Below are positions 1 to 46,246 of a stretch of 46,246 nucleotides of DNA, one piece after another. Each line of letters starts with the position of its first letter. The first letter of the stretch is position 1. The position numbers and the translations under genes were made by a program. This DNA is from Candidatus Kuenenia stuttgartensis (GTDB taxonomy: Bacteria > Planctomycetota > JAKEIC01 > DYIT01): assembly GCA_020723505.1 (NCBI GenBank), contig DYIT01000016.1, forward strand, positions 1 through 46,246, read 5' to 3'. A model generated the notes under the pieces. It ran no database searches and had not been told where the DNA came from. It worked only from the letters and a program-made list of their open reading frames with translations.

Positions 1-459
1 TCTCGCGTGAAAATCCCGTCTCTAATAATAAGGGCTCTTTTTACGAAGGAATCAATCTTGGTGGATTTCGGCAGAAAAGGGGAATCTCGGGTTTATCTTA
101 GAACAGAGTAAACAGTATTTGGGCTGCATAGGCATGGATGCTGTCTTTCTTGCACACGTTGAGGCGCTTCGGCCCCGATTGGAGCGATTGCTTGCGATGA
201 CGCCGGTGAAACCAAGCGCCCTTCCTCAGCAGATGCCCAAATCCGGAGCGCGACCGAGGCGCCCCGGTCGTTGCCTCAAACCGCCAGTGCAGGCCCGTGG
301 AACACGTTTTCCTGGTGCCAGCGCACATGGATGGGCCTGAGCCGGCTACCGAAGGCTGTTGATGAGTCCATAATCTCTTTAAACAGGTTTTTGCCCATAA
401 CCTGGTTTAGAAATAGTACGGACAGAGGTACCGGAGCATTTTAGGGGAAGATGCCGCTG
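1..459. other. Left-edge intergenic stretch, no gene recognised
   Basis: Short overlapping ORFs exist on both strands, but none has a convincing ribosome binding site, domain or protein-like composition. Apart from an imperfect inverted repeat at 381-409 I see nothing definable. It lies downstream of the leftward kinase gene that ends at 460. Confidence 0.5.
381..409 (-). terminator. Possible weak terminator after the kinase gene
   Basis: On the minus strand, AAACCAGGTT and AACCTGTTT form a 9 bp stem with one bulge around a loop of about 9 nt, some 50 nt beyond the kinase stop codon. The 3' arm ends in TTT but no real U-tract follows, so an intrinsic terminator is only a possibility. Confidence 0.3.
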
Positions 460-3400
460 TCAATCAGGTTTACGGCCGATTGCATTACGGTATTCCTCAA
501 GCCGCTTTTTCAGGCTCGCAATATGATCCGGTCGATCTTGCGGGCAGACGGATATCGCCTCCTCCTGTTCGCGCACAGCCCCAGATGAATCTCCGCAGGC
601 GAAACGGGCAGCGGCAAGGGTGTCCAGAAAACAGGAGAGGGAAAATGAATCCAATCCCTTGCGCGCAATCGACACTGCATGCTCGGCAAGCGTGACCGCG
701 CGGGATGGGTCCCTGCCTCTTTTCCTGGGGCAGGTCGCAAGATACCAGGCGAAGTCGTTGATGGCTTCGCAGTCGTCAGGTGCATCCTCCAGGTAGCCTT
801 CATAAGCGTTCCTGGAATATACGTCGCCATAAAATCCGTCCGGAGATGTGGTTCGACGGAGAATTTCCAGCCTGAGGGAACGCATTCGGTTTTCGATCGA
901 AGTCCCGAGGAACAAACGGTGCATGAACCTCAATCCCAGCTTGGCTTGTATGCATATCTCCGAAAATGCGGCGAGCCGCGAATCTTCATCCTGAGCGTCT
1001 TTGAAAATCCCTTCAAGCTTCACGTGAGATTCGGCATCTATTCTTTGCGACGCTTCGAGTTCAGCCAGAAGCGATGCAATCCAACCATCATGGGGCTTTC
1101 TCGCACGGGCTAGCAAAGCGTCTGCGAAGAATCTGCGTTCCTCGCCGTTCATGTGTCGATCGTCGCAGTGCAGGAGAGTAATTACTCCGGCGGCCTCCAA
1201 TGCAAGGGCGGTCGAGACGTCGGCGAGCCCTTTCTCTCTTTCTCCCGCCCGGAGTTTCCCCAATCCTCTGAATAGATAGGCCCTCACCTTCCAGGAGGGC
1301 CAGCATTTCATTTTTGCAGGGCAATCCTTGAATTCTCCCCCGCCTGCAGCGGGATTGTTCGAATGCTGCTCCAGAAGCCTGTTGTACAGTTCCATTGCAC
1401 GTTCCGTTGCCCCCACCACAAGGTGCCCATTTGCCTGTGCGAGGACTTCCTCCCGATGCGCGGGCTCGTGCAGGGGCCATATGGAACCCTCACGCGGGGT
1501 GGAGATATTCATGCTTTCCAGGGTAATCCTGCAGTCGCTGCCTGCCATCGACCAGTGTGTATTGCCACCGACTCCCAGAAACACTCCGAATAGGGCATCG
1601 CCGCGCGGAAGCGACAGATCCGCATCGGCTTCCTCAAAGTCGACAACGGCTCCTTTGGCATCTCGCAACGTCATCTTTACCTTCCCCAGTGGTATATAGG
1701 ATTCAAGCGTCAAATTGAACATCTTTGGATAGGGTACGGGATTGCGTTCAATCTCGGTTCTCTTGATGTAATTCGCCTGGCTGCCGGACGATGTTCGGCG
1801 CATGAACTCGGTGAACAGCGCGGGGTACCAGGAATTGTCCCCAGACGTCATTGATGCCGAAAAGAAGATCGTGCTACCGTATCCGAGCATGGGTGCTAAG
1901 CAGCTGACGCTTCGCGATTCGTTGAACGCATGGAATCCGAAGTTGATGCCAAGAGGCCAGTCAAGTCGCTCTACGGCGAAACGTGCCTCAATTCTGAAAG
2001 GAACGCCGGAATAGTAGAGAGGCATGACCACTGGCATCTGCCTGGATCCATCGGTCCCCATGCGCAACCCTGATTCGGTCTTCCGGACAGCCAGAGGATC
2101 CAGGACCAAAACGCACTCAGCGAGTCTGCCCTTGTCATACAGCGCAAAAGCCGGGCGCAAATCAGCAACGGGACTTGCGCGTGCCCGCAGTTCACGGAGG
2201 TTGGCTGCAACCGCGACGTTGAGTCTGCCTTCGACAAGCACCATATCAATGAACGCTACGAGATCCCCCCAACGTTCAAGAGAACGGAGGCATGAAGCCG
2301 CACCTGTCGCCGCCATCGAGCGGACTGAAGGAGATTCCAGGGCGAGCATATACGCGTCTTTTGACTCTTCGAACCTGCCCGCCCGCAGGAGTGCATCGGC
2401 TTTCCCAAGGAGCGCGGCGGCTCGGATCTCCTCTGAACCGGTCTGAAGTGCCGCTTCGTAGACCCTGACAGCCTCATTTATCTGCGCCATTTCCACGAGG
2501 CTCGCGGCAATTGCGAGAGTCGGATCCCCAAAATCCGCGCCATGCGCCTTTGAAGGGCGTTTCACGCCGGGAGTGCTGGCAGAACTCCTTCCCATCCCCA
2601 TAATCATGATGCGCCCGTCATTGAAGAAGATGAACAATTCGCTGGATGGGTCGTCATCTATATTGCATGACTGAATCGGCATGTCCTGCATGCTTATATC
2701 CAACCTTGCCCATGTGTCACGATCGCCAAGAGGACCGAGGAAAACCATCCCGCTGTCCGCCAACAGGAAGCGAAGGCGATTGCGGCTGGGCCAGCAGGCC
2801 AGGGATGTCCCGAATGAACCGAGCAGCGGCAGGCTGAACAACCTCTGGGGTATGCCGAGCCTTCCTTCCCGAATCCTGGAAATATAAAGCCCTGGCTCAA
2901 GAAGCGTCGACATATCGGCGCCGGAATCCTCGAGAGGGTATCGCCAGTCGCTGAGTAATCCAATCTTCCCGGTAGTGAACGCGATGCCGGAATTATCCGG
3001 CAATTCCACGATAGAGTAGGCGAAGCACCGGAAATCCTGTTCGGGATTTATGAAGATCGGTTTCCGTTCTGTCGCGTCAAGTCGCATGTTCAGCAGCCGA
3101 TACTCAGAATATGGGCCGCTTGATACAATAAATCTGGGTTCGCGGCCTACATGCGCAATCCGCATGCCGTAGAAGAAGCTTGGCAGATCCACGTCCATGA
3201 CCTGCTCTATCAGACCTTCCTTCCATCTATAGACTCGAATGCCGGATTCGCAGCTGTGATAGCCGGAAATAATCTCCTGCCGGCCGTCGCAATCGAAATC
3301 GAGAATCTCGAATGACTTTCGCCAATTCGGGCAGTCCTCAATTATGGAAGCCAATAGGCGGAAACTGGCGTTCTCCCATCTAAGGACTGAGATCTCGCCC

Positions 3401-5622
3401 TTGCCGCCGTTGGTCATGTTCTCATGCACGGAAATCACCATCTCGAACTGGCCGTCACCGTCCATGTCCCCCATCTTTGAATGCACTCCTCCGCCTCGGC
3501 CTTCCTCCGTCCAGTCCCACTTCGTCTCGACGGGGACGTCATAAAGAGTCTTCAAACCGTCATCGGTTATGCGGGCAATCAAGACCTTCAGACCCTGTCC
3601 GCGAGTACCGTGGAAGAACAGGACCTCGCTCCGACCGTCCCGGTCGATGTCGAAAATCAATGGCGACCCGCCGCTGCAAGTCGTTGCGAACACCGGATTG
3701 CTGAAAACGCGAATCGGGAGGACCCCGGAAAGTGCGGCAGCGGCATCCGCTGCATACTCCCTTTCATCTGGAGTAATCCGATTGCTGTGCTCACACACCG
3801 CCATGCCTGCAAGCGCATCTTCCAGCTGTCCAAGAGCCAATCGGGCACGTGCCAAGCCAAGGGTTGCAGGACCTCCATCGGGCTCGGGAAAACGACTCAG
3901 GCATTCATCGAACGTCCCGGAGGCCCTGAGAAAATCCTTACTCCGAACCAGTGAGTACGCGATGGCAAGAAGCGCCTGCCTCAAAACGCCGGCATCGTCA
4001 GAAGGATTGCCTCGTCCGGCGGGCGTTCCCTGTCGCGCGCGCCAGTAGGCGCGCGCCCATGCGTATCGTGCGCCGTCCTGGTCCCCTGTCATTTCGATTG
4101 AGCGCGCCCGGAGAGCCGCGGCTTCTGCCAGCGGGAGGGAAACCAGCCGGCGAAGGGCTGCGTACTCGGCATCGACGAGATCCCGGTTGATGATGGGCGG
4201 AAGGGCTTCGGGAGCCGCGCCTTGTCTCGCGCCGAAATCCTCGTCGAGTTTGCGGCAGATTTCGGCGCAGCCTGCATAGTCTGCCGCATCCCTGAGTTTG
4301 CGTGCTTCGTTCAGATAAAAGTCGACCCGCAATTCCGGCTCGATATGCCTGTCCCTCGCGATTCCCAGGGCTTCCCTGTCTGCGCGGAGTTCACTTGCCC
4401 GCCTTGCGATTGGCTGAAAGCCAAGAAAGAAAGCCCCGGCGGCAAGGAGGGCAAGAAATGCAGCGGTCCCGACGATCCATGCCGCGGGATTCCGGCGGAC
4501 GCGCTTGCCAAGGCGATAACTCAGCGAGGCGGGCCTGGCGGCAATGGGCTCGTCGTCCTGAAAACGGCGAAGATCCTCAGCCATTGCCAGGGCCGACTGG
4601 TAGCGTCGCGCAGGCTCCTTCTCGAGAGCCCGAAGGCATATGGTCTCCAAATCGCGCGGCACTGAGGGATTCCGTTTCCGAGGCGGCACAGGGTCATCCA
4701 TAATGACCTGCTTTATTACGTTGACGACGCTGGTGCCCTTGAATGGAGGATCCAGCGTCAGCATCTCATAGAGCGTTGCTCCCAGGCTGAAAACGTCCGA
4801 GCGGGCGTCCGCCTGGTCCGCCCTGCCATCGGCTTGCTCCGGCGACATGTAATTCGGGGATCCCATGGTGGTTCCGGACCTGGTCACCCTGCAGTCGCTT
4901 TGCACATCCCTGGCAAGTCCGAAATCCGTGATCTGCGGCTCGCCCTGGATGGATACAAGGATATTTGCGGGCTTCACGTCCCGGTGCAGCACTCCCCTTG
5001 CATGCGCATGGTGGAGCGCCTCGGCAATCTTTCGTGCAATTGCCGCAGCTCTTTTTGGCGTGATTTCTCCGTTGATTATAAGCTTGTCCAGGGATTTCCC
5101 TTCGACAAAATGCATCGCGAAATAATGCAAGGGCGAACGTCCGTGTCCGGCTTCCTGGCCGATGTCGTATACCGGCACGATATTCGGGTGGTGCCCGAGT
5201 TTGGCAACGGCTTCAGCTTCTCTATGGAACCTGGTGATTGCCTCCTCCGAGGCATCCTCTCCCGCAATCATGACCTTCAGTGCGACAATGCGCTTCAGCC
5301 CGGGGTGTAATGCTTTGTAGACGACTCCCATTCCTCCGCGGCCTATTTCCGAAATGATTTCATATGGGCCGAGAGTCTTGGATCCGTTTTTGCATGCCGC
5401 GCTTCCTGCAGCTGAAGCCCCGCTTCCTGCCGATGCGAATCCGGCGCCAGGATCCGGTCTTTGCATTGGCTCCAGTCGCTCTGACGAGGCTTTCTCTCTG
5501 CGTGGAACAACGGTTGGCGATGTATCGATGTTTTCCTGCGTTGGAATCGAATCTTCCGACCTCCCAGAACCGGGGCCGATAGTGGGAGTGGAATCCGGAT
5601 CCGAATGTATATCGTTGCTCAT
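460..5622 (-). CDS. Membrane-anchored Ser/Thr protein kinase with TPR and FG-GAP-like repeats
   Basis: Predicted PknB-type receptor-like kinase of 1720 aa. Residues 1-85 are low-complexity. The kinase domain spans about 86-355, with the P-loop GRGGMGVV near 95, VALK lysine at 116, HRDVKPAN at 213 (catalytic Asp 215), DFG at 233 and an activation-segment GSPNYMSPEQA. A single transmembrane helix lies at about 381-403, so the kinase is cytoplasmic and the remaining ~1300 residues are probably outside the membrane. That part holds TPR-like helices, three FG-GAP/VCBS-like D-x-D-x-DG repeats (for example DIDRDGRSE, MGDMDGDGQ, DFDCDGRQE, roughly 650-780), and a C-terminal TPR with a NDFAWYLATCP-type phrase common in planctomycete proteins. 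The start has AAGGCG upstream. It is the last gene of the 9915-460 cluster, 13 nt after the lipoprotein gene. The ligand or target is unknown. Confidence 0.9.
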   Translation of the reverse strand: MSNDIHSDPDSTPTIGPGSGRSEDSIPTQENIDTSPTVVPRREKASSERLEPMQRPDPGAGFASAGSGASAAGSAACKNGSKTLGPYEIISEIGRGGMGVVYKALHPGLKRIVALKVMIAGEDASEEAITRFHREAEAVAKLGHHPNIVPVYDIGQEAGHGRSPLHYFAMHFVEGKSLDKLIINGEITPKRAAAIARKIAEALHHAHARGVLHRDVKPANILVSIQGEPQITDFGLARDVQSDCRVTRSGTTMGSPNYMSPEQADGRADQADARSDVFSLGATLYEMLTLDPPFKGTSVVNVIKQVIMDDPVPPRKRNPSVPRDLETICLRALEKEPARRYQSALAMAEDLRRFQDDEPIAARPASLSYRLGKRVRRNPAAWIVGTAAFLALLAAGAFFLGFQPIARRASELRADREALGIARDRHIEPELRVDFYLNEARKLRDAADYAGCAEICRKLDEDFGARQGAAPEALPPIINRDLVDAEYAALRRLVSLPLAEAAALRARSIEMTGDQDGARYAWARAYWRARQGTPAGRGNPSDDAGVLRQALLAIAYSLVRSKDFLRASGTFDECLSRFPEPDGGPATLGLARARLALGQLEDALAGMAVCEHSNRITPDEREYAADAAAALSGVLPIRVFSNPVFATTCSGGSPLIFDIDRDGRSEVLFFHGTRGQGLKVLIARITDDGLKTLYDVPVETKWDWTEEGRGGGVHSKMGDMDGDGQFEMVISVHENMTNGGKGEISVLRWENASFRLLASIIEDCPNWRKSFEILDFDCDGRQEIISGYHSCESGIRVYRWKEGLIEQVMDVDLPSFFYGMRIAHVGREPRFIVSSGPYSEYRLLNMRLDATERKPIFINPEQDFRCFAYSIVELPDNSGIAFTTGKIGLLSDWRYPLEDSGADMSTLLEPGLYISRIREGRLGIPQRLFSLPLLGSFGTSLACWPSRNRLRFLLADSGMVFLGPLGDRDTWARLDISMQDMPIQSCNIDDDPSSELFIFFNDGRIMIMGMGRSSASTPGVKRPSKAHGADFGDPTLAIAASLVEMAQINEAVRVYEAALQTGSEEIRAAALLGKADALLRAGRFEESKDAYMLALESPSVRSMAATGAASCLRSLERWGDLVAFIDMVLVEGRLNVAVAANLRELRARASPVADLRPAFALYDKGRLAECVLVLDPLAVRKTESGLRMGTDGSRQMPVVMPLYYSGVPFRIEARFAVERLDWPLGINFGFHAFNESRSVSCLAPMLGYGSTIFFSASMTSGDNSWYPALFTEFMRRTSSGSQANYIKRTEIERNPVPYPKMFNLTLESYIPLGKVKMTLRDAKGAVVDFEEADADLSLPRGDALFGVFLGVGGNTHWSMAGSDCRITLESMNISTPREGSIWPLHEPAHREEVLAQANGHLVVGATERAMELYNRLLEQHSNNPAAGGGEFKDCPAKMKCWPSWKVRAYLFRGLGKLRAGEREKGLADVSTALALEAAGVITLLHCDDRHMNGEERRFFADALLARARKPHDGWIASLLAELEASQRIDAESHVKLEGIFKDAQDEDSRLAAFSEICIQAKLGLRFMHRLFLGTSIENRMRSLRLEILRRTTSPDGFYGDVYSRNAYEGYLEDAPDDCEAINDFAWYLATCPRKRGRDPSRAVTLAEHAVSIARKGLDSFSLSCFLDTLAAARFACGDSSGAVREQEEAISVCPQDRPDHIASLKKRLEEYRNAIGRKPD

Positions 5623-5635
5623 ATCGCCTTTTAAT

Positions 5636-7165
5636 TCAGTTCTTCATGAGTCCGTTTTGCTTCAGCTTTTCGATGACAAGTCCTGCTGTTTCAACGACCG
5701 CGGAGTTGAGCTCCTTCCACTTGTCACCGAACATCTTTATTTCCCTGGTTGCAATGCTGTGGCATTTCGAGTTCTTCAGATCTAAGAGAATACAGGTCAT
5801 TCGGCAGAGAAGGAAATTGCCCTCTTCCGCATCCTTCACTTCCATGAGGATGGCCAGCAGGTAGTCTGGCCTATAGGGTAAGCCCATCTCGCGCACGGCA
5901 ATACCTTCAACGATTTCAATCCTTCCTATGGCTCGGTCGTCGAGATTGATAGACCTTCCTGGTCGCACGGTCGTACTCCATGCAGATTCAGCGATAGATG
6001 ACAATGAGATTGATATGTTCGTGCTTTTTAGTTTCTCCTGGATGGAGTCAAGGGGGATAGCCGACTTGCCAAGAAGACGAACGAATGATCCGGCAAGGTT
6101 CCTAGGCAGTTCTTGCTTGAGAATAAGTCCTTCCTGTCCACCCAGTTTGTCCATAGTCATTATTAAAATCCGATCCTGCTCCAGGGATATTGGGGCCGAA
6201 TCCTTTCGGGCATCAAAGTTGACCGGTCCCGCTTCTATTAAACGCTTATCTGGTGAACTTTCAACTTCAGGTGGGGATGGCTCAGGCTGCTTCTCTTCAG
6301 CAGGTCGTGATTTTCCATATCTCTTCTTTTCGATATCAGAGTTCACGGCTGTGATTATTTCGCCGCGGTGCTGGTCCATTCCCTCCTTCAAGGCAAGAAA
6401 ATGCCATGCAAAAATGGATTGGCTGTCGACTGCATCATCCCAGCAGGGGAAAACACTCAAAAACATACTGGAGCCATCGTATGTCATTTCACTGCTTGTA
6501 TATAAGCATATAAGTTTGGATGTAGAGCGATTTATTTTACCTTCCCACACCTTGTTCCCGAGGGCGTCTTCGAGCCAGAAGTCTAATTCAACAGATGCTG
6601 TGCAGCCTCCCATGGGAAAAGGAAGAAGCCAGAGGAGAATTCCGATGAAACCCAAGCAATACGAGGTCGCCCATTTTTTGTACGGAGCAGCATGCAACAC
6701 TCCCCTCAGCACGTAGTCGTATCCGGCAGGTTTTGGGTTTGCGGAAATGTCGGATGCGCCGAAGTATGGCTTCAAGTCCGACGCCACCGCCTTGGCGAAC
6801 GTATTTGGATAATATATATCTGCAAGAGGTGGTGCTAAAGGCTGTGGCCCGCTACGAATGGTATATCCCGCCCGAATTTCATCAGAAATGCCAGCCGCAA
6901 GTTCGTCAAGACGCTCATAAGGGAATGTAATAAAAGGAATAATCGGTATCGCGGTGAGCAGTAAGCGGGACTGCCTTGACCAGTCTTTCTCCGGCCGCTT
7001 GTCTTCGAATGGGATTACTGCGAGCCTCGCAGTGGTTTTCAATTCCACAAGTGCAGGGTCCTGCTTGACAGTGTATCCTGACGTGAAAGAGAGCTGGCAG
7101 CCACTGCTTGATAATGCAACCGCAAGGATGAATCCGAATCCAGTCGCTTTGCATAAACCAAGCAT
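5636..7165 (-). CDS. Putative lipoprotein between two kinase genes
   Basis: I chose the start at 7165 because it gives a classic lipoprotein signal: a short basic N-end, a hydrophobic stretch and a lipobox SSGC at about residues 22-25. A longer reading frame continues upstream but overlaps the preceding kinase gene and lacks a signal. The mature protein (about 485 aa) has two further hydrophobic segments (near 'TAIPIIPFITFPY' and 'CLGFIGILLWLLPFP') and an alternating strand/helix pattern. It resembles large envelope lipoproteins of unknown function; the N-terminal 'LAVIPFEDKRP' suggests a CsgG/LPP20-like outer-membrane fold. It sits 17 nt after one kinase gene and 13 nt before the next, so cotranscription is likely. 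Its C-terminal coding end is duplicated as a decayed fragment at 11462. Confidence 0.75.
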   Translation of the reverse strand: MLGLCKATGFGFILAVALSSSGCQLSFTSGYTVKQDPALVELKTTARLAVIPFEDKRPEKDWSRQSRLLLTAIPIIPFITFPYERLDELAAGISDEIRAGYTIRSGPQPLAPPLADIYYPNTFAKAVASDLKPYFGASDISANPKPAGYDYVLRGVLHAAPYKKWATSYCLGFIGILLWLLPFPMGGCTASVELDFWLEDALGNKVWEGKINRSTSKLICLYTSSEMTYDGSSMFLSVFPCWDDAVDSQSIFAWHFLALKEGMDQHRGEIITAVNSDIEKKRYGKSRPAEEKQPEPSPPEVESSPDKRLIEAGPVNFDARKDSAPISLEQDRILIMTMDKLGGQEGLILKQELPRNLAGSFVRLLGKSAIPLDSIQEKLKSTNISISLSSIAESAWSTTVRPGRSINLDDRAIGRIEIVEGIAVREMGLPYRPDYLLAILMEVKDAEEGNFLLCRMTCILLDLKNSKCHSIATREIKMFGDKWKELNSAVVETAGLVIEKLKQNGLMKN

Positions 7166-7182
7166 TGCAGATTGCCACCGAT

Positions 7183-9915
7183 TTATCTCTTGTTTGCCTT
7201 CCGTACCATGACAAGCCGGAAGCCCAGTATGCCCGGCAGCGTTTTTTCGGAGTCTACCGAAATCCTTACTGCGCACCTGCAATCTTCGGGCTTGCCGTAT
7301 CCCCATGCCCCACCCCTCGCTACGCGCAGCGTGCCGCTGCCAGCCCTTACGCTGCCGTCCGGAGGGGCGCCTTCGTGCGTGGGGAACCAGGCATCCTCGC
7401 AAAGCTCCCACACGTTACCCAGCATGTCGTACAGACCCCAGGCATTGGGAAGCTTATTTCCTACAGCATGGGTCTTTCCGTCCGAGTTGCCCCAGTGCCA
7501 TGAATAAGAATTTAAAATGCTGTCCTCGTCACCACCGCTGAATCTAGTCTTAGTCCCTGCCCTGCATGCGTATTCCCATTCCGCTTCTGAAGGCAGGCGG
7601 AATTCGAAGCATTCAAGATTCGACTTCGAGGTCAGCGCGGAGATGAATTGGCCGATTCCCTTCAGAGTGACTGCATCCGCAGGAAGGTTCTTACCATGGA
7701 ATCGATTCGCATTAGATGACGTGAGAAGTTCCCAGGTTTCGCGCGTTGTCTCGTATTTCGCCATGTAGAAAGGACGGCTGATTTCGACAGAACGGACCGG
7801 CCCTTCGGACTCGCGTCTGCCCTGCTCCGAAATCGGGGATCCCATGGAGAATTTCCCTGCAGGAATCAGCACGAAAGACATGGCCGGGCTTTTAAGGCGA
7901 ATTTCGAGAGGAAGGCCTGTTTCAGGATCGATTGATGCGCCTTTCCTCCTGACTGGCGGGTTTACTGCCTCGTCGTTGGCCGAAGGAGCAGCGTCGAAGA
8001 AAGCCCTGAGCTCCCAGGATGCAATCCTATCCCATGCCCTCGCTCTGTCCTGTTCGCCTTCCGCCCCGTCGCGGACTTTCTTCCATAGGGCAAGGGCGGC
8101 TGCTGAGTCGGCCTTGTCGCCTTTCCGATCCTCCTCCATGGCTGCGTTGAGGATCGATTCGTACTGCTTTTTCCTTTCTTCCGCCTTCTCGATTCGCTGC
8201 TTCCTGTCGCTCAAACCCGCAAGGAATGCGCCCAGGCCCTTTATCTGCGTGCCGCACCCAGCCGCCTGCTCAGCCAGGCGAATTGCCTCGTCAAGCCCGC
8301 CTGCCTTGTCGGCGGCCTTTGCGAGCGTAAAATCCCTCATGCCGCATGCGAACGCCACGAGGTTCTTGACTTCTTCCGTATCCATGTGCGCCTGGGCCTT
8401 TTGAGCCGTCTCTAGCACGAGCGTCCACTCCTCGGCGCTGTCCGAAAAGAGGGCTTTGGTCCTCGCGGCATCGGCAGCTGCCCAGTACTGGCCGTATGCC
8501 GCCTTCTTCCTCTCCTGCTCCCTGGCTTGCTCGAGAGCGGTTTCGATTCTCTTCCTGGCTTTCGACGCGCCTTCGTGGTTCGCGTCGATGGAGACCACAT
8601 GGGATATCTCGGTTAGGGCTTCCTGGAGCATGCCTTCCTTCTCGAGCGATTCCGCATTCTTCAGCATCCGAGCGACACGATCCTTTAGCATCGGGTCGTT
8701 AGCCAGCCCGGATTTAGAAGCGTCCCCGGTATCATGAACCCCGAAGGGACTGCTGGAATCCAAAGATCCCCTGCTGTCGAGCAACCCAAGCGTCTTGGCG
8801 ATCGCGAATCCGGCTGCCAGAAGTCCAAGTACTAGAATCGCCGCGATTACTAGGAACTTGCGGGGGATGGAGACCATGGCTTCGGGTTTTTCGACTACAC
8901 GAAGGGGCTGAGCGGTTTTCGGCGTCGGCGTCGTATCGGGCAGGGGAATCTTATCTTTGCCTTGGGCATCGGATTGGGCAGATTCGGCTGCCAGGTCGTC
9001 GATCACAATCAGGGATAAATCCGAAAGGGTGTTTTCGGATGTAATAGTCGAATCCTTGCCTTCTGCTTCAATGGCTCGCTGAGCACTTTCCAGTTTGCTC
9101 AGTTCTGACAACACTTCCTTCGGGTTCTGGAACCTCTCGTCTGGTTTCTTGGCCATCATCTTCATAATGAGGTGGACGAGCAGAGGATGGAGCCCTGGTC
9201 TCCTTGCGCTTGGATCCGGGATTGGTGCTTCGCAGTGTTTTTTAAGCACGCCTACAGGAGTATCGGCGCGGTAAGGCTTGTTGCCGGTGACCATCTCGAA
9301 CAAGGTGACTCCCAGGGCGTAGATGTCTGTCCGGATATCGACTTCCTCGCCTTCTGCCTGTTCTGGTGACATGTAGGACGGAGTTCCCATGACATGGCCC
9401 GATTGCGTGAGGTGCGAGGTCGCTTCGAGGTTCTTGGCGAGGCCGAAATCAGCAATCTTGACAACGCTCTGCTCGGTAATCATCAGGTTCGCCGGCTTGA
9501 TGTCCCTGTGGACTATGTTCTGCTCCGAGGCGGCCTGCAATCCCCTGGCGACCTGAGATGCTATTTCAACCGCCTCTATCGGAGTCAAGGGCGACTTCTT
9601 GACGAGTATCTCCTTGAGGTCCATGCCCCTGACGAACTCCATGGCGATATAGTAGACTCCGTTCTCCTCCCCTGCGTCGTGGACCTGGACGATGTTCGGA
9701 TGGGTAATCTTGGCGGCTGCGCGGGCTTCGATCAGGAAGCGCTTGACGAACTCGGCGTTCCCTTTCACGAGTCGCTCGGGCAGGATTTTCAAGGCGACTT
9801 CGCGTTCCAGGGTGGTGTGGACGGCTTTGAAAACCGATCCCATGCCGCCTTCGCCGAGCTTCGAAAGGATTCGGTATGAGCCTATCGTTCCGCCGACTGG
9901 TGGTTCCGCGCCCAA
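7183..9915 (-). CDS. Ser/Thr protein kinase with C-terminal FGE-sulfatase (SUMF1-like) domain
   Basis: A 910-residue protein. The kinase domain at about 13-275 has GEGGMGSVF (21-29), the ALK lysine at 43, HRDIKPAN at 136 (Asp 138), DFG at 156 and GTPSYMSPEQ. A low-complexity linker is followed by one transmembrane helix at about 350-372 and an alanine/lysine-rich helical, TPR-like region to about 650. The C-terminal ~230 residues match the formylglycine-generating-enzyme/SUMF1 fold (FVLIPAGKFSMGS, RLPSEAEWEYACRAG, LGNVWELCEDAW, RVARGGAW, GFRLV). In kinases this domain is usually a non-enzymatic extracellular binding module; the catalytic cysteine pair of true FGE is not evident. The start codon is TTG at 9915, preceded by GGGAGGCGGGG. 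This is the first gene of the leftward cluster. Confidence 0.9.
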   Translation of the reverse strand: MGAEPPVGGTIGSYRILSKLGEGGMGSVFKAVHTTLEREVALKILPERLVKGNAEFVKRFLIEARAAAKITHPNIVQVHDAGEENGVYYIAMEFVRGMDLKEILVKKSPLTPIEAVEIASQVARGLQAASEQNIVHRDIKPANLMITEQSVVKIADFGLAKNLEATSHLTQSGHVMGTPSYMSPEQAEGEEVDIRTDIYALGVTLFEMVTGNKPYRADTPVGVLKKHCEAPIPDPSARRPGLHPLLVHLIMKMMAKKPDERFQNPKEVLSELSKLESAQRAIEAEGKDSTITSENTLSDLSLIVIDDLAAESAQSDAQGKDKIPLPDTTPTPKTAQPLRVVEKPEAMVSIPRKFLVIAAILVLGLLAAGFAIAKTLGLLDSRGSLDSSSPFGVHDTGDASKSGLANDPMLKDRVARMLKNAESLEKEGMLQEALTEISHVVSIDANHEGASKARKRIETALEQAREQERKKAAYGQYWAAADAARTKALFSDSAEEWTLVLETAQKAQAHMDTEEVKNLVAFACGMRDFTLAKAADKAGGLDEAIRLAEQAAGCGTQIKGLGAFLAGLSDRKQRIEKAEERKKQYESILNAAMEEDRKGDKADSAAALALWKKVRDGAEGEQDRARAWDRIASWELRAFFDAAPSANDEAVNPPVRRKGASIDPETGLPLEIRLKSPAMSFVLIPAGKFSMGSPISEQGRRESEGPVRSVEISRPFYMAKYETTRETWELLTSSNANRFHGKNLPADAVTLKGIGQFISALTSKSNLECFEFRLPSEAEWEYACRAGTKTRFSGGDEDSILNSYSWHWGNSDGKTHAVGNKLPNAWGLYDMLGNVWELCEDAWFPTHEGAPPDGSVRAGSGTLRVARGGAWGYGKPEDCRCAVRISVDSEKTLPGILGFRLVMVRKANKR

Positions 9916-10040
9916 CCCCGCCTCCCAATTATATACCGGGCTCCCAGGATATACTCCGGCTCCCCTGTTTTCAAGGCATCTTCAGAGGCAGGATGGAGGT
10001 ACCCATTTGAATTGGTTAAGCATGCGATACCGCCTCGGGC

Positions 10041-10511
10041 ATGAGCGGGGAGACAATCGCAATCGACGTCGAGGCCAATGTGGATGAGATGTTCGGGGAT
10101 TCCAGCATCGGAGAGTATCTGGACAGGCCGAGGAAAGAGACCTCGAAGGCGGCGGAAAGGCTGAAAATGCTGTGCGAGGCTGTTTTCGGCGGGCCTGCCT
10201 GCGGCGCGGTCGGAAATCTCCGGTACCAGCTCCTGCACGCGTCTGCGGCCGTGCTTATAAGGGCGAAATCTGCCGGGGCGTCACTCGGCCTTCTGCTCGT
10301 GCACGAGTTCAAGACGGACAAGTGGGACATGGAGAAGTCCGCGGCCAACCTGGCGGATTACAAATCCTTCGTCGCGTATCTGGCCGGCATGAAACCTTCC
10401 GACGTCCGGCCGGGCGAAATCATAGGGCCAATCAATGTCAGGGGCGGGCAATTCGTTCCGGGGGAAATCCCGCTGTTCATCGGGAAACTCGTGTCGGGAC
10501 CATCGGAATAG
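10041..10511 (+). CDS. Small conserved hypothetical protein, possibly N-terminally truncated
   Basis: A 156 aa soluble protein containing 'LRYQLLHASAAVLIRAK' and 'LLLVHEF', wording that I associate with a family of about 220-230 aa (DUF6946-like); that assignment is from memory and uncertain. If right, roughly 60-70 N-terminal residues are missing here. The ATG at 10041 has no good Shine-Dalgarno sequence, and the region upstream to 9928 shows no in-frame N-terminal part. It is divergent from the kinase operon and stands alone. Confidence 0.55.
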   Translation: MSGETIAIDVEANVDEMFGDSSIGEYLDRPRKETSKAAERLKMLCEAVFGGPACGAVGNLRYQLLHASAAVLIRAKSAGASLGLLLVHEFKTDKWDMEKSAANLADYKSFVAYLAGMKPSDVRPGEIIGPINVRGGQFVPGEIPLFIGKLVSGPSE

Positions 10512-10626
10512 CGTTCTAGGACATGAGCAGGGCCGAGGCGCCAGGTCGAATGAGGTCTGCCCGGCGGCCGCGGGAAACGCCCGAGGCCGGTGTCGAGTCC
10601 TTCGGCTAAGATGCCCCGAGCCAGGT

Positions 10627-10808
10627 TACTAATGAGTGCGAAATAGTATTGACACGATGGAACATTCGACACTGAAAACACTGAAGAGAAGCTGAGGACG
10701 CTGAGGCATGCCCGTGGCTTTGAAACGTATTCTTTCAGCGTCTTCAGAAATCCATCAGCGGTCTCAGCGTCGAAAACCTGTCAATATTATTATGCACTTC
10801 TTAGTAAA
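10627..10808. repeat. ~180 bp imperfect palindromic (MITE-like) repeat element
   Basis: The two halves are inverted copies. The left half reads ACTAA..AGTGC..ATA.TATTGACA, then TTCGACACTGA, then GCTGAGGACGCTGA. The reverse complement of the right half reads ACTAA..AGTGC..ATA.TATTGACA, then TTCGACGCTGA, then TCTGAAGACGCTGA. About 75 bp on each side pair with scattered mismatches. The inner arms 10692-10704 and 10735-10747 match at 12 of 13. CTGA recurs about every nine bases in the arms. There is no coding sequence inside. It fills most of the gene-free stretch 10512-10885 and could be a dispersed chromosomal repeat. Confidence 0.7.
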
Positions 10809-10885
10809 TAAACAGCGCTAATGCACAGGATAATCTGATGGATTTCCCGCCAGCCACATCATAGCCCAATCTAAATATAGCCGGG

Positions 10886-11389
10886 CTAATTACCCCCCAC
10901 AACAGTGCATTCGACTTTCGTGCATTTCTCAATATCTGGAGCTTTCAATGTGACCTCAAAAGTCGTTTTATAGCCTGGGTTGATTGGGTTAACAAGGTGC
11001 ATCTTCTTTTCTGCCGCAAGAATGCTCCCTTTATCATCTAAAGCGACAATCTGTATTTCGACATATGTTGTGAATGTTGACTTGGTTGTGTTTTCGTATG
11101 TTACTAATACTTTCAAAACTGGTTTGCGCAATTGAGTGTCGTTCCAGAAACGTTCGCATTTCGCTGTGCCCCAGGGGGAGTCCGAAGATTTGGTCTCCTT
11201 TGGGATTTCTTTATTCTGGGGTTTGTTTTCAAGCTCAATAAGCCGCTTTTGGATATCCTCTATTGCCTTTTCAAGTTTAGCAACTCTGCTTTCAATTGAT
11301 GGCTTCTCATCCTGTGCATTGGCAATCATTACTCCTATGCAAATTGTAGTAAGAATAGCTACAACCACTGCAAGATACTTCATAATCAT
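10886..11389 (-). CDS. Secreted protein with coiled coil and FxLYD-like domain
   Basis: A 167 aa protein. The N-terminal signal peptide (hydrophobic 'YLAVVVAILTTICIGVMI', cleavage expected after ANA, residue ~25) indicates export. Residues about 30-58 form a short coiled coil (ESRVAKLEKAIEDIQKRL). The C-terminal ~95 residues are beta-rich ('VLKVLVTYENTTKSTF', 'VEIQIVALDDKGSIL') and resemble FxLYD/DUF-type immunoglobulin-like domains of bacterial surface proteins. GAAAGGAG lies just upstream of the start. The gene is markedly richer in A+T than the kinases. Function unknown. Confidence 0.75.
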   Translation of the reverse strand: MIMKYLAVVVAILTTICIGVMIANAQDEKPSIESRVAKLEKAIEDIQKRLIELENKPQNKEIPKETKSSDSPWGTAKCERFWNDTQLRKPVLKVLVTYENTTKSTFTTYVEIQIVALDDKGSILAAEKKMHLVNPINPGYKTTFEVTLKAPDIEKCTKVECTVVGGN

Positions 11390-11461
11390 TCTCCTTTCAG
11401 TCTGTTTTATGAATTAGACAACAATCCTCTTTGATAATTATTGTCGTTCAGCCCACGATGC

Positions 11462-11640
11462 TCAGTTCTTCATGAGACCGAGTTGCTTCATCTTCTCGAA
11501 GACAACTCCAGCTGTTTCGGCTATGGTCCGCCCAAGACAGACGCCTATTCAGTTCCAGCATGCAATCAGGCCTCTTGGTGCAGCAGGTCGCGGGATTCCA
11601 AATGGAATTCGTACACTCAATGCCTGAGTCCAGAGCCGTC
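11462..11640 (-). pseudogene. Decayed copy of the lipoprotein C-terminus
   Basis: Minus-strand translation ending at 11462 gives '...AETAGVVFEKMKQLGLMKN' and a stop. This is nearly identical to the end of the lipoprotein at 5636 ('VETAGLVIEKLKQNGLMKN'). Upstream the frame is closed by a stop, and another frame shows a second match ('DCMLELN' against 'CILLDLKN'), so the copy carries at least one deletion or frameshift. It implies that the lipoprotein gene, or the cluster, was once duplicated here. Confidence 0.7.
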
Positions 11641-11687
11641 AGCGCAGCTCCTTCAGCCAGTGGTTCGCCAGGCGCAGCCTTGCTGCC

Positions 11688-12050
11688 TCATCGCCCCGGG
11701 GGGAGCTTCCCCGCTAGAAGCGCTTCTAGAAGAGACAGAAGCACGGCCTCTTCCGGTGGCGGGTTCGAATAGAATGCCGTGTCCGGCGCCTTGATGCGCT
11801 TTTCGAAGTATGTGAAGTTGCCGATTTCGACCGACCCGAGAAACAGCCTGACATCTATCGTCGCAACGTCGCCAATCTTGATCATCTCCTCCCCTTCTTC
11901 GGGAAGGCGGGCGAGCAAGGAGAGGATTTCCGCCAGTACTGCCTTGTCGGCTACCTCTTTCACGACCTTCGGCTTGGGGTCAGACATCTTCCGCTTCCGG
12001 GCGATTACGGCCTTGTCGCACTCCTTTATCCTGAACGTCTCGAGATACAT
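11688..12050 (-). CDS. Small hypothetical protein
   Basis: A 120 aa soluble protein of no family I recognise. It has a basic N-terminus, a helical stretch (VADKAVLAEILSLLARL) and a beta-rich middle ('IKIGDVATIDVRLFLGSVEIGNFTY'-type strands). It ends at a CCCCCCGGGG tract. Just past the stop, a neighbouring frame encodes a protein-like tail (DEAARLRLANHWLKELR), so a one-base slip in that tract may have truncated a slightly longer gene. It lies between the lipoprotein remnant and tRNA-Thr. Confidence 0.5.
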   Translation of the reverse strand: MYLETFRIKECDKAVIARKRKMSDPKPKVVKEVADKAVLAEILSLLARLPEEGEEMIKIGDVATIDVRLFLGSVEIGNFTYFEKRIKAPDTAFYSNPPPEEAVLLSLLEALLAGKLPPGR

Positions 12051-12114
12051 GCACGCTCCCCGAAATCCTTACCGATTCACCCTCGCCCCTTTCACCACCA
12101 GACAATCTTGTAAG

Positions 12115-12186
12115 AGCTAGCGGTCGGACTCGAACCGACAGCCTGCGGTTTACAAAACCGCTGCTCCGCCATTGAGCTACGCTAGC
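12115..12186 (-). tRNA. tRNA-Thr(UGU)
   Basis: A complete cloverleaf reads on the minus strand: acceptor GCTAGCG/CGCTAGC, D-stem GCTC/GAGC, anticodon stem GCGGT/ACCGC with loop TTTGTAA (anticodon TGT), variable AGGCT, and T-stem GTCGG/CCGAC with loop TTCGAGT. No CCA is encoded. Its 5' end faces the integrase gene 88 bp away, so the locus is the probable integration site, although prophages normally abut the 3' end. Confidence 0.95.
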
Positions 12187-12228
12187 AGATAATTGATAAT
12201 AAAGAACTTACGATGTCTTGGGTATCGG

Positions 12229-12253
12229 CTGCTACAGGTAAACTGCTACAGGT
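12229..12253. repeat. Two 11 bp direct repeats, candidate integrase arm-type sites
   Basis: CTGCTACAGGT occurs at 12229-12239 and again at 12243-12253 (14 bp period), between tRNA-Thr and the end of the integrase gene. Short direct repeats next to attP are typical arm-binding sites of lambda-type tyrosine integrases. That role is inferred from position only. Confidence 0.45.
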
Positions 12254-12273
12254 GCTTGGGTCTTGCGGGCCCA

Positions 12274-13359
12274 TCAGAATGGCGACTTCTTCATCTCCTC
12301 GTCTTCCTGCGACGAGATGACGTGCGCGTATCTCTCCGTGGTCTTGATGGAAGCATGGCCGGCCCACTTCTGCACTTGCCGCAGACCTACGCCGCTTATG
12401 AGCAGGTGGGAGATGAAGTCGTGGCGGAAGAGATGCCAGTTGCAGGGAGGCAGGCCGGCGCGCTTGAGAGCCCGATTCAAAGCGCGGTCCTCTTCCCGCT
12501 TGAGCTGGGGAATGAGCTTGCCCTTCCGCTCGGCCGGCGGCGTTGCCTCGAGGGCCTGGTGCAGCGCCGGCGAGATTGGAATCACTCTCCCCCGCTTCGA
12601 TTTGGTAATCTCGCCGGGAAAGGTTATCCGATTGTGCTGCAGGCTTATCCATGACCATTCGGCTGCGATGAGCTCTCCAATGCGAGCGCCCGTGCCCAGG
12701 GCTATTCTGACCGCTCTCTCGAGCCAGGGCCCTCGCTCTGAATATTTTATATCAAATTCGCGGCATGCCTGCATTATCTTTTCAATCTCTCCGAGCTCGT
12801 GAATCGTGGGCTCCTTGATGACCTCCCTCAGCTTCTTGATCCCGGTCAGAGGATTCTCGGAAGCCAGGTTGTTCTCGATGCACCAGTTGAAGAACCGATG
12901 CAGGACCTCACGATGAACATTGTGGGTCCTGGGACTCCAGGGTTTCTTCCTGGATTGCAGAGCCCAACCCGTCCGGGTGAGGCCTTCCTGGAAGTAGACC
13001 CTCAATGCCTCGAGGTTCCAGGCCTCGAGCGACGTGGCCTTCAGGATGCTCAGGACGTTGTACAGGACGGTCTTTATTCTCCTGACGTACTTCGGCGTGT
13101 GCCTGGGCTCGACGAATTCCATGTACTTCCGCACGGTCTCGCCGGCCTTGCCGCGGTGCTGGATGGGTGCCAGGCCTTCGGAGCGGCGCTTGTCCACGTA
13201 GACGTCGCGCCACATCTCGGCCTCGATGCGGGCGGCGGTCGCGCGGGACGGCTTCTCCTTGGTGTGGAGCGAGCGCCACCGCTGCTTCTCTTTCCCCTCC
13301 TCGAGGTAGGAGATGCGGATGTACCAGTTCCTGCGGCCTTGGGGGCGGATTAGAGGCAA
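12274..13359 (-). CDS. int: Phage tyrosine recombinase (integrase)
   Basis: A 361 aa lambda-type integrase that would recombine attP with a chromosomal attB. The N-terminal ~80 residues are the arm-binding/AP2-like part ('NWYIRISYLEEGKEKQRW'), residues ~85-185 the SAM-like core-binding domain, and ~190-350 the catalytic domain. Visible catalytic elements are the Arg in TGARIGELIAAEW, HLFRHDF (H-x-x-R), GHAS and the nucleophile region ERYAHV (Tyr). The start is TTG at 13359 with AAGGAT about ten bases upstream; no better start exists. It is the last gene of the leftward prophage block, next to tRNA-Thr. Confidence 0.93.
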   Translation of the reverse strand: MPLIRPQGRRNWYIRISYLEEGKEKQRWRSLHTKEKPSRATAARIEAEMWRDVYVDKRRSEGLAPIQHRGKAGETVRKYMEFVEPRHTPKYVRRIKTVLYNVLSILKATSLEAWNLEALRVYFQEGLTRTGWALQSRKKPWSPRTHNVHREVLHRFFNWCIENNLASENPLTGIKKLREVIKEPTIHELGEIEKIMQACREFDIKYSERGPWLERAVRIALGTGARIGELIAAEWSWISLQHNRITFPGEITKSKRGRVIPISPALHQALEATPPAERKGKLIPQLKREEDRALNRALKRAGLPPCNWHLFRHDFISHLLISGVGLRQVQKWAGHASIKTTERYAHVISSQEDEEMKKSPF

Positions 13360-13421
13360 AGGAACACCGTATCCTTTTTATTACTTGTGAGGAACTTCAT
13401 TGTTTTCATCTCGGCGCTTTA

Positions 13422-13436
13422 CTGCCAAGTTGGCAG
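13422..13436. promoter_or_regulatory. Perfect 7 bp interrupted palindrome between SIR2-like gene and int
   Basis: CTGCCAA-G-TTGGCAG lies just after the SIR2-like stop codon and upstream of int. The one-base centre argues against an RNA hairpin and for a dimeric protein-binding site such as an excisionase or repressor operator. There is no adjacent U-tract. Confidence 0.35.
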
Positions 13437-13440
13437 GTCC

Positions 13441-14304
13441 TCATTCAAGATAGAGTTTTTTTAATAATAATGCTGCTTGATATTCAGCCCCAAGAAAGTC
13501 AACTCTAAATAGCGCAGACGTAGCTATGGTTTTTTGATGTTCGGTAAGAGCGTGGGATGTCCCATAGCATATCGTCGTTCTGGGACAAGTACCATTGAAC
13601 ATTTCTCTCATTATTTGTTCATGATAACCAAACCCAATAAATATTAATTTTGTCGCCGCTTTGATAATTTGCTTTACTACCTCTGGGATTGTTTCTGCGA
13701 ATCCAAGCAATTGTTTTTCTGCCGAAAACACCGTCTTGTTATTGGGATTGGCCCCGTAGGCTACTAAATTTCTATCACCGAGATCCCCATATACATGCTG
13801 TTTTTGTACCATCATTACTATTCTGTTTATCCTGTTGGCATCTGCGTCAGAGTAATTATAATGGATATATTTATCAAAGAAATACTCTAGCGATCTATCA
13901 TAATTAAATGTAATAATGCTCAAATTGGAAGGATTGAATTCTTTGTGATTTAATATTTCAAACATTCTTGCATATGTTTTAGTGGCATCGAATAACATTT
14001 CTGCATTTCTACGCTCCACTTCTAATAACAATTTCTTGATGGCATATGTAGCTATCTTTGTGAGATTTTGTTTGACTCCAATAAGCTGATCGATTGTTTT
14101 ATGAGTTGTTCTATTAAGTGTTTCGATAAAATCTTGGATCTGCACTTTAGGGATTCCTGCTTCTACTAAAATATCCTTGTCGTTTTCTTGAGATAGCGAT
14201 TTAACAATCTGGCTTTTCAATTCATTCCCTAGCGGAAAGCCATATTCCTGATTGGACCCAGCCCCTAATACCCAAACTGTTTTATCGTTATAAGAAAGTT
14301 CCAT
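13441..14304 (-). CDS. Stand-alone SIR2-like domain protein (probable NAD-consuming defence protein)
   Basis: A 287 aa single-domain SIR2-like (SIR2_2-type) protein. N-terminal 'VWVLGAGSNQEYGFPLGNEL' is the nucleotide-binding GAGxS..YGxPLG motif (residues ~11-30). 'SIITFNYDRSLE' (~128-139) holds the family N-x-D motif, 'HVYGDLG' (~170) supplies the active-site-type His, and 'KLIFIGFGYHEQI' (~216) is the FGxG strand. Relatives such as ThsA, DSR and SIR2-APAZ deplete NAD+ during phage infection. The strong GGAGGG Shine-Dalgarno lies 4 nt before the ATG. No sensor or helicase partner is fused, so an adjacent gene may be the trigger. The gene is A+T-rich compared with phage structural genes, which points to recent acquisition. 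Confidence 0.82.
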   Translation of the reverse strand: MELSYNDKTVWVLGAGSNQEYGFPLGNELKSQIVKSLSQENDKDILVEAGIPKVQIQDFIETLNRTTHKTIDQLIGVKQNLTKIATYAIKKLLLEVERRNAEMLFDATKTYARMFEILNHKEFNPSNLSIITFNYDRSLEYFFDKYIHYNYSDADANRINRIVMMVQKQHVYGDLGDRNLVAYGANPNNKTVFSAEKQLLGFAETIPEVVKQIIKAATKLIFIGFGYHEQIMREMFNGTCPRTTICYGTSHALTEHQKTIATSALFRVDFLGAEYQAALLLKKLYLE

Positions 14305-14329
14305 TTTCCCTCCTGTCTAAGAAAGCAAA

Positions 14330-15007
14330 TCAATCCTTCTTGGTTATCGCTACATTGACCTGATATTCGACATACTTCCTCACCCTCCCCTTCCTCTCCT
14401 CCACCTGCCGGTCAATCACGGCCGCGGTCTTCCAGCTGACTTTTAGGGCGGTCCGCCGGAACCGCATCAGCTCCTCGATATCCATGCCGAGGAGATCCAT
14501 TATTTCCTTCGGGCAATCCTCTGCGATGATTCTCAAGCTGCGCGGCTCCATGCCGAGCTCGAAGGCTTTCTGCCGGCAGTACCAGCCGTGGCTCTGCTGG
14601 ATGCCGCTTCCGTACTGCTTCGAGCAGAATCTCACCGATGGCGTCTGGTGATTGCAGAGGTGGCAGAGATGCTTCAGGAATATGAGGTGGCTGCTTATCT
14701 CGACGCCTACCGAAGCTTGGCTGTTGGCCAGGTAGTGAACCAGAGCCCGGGGGAAGTCCCGGCTGCTCAGGACGAATTCCTTCTCGGGATTATCTTTCAT
14801 GACGGGCTCCGGGCTTGCCCCCGCCATGCGGAACACCAGGTAATTCTCAATCGCTTTCCGCGCGCACTCGCAGAAGGTAATCGGGCTCTGGAGGTCCTGC
14901 CTGAACCCGATGAAGGCGCCGTAGTGGCCGGGGTAGTAGACCCAGGGGGAGGGAAGATCCTCCTCCCGGGCGATGGTGTTGTCTCTAAAAGCTACTCGAA
15001 GGGCCAT
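14330..15007 (-). CDS. Conserved hypothetical protein with zinc-finger-like Cys cluster
   Basis: About 225 aa from the ATG at 15007 (MALRVAF); the frame extends 33 nt further, but that part overlaps an upstream STAS-like coding remnant whose stop lies at 15009-15011. A central 'LKHLCHLCNHQTPS' and the later Cys of 'RFCSKQYGSG' look like a Cys4 or Cys3His metal site, followed by a conserved-looking 'SHGWYCRQKAFELGMEP' and a helical C-terminus. I do not know the function. It lies 25 nt upstream of the SIR2-like gene on the same strand and is therefore a candidate partner for it. Confidence 0.7.
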   Translation of the reverse strand: MALRVAFRDNTIAREEDLPSPWVYYPGHYGAFIGFRQDLQSPITFCECARKAIENYLVFRMAGASPEPVMKDNPEKEFVLSSRDFPRALVHYLANSQASVGVEISSHLIFLKHLCHLCNHQTPSVRFCSKQYGSGIQQSHGWYCRQKAFELGMEPRSLRIIAEDCPKEIMDLLGMDIEELMRFRRTALKVSWKTAAVIDRQVEERKGRVRKYVEYQVNVAITKKD

Positions 15008-15008
15008 T

Positions 15009-15120
15009 CTACTGCATCCCCAGCCACTTCCTGGCTTCATTTATATCGAAGAAGGACTTCACCCTGGACTGGTCGACATTGGAGGAGGAGATGCCTATCC
15101 CTTCTGCCAAAGCGTATTTC
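15009..15120 (-). pseudogene. 3' remnant of a second STAS-like gene, truncated by the GIY-YIG gene
   Basis: Between the GIY-YIG gene and the next gene, the minus strand encodes '...SKYALAEGIGISSS..' and '..VKSFFDINEARKWLGMQ', then a stop. The last 15 residues have the form of a STAS/SpoIIAA-like C-terminus and parallel 'KVFIEAGDAMKWLEAED' in the intact gene at 15536. The frame overlaps the last ~25 nt of the GIY-YIG coding region and has no start. It looks like the 3' piece left when the GIY-YIG gene arrived. Confidence 0.6.
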
Positions 15121-15535
15121 GAGCATAATTCTTGTCGTTTCCTGGATAACATTTCTTTCCCAGATGACGGCTGGGAACAGATCCGTTTAGTGTGCCCTGG
15201 ACATGAACAATTAGAAGCGATTCAACCGCTTCGATATATGAATCTTCCACAGAACTATCAAAGTGATACCAACTCACATTATCCCATGCATGTGAAATCC
15301 ATCTGCGCGCGTGAATATCTAGGCGCTTTGCAATAGGATTTTCCCCCTTGAGTGCCTTTCCAATGTAAACAGGATTTCTACCTTTATATAGAATATAAAT
15401 ACCACGAGCACCTTCAAGGGGGGGTTTCTTTCCGTACCATGAACGTTCCGCATTCCAAACAACCTGTTTTTTCGTGACAGTGAATAGATCTTCCCTTTGC
15501 CAGAACTCTCCGAATCGCGTAATCAATTTCTTCAT
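15095..15535 (-). CDS. GIY-YIG domain nuclease
   Basis: A 146 aa protein with 'RGIYILYKGRNPVYIGKAL' at about residues 44-62, the GIY...YIG pair spaced as in the family, followed by 'KRLDIHARRWISHAWDNVSWY', which carries the conserved Arg and His region. Glu in 'SYIEAVESLLI' (~108) is the likely metal ligand. Such small enzymes act as homing, restriction or repair nucleases. The ATG overlaps the stop of the upstream STAS-like gene (TAAATG), and GGAGG lies inside that gene's end. Its other side cuts into a second STAS-like gene, which fits insertion as a mobile nuclease. Confidence 0.85.
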   Translation of the reverse strand: MKKLITRFGEFWQREDLFTVTKKQVVWNAERSWYGKKPPLEGARGIYILYKGRNPVYIGKALKGENPIAKRLDIHARRWISHAWDNVSWYHFDSSVEDSYIEAVESLLIVHVQGTLNGSVPSRHLGKKCYPGNDKNYARNTLWQKG

Positions 15536-15910
15536 TTAATCCTCCGCCTCCAGCCACTTCATCGCGTCGCCCGCTTCGATGAAGACCTTGATGTCCAGCC
15601 CCGCCATCTGCGAGTACGCCGCCCCCATCCTCGAAAGCCCATACTGCACGTCCGAGGATACGAGCGCGGCGCATTTCCTGATGTAGGTCCCTTTGTGCTT
15701 GGCAAGAAACACTCCCATTTTTCGAACTTGTTCATGGGTCCTCATTTCAAAGGACCTGGAGCCCGTCACGTCAATCAAGAACATGGCATCTTTGGGATAT
15801 GTCGGCTTTGTTATCTCTTGGAGGAAGGAGGCTTTCAGCTCTTCCTGGGTGTACTCGCCGGTCAGCTCTAGCAAGACCAAGTTGCCGTCGTAATGGTATT
15901 TGATGGGCAT
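15536..15910 (-). CDS. STAS/SpoIIAA-like protein
   Basis: A 124 aa protein with the alternating beta-alpha pattern of STAS domains: 'NLVLLELTGEYTQEEL', 'DAMFLIDVTGSRSFE' (the position of the SpoIIAA phosphorylation-loop strand), 'KCAALVSSDVQYGLSRM' and C-terminal 'IKVFIEAGDAMKWL'. STAS proteins bind nucleotides or partners such as anti-sigma factors. Here it belongs to the leftward cargo operon, 15 nt after a small gene and overlapping the GIY-YIG start. Single-domain STAS genes of this form are usually chromosomal, so its presence beside phage cargo is odd. Confidence 0.7.
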   Translation of the reverse strand: MPIKYHYDGNLVLLELTGEYTQEELKASFLQEITKPTYPKDAMFLIDVTGSRSFEMRTHEQVRKMGVFLAKHKGTYIRKCAALVSSDVQYGLSRMGAAYSQMAGLDIKVFIEAGDAMKWLEAED

Positions 15911-15925
15911 GCCGCAGATCCCGCT

Positions 15926-16171
15926 CTATTCTTTCCCCAACCAGGAAATCTTCTTCCTTGCCGCCTTCTCCGCTTCCTCCAGGGACTTGAACATCTTCGG
16001 ATCAGACAAGTCATCCACCGGCACCCACATTACCTTTCGGTGAGCAGCCCTGCTCCCGACGATTTCAACCTTCCGCTCCTCCTGGAAGTAAATCTTCTGG
16101 GCTTCCTCTTGGAGGAACAAGACTCGGTTCTCCTCGGTTGGAGAGTAGATTTTGTGGATGGTTGCTGCCAT
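15926..16171 (-). CDS. Small hypothetical cargo protein
   Basis: An 81 aa charged, soluble protein with no recognised domain: a helical N-terminal half (RVLFLQEEAQKIYFQEER), a central beta-like 'RKVMWVPVDDL' and a C-terminal helix with many Lys and Glu. Its start codon overlaps the stop of the upstream PD-(D/E)XK-like gene, which indicates translational coupling. Confidence 0.65.
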   Translation of the reverse strand: MAATIHKIYSPTEENRVLFLQEEAQKIYFQEERKVEIVGSRAAHRKVMWVPVDDLSDPKMFKSLEEAEKAARKKISWLGKE

Positions 16172-16665
16172 TATTTTCTCGGTGGTTGTACCCTAATTAG
16201 ATGTATTTTCCTGACCTCATTTTCGTTATATTTGTTTAAGTATGTTTTCAGATATTTCTCCAGTGAGCTCTGCTTGCTCATATATATCATAATTCCATAA
16301 TTCACAGGTGATCGGGCTAGTCTTGTATATTTAACTAATTTCTTTATATCATTCTTTATCCCGTCAACTTGGCCGTTTGGTTTCACCTCGATAGCAACAG
16401 CACCATATCTCGGATCTACCTTAAAGGACGATGTCATCTTATAAATTACAACATCTGCCTTCCATGCAGTACTAGGAATGAAGTCTTCTATCGAGCATGT
16501 CCATTCTTCTCCAACATATCGGGAAATATGATCCCATACTATTGCTTGGAGAGTGTACTCTGTCATCTTGATTTGAATTAATCTACTATCTTTTTCAACT
16601 GCCTCTTTCAATTTAAATTTGATATAGTCATGCAGTAACTTCTTCCTAGATTCATTTATTTCCAT
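16171..16665 (-). CDS. Restriction-endonuclease-fold (PD-(D/E)XK-like) protein
   Basis: A 164 aa protein. 'TAWKADVVIYK' (Asp at ~71) followed some 17 residues later by 'GAVAIEVKPNG' (E-x-K, ~92-94) is the layout of a PD-(D/E)XK nuclease core: metal-binding Asp, then Glu-x-Lys. An N-terminal helix and C-terminal 'YTRLARSPVNYGIMIYMS' complete an alpha-beta fold. It probably cuts DNA or RNA, but the substrate cannot be told. The gene is A+T-rich and lies 18 nt after the DUF4041 gene in the same leftward operon, with TAATG coupling to the next gene. Confidence 0.7.
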   Translation of the reverse strand: MEINESRKKLLHDYIKFKLKEAVEKDSRLIQIKMTEYTLQAIVWDHISRYVGEEWTCSIEDFIPSTAWKADVVIYKMTSSFKVDPRYGAVAIEVKPNGQVDGIKNDIKKLVKYTRLARSPVNYGIMIYMSKQSSLEKYLKTYLNKYNENEVRKIHLIRVQPPRK

Positions 16666-16683
16666 TCCCGTACAACTTTCTTA

Positions 16684-18297
16684 TTAATTATCCTCTATAT
16701 TTTCATTTATTATTAATGGGACAGAATCTAATTCTAATTGTCTATTAATCCAAGCTTCTTTATTAGCAGGATTTTCATTAATAGCTTTCTCTATTGCTAA
16801 GCTCTCTTTGAATTCACGGGCTTCTGCTATCATAGTCCAGTGAGCATTTACTCCCAAACTATCTATTTCCTCCTTGATGTGGGTTAGATTGACTTTGAAG
16901 AATTCTTTTCTATGGTTAACTTTGTTTAGCTGGCTCAACACGAAATGCTTATGTAAGGCATTTTCAAGGGCTGGTGCATCTTCACTATAAATCATTGCAT
17001 GCACATCAAATTCAAATGGTACGCTTGAATCGCCAAGCTCCCGAACACGATCAATTGGCTCAAGTCTTCTTGTAAGACCAATTTTAAATACGTCCTCTCC
17101 GAAAGAGCCGATGTTAGATATAATATAAACATGCCCCCTCTTTGTTTGCTCAGCCATTGATTTTGCCCTTTGATTTCGTTCTTCAGCATCCTTCAGTTTG
17201 AGTTGCAGTTCCTCAAGTTGTTTTTCATATTTAGCCTTCTGTTCAGCGTTTGCGGCATCAATCTGCTTCTGAGCTTTCTCCATCGCTTTCTTTATAATAT
17301 CTTCTTCCTTCTCGGCATCCTTTATTGCCCGTTCCAGTTCCTTGCGTGCTTTTTCCTCCTCCCTTATTTGATCCTTTATTCTCCTCTGCTCTGCTTGCTC
17401 TTCTACCTTGAGTTGTTGAGCAACTGCTGCCCACCTTAATTCATCCAATCGTGCTTCTAAATACTCTTCGGTTATTCTTGCATCACGAAAAGCCCGAGCC
17501 TGAAAATTAATTTGTGTGAAAGCATCCCTAATTTCCTGAGACAACTTTCCTGCATTATCTGATTTAACACGTGACAGGATGGAATCTACTTTTCCATTAA
17601 AAGCATCGATAACAAATTCAATAGCAGTATCACGACGATTAGCTTCTACATATTCGCATTTAGCTGCAGTACCATTTGATATCATAACAGAGGATCTATC
17701 CCTCGCTACTCTCAGTAATTGACCGGCTTCTTTGTGGCTAAAATCGTCAGCGAGATCGTCAAGCAAGCTATGGCTTGGCTTAAGGTATTCATAGCCATAC
17801 CCCTCTATAATATTCTTCATGGCTTTTGCGGTCTTTTCATATAAAGTAGCTTTACTCATTGCATCGAAAGCACTGCCGGCAATATCATGAGCCTTTATTT
17901 TTGCAGCCTCAACTATTTCAATTGATTTCAGAGTCGATGTGTTTAGTCGAGCGGTCGCTTCCTCATTAAAGTTCCTCGCCTTTTCTTTTGCATCAGCAAT
18001 AATTTGCTTTGCATCAGCAAGTGATGCGTCCATAGAAGCATGGGCCTGATTTAAAATCCTTGCTGCTTCTTCATCTGCATTAGCAACAACTTCCCATTTA
18101 GATAGCCGTCTATTTTCTGTCGAAAGCTTATCTATTTGAATTTGCCAATCTTCTCTTTCTGAATCGTGTTTATTTCTTAGCGAAAATATATTAGTATTTA
18201 ATCTATCGAATTCCTTCAAATATTTGAAATGATAAAGAAGTAGCAAAACGACAATAATAGATTCACAGAAGAGAAGAAATAATAGAAAGATTTCCAT
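16684..18297 (-). CDS. Membrane-anchored coiled-coil protein with DUF4041 and T5orf172 (GIY-YIG-related) domain
   Basis: About 537 aa from ATG 18297, which has AAGG upstream; earlier ATG 18318 and TTG 18330 are weaker. An N-terminal transmembrane helix (residues ~3-25, 'IFLLFLLFCESIIVVLLLL') is followed by coiled coil to ~150, a DUF4041-like core (~155-290), a long Lys/Glu coiled coil (~290-390) and a C-terminal T5orf172/MUG113 domain: 'RGHVYIISNIGSFGEDVFKI', 'GLTRRLEPIDRVRELGD', 'FDVHAMIYSEDAPALENALH' and 'NHRKEFFKV'. The domain belongs to the GIY-YIG superfamily (Tyr, Arg and Glu visible), so it is probably a nuclease held at the membrane. It follows the repressor in the lysogenic operon. 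Confidence 0.8.
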   Translation of the reverse strand: MEIFLLFLLFCESIIVVLLLLYHFKYLKEFDRLNTNIFSLRNKHDSEREDWQIQIDKLSTENRRLSKWEVVANADEEAARILNQAHASMDASLADAKQIIADAKEKARNFNEEATARLNTSTLKSIEIVEAAKIKAHDIAGSAFDAMSKATLYEKTAKAMKNIIEGYGYEYLKPSHSLLDDLADDFSHKEAGQLLRVARDRSSVMISNGTAAKCEYVEANRRDTAIEFVIDAFNGKVDSILSRVKSDNAGKLSQEIRDAFTQINFQARAFRDARITEEYLEARLDELRWAAVAQQLKVEEQAEQRRIKDQIREEEKARKELERAIKDAEKEEDIIKKAMEKAQKQIDAANAEQKAKYEKQLEELQLKLKDAEERNQRAKSMAEQTKRGHVYIISNIGSFGEDVFKIGLTRRLEPIDRVRELGDSSVPFEFDVHAMIYSEDAPALENALHKHFVLSQLNKVNHRKEFFKVNLTHIKEEIDSLGVNAHWTMIAEAREFKESLAIEKAINENPANKEAWINRQLELDSVPLIINENIEDN

Positions 18298-18360
18298 GGT
18301 AACCTTAATATTAATCATTGAGTAAAGCAAAGAAGTAGGAGTCGCGACTTTCTATTCCAT

Positions 18361-18984
18361 CTACTTCTCGTACACTGCCCCCACCACCTTGTACATCCGC
18401 GGTCGCCTGGTCCGGACAACGGTCGGGAGTGAGAGTTGGGTGTTCACGCTGGCGAACTGGTGCTCCTTGCCTTCTTTCGTCAGGTAGTACCGCTTGAAGT
18501 ACCACTCCCCCTCCTGCCCAACGTCGTCCAGGTCCACGACGACGAGGTTGCCGCTCACAACTTCCCTTTCCGGGCAGGCCAGCACGAACTGGCCGGTCCT
18601 TACGACGGGTTCCATACTATCGTCTTTCACCCGGATTGCTACGCAATTCTTGAGGGAAATCTTTTCGCCAGGGGGGAGCGCGCATCCTCCGTACCGGGCC
18701 GAGGCCCCGGCGGTGGCCACGACGGGGAAGGTGTGGTCCGGGATGATATCCGTGACGGGTTCCTGGCCGGTCAGCAAGTAATCGACGGTCACATTGAGGG
18801 CGCGGGCGAGCTTAAGGAGGGTTGGCCCTGTGCCTTGTGAATTTCCGGACTCAATCCGGTCAATTGTCTGCTGAGGGACACCAGACATTTTTTGCAGTTC
18901 GACCTGGGTTAAATTTCTCTCTTTCCTTAGGCGTGCCAAAGAGTTAAAAAAATTACACGGAAACGAGTTTTTAGGCCTTGACAT
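18361..18984 (-). CDS. Phage repressor: HTH_XRE plus S24/LexA-like peptidase
   Basis: A 207 aa CI-like lysogeny repressor from ATG 18984; the longer frame would need TTG 19041 and would overlie the divergent promoter. The helix-turn-helix lies at about 15-65 (LTQVELQKMSGVPQQTIDRI). The C-terminal S24 domain has the TAGAS region as probable self-cleavage site, the nucleophile in 'DDSMEPVV' (~130) and a Lys in 'EWYFKRYY' about 41 residues later as the probable general base. RecA-stimulated self-cleavage, and so SOS induction, is expected from the family. It starts on top of the -35 box of the rightward promoter and heads the leftward cargo/int block. Confidence 0.9.
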   Translation of the reverse strand: MSRPKNSFPCNFFNSLARLRKERNLTQVELQKMSGVPQQTIDRIESGNSQGTGPTLLKLARALNVTVDYLLTGQEPVTDIIPDHTFPVVATAGASARYGGCALPPGEKISLKNCVAIRVKDDSMEPVVRTGQFVLACPEREVVSGNLVVVDLDDVGQEGEWYFKRYYLTKEGKEHQFASVNTQLSLPTVVRTRRPRMYKVVGAVYEK

Positions 18985-19005
18985 TAACACTATTTCGTGT
19001 ATAAT
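18978..19005 (+). promoter_or_regulatory. Rightward early promoter (PR-like) with overlapping operator
   Basis: TTGACA (18978-18983), a 16 bp spacer and TATAAT (19000-19005) are perfect sigma-70 boxes. An inverted repeat ACAC-TATTTC-GTGT (18987-19000) fills the spacer, and a related sequence ACACGGAAACGAGT lies at 18955-18968, so both may be repressor operators. The repressor start codon overlaps the -35 box. This should drive the lytic operon that begins near 19041. Confidence 0.8.
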
Positions 19006-19040
19006 ATCCTTCGACAACGCAATTGAAAGCGAGGTCAACA

Positions 19041-19250
19041 ATGGTCATCTCCGAGCAGAACGTCAGAACGGGCGCCTTGGAATCCCTTCTTGAAGCTTCC
19101 TCGCTTTCAGGATCGCGTTGTCACCCGGGGCGCCCTCTGACCTTTATTTCTCCAACACCCCCGTCTCTCTCGGGTTTCGGTCTGGAAGAATTATATCCTG
19201 CAAATCGCCGCAAGTCCAGTCCCCTAAACAGGGAAAATTATGAGGGATAA
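19041..19250 (+). CDS. Possible small first gene of the lytic operon
   Basis: A 69-codon frame with ATG preceded by AGCGAGG, starting 36 nt after the promoter -10 box, in the position of cro. The composition (Ser/Pro/Gly-rich, no HTH) is not clearly protein-like, so it may instead be untranslated leader. The stop lies 5 nt before the next gene's GTG. Confidence 0.35.
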   Translation: MVISEQNVRTGALESLLEASSLSGSRCHPGRPLTFISPTPPSLSGFGLEELYPANRRKSSPLNRENYEG

Positions 19251-19255
19251 AACCC

Positions 19256-19762
19256 GTGACTCTGCCAGCCCTTACACGCGAATTCGCAAACGCCACCTAC
19301 GCCGTCCTGGTTGACGCCTTCGACATGAAGCGGACCTGGGGCGCGGCCACCGTGACGAAAATCGCCGCCGCCCTGGACCTGAGCGAGAGCACCTTCCGCA
19401 AGTATCTGGACGGCACCCTCACCTTCCCGCCTGACATTATCGCCCCGCTCGCGGAGCTCATCGCCCGCGAGAAGGGGTTCGAGCATTCCGTGCGGCTTCT
19501 CCAGGCCCTCGTCGGCCCGAAGTTCGAGGTGATGCCTGCCGGGAACGTGGACGACGAAACCGCCCGCCGCCTCTCCGATACGCCCCGGGTTCTGCGCGAG
19601 CTCGGCGAGCTGCTCCAGGAGCTCGGGCTTGCGGAGGCGGACGGGATGATCTCCGTGCGCGAAGCCAAGAAGTTCGAGAAGGAGGCCATGGACGCCGTCC
19701 TGGCAATCAAGATGAAGGTCCGGGAGTTCTACAGGCGCGCCCGGGCGGGGAGGGATGCATGA
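19256..19762 (+). CDS. CII-like phage regulatory protein
   Basis: 168 aa from GTG 19256 with GAGGGA about eight bases upstream. The N-terminal half contains a helix-turn-helix-like 'VTKIAAALDLSESTFRKYLD' (~33-52) and 'FPPDIIAPLAELI', the arrangement of the Phage_CII_CP76 family, which activates lysogeny genes. The C-terminal ~70 residues are helical. It is the first confident gene after the rightward promoter and overlaps the next gene by ATGA. Confidence 0.7.
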   Translation: MTLPALTREFANATYAVLVDAFDMKRTWGAATVTKIAAALDLSESTFRKYLDGTLTFPPDIIAPLAELIAREKGFEHSVRLLQALVGPKFEVMPAGNVDDETARRLSDTPRVLRELGELLQELGLAEADGMISVREAKKFEKEAMDAVLAIKMKVREFYRRARAGRDA

Positions 19763-20022
19763 GCCTGAAGGCCATGGAGAAGATTCGGAAGGAGAGGGGC
19801 CGCCGGGTCCGGGTCGGAATCGCGGCCGAGCTCCTGGATATCGGCGTGCTCACCCTCAAGCGGCGGATATGGGCCGCCCTTGAGCAGGAGATGCCGGGCT
19901 CGACCTGGGACCAGCGCCAGGAGGCTCTGCGGGTCAGGGGCATCGAGCTCGAAATCGGCGGGAGGGTCCTGGTCGCCCGGAAGCCGCTGAAGCACCTGGT
20001 CATAAGGATTATGGGGGAGTGA
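19759..20022 (+). CDS. Small basic early protein
   Basis: 87 aa with an Arg/Lys-rich N-terminus (EKIRKERGRRVRV) and a possible HTH 'AAELLDIGVLTLKRRIWAAL' at about 22-41, so DNA binding is likely though not proved. It overlaps the CII-like gene by ATGA and abuts the next gene. Confidence 0.65.
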   Translation: MSLKAMEKIRKERGRRVRVGIAAELLDIGVLTLKRRIWAALEQEMPGSTWDQRQEALRVRGIELEIGGRVLVARKPLKHLVIRIMGE

Positions 20023-20279
20023 TGACGAACCACAGCATGCCTACGTGTCGGGATTGTATCCACCGCGAATACCACGGTGATCGCTGGGGATACGGCGGCG
20101 GGACGCCCGCTGAATCCGTGTGCCTGGTCATCGAGCGGGGGGAGGGCGCCGAGCGCGAGGACGCCGAAGCATTCCGGGCGGGCGAGGCATGCAGCTGCAA
20201 GGCATTCGAGTTCAGCGAGGAACCGAGGCCGAAATTGAGGGTGAAGAGGACGTTCCCAGGATACCGGCCCTGTAGATAG
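20022..20279 (+). CDS. Small Cys-rich early protein
   Basis: 85 aa from ATG 20022 (an in-frame GTG lies 3 nt earlier), with GGGGGAG just upstream. 'TCRDCIH' and later 'CSCKAFEF' give a C-x2-C plus C-x-C arrangement that probably binds zinc. Phage early regions often carry such small proteins; the function is unknown. Its last 14 nt overlap a tRNA-like sequence. Confidence 0.65.
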   Translation: MTNHSMPTCRDCIHREYHGDRWGYGGGTPAESVCLVIERGEGAEREDAEAFRAGEACSCKAFEFSEEPRPKLRVKRTFPGYRPCR

Positions 20280-20341
20280 ACGGAAATCGCCCGGAGCCTG
20301 GCCGGCACCCGGGAGACGCGGGTTCGACGCCCGCCGGGGCC
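20266..20341 (+). tRNA. tRNA-like sequence (degenerate, Ala GGC-like)
   Basis: GGCCCTG (20266-20272) and CGGGGCC (20335-20341) form a 7 bp acceptor stem with one G-U pair. GCGGG-TTCGACG-CCCGC is a perfect T-arm, and CCTGG-CCGGCAC-CCGGG a 5 bp anticodon arm with GGC in anticodon position. However, position 33 is C rather than U, and the D-arm is not foldable in the usual way. It is probably a decayed tRNA or a tRNA mimic. It starts inside the previous gene. Confidence 0.4.
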
Positions 20342-20367
20342 ATGAGATTCAAAACAAGGAGGAGAAC

Positions 20368-21297
20368 ATGACACTCACGGCTTTCAGGATGGAGGCGAGA
20401 AAAGAGTACCTGGGCGCCTCGGACATGGCGGCCGTCCTGGGGCTCTCGAAGTACAAGAGCGCCTATGACGTCTGGCTGGAAAAGACCGAGCGCGTACCAG
20501 TGAACATGGACAACAACAAGGCCACAGACGCGGGCATAAAATTCGAGGAAGGCGTCCTGGCGTTCGCCGAGGAGCGACTCGGCAAGATTCGCCGGAACCA
20601 GTTCCGCAAGGCTCCGGAAGGAATCCCGATCGGAGCGACGTGCGACGCCATTGTGGTGGACACGGACGAACCGGTCGAGGCCAAGACCGCGGGTCTGTTC
20701 TCGCCCCTCGACCCGGGCTGGGGCAACGAAGAGGGTTCGGACGAGGTCCCGGAACCGTACATCATCCAGGCACAGGCGCAAATTCTCTGCGTCAAGGCTG
20801 ACGTGAAGCTCTGTTGGATGCCCGCCTTTCTGGGCGGCCGCGGCTTCCGCATGTTCGCAATCCCCCGGAATCAGGACCTCATCGACCTCATCTGCGAGAA
20901 GGCCGTCGAGTTCTGGACGCAGTACGTCCAGGCAGACAAACAGCCGCCGAGCGTCCCGTCCATCGACATGGTCAAGCGCATGAGGCGGCTGCCTGAAAAA
21001 GTGGCAGCCATCGACCCGCAGTTCGTGGACCAGTGGCAGAAAGCCAAGGAGGCGGCGAAGCAGGCGGAGGAGGCCGCTGAGGAAGCCCAGGCCGCCCTCC
21101 TTGCCCAGCTCGGTGACGCAGAGACCGCGGAGCTCATCGGACGCGATGGCCAGCTCCTGACCTATTTCGAGGAGCGCCGGCCGAGGCTGGACCAGAAGAA
21201 GCTCCGGGAGGAGCTCCCGGACGTCCACAAGAAGTACTACATCGAGGACGCCACGGCCCGCGTCCTCAGGCTCAAGAAGCAGAAGAAAGGAGCATGA
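20368..21297 (+). CDS. YqaJ-family viral recombinase exonuclease
   Basis: 309 aa lambda-exonuclease/RecE-type 5'-3' exonuclease. 'GASDMAAVLGLSKYKSAYDV' (~17-36) is the YqaJ N-terminal signature. 'FEEGVLAFAEERLG' supplies the metal-binding Glu, and 'PIGATCDAIVV' followed by 'EPVEAKTAG' (D...E-x-K, ~92-108) is the PD-(D/E)XK core. 'YIIQAQAQILC' is the downstream Gln helix. The C-terminal ~90 residues are helical. A strong AAGGAGGAGAAC ribosome site precedes the ATG. It overlaps the RecT gene, forming the usual two-component single-strand-annealing recombination system. Confidence 0.92.
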   Translation: MTLTAFRMEARKEYLGASDMAAVLGLSKYKSAYDVWLEKTERVPVNMDNNKATDAGIKFEEGVLAFAEERLGKIRRNQFRKAPEGIPIGATCDAIVVDTDEPVEAKTAGLFSPLDPGWGNEEGSDEVPEPYIIQAQAQILCVKADVKLCWMPAFLGGRGFRMFAIPRNQDLIDLICEKAVEFWTQYVQADKQPPSVPSIDMVKRMRRLPEKVAAIDPQFVDQWQKAKEAAKQAEEAAEEAQAALLAQLGDAETAELIGRDGQLLTYFEERRPRLDQKKLREELPDVHKKYYIEDATARVLRLKKQKKGA

Positions 21298-21299
21298 CC

Positions 21300-22538
21300 A
21301 TGGGAACCCAGACTGCAGCATCCCCGGGGAAGAAAATCGAAGACGGCGCGCTCGTGCCCGTGGGGAACCGGGACACGCTGCGCGCCATGCTCAGCCAGGA
21401 CATCGTCCGGAAGAGCATGGAAGACATCATCCCCAAGCACCTGAGCGTGGAGCGGCTCATCAAGATGGCCCTGGTAGCCGCGAGCCGGCAGCCGAAGCTC
21501 TTCCAGTGCACGAAGGAGAGCATCCTTCAGTCGGTGATGAGGGGCGCGGAGCTCGGGCTGGACGTCTCGGGCAGCTTGGGCCAGGCCTGGCTCGTGCCGT
21601 TCTACAACTCGAAGCTCCGGGCGCTCGAGGCGCAGTTCATCCCGGGCTACCGCGGCCTCATCGACCTGGCCCGCCGCGGGAAGCAAGTCTCAAGCATCGA
21701 GGCGCATCTCATCTACGAGCATGACGAGTACGAATTGATCTACGGCACGGAGCCGAAGCTCTTCCACAAGCCGAAGCTGCAGGGCGACCCGGGCCCGGTC
21801 ATGGCCGCCTACATGGTGGCCGTGCTCGCGGACGGGACCAAGCAGGTCGAGGTCATGACCCTGGCCCAGCTCGAGGAGGTCAGAAAACGCTCCAAGGCGG
21901 CATCCGAGGGCCCGTGGGTCACGGATCGGGACGAGATGTACCGCAAAACCGTGGTGAAGCGCGGCGTGAAGTACCTGCCGATGAGCACCGAGATGGCCAA
22001 GGCCATCGAGTATGACGACGAGGTCCTGGGCCCGAGCTTCGACACCGAGCGCATCATACCCGCCGAAGTAACCGCGGGCGGAAACGGCAGCTCAAAAACC
22101 GCCTCCCTGACGGACAAGCTCAAGGGCAGCAAATCCGCGAACGGGAAGGCTCCTGAAGCGCCCGGGACAGCCCAAAAAGACGAGGGGACGCAGAATGGGC
22201 AGAAAGCGGAGGAAGCTCCCGGGTCCGGCGCCGGCGAGGACCATGCTGCCGAGGTCGGCCAGGGTCAGGGTGAAGCCGATGCAGGGGCTGAAGATCAGGA
22301 GAATCAGGAGGGCCAGGCCGGCACGTTCGATCGGGAAGCCGTGCTCGAGGATATCCGCTTCCGCATCTCGGAAGGCGGCACCTTGGATCCGATTCGCATC
22401 CAGACCCGGATGAACACGATCGCCGCCATGCTCAGCCGGAAAGCCGGCACGCTGAAGCCCGAGGGCCTGGAACAGGAGACTTCGGCATTCCTGTCGGCGA
22501 TTGTCGATGTAATCACGGAAAAGGGATGGGGGTGTTGA
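21300..22538 (+). CDS. recT: RecT-family single-strand annealing protein
   Basis: About 412 aa from ATG 21300; ATG 21294 overlaps the exonuclease stop but sits too close to the AAGGAG. Residues ~45-245 match RecT/Red-beta: 'RLIKMALVAASRQPKLFQCT', 'ESILQSVMRGAELGLD', 'GQAWLVPFYN', 'FIPGYRGLIDLARR' and 'RKTVVKRGVKYLP'. It loads on the ssDNA made by the neighbouring exonuclease. The C-terminal ~150 residues are an acidic, low-complexity linker (Gly/Gln/Glu-rich) plus a short helical end, longer than typical RecT (~270 aa). That tail may bind a partner such as SSB. Confidence 0.92.
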   Translation: MGTQTAASPGKKIEDGALVPVGNRDTLRAMLSQDIVRKSMEDIIPKHLSVERLIKMALVAASRQPKLFQCTKESILQSVMRGAELGLDVSGSLGQAWLVPFYNSKLRALEAQFIPGYRGLIDLARRGKQVSSIEAHLIYEHDEYELIYGTEPKLFHKPKLQGDPGPVMAAYMVAVLADGTKQVEVMTLAQLEEVRKRSKAASEGPWVTDRDEMYRKTVVKRGVKYLPMSTEMAKAIEYDDEVLGPSFDTERIIPAEVTAGGNGSSKTASLTDKLKGSKSANGKAPEAPGTAQKDEGTQNGQKAEEAPGSGAGEDHAAEVGQGQGEADAGAEDQENQEGQAGTFDREAVLEDIRFRISEGGTLDPIRIQTRMNTIAAMLSRKAGTLKPEGLEQETSAFLSAIVDVITEKGWGC

Positions 22539-22908
22539 TCAAGACTTCCCTGGCCCATGGTAGGCCTCCAGGCCTTGGCTGGCAGCTGGAGACCGAGAGT
22601 AGGGCCGGGGATTTTGGGGGCGCGAGAACCAGGAGCCCAAGAGAGCGCGCGAGACGTCCGTTCCTGGTAGCAGCAGGCAGGCCCGGGACCATGGCCCGGG
22701 AGGGGTTCGACTCTCCAGCCCCCGCGATTGACAATTCGGGCGGGAGCGCGCGGAGCGCTGATTACTAGAAGTGCTGCTGGCCTGCTCAGTGGCATCCCCG
22801 GCGGCGAGAGCCGTGTCGTGATGAGAGCCCAACTGGAGCATGACGCCCTTGAGGCGCGGTTCAGACGGTCGTGCACAAGCCGGTTAGACCCCGGCCCCGC
22901 CCTTCAGT
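22539..22908 (+). other. 370 bp gene-free gap with tRNA-like T-arm
   Basis: No open frame is convincing. The GGGTTCGACTCTCC at about 22704-22717 resembles a T-arm, and GGGGGC (22616) can pair with GCCCCC (22718), with a CCCGGG-ACCATGG-CCCGGG hairpin (22682-22700) between them. The ~110 nt length and lack of a normal D-arm argue against a functional tRNA. It is probably structured RNA, leader sequence or tRNA remnant. Confidence 0.3.
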
Positions 22909-23253
22909 ATGTGGACGATTGAGTATCAACCGGCGGTGAAGGAAGACTCGCTCTCGCTGGCGGCCCAATGGGTGATTCGGCGGGGGAGGAGGGTCTTCGC
23001 AATCCTCTTCGATGAGCGGGACGCCAGGAGGGTGCTCGCGTCCATCAGCCTCATGGACCAGTGGGCCGAGGCGAATGAGACGACCGTCGAGCAGCTCGTC
23101 GACCAGGAGCTCGAGGGGAAGGACGTCCGGTTCGCTGGCGACCTCCGCGAGGTCCGGAAACTCAAGGAGAAATGGGGACTGGCGAAGCGCGTGCAATCCG
23201 CAAGGAAGGGAGGCGGTAATGAGTTACATCGAAGCCCGCATCATAGAAGCTAA
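22909..23253 (+). CDS. Small hypothetical early protein
   Basis: 114 aa, mainly helical, with a beta-like start ('RGRRVFAILFDERDARRVLA'). No family recognised. No clear ribosome site precedes ATG 22909. The 3' end overlaps the next gene by 35 nt, in a different frame. Confidence 0.6.
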   Translation: MWTIEYQPAVKEDSLSLAAQWVIRRGRRVFAILFDERDARRVLASISLMDQWAEANETTVEQLVDQELEGKDVRFAGDLREVRKLKEKWGLAKRVQSARKGGGNELHRSPHHRS

Positions 23254-23428
23254 CATCCGGGCCCTGGCGATTCAGGCTCACATTGAGGGCTTGAAGGTCG
23301 CGAATGCCCGCCGCGAACGGCACGGCCTGTCGGAGGAATACCCGGAGGACACATTCTTCCGCCACGAGGAAGAGCTGGTCGCTCTCGCAAACGAGGTCCG
23401 GACGCTCGCGGAACGGGTGGAGGGGTAG
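23219..23428 (+). CDS. Small helical early protein
   Basis: 69 aa from ATG 23219 with a strong GGGAGGCGG site. It is almost all helix (IEARIIEANIRALAIQAHIE; HEEELVALANEVRTLAERVE), possibly a small coiled-coil. Function unknown. It lies in a run of short early genes. Confidence 0.65.
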   Translation: MSYIEARIIEANIRALAIQAHIEGLKVANARRERHGLSEEYPEDTFFRHEEELVALANEVRTLAERVEG

Positions 23429-23431
23429 ATC

Positions 23432-23740
23432 ATGGTTCGTCCAATACCTCCCGATGCATGCGATGGACCGTACCACGGTGGCGGGATTATTCCCCCGGAC
23501 GATCCGAAGCCGGTGAAGCGGTCGAAACCGAAGAAACCGGCGCAATACAAGCTAACGAAGCAAGCGGGGCCGCAAGCCTGTGATGCCTGCGGTCGTGAGT
23601 TCGTGGCTCAAAGAGGCGACTGGATTTGCCCGCATTGCGGGTTCGACAACGTGGCCGGCCAGGAGTTTGGCCGCGAATTCAACAGGTATTGCACAGAGCG
23701 GTCCGCGGAACGGGCCCGTGCGAGAAGGGAGAGTACATGA
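23432..23740 (+). CDS. Zinc-ribbon early protein
   Basis: 102 aa. A Pro/Lys-rich N-terminal half is followed by 'ACDACGREF..' and 'ICPHCGFDNV', two C-x2-C pairs about 18 residues apart that form a typical zinc ribbon, then a basic tail (SAERARARRES). Probably a nucleic-acid-binding accessory factor. Overlaps the next gene by ATGA. Confidence 0.7.
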   Translation: MVRPIPPDACDGPYHGGGIIPPDDPKPVKRSKPKKPAQYKLTKQAGPQACDACGREFVAQRGDWICPHCGFDNVAGQEFGREFNRYCTERSAERARARREST

Positions 23741-23970
23741 AGTGCCAGATTTGCGGGAAGCCTCGACAGGAGGACCTCTTCTCGTACGTCACGGGAGAAC
23801 CCGTCTGCTGCATCTGCAAATTGAATTACATCGGCGGGGGACCGACGACGTCGCAGCAGATTGCGAAAGTACGTGCCGTCCTCGGATTGAAGGATGGTGA
23901 ATACCTGCAGCAAGACCACGCAGCAGAAGCCCGGAGGATACTCGGGCGCGGAGAAAAGAAAGGGGAATAG
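23737..23970 (+). CDS. Second small zinc-ribbon protein
   Basis: 77 aa from ATG 23737, overlapping the previous stop. 'MKCQICGK' and 'VCCICKLN' give two C-x2-C knuckles about 20 residues apart; the C-terminal half is helical and ends in Lys/Glu. Function unknown. Confidence 0.65.
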   Translation: MKCQICGKPRQEDLFSYVTGEPVCCICKLNYIGGGPTTSQQIAKVRAVLGLKDGEYLQQDHAAEARRILGRGEKKGE

Positions 23971-23975
23971 ACCAA

Positions 23976-25229
23976 ATGCGTATAACAAAGCTCATTTCGG
24001 AAAATGTAAAAAGGATCAAAGCCGTCGAGATCAAGCCCGACGGCTCCCTGGTCATCGTAGGTGGCAGGAACGCCCAGGGCAAGACGTCAGTTCTAGATTC
24101 CATCCAGATGGCCCTGGGCGGCGAGAAAAGCCTCCCGGCCAAGCCCATCCGGGAAGGCGAGGACAAGGCCCGGGTAGTCCTCGCACTCGACGACCTGGTC
24201 GTGACCAGAACCTTCACTGACAAGGGCTCGTACCTGAAGGTGGAGGGTGCCGACGGGGCGGTTGTCAAATCCCCTCAGGCCATGCTGGATAAGCTCGTCG
24301 GCCGGCTCTCCTTCGACCCGCTCGAATTCTCGCGCATGGACCGGAAGGCGCAGCTCGAAACCCTGAAGGCCCTTGTCGGCCTGGACTTCGCCTCCTTGGA
24401 CGCCGACAAGAAATCGGCTTACGACATGCGCACGGACGTGAACCGCGAGGCCAAGAAGCTCCAGGCGCGCATCCAGGCAATGCCCAGGCATGACGACGCC
24501 CCCGCCGAGGAGGTCTCGATCTCGAAGCTGGTCGAGGAGCTCCGCCGCCGGCAGGAGGCCAACCAGGCGAACGACGCGCGGCGTCGGCAGCTCGACGCAG
24601 AGAAGCGACAGGTCGCCTCCCTGGAAGCCCAGCTTGCCTCCAGGCTAGAGGAGATGCGGCGCCTGCAGGCTGCGGTCAAGGCCATTGAGAAAGAGATCCA
24701 GGGCGCCAAGGAGGGGCTCCTGCGCGAGTCTGAGGACGTCCTGAAGTTGGTGGACCTGGACGTCCGGGTACTGCAGGACCAGCTCGCCGGCGCCGAGGAC
24801 CTCAACCGGAAGATCAGAGAGAACAGGGCCCGCAGCCAGGCCCTCCAGGAGCTGCGCAAGATCCAGAAGGACGCGGACCGGCATACGCAGCGCATCGAGG
24901 AAATCGACCGGGCGAAGAAGGAGGCCTTGGCCGCGGCGAAGTTCCCGGTCGATGGCCTCGCCTTCGACGAGGAGGCCGTGACGTACAAGTCCCTGCCCTT
25001 CGACCAAGCCTCGAGCGCGGAGCAACTCCGGGTGTCCGTGGGCATGGGCCTGGCGCTCCACAAGGACCTCAAGGTTACCCTCATCAGGGACGGCTCCCTG
25101 CTGGACGAGGGTAATCTGAAACTCATCGCCGAGATGGCGGAAGCCGCCGGGGCCCAGGTGTGGCTCGAGCGAGTTGGAGAAGGGGCCGAATGCAGCGTCG
25201 TGATTGAAGACGGCGCCGTGAAGGAATGA
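23976..25229 (+). CDS. Rad50/SbcC-like phage ATPase
   Basis: 417 aa SMC-superfamily protein. The Walker A 'VGGRNAQGKTS' lies at about 29-39. A long coiled coil fills ~130-300, with no hook Cys pair visible. The C-terminal lobe has a signature-like 'SSAEQLRVSVGMGLAL' (~340) and a Walker B/D-loop-like 'LIRDGSLLDEGNL'. Such phage ATPases partner with an exonuclease in recombination or end processing, which fits the YqaJ and RecT genes upstream. It is shorter than bacterial SbcC (~1000 aa). Overlaps the next gene by ATGA. Confidence 0.82.
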   Translation: MRITKLISENVKRIKAVEIKPDGSLVIVGGRNAQGKTSVLDSIQMALGGEKSLPAKPIREGEDKARVVLALDDLVVTRTFTDKGSYLKVEGADGAVVKSPQAMLDKLVGRLSFDPLEFSRMDRKAQLETLKALVGLDFASLDADKKSAYDMRTDVNREAKKLQARIQAMPRHDDAPAEEVSISKLVEELRRRQEANQANDARRRQLDAEKRQVASLEAQLASRLEEMRRLQAAVKAIEKEIQGAKEGLLRESEDVLKLVDLDVRVLQDQLAGAEDLNRKIRENRARSQALQELRKIQKDADRHTQRIEEIDRAKKEALAAAKFPVDGLAFDEEAVTYKSLPFDQASSAEQLRVSVGMGLALHKDLKVTLIRDGSLLDEGNLKLIAEMAEAAGAQVWLERVGEGAECSVVIEDGAVKE

Positions 25230-25447
25230 CCATTCTGGATGGAAGCATGAAAGGCCATTACGACGTCCGGTGCGATTCCTGCGGCCACGTGGGCATGGTG
25301 TTCCGCCCCGTGGTTGCAGACGAGGTCGAGCCGGGCGTGGTCTGGGAAACCGGAAGCATGACATGCGAGAAGTGCGGCAAGCAGGAGAGGCATTCCAGGG
25401 TGAAAGACAACAGTGAATCTACCAGCAATTCAGTTTTACGTCGCTGA
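25226..25447 (+). CDS. Small zinc-ribbon protein
   Basis: 73 aa with 'VRCDSCGHVGMV' and 'MTCEKCGKQERH', a two-knuckle zinc ribbon. It overlaps the ATPase gene (ATGA) upstream and the replication gene by 35 nt downstream. Function unknown. Confidence 0.65.
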   Translation: MTILDGSMKGHYDVRCDSCGHVGMVFRPVVADEVEPGVVWETGSMTCEKCGKQERHSRVKDNSESTSNSVLRR

Positions 25448-25913
25448 TTACATCCGCGACACGCGGGTGCTATCGCTCGCGGCCCGCGGTGCATGGATGG
25501 ACTGTATCTGTCAGATGTGGGTGGCTCCAGTGAAGGGGCAGCTGACGATGCCGATTACGGGATTTGCACGACTGTTTGGTGTCTCAATCGACCAGGCGGA
25601 GGCGGTATTATCTGAGATCGCCGACATGCAAGTCGGCGAACGTGTGACGCACGGCGACGGGAAGGTGACGCTGACCTGTCGGCGGATGTATCGCACCGCT
25701 CGGGAGCAGGTCTTGCACAACGCAAGACAAGCCCGTTACAGGAGTAAGCGCGAAAGTGGCTCCGGTGACGCCGGAGTTGTCGCCAAAGGTGACGCCTGCG
25801 GTGATGCTGAAAGTGACGGCGATGTGACGTTTCCCCCCCCACACCCCCCCCTATCTTCATCTTCAACTTCATCTTCAAGTGACGGTTCTGTTACGGAGAA
25901 AGGGAGATCATGA
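25413..25913 (+). CDS. DUF1376-like phage replication protein
   Basis: 166 aa from GTG 25413. The N-terminal ~105 residues match the pattern of DUF1376/YdaU phage proteins ('PAIQFYVADYIRDTRVLSL', 'ARGAWMDCICQMW'), which resemble lambda O-type replication initiators: a winged-helix-like fold that also recognises origin DNA. Residues ~118-140 are a G-D-A tetrapeptide repeat encoded by five 12 bp direct repeats, followed by a Pro/Ser-rich tail encoded over two runs of eight C. The usual C-terminal loader-binding domain is missing; the next gene may supply it. It overlaps the next gene by ATGA. Confidence 0.65.
   Translation: MNLPAIQFYVADYIRDTRVLSLAARGAWMDCICQMWVAPVKGQLTMPITGFARLFGVSIDQAEAVLSEIADMQVGERVTHGDGKVTLTCRRMYRTAREQVLHNARQARYRSKRESGSGDAGVVAKGDACGDAESDGDVTFPPPHPPLSSSSTSSSSDGSVTEKGRS
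25764..25829. repeat. 12 bp iteron array inside the replication gene, candidate origin
   Basis: Five consecutive 12-mers fit the form GGTGACGCCnnn (25764, 25776, 25788, 25800 and 25812), with partial copies on each side. Next come two C8 runs and a 12 bp duplication of CTTCATCTTCAA (about 25855-25878). Iterons within the initiator gene beside a sequence-biased stretch are the layout of lambdoid origins. A coding Gly-Asp-Ala repeat is the alternative reading. Confidence 0.5.
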
Positions 25914-26656
25914 AGGAGAAGGAGAAGTCGAACGGTGTACAAACACCCGATGTCGGGGGGAGGGACGAACAGAGAGCCTTCCGGGAACGCCAGCGGGCGA
26001 ACTTCCGGCTCCTGGTCGTAGAGGCCGTTTCGGAGGCTTTCCCCGGGGAAGGGGACCAGGCGGCTTTCCGCGGGGTGGTGGCGGCGAAGTGCAAGAGCTT
26101 CTTCTCCCTCTTCGAAACTTTCTTTGGCCCCTTCCCAGACACCCTCGAGGACCGGGAGGTAAGGCGGGCGTGGTGGGAGCTCATCGCACGCATGCCGAAC
26201 GGGAACTCCGGGCCGGACGTCTTCACCCGTATCGCAGCGGCCCGGGAATCCAAGAGCGAGCGGCCTCGGCTCGCAACCTTCCAGGCGGTCCTGGACTCAT
26301 ATCTGCGGGCGAACCGGAAACCGGAGGCGCCGGTCGTGACGCAGAGTCCCCTGTTCGATTTCGGGAAACCCGGATTCCCGATGCAGAGGCCTCCGGAATT
26401 CCACGAGCTCCCGGAGGGGCATGTCGAGCGCCTGAAGGACATCCGCCGGCGCCGGATTCAGGGAATCATCTCGGACCAGGAATACACCGATCAGTCGAAT
26501 GAAATCTGGCGTAAAGGAGCCTTCGCCTGGTCCGACTACACCCGGGAGAAACGGGTCCACCTGGCAGTCAGGTGCTGGCGGATCCGCGACGGTGATCTTC
26601 TGGGACGCATCATCGAGGAATTCAAGCCGGAGGAGGCGGGGCTGTATGGGCTCTAG
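25910..26656 (+). CDS. Hypothetical replication-region protein
   Basis: 248 aa, soluble, mostly helical with a disordered start. 'FRGVVAAKCKSFFSLFETFFGPFP' and 'RRAWWELIARMPNGNSGPDV' are its most distinctive stretches; no nucleotide-binding motif is visible. AGAAAGGGAGATC precedes the ATG. From its place directly after the initiator-like gene it could be a helicase-loader or primase-accessory protein; this is inference only. Confidence 0.65.
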   Translation: MKEKEKSNGVQTPDVGGRDEQRAFRERQRANFRLLVVEAVSEAFPGEGDQAAFRGVVAAKCKSFFSLFETFFGPFPDTLEDREVRRAWWELIARMPNGNSGPDVFTRIAAARESKSERPRLATFQAVLDSYLRANRKPEAPVVTQSPLFDFGKPGFPMQRPPEFHELPEGHVERLKDIRRRRIQGIISDQEYTDQSNEIWRKGAFAWSDYTREKRVHLAVRCWRIRDGDLLGRIIEEFKPEEAGLYGL

Positions 26657-26900
26657 ACCCGCAGACGCGCTGTTCCCGGCCATCGAGAGGGATGAAGCCC
26701 CAAGCGGAGATTTCGCCCGCCGCGCGAGGACCTGGCTGTGCTTCCCGTTCTGCTGGCTCGTGGCGGGAGCTTTCCTGGCCGGTTGCGTGCTGCGGATTAC
26801 GGTCGAGAGTTTCCTGTTCGGGTTCCGCATCGAGCGGGAGGTCATCGTGATTGGAGAGGCAGGGGACGCCGGTGATGAGGACGAGGAGCAAGAGCAGTAA
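26646..26900 (+). CDS. Small single-pass membrane protein
   Basis: 84 aa from ATG 26646, overlapping the previous stop. A hydrophobic helix at about 31-52 (CFPFCWLVAGAFLAGCVLRI) and a strongly acidic tail (DEDEEQEQ) suggest a membrane-anchored protein. Function unknown. Confidence 0.6.
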   Translation: MGSRPADALFPAIERDEAPSGDFARRARTWLCFPFCWLVAGAFLAGCVLRITVESFLFGFRIEREVIVIGEAGDAGDEDEEQEQ

Positions 26901-26921
26901 CCGATTTTGAAGGAGCAGGAA

Positions 26922-29024
26922 ATGCGAAGGATACCGAAAAATGCCGTGGAATGCGGGAGCCCTCAAGGTTCCCAAGCCATCGAGGAGAATCCCGGGCCCC
27001 GCACGGTCGCGGTGGCCGAGGCGCCTCCGGGTGAGGAAGCCCCGCCGGCAGGGGAAACAAGGGGGACGTACATCCCGGACGTCCTGCTCGACCACATCAC
27101 GCCGACGTCCGACAACCCGAGGGTCATCTCCGAGGACGACCCGGCGATGATAGAACTGGCCGCCAGCATCCGGGCTCACGGCGTGTTGCAGCCCGTGCTG
27201 CTGCGGTTGAACCCAGGGGAACCGGGGAATGTCTACGACCTCCGCGCCGGCGCACGGCGGTACATCGCCTCGAGGATGGCGGGCAAGACCACGATTCCCG
27301 CGATAGTGCGCGACATGACGGACCAGGAGGCCTTCGAAATCACCGTAATCGAGAACCTGCAGCGCAACGACCTCCGCCCCATCGAGGAGGCCCGCGGCGT
27401 GCAGACCATGCTCGACAAGGGCTGGGCGGTGCCGGTCATCGCCGCACACCTGGGCAAGAGCCCGGCCTGGGTGGTGAGGCGGGCGCAGATTACGCGGCTC
27501 TCACCCAAGTGGATGAAAGCCGTCCTGGACCCGAAGGGCATCGCCTGCGACGCGCCCGCCGGTCACCTCGAGCTCATTGCCAGGTTGCCGGAGGAGGCAC
27601 AGGAGAGTTTCTATTCGGGAATGGGCAGGCGCTACTACGGCGGTCCCCGTCAGCAGCTCTCCGGCTTTTCCCTCAAGGAGCTCGAGGACGAGCTCGGGGC
27701 CTATACCCGGAACCTCCGATCCGCCAAGTGGAGCCTTTCCGACGAGGACCTCGTCCCTAAAACCGGTGCATGCCTGCTCTGCGCGAAGCGGTCCTCGCAT
27801 CAGCCTGGGCTTTTCGATGACTTCGACGCTGGCGAGGAGGCCCTCAAGAAATCCGACCGCTGCCTGGACCCGGACTGCTGGGAGAAGAAGCTCGGAGCCT
27901 TCACGGTTCGGAAGCACGAGGAGCTCAAGAAGGAGCATTCGGCTGTGCTCCTCACGACCGATTACAACGGCGGCGGCCGAAACAAGCCTTTCGTTGAAGG
28001 ACAGACGGTGGGCCATTGGGAGTACGAGAAGGCCAAGAAGAGCACGCCGGGCGCCGTGCCGCTCATGACCGTGAACGGCGACAACGCCGGCCGCGTGGAG
28101 TGGGTGAAGCCGAAGGCGAATCGCAGCGCCGAGCGCCAGGTCGAGAGGCAGAAGAAGGCCGCCCGGAAGAGCTCGCAGCGCGGGAATCCGGAGGAGCGGA
28201 AGTGCATCGCCAGGGAGTTCGCGGATGCCTGGCTGGCCCATGTCTACGCCAGGCACCTCTTCCTCGAGGAAGCGCCGGCTCCGCAGAGGGAGGAAGCCCT
28301 GGCCGCGGCGTTCATCGAGATGCAGCAGCGCAACGCGGAGACCTACGACAAGCCCCGCCTCTGGCTCCAGGAGATCCTGGGACCGGAGAAATGCAAGCTG
28401 GACGACAGGCTTCTGAATCTCGGGGAGAAGGAGCTCCTGTACCGCATCACGGCCACGGGGCTGTTCGACTACGTCCACAACATGCTCGGGCATCCGTTTT
28501 CCGGCGAACCCAGGAAGACGCCGTTCAAGTTCCCGTCCGAGATACAGGCCCTGGCGGCCCAGTCCTTCGTCCCGCCGGCGTCCTATTTCGAGAAGCACCG
28601 CAAGGACGACCTGGTCATCATCGGCAGGCAGATGGGGCTGCCGGTCAAGGTCACGATGAGAGCCATGGAGCTCAAGGACATGCTTTCCAAGGCCTCGAAG
28701 GAGTTCGGCAGGTTGCGCGCCGGCGAGATAACCGCCATGCCCGAGAAGTGGGCAGGCTACTCTCCCCTTGGCGAGGACCTCGCGAAGGCCTTCGGGCAGC
28801 CGTGGAAGGCGCCGGCGACGGCCGCGGCCGCGGCCGAGAAAGCGGAGCCGAGGGGGAAGCGCGGCCGGCCCCGCAAGGAGCGCGTCTGCAAAATTTGCGG
28901 ATGCACAGATTTGGACTGCCTGAAGTGCATCGAAAAGACGGGCGCCCCCTGCTACTGGGTGAAACCGAACCTGTGCTCGGCGTGCGCGGCGGAAGGAAGC
29001 AAGGTCCGGAAAGGAAAACCGTGA
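26922..29024 (+). CDS. ParB-like (KorB/Spo0J-type) protein with AT-hook and C-terminal Cys cluster
   Basis: About 700 aa. I chose ATG 26922 because AAGGAG lies seven bases upstream; TTG 26907 is weaker. Residues ~45-170 form a ParB N-terminal and HTH region ('SIRAHGVLQPVLLRL', 'YDLRAGARRYIASRM', 'ENLQRNDLRPIEEARG', 'IAAHLGKSPAWVVRRAQITR'). A Cys pair 'ACLLCAKRSSHQ' near 290 and a long helical middle follow. The end has an AT-hook-like GKRGRPRKE and 'VCKICGCTDLDCLKC' with further Cys pairs, probably two zinc sites. It may act in replication, partition or gene control. Its size is well above the ~300 aa of ordinary ParB. No ParA partner is visible. Confidence 0.85.
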   Translation: MRRIPKNAVECGSPQGSQAIEENPGPRTVAVAEAPPGEEAPPAGETRGTYIPDVLLDHITPTSDNPRVISEDDPAMIELAASIRAHGVLQPVLLRLNPGEPGNVYDLRAGARRYIASRMAGKTTIPAIVRDMTDQEAFEITVIENLQRNDLRPIEEARGVQTMLDKGWAVPVIAAHLGKSPAWVVRRAQITRLSPKWMKAVLDPKGIACDAPAGHLELIARLPEEAQESFYSGMGRRYYGGPRQQLSGFSLKELEDELGAYTRNLRSAKWSLSDEDLVPKTGACLLCAKRSSHQPGLFDDFDAGEEALKKSDRCLDPDCWEKKLGAFTVRKHEELKKEHSAVLLTTDYNGGGRNKPFVEGQTVGHWEYEKAKKSTPGAVPLMTVNGDNAGRVEWVKPKANRSAERQVERQKKAARKSSQRGNPEERKCIAREFADAWLAHVYARHLFLEEAPAPQREEALAAAFIEMQQRNAETYDKPRLWLQEILGPEKCKLDDRLLNLGEKELLYRITATGLFDYVHNMLGHPFSGEPRKTPFKFPSEIQALAAQSFVPPASYFEKHRKDDLVIIGRQMGLPVKVTMRAMELKDMLSKASKEFGRLRAGEITAMPEKWAGYSPLGEDLAKAFGQPWKAPATAAAAAEKAEPRGKRGRPRKERVCKICGCTDLDCLKCIEKTGAPCYWVKPNLCSACAAEGSKVRKGKP

Positions 29025-29026
29025 AC

Positions 29027-29101
29027 ATGAGCGAGCGCAAGACCGAACCCGGGGAGAACAGTGTGGAGGGGATTGGCTTAAGCAAGAGACACTCTGTTTA
29101 G
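29027..29101 (+). CDS. Very short possible peptide gene
   Basis: 24 codons (MSERKTEPGENS...) in the gap between two confident genes, starting almost at the ParB-like stop, with GGAAAGGAAAACC upstream. The length is too small to prove coding; the gap may simply be a spacer. Confidence 0.25.
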   Translation: MSERKTEPGENSVEGIGLSKRHSV

Positions 29102-29111
29102 GAGCAGAAGC

Positions 29112-29891
29112 ATGGGCAGGAAGAAAGCGAAAGAAGCGAAGACGGACACGAAGAAAGCAGCGGCGCCGGCAGAGGAGCCCCGCAAGAGGGGCAGGCCGAA
29201 GCGCTCCCTGAAGGCGGCGCAGAAGGAGCTGAGCGAGAAGGGGGCGTCGCCGGCGCCGGCCGAGGGCCAGGCTGTGACACAGACACCGGAGCACGTCTAT
29301 TCGGACAACGACCAGCGCATGAGCGCCATCCGGGAAATCTTCGGCCGCATCGGCAGCCTGGACACGAAGCTCCTCCAGAACGCCGCGGACCGTAAGGGAC
29401 TCCAGGAGCAGCGCGAGAGCTGCTTCCAGGAGATCAAGCGCATCACGTTCGACGCCCAGGACCGCCTCCCCCTGGCGGAGCGGACCGAGGAGCGGACCTG
29501 CATCGGATGCCGCAAGAAGGAGACCGTGGCGCCCACCACAAGCGGCCAGGTGCTAGGCTGGGCTTCGGTTGGCCTGTGCTCTGAATGCGCCGCCAGCCAG
29601 CCCGCGCCCGCCCCTCCCTCCGCAGCCGACGAGCAGGAGAAGCGCCCCACGATGGTCTTCACGGCCGACGTCGGGGATTTCATCGCGGAGAGCGGCGAGA
29701 TTTCCCTGGTTGCCATTCAGAATAAGTTCGGCGTAAGCCATCGGGAGGCGAAAACAGCGCTCGAAAACCTCGTATCGGAAGGCCTCCTCGAGCGGACCGG
29801 CGCCGGCAACATCCTGAAGCTGGTGCCTGCGGTGGCGGAGGGCTGGAAGGCGGCCCTGGTGGCGAAGCAGCCGGCGAAGGCGGGCGCATGA
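29112..29891 (+). CDS. AT-hook / winged-helix DNA-binding protein
   Basis: 259 aa. The N-terminus is Lys/Ala-rich with an AT-hook (RKRGRPKR, ~24-31). The middle has a helical stretch and a Cys cluster 'CIGCRKKE...CSECA' (~128-160). The C-terminal ~70 residues look like an FtsK-gamma-type winged helix ('FGVSHREAKTALENLVSEGL'). Probably binds phage DNA. Its AT-hook echoes that of the neighbouring ParB-like protein. Confidence 0.72.
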   Translation: MGRKKAKEAKTDTKKAAAPAEEPRKRGRPKRSLKAAQKELSEKGASPAPAEGQAVTQTPEHVYSDNDQRMSAIREIFGRIGSLDTKLLQNAADRKGLQEQRESCFQEIKRITFDAQDRLPLAERTEERTCIGCRKKETVAPTTSGQVLGWASVGLCSECAASQPAPAPPSAADEQEKRPTMVFTADVGDFIAESGEISLVAIQNKFGVSHREAKTALENLVSEGLLERTGAGNILKLVPAVAEGWKAALVAKQPAKAGA

Positions 29892-30238
29892 ACATAGAGA
29901 AACCTCAAGACAAAGGGGCGGTGATTCCGATTGGCGATATCGGTCCAGGCCAAGCCAGGAAAATCACCGTCCGCTTCGATCCGCCGAAAGAGAAGATGCT
30001 TCTGGCCGAGACGATTTGCAAGGCAGACCAACGCGGGATATTCGAGCGCGCTCTCCTCATCTCCAAAGAGATTCCCGAGTGCATGAGACACGAGGAAATG
30101 CGCGAATTCTACGCCAAGGAGGCCAAGCTGATTGCGGACGTCCTCTGGGAATGCCTGCCCGGCGGGACCGTCGATGCCCTGCTGGTCGAGATGCTGGACC
30201 GTAAACGCACCCTGCTGAAGGTGGCGCACAAGGAATGA
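29888..30238 (+). CDS. Hypothetical early protein
   Basis: 116 aa, soluble, with a beta-rich start ('ITVRFDPPKEKMLLAETICK') and a helical C-terminus. ATGA overlaps on both sides mark it as part of a tightly coupled run. No family recognised. Confidence 0.65.
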   Translation: MNIEKPQDKGAVIPIGDIGPGQARKITVRFDPPKEKMLLAETICKADQRGIFERALLISKEIPECMRHEEMREFYAKEAKLIADVLWECLPGGTVDALLVEMLDRKRTLLKVAHKE

Positions 30239-30669
30239 AGCTCTCCCTCGAAGACACGTTCTTCATTCTCTGCCGGGAGGCGGGGCTGTTCCCGAGGCGG
30301 GAGTTCCGGTTCTCTCCGAGCCGGGGTTTCCGCTTCGACTTCGCGTTCCCGGGCGAGCGCGTGGGCGTGGAAATCGAGGGCGATATCTGGGGCAGGCCTG
30401 TCTGCTGCCAGGCCTGCGGCTCGAGGGTGAGGCGGAGGCTCCAGGACGGCCGACTCGTTGACGTGCGCGTGGGCGGCCGCCACAACTCGGGGAGCGGGTT
30501 CGCGGACGATTGTGAAAAATACAACCTCGCCGCCCGCGAGGGCTGGGCGGTCCTGAGATTCACGGACGTGCAGCTCCGGGACATCGACGCCTGCATCGCC
30601 CAGGTGCGTGAACTGCTCGCGCTGCGGAGGGGGGAGCGGACGCATGCCGCTGCAGCCGTTCAATCCTGA
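30235..30669 (+). CDS. Restriction-endonuclease-fold phage nuclease
   Basis: 144 aa. 'RFDFAFPGERVGVEIEGDIW' followed by 'GRHNSGSGFADDCEKYN' and 'GWAVLRFTDVQL' is the pattern of the Vsr/DUF559-like phage nucleases (metal-binding Asp, Glu-x-Glu, His, then the D..KYN helix). An inserted 'CCQACG' may bind zinc. It probably resolves or nicks branched or mismatched DNA during recombination. ATGA overlap with the previous gene. Confidence 0.8.
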   Translation: MKLSLEDTFFILCREAGLFPRREFRFSPSRGFRFDFAFPGERVGVEIEGDIWGRPVCCQACGSRVRRRLQDGRLVDVRVGGRHNSGSGFADDCEKYNLAAREGWAVLRFTDVQLRDIDACIAQVRELLALRRGERTHAAAAVQS

Positions 30670-30868
30670 CGCCGCATGCCCGAAGTGCGGCTCGAACGTC
30701 ATCACGAACATCTACTGCCCGGGCGGGAGGGAATATCCGTCATGCAGGCACCAGACCGAAGGGCAGGCTCATTTCCACCGCAGGTGCGCGAGCTGCGGGC
30801 ATGAGTGGTTTCAATCGTTTCAATCCCCTCCCCAGCGGGGAACAACCGGACTTGGCGGATGCACATGA
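30644..30868 (+). CDS. Zinc-ribbon protein
   Basis: 74 aa from ATG 30644 with GGAGGGGGGAG upstream; the frame begins 36 nt earlier but the ATG at 30644 has the better ribosome site. 'ACPKCGSNV' and 'RCASCGHEWF' form a zinc ribbon, with a central 'YCPGG...CRHQ' that could add a second site. Its last codons lie in the first hairpin of the 30848-31159 array. Confidence 0.65.
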   Translation: MPLQPFNPDAACPKCGSNVITNIYCPGGREYPSCRHQTEGQAHFHRRCASCGHEWFQSFQSPPQRGTTGLGGCT

Positions 30869-31159
30869 TGACTTCGCGATGAATGAAGGACCGCCAAGTC
30901 CATTCCGAATATCGGGCGGCAGGTTTCCGAAGTTGAGGGAAAAGCCGGCGCAGAGAGGACCTGGCAGGGGCAGGTTGGAGGCTGCTGCGTCAGATTAATC
31001 AGACGTTCCGCCAGGTCCGGAAATGAAAGCGATAGAAAGGCTCAGACGGTTCGAGGGAAAGCGGTAGTTGGGCAGGGATTTCAAGCGGACCCGGCAGTTG
31101 CGGGTACGGTAATACCCGCGCGCACCGGAACGTTGGATTACGGCGCACCGCCAGGTCCG
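30848..31159 (+). ncRNA. Array of three related long-range hairpins, candidate structured RNA
   Basis: Three consecutive units share one stem design. Unit A pairs GGACTTGGCGG (30848-30858) with CCGCCAAGTCC (30891-30901). Unit B pairs GGACCTGGC (30957-30965) with GCCAGGTCC (31010-31018). Unit C pairs GGACCCGGC (31087-31095) with GCCAGGTCC (31150-31158). Positions 5-6 change in compensated fashion between A and B (TT/AA to CT/AG). Unit C encloses a perfect GCGGGTA-CGGTAA-TACCCGC hairpin (31100-31119). The stretch has no credible gene and ends about 40 nt before the ParB-methyltransferase start, so it may be a cis-regulatory leader, a phage ncRNA or a DNA site. Confidence 0.5.
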
Positions 31160-31200
31160 GTGAATACATCGACTGCAACGTTGGGGAAATTGAGCATGAC

Positions 31201-32586
31201 GTGGACAGCAATGAAACTTTACTCGGCCTCGAGGACCTCAAGCCCGACCCGGAGAACCCGCGGGAGATCTCCCACGAGGCCCTGGTCGGCCTCAGGGCGT
31301 CGGAAAAGGAGTTCGGCGATATATCGGGCATAGTCTGGAATCGGCGCGACGGGCGCCTCGTATGCGGCCATCAGCGTCTCCGGGCTCTCCGGCAGGAGTT
31401 CGGCGGCGCGCTCTGCATGAGGGACAACGTGATAGTCACGCCTTCAGGAGACCGCTTCCCGGTACGGATCGTAGATTGGCCCAAGGAGAAAGCCCGGGCC
31501 GCGAACCTAGCCGCCAACAATCCGCACATCGCCGGGGATTTCACCGCTGGGGCCGTGGCGCAGCTCGAGGAAATCGAGAAGGCCTTCCCCGCCTACTTCG
31601 ACGCCTTCTGTTTCGAAAAGCTCGAGGAGGACCTCCGGGCCCTCTGGCCCCAGGGCATCGATGGCGTGATTGACGACACGGATTCCATCCCCCTGCCCCC
31701 TGACGAGGCCGTGACGAAGAGGGGGGACCTCTGGGTTCTCGGGGCCCACCGCCTCCTCTGCGGGGACTCCGGCTCGGTCGAGGACCTCGATCGCCTTCTC
31801 GCTGGCGAGCCGGTCCACATGGTGAACACGGACCCGCCATACAACGTCCGGGTGGAGCCGCGTTCGAATAACGCCATCGCCGCGGGCCTCTCGTCCTTCC
31901 CCGGCGGCGGGCATCACCAGCGCTTCGACCAGGCCCGGCACCCGGACATGGCCCCGACCACCGAGAAGCTCCGGCCCAAGGACCGGCCCCTCGAGAACGA
32001 TTTCATGTCCGACGAGGAGTTCCAGGGCTTGCTTCTCAAATGGTTCGGCAACATCAGCCGGGTGCTGGATCCCGGCGGCGCCTTCTACATCTGGGGCGGG
32101 TATGCGAACCTGGGGAATTATCCGCCCGTCCTGCGCGCCTCGAAGCTCTACTTCTCACAGGCCCTCATCTGGGTGAAGGAACACCCGGTCCTGACCCGCA
32201 AGGATTTCATGGGGAATCATGAACTGTGTTTTTATGGTTGGAAAGAGGGGGCCGGCCACAACTTCTACGGCCCGCCGAACGTCCCAGACGTCTGGCCGGT
32301 CAAGAAGGTCAACCCGCAGAGCATGATTCATCTCACCGAGAAGCCCGTGGAGCTCGCCGCCCGGGCTATTGAATATTCTTCCCGAAAAGGAGAGAATGTA
32401 CTCGATTTGTTCGGAGGATCCGGCAGCACCCTTATCGCCGCGGAGCAGCTGAAGCGTCGATCGTTCCTCATGGAAATCGACGAGCTCTACTGTGACGTGA
32501 TCGTTCAGCGATTTGAGAACTTGACGGGCGTCAAAGCGGTGAGGATACAGGACCATGAATCTTCTGGACATCAGGGGGCTCATTGA
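31201..32586 (+). CDS. ParB-like domain fused to beta-class DNA adenine-N6/cytosine-N4 methyltransferase
   Basis: 461 aa from GTG 31201. Residues ~8-110 are a ParB/sulfiredoxin-like domain ('LKPDPENPREISHEALVGL', 'RDGRLVCGHQRLRAL'). Methyltransferase motif IV DPPY lies at 211-214 and motif I 'LDLFGGSGST' at 401-410; this IV-before-I order is the beta class. 'EKPVELAARAIEYS' is motif X. It would modify adenine-N6 or cytosine-N4, protecting phage DNA or marking it for control. No cognate restriction enzyme is adjacent, so it is probably an orphan phage methylase. Overlaps the next gene by 32 nt. Confidence 0.9.
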   Translation: MDSNETLLGLEDLKPDPENPREISHEALVGLRASEKEFGDISGIVWNRRDGRLVCGHQRLRALRQEFGGALCMRDNVIVTPSGDRFPVRIVDWPKEKARAANLAANNPHIAGDFTAGAVAQLEEIEKAFPAYFDAFCFEKLEEDLRALWPQGIDGVIDDTDSIPLPPDEAVTKRGDLWVLGAHRLLCGDSGSVEDLDRLLAGEPVHMVNTDPPYNVRVEPRSNNAIAAGLSSFPGGGHHQRFDQARHPDMAPTTEKLRPKDRPLENDFMSDEEFQGLLLKWFGNISRVLDPGGAFYIWGGYANLGNYPPVLRASKLYFSQALIWVKEHPVLTRKDFMGNHELCFYGWKEGAGHNFYGPPNVPDVWPVKKVNPQSMIHLTEKPVELAARAIEYSSRKGENVLDLFGGSGSTLIAAEQLKRRSFLMEIDELYCDVIVQRFENLTGVKAVRIQDHESSGHQGAH

Positions 32587-32782
32587 GCTTCGCAGCGCCG
32601 AGCTCAAGCGTCTGGTCGAGATAGCCAAGAGAATGCAGGAAGGGAAGCGGGTGGCGAGCGATGATGCGCACTGGGCGGAGGAGCGGTTGGCGGAGAGCAG
32701 GGCAGGGGGCGGGAGGAAGCTCACCAGGGGGGAGCTGGAAATTGAGGTAAGGAGGGCAGATGTGGGGAGGGTAGGATTTTAA
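32555..32782 (+). CDS. Small hypothetical protein after the methylase
   Basis: 75 aa, helical and charged (RSAELKRLVEIAKRMQEGKR). ATG lies inside the methylase 3' end with GAGGATACAGGA upstream. No family recognised. Confidence 0.6.
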   Translation: MNLLDIRGLIELRSAELKRLVEIAKRMQEGKRVASDDAHWAEERLAESRAGGGRKLTRGELEIEVRRADVGRVGF

Positions 32783-32792
32783 ACAAAAGGTC

Positions 32793-32942
32793 GTGCGTTC
32801 CATCACCCAGTTCCATCCGGTTAAGAAGAACCCTGCCTTAGGTGGGCAAGCGAAGTTCGACCTGGACCAGAACGAACAGGACTACTGGGACATGCTGTGA
32901 GCGCTGGCGATGATGGCAATGGAGGAGAATAATAAGAAGTGA
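32793..32942 (+). pseudogene. Small ORF with in-frame TGA
   Basis: From GTG 32793 the frame reads RSITQFHPVKKNPALGG..., reaches TGA at 32898-32900, then continues 13 codons ('ALAMMAMEENNKK') to a second TGA at 32940. The text on both sides is protein-like, so a Trp or Gln codon may have mutated to a stop. Readthrough is a less likely alternative. The gene ends where the A+T-rich cassette begins. Confidence 0.4.
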
Positions 32943-32954
32943 GTAGAAAAGGAA

Positions 32955-32983
32955 TTGAATACTCCACTTTGATTTGATAGAAA
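32955..32983 (+). promoter_or_regulatory. Possible promoter of the three-gene cassette
   Basis: TTGAAT (32955-32960), 17 bp, TAGAAA (32978-32983): each box matches sigma-70 consensus at four of six. It lies 42 nt before the first cassette gene and could allow expression from the repressed prophage. Confidence 0.4.
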
Positions 32984-33024
32984 CTCGGAAACTAGGTACA
33001 CAAGCAAGAGATCGAGGAGGAGAA

Positions 33025-33756
33025 ATGCTCTGGCTTGATGGTGTTCTCTCGATTCCCACGGTTGGTCTTCTGACTGCAACTTCTTTTTCCAGAGCTGTTT
33101 CCCTTTCCACTCTAGTTGGTAAATATGCAGATTCAATCAACAAAGAAGACAAGAAGGTTAGCCTCGGACAGAGGAAATCTTTCCAGTATCAGATTTCAAC
33201 TCCAGAGGGACTTCTCGTCACTTTTACTCCTAATGATTTTCTTTTTTCTTATACTTATCAGAGAACGGAAGAGAAGCAACCCGGGGAATTACCTGTTTCC
33301 CGTTTCGACAATCTCAAGTCATATTCTGAATTGCTCGATGATATTATTGGCCATTTAACCGGATTGGCTACGATTATTCCCGTGACCGAACTTGAAGTTG
33401 AAAGAATCGGTATCGTAGCAGATGCCGATCTCAAGAAGGACCGTGTACCTCCGGGAGTTAAGAGCCTTCTTGAACATTGCTCTAAGCCTTTTGGCGAACT
33501 TGAGGTTCTGGAATCTAACTTTGTAAGAAAGATTAAGACATCCGAAATTTGTTTCGATCGCTGTCACGTAACTATTCACATGAACAACACCGCACAAATC
33601 ACTAATTTCTCCCTAGTACTTGATTGGCAGCGATTCGAAAAGAAGCGTTTCACATCCGATTCGGCTTTCAGAGAGTATTTGTTGCAATGTAAGGCATCAG
33701 CCACGGCCTATTTTGAAAAATTTGCACGAGGGGAGGGATTCCATGAAGCCTTTTAA
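33025..33756 (+). CDS. Cassette gene 1, unknown function
   Basis: 243 aa from ATG 33025, preceded by GAGGAGGAGAA; the longer frame to 32974 lacks such a site. Soluble alpha-beta protein with beta-rich stretches ('SFQYQISTPEGLLVTFTPND', 'LVLDWQRFEKKRF') and a helical end (LLQCKASATAYFEKFARG). The spacing of a central 'VERIGIVAD' strand reminds me of the sporadic TIGR04255 family, but I am not confident. The gene is A+T-rich and has a different codon style from the phage genes on both sides, which suggests lateral gain. It overlaps cassette gene 2 by 14 nt. Confidence 0.7.
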   Translation: MLWLDGVLSIPTVGLLTATSFSRAVSLSTLVGKYADSINKEDKKVSLGQRKSFQYQISTPEGLLVTFTPNDFLFSYTYQRTEEKQPGELPVSRFDNLKSYSELLDDIIGHLTGLATIIPVTELEVERIGIVADADLKKDRVPPGVKSLLEHCSKPFGELEVLESNFVRKIKTSEICFDRCHVTIHMNNTAQITNFSLVLDWQRFEKKRFTSDSAFREYLLQCKASATAYFEKFARGEGFHEAF

Positions 33757-34297
33757 CGCAATTGCCGTTGGTGCTGCTGCTGCGACCGCTCTCAGCGCAA
33801 CCGCATCACATTCACATCTTCAAGAGGTTATTTCTGATACGACTATAAAAATATCATTCAGGCCACATGAATCTCCCACTAGTATCCTATCCCAATTGGG
33901 CGAGACTGAGGATCTCCAAAGCGCGACCTCTGACAGATCTCAAACGCAGAAAACCAGTCTGGACTCCCAGCTAAAACCTGATGTCGGATCAGACGTTGTC
34001 AGAAGGAACACCTTGAGGATATTCGCCGCAAGTGAGAAAACTATAATTGCACAGCGGAATAACCTAGTAGATAAAAAGTATTCAGCAGGATTGACCAAAA
34101 GCGAGCAGTTAGATTTGGATTATGCGACATGGAAGTTGGATGTTATAGACGATGCTAAGCATGGAGATGCAATCGACTCTTTTAAACCACTTGTAGATGC
34201 CCATCGTAAAATTGGATTATCAATTCATAGTACTCTAGTCGACTTGAAGGAATTAATAATCAGGGAGAATCAGAAAAGTGGTAAAAGGAGGAGATAG
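33743..34297 (+). CDS. Cassette gene 2, unknown protein with hydrophobic N-terminus
   Basis: 184 aa from ATG 33743 with GGGAGGGATTCC upstream, inside the end of gene 1. Residues ~5-22 are small and hydrophobic (AIAVGAAAATALSATA) and could be a membrane anchor or weak export signal. The rest is polar, with a helical C-terminal part (ERTIIAQRNN-like, 'LDLDYATWKLDVIDDAKHG') and a basic end (KSGKRRR). No family recognised. It overlaps the HNH gene by 20 nt, so the three genes are probably translated together. Confidence 0.7.
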   Translation: MKPFNAIAVGAAAATALSATASHSHLQEVISDTTIKISFRPHESPTSILSQLGETEDLQSATSDRSQTQKTSLDSQLKPDVGSDVVRRNTLRIFAASEKTIIAQRNNLVDKKYSAGLTKSEQLDLDYATWKLDVIDDAKHGDAIDSFKPLVDAHRKIGLSIHSTLVDLKELIIRENQKSGKRRR

Positions 34298-35048
34298 GGA
34301 CAACCCAAACCTGCCGATTGTCAAAAGGCAGGAATTAGGTGAACGTTCAGACTATAACGAATTCAAAGACGAGCTTCGATATGACTTCTTCTACGCTTGT
34401 GCTTATTGTACTATCACAGAGACGGAAGCCCAAGGCATTGGGTTCGAGATAGACCACTACAAACCGAGAGAGAAGTTCCACCAGGATAGAAACAAGTACT
34501 CCAATCTAATGTGGTCCTGCGAGAAATGTAACGGAGCAAAGAGCGACTACTTTCCCTCAACTGAACAGCAACGGAAAAACTACGTAGTAATGCGTAGTGA
34601 CGAGGAGGATCCTTCTGCGCACTATCGAGTTGAGGATTTCCAACTTAAAGGTATCGACAACAAGGGGGAGTTCAATATTGAGAGATTGAATCTTAATAGA
34701 TTGATGTTGCGCGAGCTGCGGCAGATAAGAGCGAAAATGTGGGAGGCAAATGGGTTCATAATAAATGGAATATTAGAGATACAACGGATTGGTATAGATG
34801 CGCTGCCAGGCTCTCAAAAAGCTGTGTTCTGGAGAATGAGAGTATCCCTGCTTAATGACCTGGCTGAACTAGCCGATAACACAGAGGAGAGTATCAGGAG
34901 AATGAATAAATCTCCTCTGCTTAACGGTATAAATGACAATAATCATGAAATGAAGAGAAGGAGGTATCTCAAGAAGATAAAAGCCTTGTCAACGGAAAAT
35001 ACTAGTCTCCCTCTCAAAGGCATGGTGAATAAATTGAATAAAAGATAA
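34278..35048 (+). CDS. HNH endonuclease (cassette gene 3)
   Basis: 256 aa from GTG 34278. The HNH/McrA-like core lies at about residues 36-95: zinc pair 'CAYC', catalytic 'FEIDHYKPREKF' (Asp-His), 'YSNLMWSCEKCNGAK' (Asn and second zinc pair). The C-terminal 160 residues are helical and may bind a partner or target. Together with the two coupled unknown genes it could form a nuclease-effector system. The cassette sits between the DNA-metabolism and packaging modules, a common spot for phage cargo. Confidence 0.85.
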   Translation: MVKGGDRDNPNLPIVKRQELGERSDYNEFKDELRYDFFYACAYCTITETEAQGIGFEIDHYKPREKFHQDRNKYSNLMWSCEKCNGAKSDYFPSTEQQRKNYVVMRSDEEDPSAHYRVEDFQLKGIDNKGEFNIERLNLNRLMLRELRQIRAKMWEANGFIINGILEIQRIGIDALPGSQKAVFWRMRVSLLNDLAELADNTEESIRRMNKSPLLNGINDNNHEMKRRRYLKKIKALSTENTSLPLKGMVNKLNKR

Positions 35049-35153
35049 ACCCGCACCGTAATGATCGTAATAATCTTGACTGATTAGACACATCTGAGAA
35101 CAGGCAATTCAAGATGTCAAAGGCACCAAAATTACAAGAATCATTCAAGAAAA

Positions 35154-35172
35154 CCCCACCCCTTGGGCGGGG
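35154..35172 (+). terminator. G+C hairpin after the cassette
   Basis: CCCC-A-CCC-CTT-GGG-C-GGGG forms a 7 bp stem with one mismatch about 105 nt past the HNH stop. No U-run follows, so termination is uncertain, but it marks the cassette boundary. Confidence 0.4.
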
Positions 35173-35219
35173 AGGGTCACTTCCTAGGTTTTCGAAACAG
35201 CAATCACATCAAGATTCGG

Positions 35220-35292
35220 TTAATAACTGTACACCGTATGCTATATATTCTCTTAGTAAGTCTTGTATTATTTAATAAGATATACTAAGAGA
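35220..35292 (+). promoter_or_regulatory. Candidate promoter followed by a 10 bp inverted repeat
   Basis: TTAATA (35220) and TATATA (35242) are 16 bp apart. Just after them TCTCTTAGTA (35249-35258) and TACTAAGAGA (35283-35292) form a perfect 10 bp inverted repeat around an A+T-rich 24 nt loop with a further inner stem. It ends 16 nt before the next start codon and could be an operator, or a leader hairpin controlling that gene. Confidence 0.5.
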
Positions 35293-35308
35293 GATAGAAG
35301 GAGAAGAG

Positions 35309-35623
35309 ATGATTCATCCTGATAACCGGGAGGCGATGAATATGTTCGAGGACGCTTTTGAAGGCATTCTAAGGATTGGGGAAGAAGCGACTGGTGTAAA
35401 AATAATAAGAGTTGATGATGCCACTATATTCCGGATTGATTCATTTCCGGAAGACATAATGAATGTGGAGAGAAGAAATTTCAATGCAAACCGTGAGAAG
35501 GGCGAAATAATTTGTCCTCGGGGTTACAAAGTACATCTCTCCGATAGTAACATCCTTGACATTTTCATTGACGCGCTTAAAAGATGCGATACAAAGGGTT
35601 GTTGTGGGTGTGGATTCAAGTAA
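35309..35623 (+). CDS. Small acidic hypothetical protein
   Basis: 104 aa from ATG 35309 with AGAAGGAGAAGAG upstream. Acidic alpha-beta protein ('VKIIRVDDATIFRIDSFPED'), ending in a Cys cluster (DTKGCCGCGFK). A+T-rich like the cassette. It appears to have its own promoter and leader inverted repeat. Function unknown. Confidence 0.65.
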   Translation: MIHPDNREAMNMFEDAFEGILRIGEEATGVKIIRVDDATIFRIDSFPEDIMNVERRNFNANREKGEIICPRGYKVHLSDSNILDIFIDALKRCDTKGCCGCGFK

Positions 35624-35663
35624 AATGGTCTTGCGAGGGGAAAGGCAGATGGTCAAGAGATAG

Positions 35664-35864
35664 ATGCCGAGACCGGCAATGCCGAGGGTAATCCGATACA
35701 CCTACTGTGATGCCTGCGGATACGCCGAGAAGAGCGTTTTGAAGCTGAATGAACGCCATCTGAGAAGGAAATGTCCATCCTGCGGCTCAATGAAGTTCAT
35801 CGTCAGGCGCACGTCGACACGGTCAAATCCCCTTCGAATAAAAAAAATAAACTCATCCCCCTGA
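35664..35864 (+). CDS. Small zinc-ribbon protein before the packaging genes
   Basis: 66 aa (ATG 35664 or 35679). 'TYCDACGYAEKSVLK' and 'RKCPSCGSMKFIV' form a zinc ribbon, followed by a basic tail. Such small proteins often precede terminase genes and can be late regulators. Function unknown. Confidence 0.55.
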   Translation: MPRPAMPRVIRYTYCDACGYAEKSVLKLNERHLRRKCPSCGSMKFIVRRTSTRSNPLRIKKINSSP

Positions 35865-35921
35865 AATTGAATTAAAAACAACTCATCAAAATACCTGCGG
35901 TGAAATCCATCTTCTGAAACC

Positions 35922-35983
35922 GTTCTAATTTAGAACCAAAGTCCCGCGCCTGCATTTGCCTTTCGCGCTTTCATGCATATATA
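35922..35983 (+). promoter_or_regulatory. Candidate late promoter and palindromic site
   Basis: GTTCTAA-T-TTAGAAC (35922-35936) is a perfect interrupted palindrome. TTGCCT (35956-35961), 16 bp and TATATA (35978-35983) could be -35/-10 boxes. The structural genes begin about 80 nt later, so this 190 bp gene-free gap is the natural place for late-gene control. Confidence 0.4.
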
Positions 35984-36061
35984 TCCCTGTGTCGGGTAAT
36001 CGTATGCCCACGATCCACCACATCGGGCGGAACCTGGGCCGAGGTGCCTTCGGAAAGCGAC

Positions 36062-36730
36062 ATGGCCAGATGGACAAAGAAGCCGGAAGACGGGCAGGAG
36101 CACCCCAGGGGCGTGCGGCGGCCGGCGAACACCGAGCCGCTCACGGACTCCCCGAAGGTGCGCGATGACGGAACCCTCGTCGAGTTCAAAGGCAGCATGC
36201 AGCGATGCACGGGCACGAGCAAAGCCACGGGAGCCCAATGCCGGCACTGGTGCCAGCCCGGACTCCAGGTGTGCTATTTCCACGGCGGCCCTGCCGCCAT
36301 TGCCAATATCAAGCACGGCCGAGCTTCGAAGTGGTATCGCCTGGGATTTCTGGCAAAGAAGGTCCGGAAGTACGCCGAGGACCCGCACATCAAGTCCCTG
36401 GTTAACGAAGTTGCCGTTTCGAGGGCGCTGCTAGAGACGTACCTCGAGGAGCTGCGGTCAATCCGGGACTTGGACAAGAAGCGGACGGAGACGATTCTTT
36501 CGGCCATCGAACAGATACGCAGAGGCGTGGAGACGATGATCAAGACCGAGGACGGGCTCAGGTACATCCTGGACGTGGGGCAGATTGAGAGGCTGGCCGT
36601 GCAGGTCCTGGACGAGACGAGGAGAGCGGTCGACAAGGTCTGCGGAGAGGAACTGGCGGACAAGGTGAAGGAGGACCTGCAGCAGAGGATTCAGAAGCTG
36701 GTCCTCTCGGACAGGATTCCGGGGCGGTAA
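36062..36730 (+). CDS. Terminase small subunit-like protein with Cys/HGG motif
   Basis: 222 aa from ATG 36062 with GGAAAG upstream; a GTG at 36044 is possible. 'RCTGTSKATGAQCRHWCQPG' followed by 'CYFHGGPAA' is the Cys-rich/HGG signature of phage proteins found directly before large terminases. The rest is helical with a coiled-coil stretch (LLETYLEELRSIRDLDKKR). It probably binds packaging-site DNA and loads the large subunit 5 nt downstream. Confidence 0.7.
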   Translation: MARWTKKPEDGQEHPRGVRRPANTEPLTDSPKVRDDGTLVEFKGSMQRCTGTSKATGAQCRHWCQPGLQVCYFHGGPAAIANIKHGRASKWYRLGFLAKKVRKYAEDPHIKSLVNEVAVSRALLETYLEELRSIRDLDKKRTETILSAIEQIRRGVETMIKTEDGLRYILDVGQIERLAVQVLDETRRAVDKVCGEELADKVKEDLQQRIQKLVLSDRIPGR

Positions 36731-36735
36731 GACAG

Positions 36736-38337
36736 ATGACGATGATGCTGGACATAATCGGGAGCGCGAAGCAGAAGCTGAGGGGGCTCGGGGACGCCGG
36801 CTCGTACTTCCTGAGCCTCATCGCCGAGGGCCTGGCGCCGGCGGGCATGCCGCGTCTGGACCCGGAACTCACGGAGGACGCGCACAGGTACATCGAGGCG
36901 TACCTCTGGATTCGGTCCAAGGAAGACACCCTCATCCCCTTCAAGCTGAACGGCATTCAGCGCAAGTACGCGGCCATGAAGCGCCACGCGCTGCGGGCCG
37001 GCCGCAAGCCCCGCTTCCTGGTGCTCAAGTACCGCCGCGGCGGGCTGACCACCTACGAGCAGGCGCTCTCGTTCCACATGACCATGACGAGCCGGCACCG
37101 CAAGTGCCTCACGCTCGCGGATACTAGGGACAAGACCCGTGAAATCTTCGAGATGGTCAACCGGTTCTACGAGCACCTGGATAGGGACGTGAGGCCCGCC
37201 AGGAGCGATTCCAAGACGGAGCTGCTCGTCTCGTCCCTGGACTCGAAGTTCGGCATCCACACGGCAGGCAGCAAGGCCGTGGGCCGCGGCGACACGCTCT
37301 CCCGCGTGCACGGCTCGGAGGTGGCCTGGTGGGAGCTGAACGAGCTGGACCTCGACAACCTCATCGCCGGCATCGACGAAGCCGCCTCGCACGGGGAGGT
37401 CATCCTCGAGACCACGGCGAACGGCGCCGGCGGCTGGTTCTACAAGACCTGGCTGAACGCGCAGAACGGCAAGGGCGACTGGACCCCCATCTTCCTCGCC
37501 TGGTACATGGACGATACGAACCGCCTACCCCTCGAGCCGGGGGAGGTCCTCACCCTCAAAGAGGAGGAGGAGCACGCCCGCAAAGCCTACGGGCTCGACG
37601 ACGCGCAAATCAAGTGGCGCAGGGCGAAGCAACATTCACGCGGCGGCCTGTTCCCCCAGGAATACCCGGAGAACTGGCAGGAGGCTTTCCTGGTCAGCGG
37701 CGTGAGCTTCTTCTCCCGCGAGTCCCTGGAGCTGTACATGAAACTCGCCACGGATCCGATTGAGGAGACGTCCTACCTCCGAGTGTGGCGCGCGCCGGAA
37801 CAGGGCATGGAGTACTTCATCGGCGCGGACGTTTCCGAAGGCCTGCCGAACGGCGACTACGACGCGGCCTCTATCCTGGACACCGAGGGCCGGCAGTGCG
37901 CGGTCCTGCACGGTCGGTGGACGACCAAGGAGTACTCCAAGAAGCTGGCGGCCCTGGGGCACCATTACAACAATGCCTGCATCGCCGTGGAGGCCAACAA
38001 CCACGGCCACGCGGTCCTGGACGCGCTGCAGGACTGCTACGATAACCTCTACATCCACCGGAACTTCGACGCATATGGTGGGCCCACCGGGGCGAAGCTC
38101 GGCTGGCAGACCAACGCCAAGACCAGGTCGATTATGCTCTCCGCCCTGCAGGTGGCGATACAGGACCTGCTCATCGAGGTGAACGACCGGGTATTCATCA
38201 CCGAGTGCACGACATTCATCAACAACGGCAGCGGCAAGTACGAGGCCAGGCCGGGCTGCCATGACGACACCGTCATCGCGAACGCAATCGCATGGCAGGT
38301 GCGGCAGGAGCGGCCCGGGGACGTGAACGTTTACTGA
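36736..38337 (+). CDS. terL: Terminase large subunit
   Basis: 533 aa packaging ATPase/nuclease. N-terminal ATPase: adenine-contact 'NGIQRKYAAM' (~73), a deviant Walker A 'KYRRGGLTT' (~96), and Walker B-like 'LSRVHGSEVAWW' (~188) followed by coupling 'ILETTANGAGG'. The C-terminal RNase H-like nuclease has 'FIGADVSEG' (first Asp, ~363), 'ACIAVEANNHGH' (~420) and 'GCHDDTVIANAIAW' (~515). Terminase cuts concatemers and pumps DNA into proheads. Walker A lacks the standard GKT lysine position, as in several phage terminases. Confidence 0.93.
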   Translation: MTMMLDIIGSAKQKLRGLGDAGSYFLSLIAEGLAPAGMPRLDPELTEDAHRYIEAYLWIRSKEDTLIPFKLNGIQRKYAAMKRHALRAGRKPRFLVLKYRRGGLTTYEQALSFHMTMTSRHRKCLTLADTRDKTREIFEMVNRFYEHLDRDVRPARSDSKTELLVSSLDSKFGIHTAGSKAVGRGDTLSRVHGSEVAWWELNELDLDNLIAGIDEAASHGEVILETTANGAGGWFYKTWLNAQNGKGDWTPIFLAWYMDDTNRLPLEPGEVLTLKEEEEHARKAYGLDDAQIKWRRAKQHSRGGLFPQEYPENWQEAFLVSGVSFFSRESLELYMKLATDPIEETSYLRVWRAPEQGMEYFIGADVSEGLPNGDYDAASILDTEGRQCAVLHGRWTTKEYSKKLAALGHHYNNACIAVEANNHGHAVLDALQDCYDNLYIHRNFDAYGGPTGAKLGWQTNAKTRSIMLSALQVAIQDLLIEVNDRVFITECTTFINNGSGKYEARPGCHDDTVIANAIAWQVRQERPGDVNVY

Positions 38338-38344
38338 GCGGGAC

Positions 38345-40549
38345 ATGAAGCAGTTCATGCAGAAAGCGCTGAACGCATTCTCGGCGATAGCCGGGGGCGG
38401 GGGCTCCGCCAAGACCGCCACGTTCCAAGGCGAGCAGGTCTCGACCGTCATGTCTCTGCTGAGGCGGTACGGTACGAACAAGCTCGAGTACCCGTACAAG
38501 GAGCACGTCTGGGTGTACGCCTGTATCCGCGTGCTCGCCCTTAGCCTGTCCGCGCTGCCGGTCGTATTCTTCCGCGGCGACCGCAAGGATCCGGAGCGCG
38601 TGGAGGACAAGGTCCTCGATGCCCTCCTCGAGAACCCCTGCCAACAGTGCTCGAGCATGGAGGAGCTGTGGCAGTTCACGTCCATCTACTTGGACTCGGA
38701 AGGGGAGTGCTTCTGGATTCTGGTCGGCCGGGACGCCCCCGGGAAAGACCCCGAGCTCATCCTCCCCCGGTCCGGCAAGCTGTTCGAGCCGGTGAAGGAA
38801 CGGGGCTGGATTGTAGGCTGGAAGTACAACGCCGCCACGCCACTGGACCTGGGCTGGAACCAGGTCATCCAGTTCAAGTACCCGAATCCCTACGACCAGG
38901 ACCGCGGGCTCTCGCCGTTCGACGCGGTCAAGCAGAGCGCGGAATCGGATTACAAGGCCCTGCAGTTCAACAACGCATTTTTCGAGAACGGCTGCGTGGT
39001 GAGCGGCACGCTCGAGTCCGAGCAGAAGCTCTCGCCGGAAACCGCCCGCCGCATGCGCCGGCAGTTCGAGCAAGTGCACGGCGGCGCGAAGAACTCATTC
39101 AGGATTGCGGTCCTCGAGCAGGGCGTGAAGTTCACGCCGATAAACATCTCGCACCGGGACATGGAGTTCGGCAAGCAGAGGGAGATTTCCCGGAACGAGA
39201 TAATTTCCGCCTATGGGTGCAACAAGCACGTGGTGGGGCTCACCGAGGACTACAACAAGGCCAACTCCTACGAGGCGGAGCGGGCCTTCCACGTGCGCGG
39301 CGTGCGGCCCAGGGGGAAGCTCATTGCCGGCACCCTCTGGGCGAATTGGCTCAAGTACCGCCCTTCTCGAACCTGGCTGGAGTTCGACGACTCGAAGCTC
39401 GAGTGCCTTCAGGCGGACAAGGAGCAGCAGAGCCGCATCGCCGAGGCCTTTTTCCGCATCGGGTTCACCCGGTCCGCGGTAAATGAAATCCTCAGCCTCG
39501 GCTTCGATTTGTCCAAGGACCCTTACAAGGACACGGCGTATCTGCCCCTGTCCTACATCCCGGAGCATCTCATCGAGGACAAGGTGAAGGCCGGCGGACT
39601 TCTTGGCGGGTTCGGGGAAGGGGGCAAGGTCTCGGGGGCCGAGCAGCTCCTTCAGGCGATGCTCCTGTATTCGGCTGCCATGGGCAGGACAATCCGGCCG
39701 GCGGAGGAGCGCCTGGTGCTCACCACGGCGCAGGAACGCATGCTGGCCGCCGGCGCCGATGGCAAGACCGCGAAGCTTTCCACGGCTGACACGCCCGAGT
39801 TGCCGGAATACCTCTTCGACGACAAGGAGATGTTCAAGATTCTGAAAGCCGGCCTGGAGCCCATATTCGAAGACGTGCTGCGCCAGTCACTGAAAACCCT
39901 CGCCGGCGAAATAGGGGGCGGGGAAATCGAGTATGACCCGGACGCCGATGTCTGGAAGCGCTTCTTCGATCGGAAGTGGCTCAAGGTGAAGACCATCCCG
40001 GAGCGGCACCACGAGGCGCTGCGGCGCATCATCGGCGATGACATCTCGGACGGCCGGACCCTGCAGGAAATCGCCGCGGACCTCAAGAGCCGCTTCGACA
40101 CGTCCTCGACGTACATGGCCCAGCGCATCGCAAGGACCGAGGTGATGGACGTGCTGGACGGGTCCAGGTTCGAGGGCATGAAGGCGGAGGGCATCGAGTA
40201 CCACGCCTGGGTGACGGCAGGCGACGCGGAGGTGAGAGAGAGCCATGCCCGCCTCGACGGAGCCGTGGCGAAGATTGGGGAGGAATTCCCCGGCTCCTCT
40301 CTCAGATACCCCCACGACCCCAAGGCGCCGGCAGGCGAGGTTGTTCAGTGCCGGTGCACGTGCAGGCCCGTGGTGGACGAGGAGGAGATAGAGGCCGGCA
40401 AGGCGGTGAATGGGGACCTGTGGGCCAAGTCCGTGGAGAGCATCGCGGACAAGGCCGAGCTCCGGGCCTACAGGGTTTGCAGGTCCTGGTTCAGGCGCGT
40501 GCTGAAGGAAACGCTCGAATCGTTGGAGGCTGCCAATGCTGCGAGTTGA
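38345..40549 (+). CDS. Portal protein fused to MuF-type head morphogenesis domain
   Basis: 734 aa. Residues ~1-420 are an HK97/SPP1-like portal ('WVYACIRVLALSLSALPVVF', 'QVIQFKYPNPYDQDRGLSPF', 'NEIISAYGCNKHVVGL'). The C-terminal part, ~560-690, is the Phage_Mu_F/SPP1 gp7 domain ('AQRIARTEVMDVLDGSRFEG', 'HAWVTAGDAEVRESHARLDG', 'CRCTCRP'). Most phages encode the two as adjacent genes; the fusion ties the portal ring to a minor head protein. Overlaps the protease gene by 14 nt. Confidence 0.92.
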   Translation: MKQFMQKALNAFSAIAGGGGSAKTATFQGEQVSTVMSLLRRYGTNKLEYPYKEHVWVYACIRVLALSLSALPVVFFRGDRKDPERVEDKVLDALLENPCQQCSSMEELWQFTSIYLDSEGECFWILVGRDAPGKDPELILPRSGKLFEPVKERGWIVGWKYNAATPLDLGWNQVIQFKYPNPYDQDRGLSPFDAVKQSAESDYKALQFNNAFFENGCVVSGTLESEQKLSPETARRMRRQFEQVHGGAKNSFRIAVLEQGVKFTPINISHRDMEFGKQREISRNEIISAYGCNKHVVGLTEDYNKANSYEAERAFHVRGVRPRGKLIAGTLWANWLKYRPSRTWLEFDDSKLECLQADKEQQSRIAEAFFRIGFTRSAVNEILSLGFDLSKDPYKDTAYLPLSYIPEHLIEDKVKAGGLLGGFGEGGKVSGAEQLLQAMLLYSAAMGRTIRPAEERLVLTTAQERMLAAGADGKTAKLSTADTPELPEYLFDDKEMFKILKAGLEPIFEDVLRQSLKTLAGEIGGGEIEYDPDADVWKRFFDRKWLKVKTIPERHHEALRRIIGDDISDGRTLQEIAADLKSRFDTSSTYMAQRIARTEVMDVLDGSRFEGMKAEGIEYHAWVTAGDAEVRESHARLDGAVAKIGEEFPGSSLRYPHDPKAPAGEVVQCRCTCRPVVDEEEIEAGKAVNGDLWAKSVESIADKAELRAYRVCRSWFRRVLKETLESLEAANAAS

Positions 40550-41999
40550 CGTCATGGCGAAGGAGGGGCAGGAGAGGCTCGCCCGGATTAAGGCCGCGGC
40601 GGACACGGGCGGCAAGATATACAAGGCCGTCTTCCCGGTAGTGAGGAAGCTCGCCTACGACGAGCTCGCCCGGGCTCTGGAGCACGCTGACGAGTCCTGG
40701 AGCGACAACCTCCACGTCCTGGCCAAGTCATCGAGGAAGGACCAGGAGGACGCCCGGGTCATCGAGTACGTGGGCTCGACCGAGCGCCGCGATCGGGACG
40801 AAGACCGCATCCTGGTGAAGGGCTGGGAGCTCAAGGAGTGGAAGCGCAATCCCCAGTTCCTCTGGGTCCACGACTACCACGGTATCCCAGCCGGCGCGGG
40901 CCTCAAGGCGTGGAAGGCTCCCGATGGCCAGGCTCCCGCGCTCAAGTTCCTCATCCTGTTCCCGCAGAACCTCCCTGAGTCCGCGCAGGCTTTCGTGGAC
41001 GTGATTTACGGCCTGTACACGTCGTCCCCGCCCATGCTGCGCGCCGTCAGCGTGGGGTTCAAGCCGCTCGAGTATCAGCGCGGCGAGACGGACGAGGACC
41101 GCCAGAAGCTCGACATAGGGACTTACGGCGTGCTGTTCCTCAAGCAGGAGCTCTGGGAGCTCTCGGGCTGCCCGATAGGCTCCAATTACGACGCGCTGCG
41201 GAGCAGGGTGGCGAAGAGCATGGGACAGGCCAGGACGCCCACCATCCTCGATGCCCTGGGATTCAAACTCCCTTCGGGCAAAGACTTTGTGTGGATATCG
41301 CGGCCCGAGAACCCGGCGCCGGCCGCCGCCGATACGCCGGCCCCCGCATCGCCGCCGGCATTGGCTTCCGGCGGGATTGTGAATCCCCCGCCGGCGGTCG
41401 TGGGTGTGCTCCCGAAGGAAGTGGCGCTCGTCCTCGACAAGCTCCCGCTGCCCGAGTTCCTGAAGGCAACCGAGGAGCACGTGGTCACGAAGCCCTACGA
41501 AAACGAGCATGCCGCCAGGCTGAAGGACCCGGACAAATATGACCGCTTCCGCCGGACGAACAACAAGTTCGGGGACGGCATACACGCCATCTGGGGCATC
41601 GAGGATCAGGGCGAGGGAGACCCCAAAGTGGAACTCCAGGCCATCAGGTTCAACAAGGAGAAATTCACGGCCGAGGAGGCGAAGAAGTGGCTCAAGGAGA
41701 ACCACTACAAGTGCATCCTCTTCGAGCCAGCAAAGATACCGCAGGAGGAAATGGAAGCGCGCCTCGAGGCGGCCGAGCGGGACCTCGCCGCAATCAAGGC
41801 TGCGCTCATCGAGAAGAAGATTCTCGTCCCGGCTTCTCCGTCAGGGAAGAGCGGAAACTCGTCTCACGAGGAGCCCGAGGAGGACATGCCGCCGGCGACG
41901 CCCCCGGCGCGGGTGAGGAAGGACCTCCTCTACTCGCTGACCATGGGCGACGAGTCCTCCGGGAATGAAAAGGGCGGATCGTTCCTTTCCAAGTTGTGA
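40536..41999 (+). CDS. HK97-type prohead protease with extra C-terminal domain
   Basis: 487 aa with GGAGG seven bases before the ATG. Residues ~75-235 match the U35/HK97 prohead protease: 'GWELKEWKRNPQFLWVHDYH' (catalytic His ~112), 'RAVSVGFKPLEY' (Ser 172) and 'LWELSGCPIGSNYDAL'. After a Pro/Ala linker (~265-300), residues ~318-400 form a second domain ('KFGDGIHAIWGIED', 'ELQAIRFNKEKFTAEEAKKW') like the XkdF-type module of other phages, and a coiled coil follows, perhaps acting as scaffold. The enzyme should trim the capsid N-terminus during maturation. Confidence 0.88.
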   Translation: MLRVDVMAKEGQERLARIKAAADTGGKIYKAVFPVVRKLAYDELARALEHADESWSDNLHVLAKSSRKDQEDARVIEYVGSTERRDRDEDRILVKGWELKEWKRNPQFLWVHDYHGIPAGAGLKAWKAPDGQAPALKFLILFPQNLPESAQAFVDVIYGLYTSSPPMLRAVSVGFKPLEYQRGETDEDRQKLDIGTYGVLFLKQELWELSGCPIGSNYDALRSRVAKSMGQARTPTILDALGFKLPSGKDFVWISRPENPAPAAADTPAPASPPALASGGIVNPPPAVVGVLPKEVALVLDKLPLPEFLKATEEHVVTKPYENEHAARLKDPDKYDRFRRTNNKFGDGIHAIWGIEDQGEGDPKVELQAIRFNKEKFTAEEAKKWLKENHYKCILFEPAKIPQEEMEARLEAAERDLAAIKAALIEKKILVPASPSGKSGNSSHEEPEEDMPPATPPARVRKDLLYSLTMGDESSGNEKGGSFLSKL

Positions 42000-42023
42000 G
42001 ACGGTTTTTAAAGGAAGCAGACA

Positions 42024-43358
42024 ATGCCACCGAAACCCATGACCCCTGAGGAGAAGGCGGAGCACGACGCCGCCATCGCGCAGGTGAAGGAAATCTCCAC
42101 CGGTGTAGCCACGGCCCTCGTCGATGAGAAATTGGGGGCCGCGAAGACGTCTTTCGAAGCCGAACTGAAGAAGAAGACGGAGGCCCTCGAGCAGACCAAC
42201 AGCGAGCTGAAGGCCAAGGTCGAGGAGCTAGAGACCAAGTACAAGGGCGTGGCCCTCGTGGTGCCGGACGGCTCCAGAATCGAGGTCCCGGGGCGCAAGT
42301 TCTCGCTCGGCCGTGCGCTCTGGTACAAGCTCTCGGACAAGAGCCACTGCCCGTCCGAGTGCGAACTCGAGAAGAAGGTGCTGGACGAAACCGAGAAGAA
42401 GGCCATAGCTGAGGGCAGCCTGAACCCGGGCATCACCAAGGTGATGAACACCCAGGCCGGCACGCTCGGGTCCTTCCTGATGCCCGAGCAGTTCATCAAC
42501 GAGCTCATCGACGAACTCAAGGACCGCTTCCTCCTGGCGGAGCTCGGCGTGCAGTTCATGGAAGGCCTCACTGGCGCGCCGGTCCGCATCCCGACCAAGA
42601 CCTCCGGAACCACGGCTTACATGTTGTCCGAGAACGAGGCGCCGACGGCTTCGGAACTGGCGCTGGGCCAGGAGCTCATGGTCCCGCACACCATGGGCGT
42701 GCTGAGCAAGATCAGCAACCGGCTGAGCCTTCTCGCCCTGCCGAGCGTGGAGAGACTCCTGCGCAAGGACATCATCGAGAACATGCAGCTCAAGATGATG
42801 CAGCAGGCCTTCAGGGGCAAGGGCGTGAACAGCGAGGTCCTGGGGCTGACGAACCAGGCCGGGGGACTGAACACGGTGAACTGCGGAACGGGCGGCAACG
42901 GAGGGGCCATCGACATGGCCAAGCTGCACGCCTTCATCTCATCCGTCGAGCAGGACCTGGCGCTGAAGGATTCCGCGTGCTTCATATTCAACACGCGGAC
43001 CATCGATGTCATCCGCCAGCTCAAGGACCAGGAGAACCGGTACTTCTTCAGGCCGGACGCCTGGGATGCGGCGAAGCCCACGATTCTCGGGCATAGGTTC
43101 TTCACGACCAACCAGATACCCAACAACCTCACCGTGGGCGCGACGCCGAACTGCACGGAAATCTACTTCGGCGTGTTCTCGGAGATGATCGTGGGCATCT
43201 GGCGGAACATGGCCATCCGCATCCTGGACCAGGCCTCGGACAGCGCCGGCAACAACGCAGCCTTGAACGACCAGCTCTGGTTCCTGAGCTTCATGGACTT
43301 CGACATGTGCCTCAAGCACGACAAGTCCTTCGCAATCTCGACCGACTGCAGCTCGTAG
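42024..43358 (+). CDS. Major capsid protein, HK97 fold
   Basis: 444 aa. Residues ~1-75 form a Lys/Glu-rich coiled coil (KKKTEALEQTNSELKAKVEE), the scaffold-like delta segment that the upstream protease probably removes. The HK97 core follows from ~135: 'GSFLMPEQFINELIDEL', 'PVRIPTKTSGTTAYMLSEN', 'TMGVLSKISNRLSLLALPSV', 'QAFRGKGVNSEVLGLTN' and 'RFFTTNQIPNNLT'. AAAGGAAG precedes the ATG. Strong hairpins lie downstream. Confidence 0.93.
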   Translation: MPPKPMTPEEKAEHDAAIAQVKEISTGVATALVDEKLGAAKTSFEAELKKKTEALEQTNSELKAKVEELETKYKGVALVVPDGSRIEVPGRKFSLGRALWYKLSDKSHCPSECELEKKVLDETEKKAIAEGSLNPGITKVMNTQAGTLGSFLMPEQFINELIDELKDRFLLAELGVQFMEGLTGAPVRIPTKTSGTTAYMLSENEAPTASELALGQELMVPHTMGVLSKISNRLSLLALPSVERLLRKDIIENMQLKMMQQAFRGKGVNSEVLGLTNQAGGLNTVNCGTGGNGGAIDMAKLHAFISSVEQDLALKDSACFIFNTRTIDVIRQLKDQENRYFFRPDAWDAAKPTILGHRFFTTNQIPNNLTVGATPNCTEIYFGVFSEMIVGIWRNMAIRILDQASDSAGNNAALNDQLWFLSFMDFDMCLKHDKSFAISTDCSS

Positions 43359-43374
43359 GAGATGCAGAGAGCCC

Positions 43375-43402
43375 GGGCCGGCCGTTCTCCCGTGGCCGGC
43401 CC
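43375..43402 (+). terminator. Strong hairpin after the capsid gene
   Basis: GGGCCGGCC-GTTCTCCCGT-GGCCGGCCC is a perfect 9 bp stem 17 nt after the capsid stop. Its loop CTCCCGT (43387-43393) can instead pair with ACGGGAG (43424-43430). Without a U-tract it may stabilise mRNA or attenuate rather than end transcription. Confidence 0.5.
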
Positions 43403-43476
43403 AAAGGCTCCCCCTGGGGAAGAACGGGAGGCTGAAAGAATGGCGGAAACAAGGAATCCTTTTTGGGAGATAGAAG

Positions 43477-43899
43477 ATGAATCCTGACTTGCACGGGGAG
43501 TTCAAGAGAATCGAACTCTTCAACCAGCAGAAGGACCTGGCCACCACGACGAACGGCACCGGGGTGGACGTCCAGAAGTACCACGGGTGGGGAAAGGTCA
43601 TCCTCGTGGGCGAGGGCACCGACGGCGGCGGGTCGGACACCCTGGCCCTGACCCTCGAGTCCTCGGACGCGGTGGGCGGGACCTACGCGGCCGAAACCCT
43701 CTACGCCTCGCCGGGCGGGGTCGCGTCCCCCTTCACGACCATGACCGAGGCGGTGGCGGTGGACGAGGAGCGCTACATCAACCTGGACGCCCTCAAGAAC
43801 AAGTTCCTGAGGGCCAAAGCCACGATCGCCGGCACAACGCCGAAGTTCAACTTCAGCGTGCAGATGATCGCCTGGGGCAGGAGGCTGCCGGTCAGCTAG
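43477..43899 (+). CDS. Possible capsid decoration or head protein
   Basis: 140 aa, all-beta and Gly-rich ('GKVILVGEGTDGGGSDTLAL', 'PKFNFSVQMIAWGRRL'). It follows the capsid gene with TTTTGGGAG upstream, the usual place for decoration or head-fibre proteins. Homology was not recognised, so the role is inferred from position. Confidence 0.55.
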   Translation: MNPDLHGEFKRIELFNQQKDLATTTNGTGVDVQKYHGWGKVILVGEGTDGGGSDTLALTLESSDAVGGTYAAETLYASPGGVASPFTTMTEAVAVDEERYINLDALKNKFLRAKATIAGTTPKFNFSVQMIAWGRRLPVS

Positions 43900-43950
43900 A
43901 AACTCTCGCCGGGCTGTACGCCTGACAAAGGCCGCAAGGCCGCCCTGAAG

Positions 43951-44003
43951 GAGACTTCGGGGTGAAGCCTCCTCAAGCAGAGAGGGTTTCATTCCGAAGT
44001 CTC
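43951..44003 (+). other. Long near-perfect hairpin between structural genes
   Basis: Outer arms GAGACTTCGG (43951-43960) and CCGAAGTCTC (43994-44003) pair fully. The inner arms GTGAAGCCTC (43962-43971) and GAGGGTTTCAT (43982-43992) continue the stem with G-U pairs and one bulge. The ~20 bp structure lies 22 nt before the next start codon and may be an mRNA-processing or attenuation site. Confidence 0.6.
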
Positions 44004-44025
44004 TGAAACATTGAAAGGAGCAAAC

Positions 44026-44499
44026 ATGAACCTGATGGCCCAGCAAAAGCGGAAGGTCGTGCCGCTGCCCCCGTCCAAGCGGAACCAGGGCGGTCCCCTG
44101 GAGCAGGCTGCCTTGAATTCCACGCCGCAGAAAAAGTTCAAAGTGTACGTCCGGGACGGGTACGTCTTCATCAACCCGCACAACAAGGGGCAGCGCATCC
44201 TCGGAGGAGAGTACGACGAGGAGGGGAACAAGCTGGCGCCCATGCAGTTCGACGTCACTCTGGCGGTATTCGACCACCAGAGGTGGAAGTTGCACCCGGT
44301 CGCGGACGAACTCAAGGAAATCGAGTTCGAGAGGTCCTGCATCCAGGCGGCCCGCATACGCGGCAGCCAGGACCCGGTGAGGGAGGGCAAACGGGAGTAT
44401 GACGCCCGCATCGAGGCCGAGCGCAAGAAGTGGACGGACGACAGGAAGCTGGTCCGCGAAACCTCATCGAGCGTCGCCGCCAGCCTCGACGGAAACTGA
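44026..44499 (+). CDS. Hypothetical virion-module protein
   Basis: 157 aa from ATG 44026 with GAAAGGAGCAAAC. Basic N-terminus, a central beta region ('KKFKVYVRDGYVFINPHNKG') and a charged helical C-terminus. Among head genes it could be a minor head or gateway protein. No family recognised. Confidence 0.65.
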   Translation: MNLMAQQKRKVVPLPPSKRNQGGPLEQAALNSTPQKKFKVYVRDGYVFINPHNKGQRILGGEYDEEGNKLAPMQFDVTLAVFDHQRWKLHPVADELKEIEFERSCIQAARIRGSQDPVREGKREYDARIEAERKKWTDDRKLVRETSSSVAASLDGN

Positions 44500-44541
44500 G
44501 ATTCAACGCGCGGCAATGGCCGCACGAAAGGAGGATGATCC

Positions 44542-44976
44542 ATGGTAAAGAAAGCAGCTGACGGGCCCCCGGTGAACAAGATGGTGGACGGCGCCGGCGG
44601 GGAAAAAAAAGAAGCCGAGGACCGGGTCCTCGGAGACGAGATTATCCAGCCCGTTTCCGACGATTCCCCCGTGGACCTCGAGGCGAAGGTCGTGGAGCTG
44701 GAGGAAGAGCTAGGCGCGCTCGGTAACGACCTCCAAGAGCTCGATTCCATCTCGGAAATCCATGCACGGGAAATCAGGGACCTGCAGAAGGCTAAGGGCA
44801 AGGCGCAGCCCACGAAGGTCGAGTGCCAGGACTGCGAAGCCTGGGACGGCGTCAACTCGAAGTGCTGCCTGGGGCCCGTGGCACAGGCCAAGACGTTCAA
44901 CGACTGGTGCCTGGCCGGCATCCTGAGCGAGCGGCGCCGGGCGGAGAGGCTGGTCAGGGAAGGGAAGAAGGGGTAG
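44542..44976 (+). CDS. Coiled-coil protein with Cys cluster
   Basis: 144 aa with GAAAGGAGGATGATCC upstream. A coiled coil at about 44-85 (LEAKVVELEEELGALGND) is followed by 'VECQDCEAWDGVNSKCCLGP', a probable metal site. Function unknown; it lies directly before the connector gene. Confidence 0.65.
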   Translation: MVKKAADGPPVNKMVDGAGGEKKEAEDRVLGDEIIQPVSDDSPVDLEAKVVELEEELGALGNDLQELDSISEIHAREIRDLQKAKGKAQPTKVECQDCEAWDGVNSKCCLGPVAQAKTFNDWCLAGILSERRRAERLVREGKKG

Positions 44977-45819
44977 ATGGCCGAGCGGGCTGAAATCAAC
45001 GCGACAACGATAGCCTGGCTGAAGGAGTGGGCGCCCGGGCATAAGAGCCTGAGCACGGCCAGGGACGAGCTCCTCGCCAGGCTCATACCCGTAGTCTCCA
45101 CCGCCATCGAGAAGCACCTGCGGCGGTTCATGAAGCGGAAATCCCGGAACGAGTACTTCGACGTGCATGATGACCAGGTCCGGGAGTTCTTCACCAAGGG
45201 CGTGCCGATAACCCTGGTCACGTCCGTCTCGTATGACACGGCCGTGCCTCAGACGTTTTCAGACGCGCTTTCGACTTCCAATTACAGCATCTCCGGTGAC
45301 GGGGACAGCGTGCGCATCGTCGAATATGAGCTCCAGCCTGGGCCTCGACGTATCAAGATCGTCTACACCGGCGGGCTGGCCGAGAGCTGCAACGACGTGA
45401 CCGTGGTGATGAAAACCGGCGGGACAGGCGATTATGTCGTCGGCGAGACAATCAGCGTCGGCGGGACAGCCAAGGGAACCGTGGTCTCCTGGGCTTCTTC
45501 CACCCGTACACTGGTCTTCACGCCCGTGTCCACGTGTGTGGACGTCTACTATGGGGGCCTGGCTGTCAACAACGTCGTGACCGGGACCTCAGCGACCTGG
45601 ACCGTGGACAGCTTCGCCACGTCGAACCTCATGCACGATTATCCGGACGTCGCCGGCGCTACCACCCTGCAGGTGGAATATGCCCTCGGCATCAAGGACC
45701 ACGTGGGCAAGACGCGCATCCAGGTCCTCGATGACTCATCCTATTTCGACAAGGCTTTGTGGCTCTGCCCGGAGGCGAAGGAGCTGCTCGCTCCATACGC
45801 GCTCCCCACGATTGCGTGA
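44977..45819 (+). CDS. Head-tail connector-like protein with beta insertion
   Basis: 280 aa. The N-terminal ~80 residues ('ELLARLIPVVSTAIEKHLRR', 'FFTKGVPITLVTSVSYD') and C-terminal part ('GATTLQVEYALGIKDHV') match gp6-type head-tail adaptors that sit under the portal. Residues ~137-218 look like an inserted beta domain ('GTGDYVVGETISVGGTAKGT', 'TSATWTV'), of the sort repeated in phage tail and head proteins, making this longer than the usual 100-190 aa. Confidence 0.75.
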   Translation: MAERAEINATTIAWLKEWAPGHKSLSTARDELLARLIPVVSTAIEKHLRRFMKRKSRNEYFDVHDDQVREFFTKGVPITLVTSVSYDTAVPQTFSDALSTSNYSISGDGDSVRIVEYELQPGPRRIKIVYTGGLAESCNDVTVVMKTGGTGDYVVGETISVGGTAKGTVVSWASSTRTLVFTPVSTCVDVYYGGLAVNNVVTGTSATWTVDSFATSNLMHDYPDVAGATTLQVEYALGIKDHVGKTRIQVLDDSSYFDKALWLCPEAKELLAPYALPTIA

Positions 45820-45822
45820 ACC

Positions 45823-46246
45823 ATGTTCCAGGGAAACGTACATCTCGACAGGTTCAACGAACTGGCCAGGCAGTTCCCCCGGGAGATGCTCACGGAATGC
45901 AGGAAGGGATTCCAGTGGTTCCTCGCAGCCTGCGAAAAAGAGATGACGCCGCGGCTGCAAGGGGATTTCCGGGATTCGCCAGCCCGCACCGAGGGCGTGG
46001 CCAGGAGGAGCGGCGTGCTGGCGGGCTCGATGGTTTCCAGGACCTACGGCGAGAGCCTGTCTACCCTGACGGCCGAGAGCCGCATCGGCGGCGGGCCGGC
46101 CTCGGCTTATGCCGGAGTCCAGGAGGACGAGCAGGGCACGACCATCACCGCCAAGGGGAAGATGCTCACTATCCCCGTGGAATCCCCTCCCGGCAGCGGG
46201 GATTATCCGGCACTCACCGCCGCGGGCAAACCGAAGTGGATTTCAG
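45823..46246 (+). CDS. Tail-completion-like protein, truncated by the window edge
   Basis: Open from ATG 45823 to the end of the window (141 codons, no stop). 'ECRKGFQWFLAACEKEMTPR' near the start, then 'ARRSGVLAGSMVSRTYGESL' and 'RIGGGPASAYAGVQEDEQG', resemble HK97 gp10/neck or tail-completion proteins (R-x-G-x-L-...-Y). It follows the connector by 3 nt, as expected in a neck module. Confidence 0.65.
   Translation, partial: MFQGNVHLDRFNELARQFPREMLTECRKGFQWFLAACEKEMTPRLQGDFRDSPARTEGVARRSGVLAGSMVSRTYGESLSTLTAESRIGGGPASAYAGVQEDEQGTTITAKGKMLTIPVESPPGSGDYPALTAAGKPKWIS

Follow-up and report, generated by a model that had tools for sequence, protein, structure and literature searches.

A prophage repressor-integrase interval with a SNIPE/PD-lambda-1 homologue and other, probably separately acquired, cargo genes

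Seven genes lying between the repressor and the integrase of a prophage in Candidatus Kuenenia stuttgartensis very probably form a cargo hotspot, in which a homologue of SNIPE/PD-lambda-1 comes first and the remaining genes are separately acquired passengers, rather than one co-evolved system. The DNA analysed (46,246 nucleotides, hereafter the window) was one whole contig (C87) of a 207-contig draft genome. A full-length SNIPE homologue is now placed in the repressor-integrase slot, in a prophage of a bacterium with few sequenced relatives.

The prophage occupied the window from about 12 kb rightwards; its capsid gene was close to the contig end, and the far end of the prophage fell outside the contig. 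The order rightwards was integrase, cargo block, repressor, and then a rightward CII-like regulator, early genes, portal (38345-40549) and major capsid (42024-43358). The downstream edge of the block was a tyrosine integrase (12274-13359, minus strand; Phage_integrase, E 2e-23) and its upstream edge a CI-type repressor (18361-19041, minus strand), identified using Pfam (HTH_3 and Peptidase_S24) and phrog_4 (transcriptional repressor). A tRNA-Thr gene located with ARAGORN (12114-12186, minus strand) adjoined the integrase and is likely the attachment site of the prophage; a search for a repeat of the phage-side end of this region, in the window and the rest of the genome, gave only matches to other tRNA-like stretches. 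The seven cargo genes, which an earlier sequence-only reading had described as co-directional and tight, were all recovered as open reading frames in the same places. All seven read on the minus strand; neighbouring genes overlap by 1 base in one case and are otherwise 0 to 54 bases apart.

A consensus scan gave a candidate leftward promoter for the repressor and cargo (19190-19218, minus strand; 10 of 12 bases, the count of such sites being near the chance level). The same type of scan gave a perfect TTGACA-16-TATAAT match on the plus strand (18978-19005), overlapping the start of the repressor gene, which is likely a rightward early promoter. A tRNA-Ala (GGC) was predicted in the prophage early region (20266-20342), overlapping the end of a small ORF. 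Ahead of the structural genes the GC-rich phage backbone was broken by a second A+T-rich stretch (33000-36000, 42-44% GC) with an HNH endonuclease gene (34278-35048) inside it.

The first cargo gene (16684-18297, minus strand) encodes a protein of 537 aa with an N-terminal membrane helix, DUF4041 and a T5orf172 (GIY-YIG) nuclease domain. It matched the PADLOC PD-Lambda-1 model at E 3e-112, and both Pfam domains were above cut-off (DUF4041, PF13250, E 1.7e-11; T5orf172, PF10544, E 3.3e-15). The helix was judged by hydropathy rather than by a dedicated transmembrane predictor, from a peak of 3.1 over residues 3-21 like that of the reference PD-lambda-1 protein. The reference was the deposited protein of phage PhiR26_1 annotated as PD-lambda-1, in which nine of the SNIPE residues numbered in PMC13190303 (Nature 2026) were checked and all match at those positions. 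Identity to the window protein was 43% over 336 aa in the C-terminal part of the reference, with the catalytic E414 aligned to E445; relatives in phages and genomes were 48-60% identical. The membrane-anchored DUF4041/T5orf172 protein proposed earlier was thus borne out, except that alignment with relatives placed its start most likely at ATG 18297, versus the TTG at 18330 given before. By these sequence comparisons the gene is a clear homologue of SNIPE/PD-lambda-1, a named single-gene defence.

SNIPE/PD-lambda-1 has been characterised experimentally in Escherichia coli as a single-gene defence (PMC13190303, PMC9519451). The protein is held at the inner membrane, its DUF4041 binds DNA and probably tape measure proteins, and its nuclease cuts phage DNA during injection and spares an induced resident prophage (PMC13190303), so that a prophage could carry SNIPE safely. 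By homology, the window protein would sit in the inner membrane, where DUF4041 would bind entering phage DNA and probably the tape measure protein, and the GIY-YIG domain would cut the incoming DNA, the resident genome being spared. The cargo would be read together with the repressor in the lysogen, and the SIR2 protein may deplete NAD+ on infection; the PD-(D/E)XK-like, small GIY-YIG and SIR2 genes would be separately acquired passengers among genes of phage composition.

Base composition at third codon positions (GC3) changed abruptly along the block. Values were 0.70 for the repressor, 0.31 for SNIPE, 0.35 for the PD-(D/E)XK-like gene, 0.72 for the 81 aa gene, 0.74 for the STAS-like gene, 0.37 for the GIY-YIG gene, 0.77 for the Cys-cluster gene, 0.32 for SIR2 and 0.80 for the integrase. 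Low GC3 (0.31-0.37) was thus found in four block genes in three separate stretches, and the other three (0.72-0.77) were near phage composition. The A+T richness noted earlier for much of the block is real but uneven, being confined to those four genes. Because GC3 alternates along the block, the pattern fits assembly by at least three separate insertions; base composition may, however, mirror the donor genomes rather than the number of insertion events.

Co-occurrence was surveyed at 152 other SNIPE loci (1.89 Mb) using profiles for SIR2, PD-(D/E)XK, GIY and STAS and single sequences for the Cys-cluster and 81 aa proteins. No SIR2, PD-(D/E)XK, Cys-cluster or 81 aa relative was found at any of the 152 loci by either kind of search. 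A STAS-like relative was present at one (L008, 0.5 kb downstream of SNIPE) and a distant GIY relative at another (L130, 4-5 kb away on the opposite strand). STAS, considered as a SNIPE partner on account of L008, was dropped, with one locus of 152. The cargo partners of the window were thus not recurrent at SNIPE loci, as befits a stand-alone gene, and among close SNIPE relatives the downstream neighbours varied by locus in size, spacing and strand. Unsampled relatives could carry the combination, the sampled genomes including no close relative of this one.

These results bear on the proposal that SNIPE acts together with several downstream genes, or with the whole block, as a single defence system, SNIPE sensing or cleaving at entry and the other nucleases and SIR2 backing it up. 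All of the genes are co-directional and tightly spaced, a 174 aa protein lies 21 bases downstream of SNIPE in its closest viral relative (L001), and L008 has its STAS-like gene downstream of SNIPE. Against this stand the missing SIR2 and PD-(D/E)XK homologues at SNIPE loci, the differing neighbours of close relatives, the steps in composition, and the sufficiency of SNIPE alone in E. coli (PMC13190303); a single system is very improbable. The unnamed multi-gene system suggested from the sequence was accordingly given up: its main gene belongs to a named single-gene defence, the set was not found together at the other SNIPE loci surveyed, and GC3 changes in steps. Prophage-borne defence cargo stood as a reading, since the repressor-integrase interval holds SNIPE and so one gene at least is very likely anti-phage; the combined system did not stand. 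Judged from composition and neighbourhoods, the block consists of separate pieces and did not evolve together as one system; in such a slot, close packing of co-directional genes says little about whether they belong to a single system.

The second cargo gene (16171-16665, minus strand; A+T-rich) encodes a PD-(D/E)XK-like protein of 164 aa with a D-x21-E-V-K motif. D71, E93 and K95 were kept in the single homologue found (34% identity), and no match was obtained in Pfam, PADLOC or the PDB, nor any relative in viral contigs or the phage collection. An AlphaFold model made without an alignment had a pLDDT of 41, too poor for use. The PD-(D/E)XK assignment made earlier is therefore kept as a putative one, from one motif and one homologue. 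An 18-base gap and similarly low GC3 join this gene to SNIPE, and the two could have arrived as a pair. A joint module of the two, with the small protein tuning SNIPE or contributing nuclease activity, would also agree with the small protein directly downstream of SNIPE in L001, but the homologue in another genome adjoins a HARE-HTH protein and not SNIPE, and no homologue was near the other SNIPE genes (152 loci), which makes such a module improbable.

The A+T-rich gene at 15095-15535 (minus strand) encodes a stand-alone GIY-YIG-type protein of 146 aa. Alignment with three relatives showed a GIY...VYIG motif and a conserved Glu, and it is related to GIY-YIG proteins elsewhere, although it had no Pfam match of its own. 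The family had matches in 8 of 392 genomes of the phylum, the present one included, and some members carry an additional N-terminal region; no relatives were found in viral contigs or the phage collection. Comparison of its profile with the SNIPE profile gave nothing, and hence no kinship of the two nucleases is claimed.

The last A+T-rich gene (13441-14304, minus strand) encodes a SIR2-like protein of 287 aa, as had been read from the sequence (Pfam SIR2_2, E 5.5e-7, above cut-off; PADLOC SIR2, E 1.8e-11). GAG, N134, R137 and H170 were invariant across an 11-sequence alignment, so that the protein has the SIR2 profile, the Gly motif, and the Asn and His expected of the catalytic site of a SIR2-type NADase. 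It is a plausible small NADase, and abortive NAD+ depletion on infection may reasonably be proposed. Fifteen other genomes of the phylum and a Rhizobium plasmid carried relatives, and in the neighbourhoods that were read no other gene of the block was present; viral contigs, the genome-contig scan and the phage collection gave no relative. In a mobile element of the same phylum (L195:2-4267) a SIR2 relative adjoins a serine recombinase, 0.8 kb from a GIY-YIG/RAMA gene.

The three genes of phage-like composition, all on the minus strand, gave few matches. The 124 aa protein (15536-15910) had been called STAS-like, a label that Pfam did not sustain: there was no STAS match, and DUF7793 was below threshold (E 0.046). 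It had matches in 6 of 392 genomes of the phylum, counting its own, where it occurs twice, and no relatives in the viral-contig search. The 81 aa reading frame noted before is present (15926-16171), with a weak PHROG match (E 1e-3). The Cys-cluster protein (236 aa, 14330-15040) matched phage family phrog_19778 (E 3.7e-23) and had no relatives in viral contigs or the phage collection; its AlphaFold model without an alignment (pLDDT 36) was too poor for use.

With few homologues and mostly no recognised system among them, the block genes other than SNIPE might all be passengers, decayed or neutral, that play no part in defence. All of the frames are open, however, the motif residues of SIR2 and GIY-YIG are intact, and SIR2 relatives lie beside a recombinase in another element too; we consider this somewhat unlikely. 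Conversely, at least one unassigned cargo gene, likeliest the 146 aa GIY-YIG or the 164 aa PD-(D/E)XK-like gene, might be a defence gene of an undescribed family, part of a layered lysogen immunity cassette with SNIPE and SIR2. This is a tentative suggestion, and we rate it as unlikely. The three A+T-rich inserts are good single-gene candidates for phage challenge.

Other positions of SNIPE-type genes were seen in the survey. Such a gene recurs in tail operons of prophages (for example L021:7635-8864 and L043:7467-8693, from IMG/VR), and about 20 viral contigs share the tail genes around it; in many of these the fifth gene upstream is tape measure-like. In the L021 copy T5orf172 was present and a membrane helix was recognised by eye, but DUF4041 was not matched. 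In phage ES18 (NC_006949.1, in L207) gp19, annotated 'possible moron', is of SNIPE type and precedes the tape measure gene by two genes. For a nuclease family that reportedly acts together with tape measure proteins, location in a tail operon is unusual. At L005:1717-5015 a SNIPE gene at the contig edge is followed on the opposite strand by two reverse-transcriptase-like genes, which by eye recall DRT3-type defence.

Among known systems, KomC of Kongming (PDB 8zsf), a solved NADase, resembles the window SIR2 protein as a small single-domain SIR2 protein and was matched by the family profile (E 2.8e-7). The relationship is distant, and unlike Kongming the block genes have no adenosine deaminase or HAM1-like partner domain in Pfam. 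The partners of KomC in Kongming (KomABC) are the deaminase KomA and the HAM1-like KomB; membership was rejected, neither domain being found in any block gene using Pfam (search of the block only). Compared with SNIPE of E. coli, the window protein has the same domain order (membrane helix, DUF4041, GIY-YIG of T5orf172 type) and keeps the catalytic Glu, whereas its N-terminal region is unrelated in sequence, as is usual for the family, and the W257 position is Arg. W257R is among the SNIPE changes associated with tighter binding to the Bas14 tape measure protein.

A same-strand repressor was upstream of SNIPE at 21 loci, 13 of which also had an integrase downstream (some near-duplicates). Phages 813R9 (annotated cI-DUF4041-int) and EJ-1 (cI-DUF4041-ORF2-int) have the three genes in the order and orientation of the window, but with one and two cargo genes, respectively, versus seven; in PLE3 the DUF4041 gene has the regulator on one side and the integrase on the other, with further genes intervening. 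SNIPE genes between repressor and integrase thus recur in unrelated phages, in a slot already known as a hotspot, and their recurrence across phages of very different hosts fits the spread of SNIPE as lysogeny cargo. The cI-integrase interval of a Vibrionaceae phage is a defence hotspot (Rousset et al. 2022, PMC9122126). The window likewise has variable cargo between a cI repressor and integrase, including at least one defence gene, and part of the cargo in those hotspots is known defence. It differs in phage and host and in its three alternating A+T-rich inserts, and its block, at 4.9 kb, is larger than the average P2 (3.2 kb) and P4 (2.6 kb) hotspots of that study.
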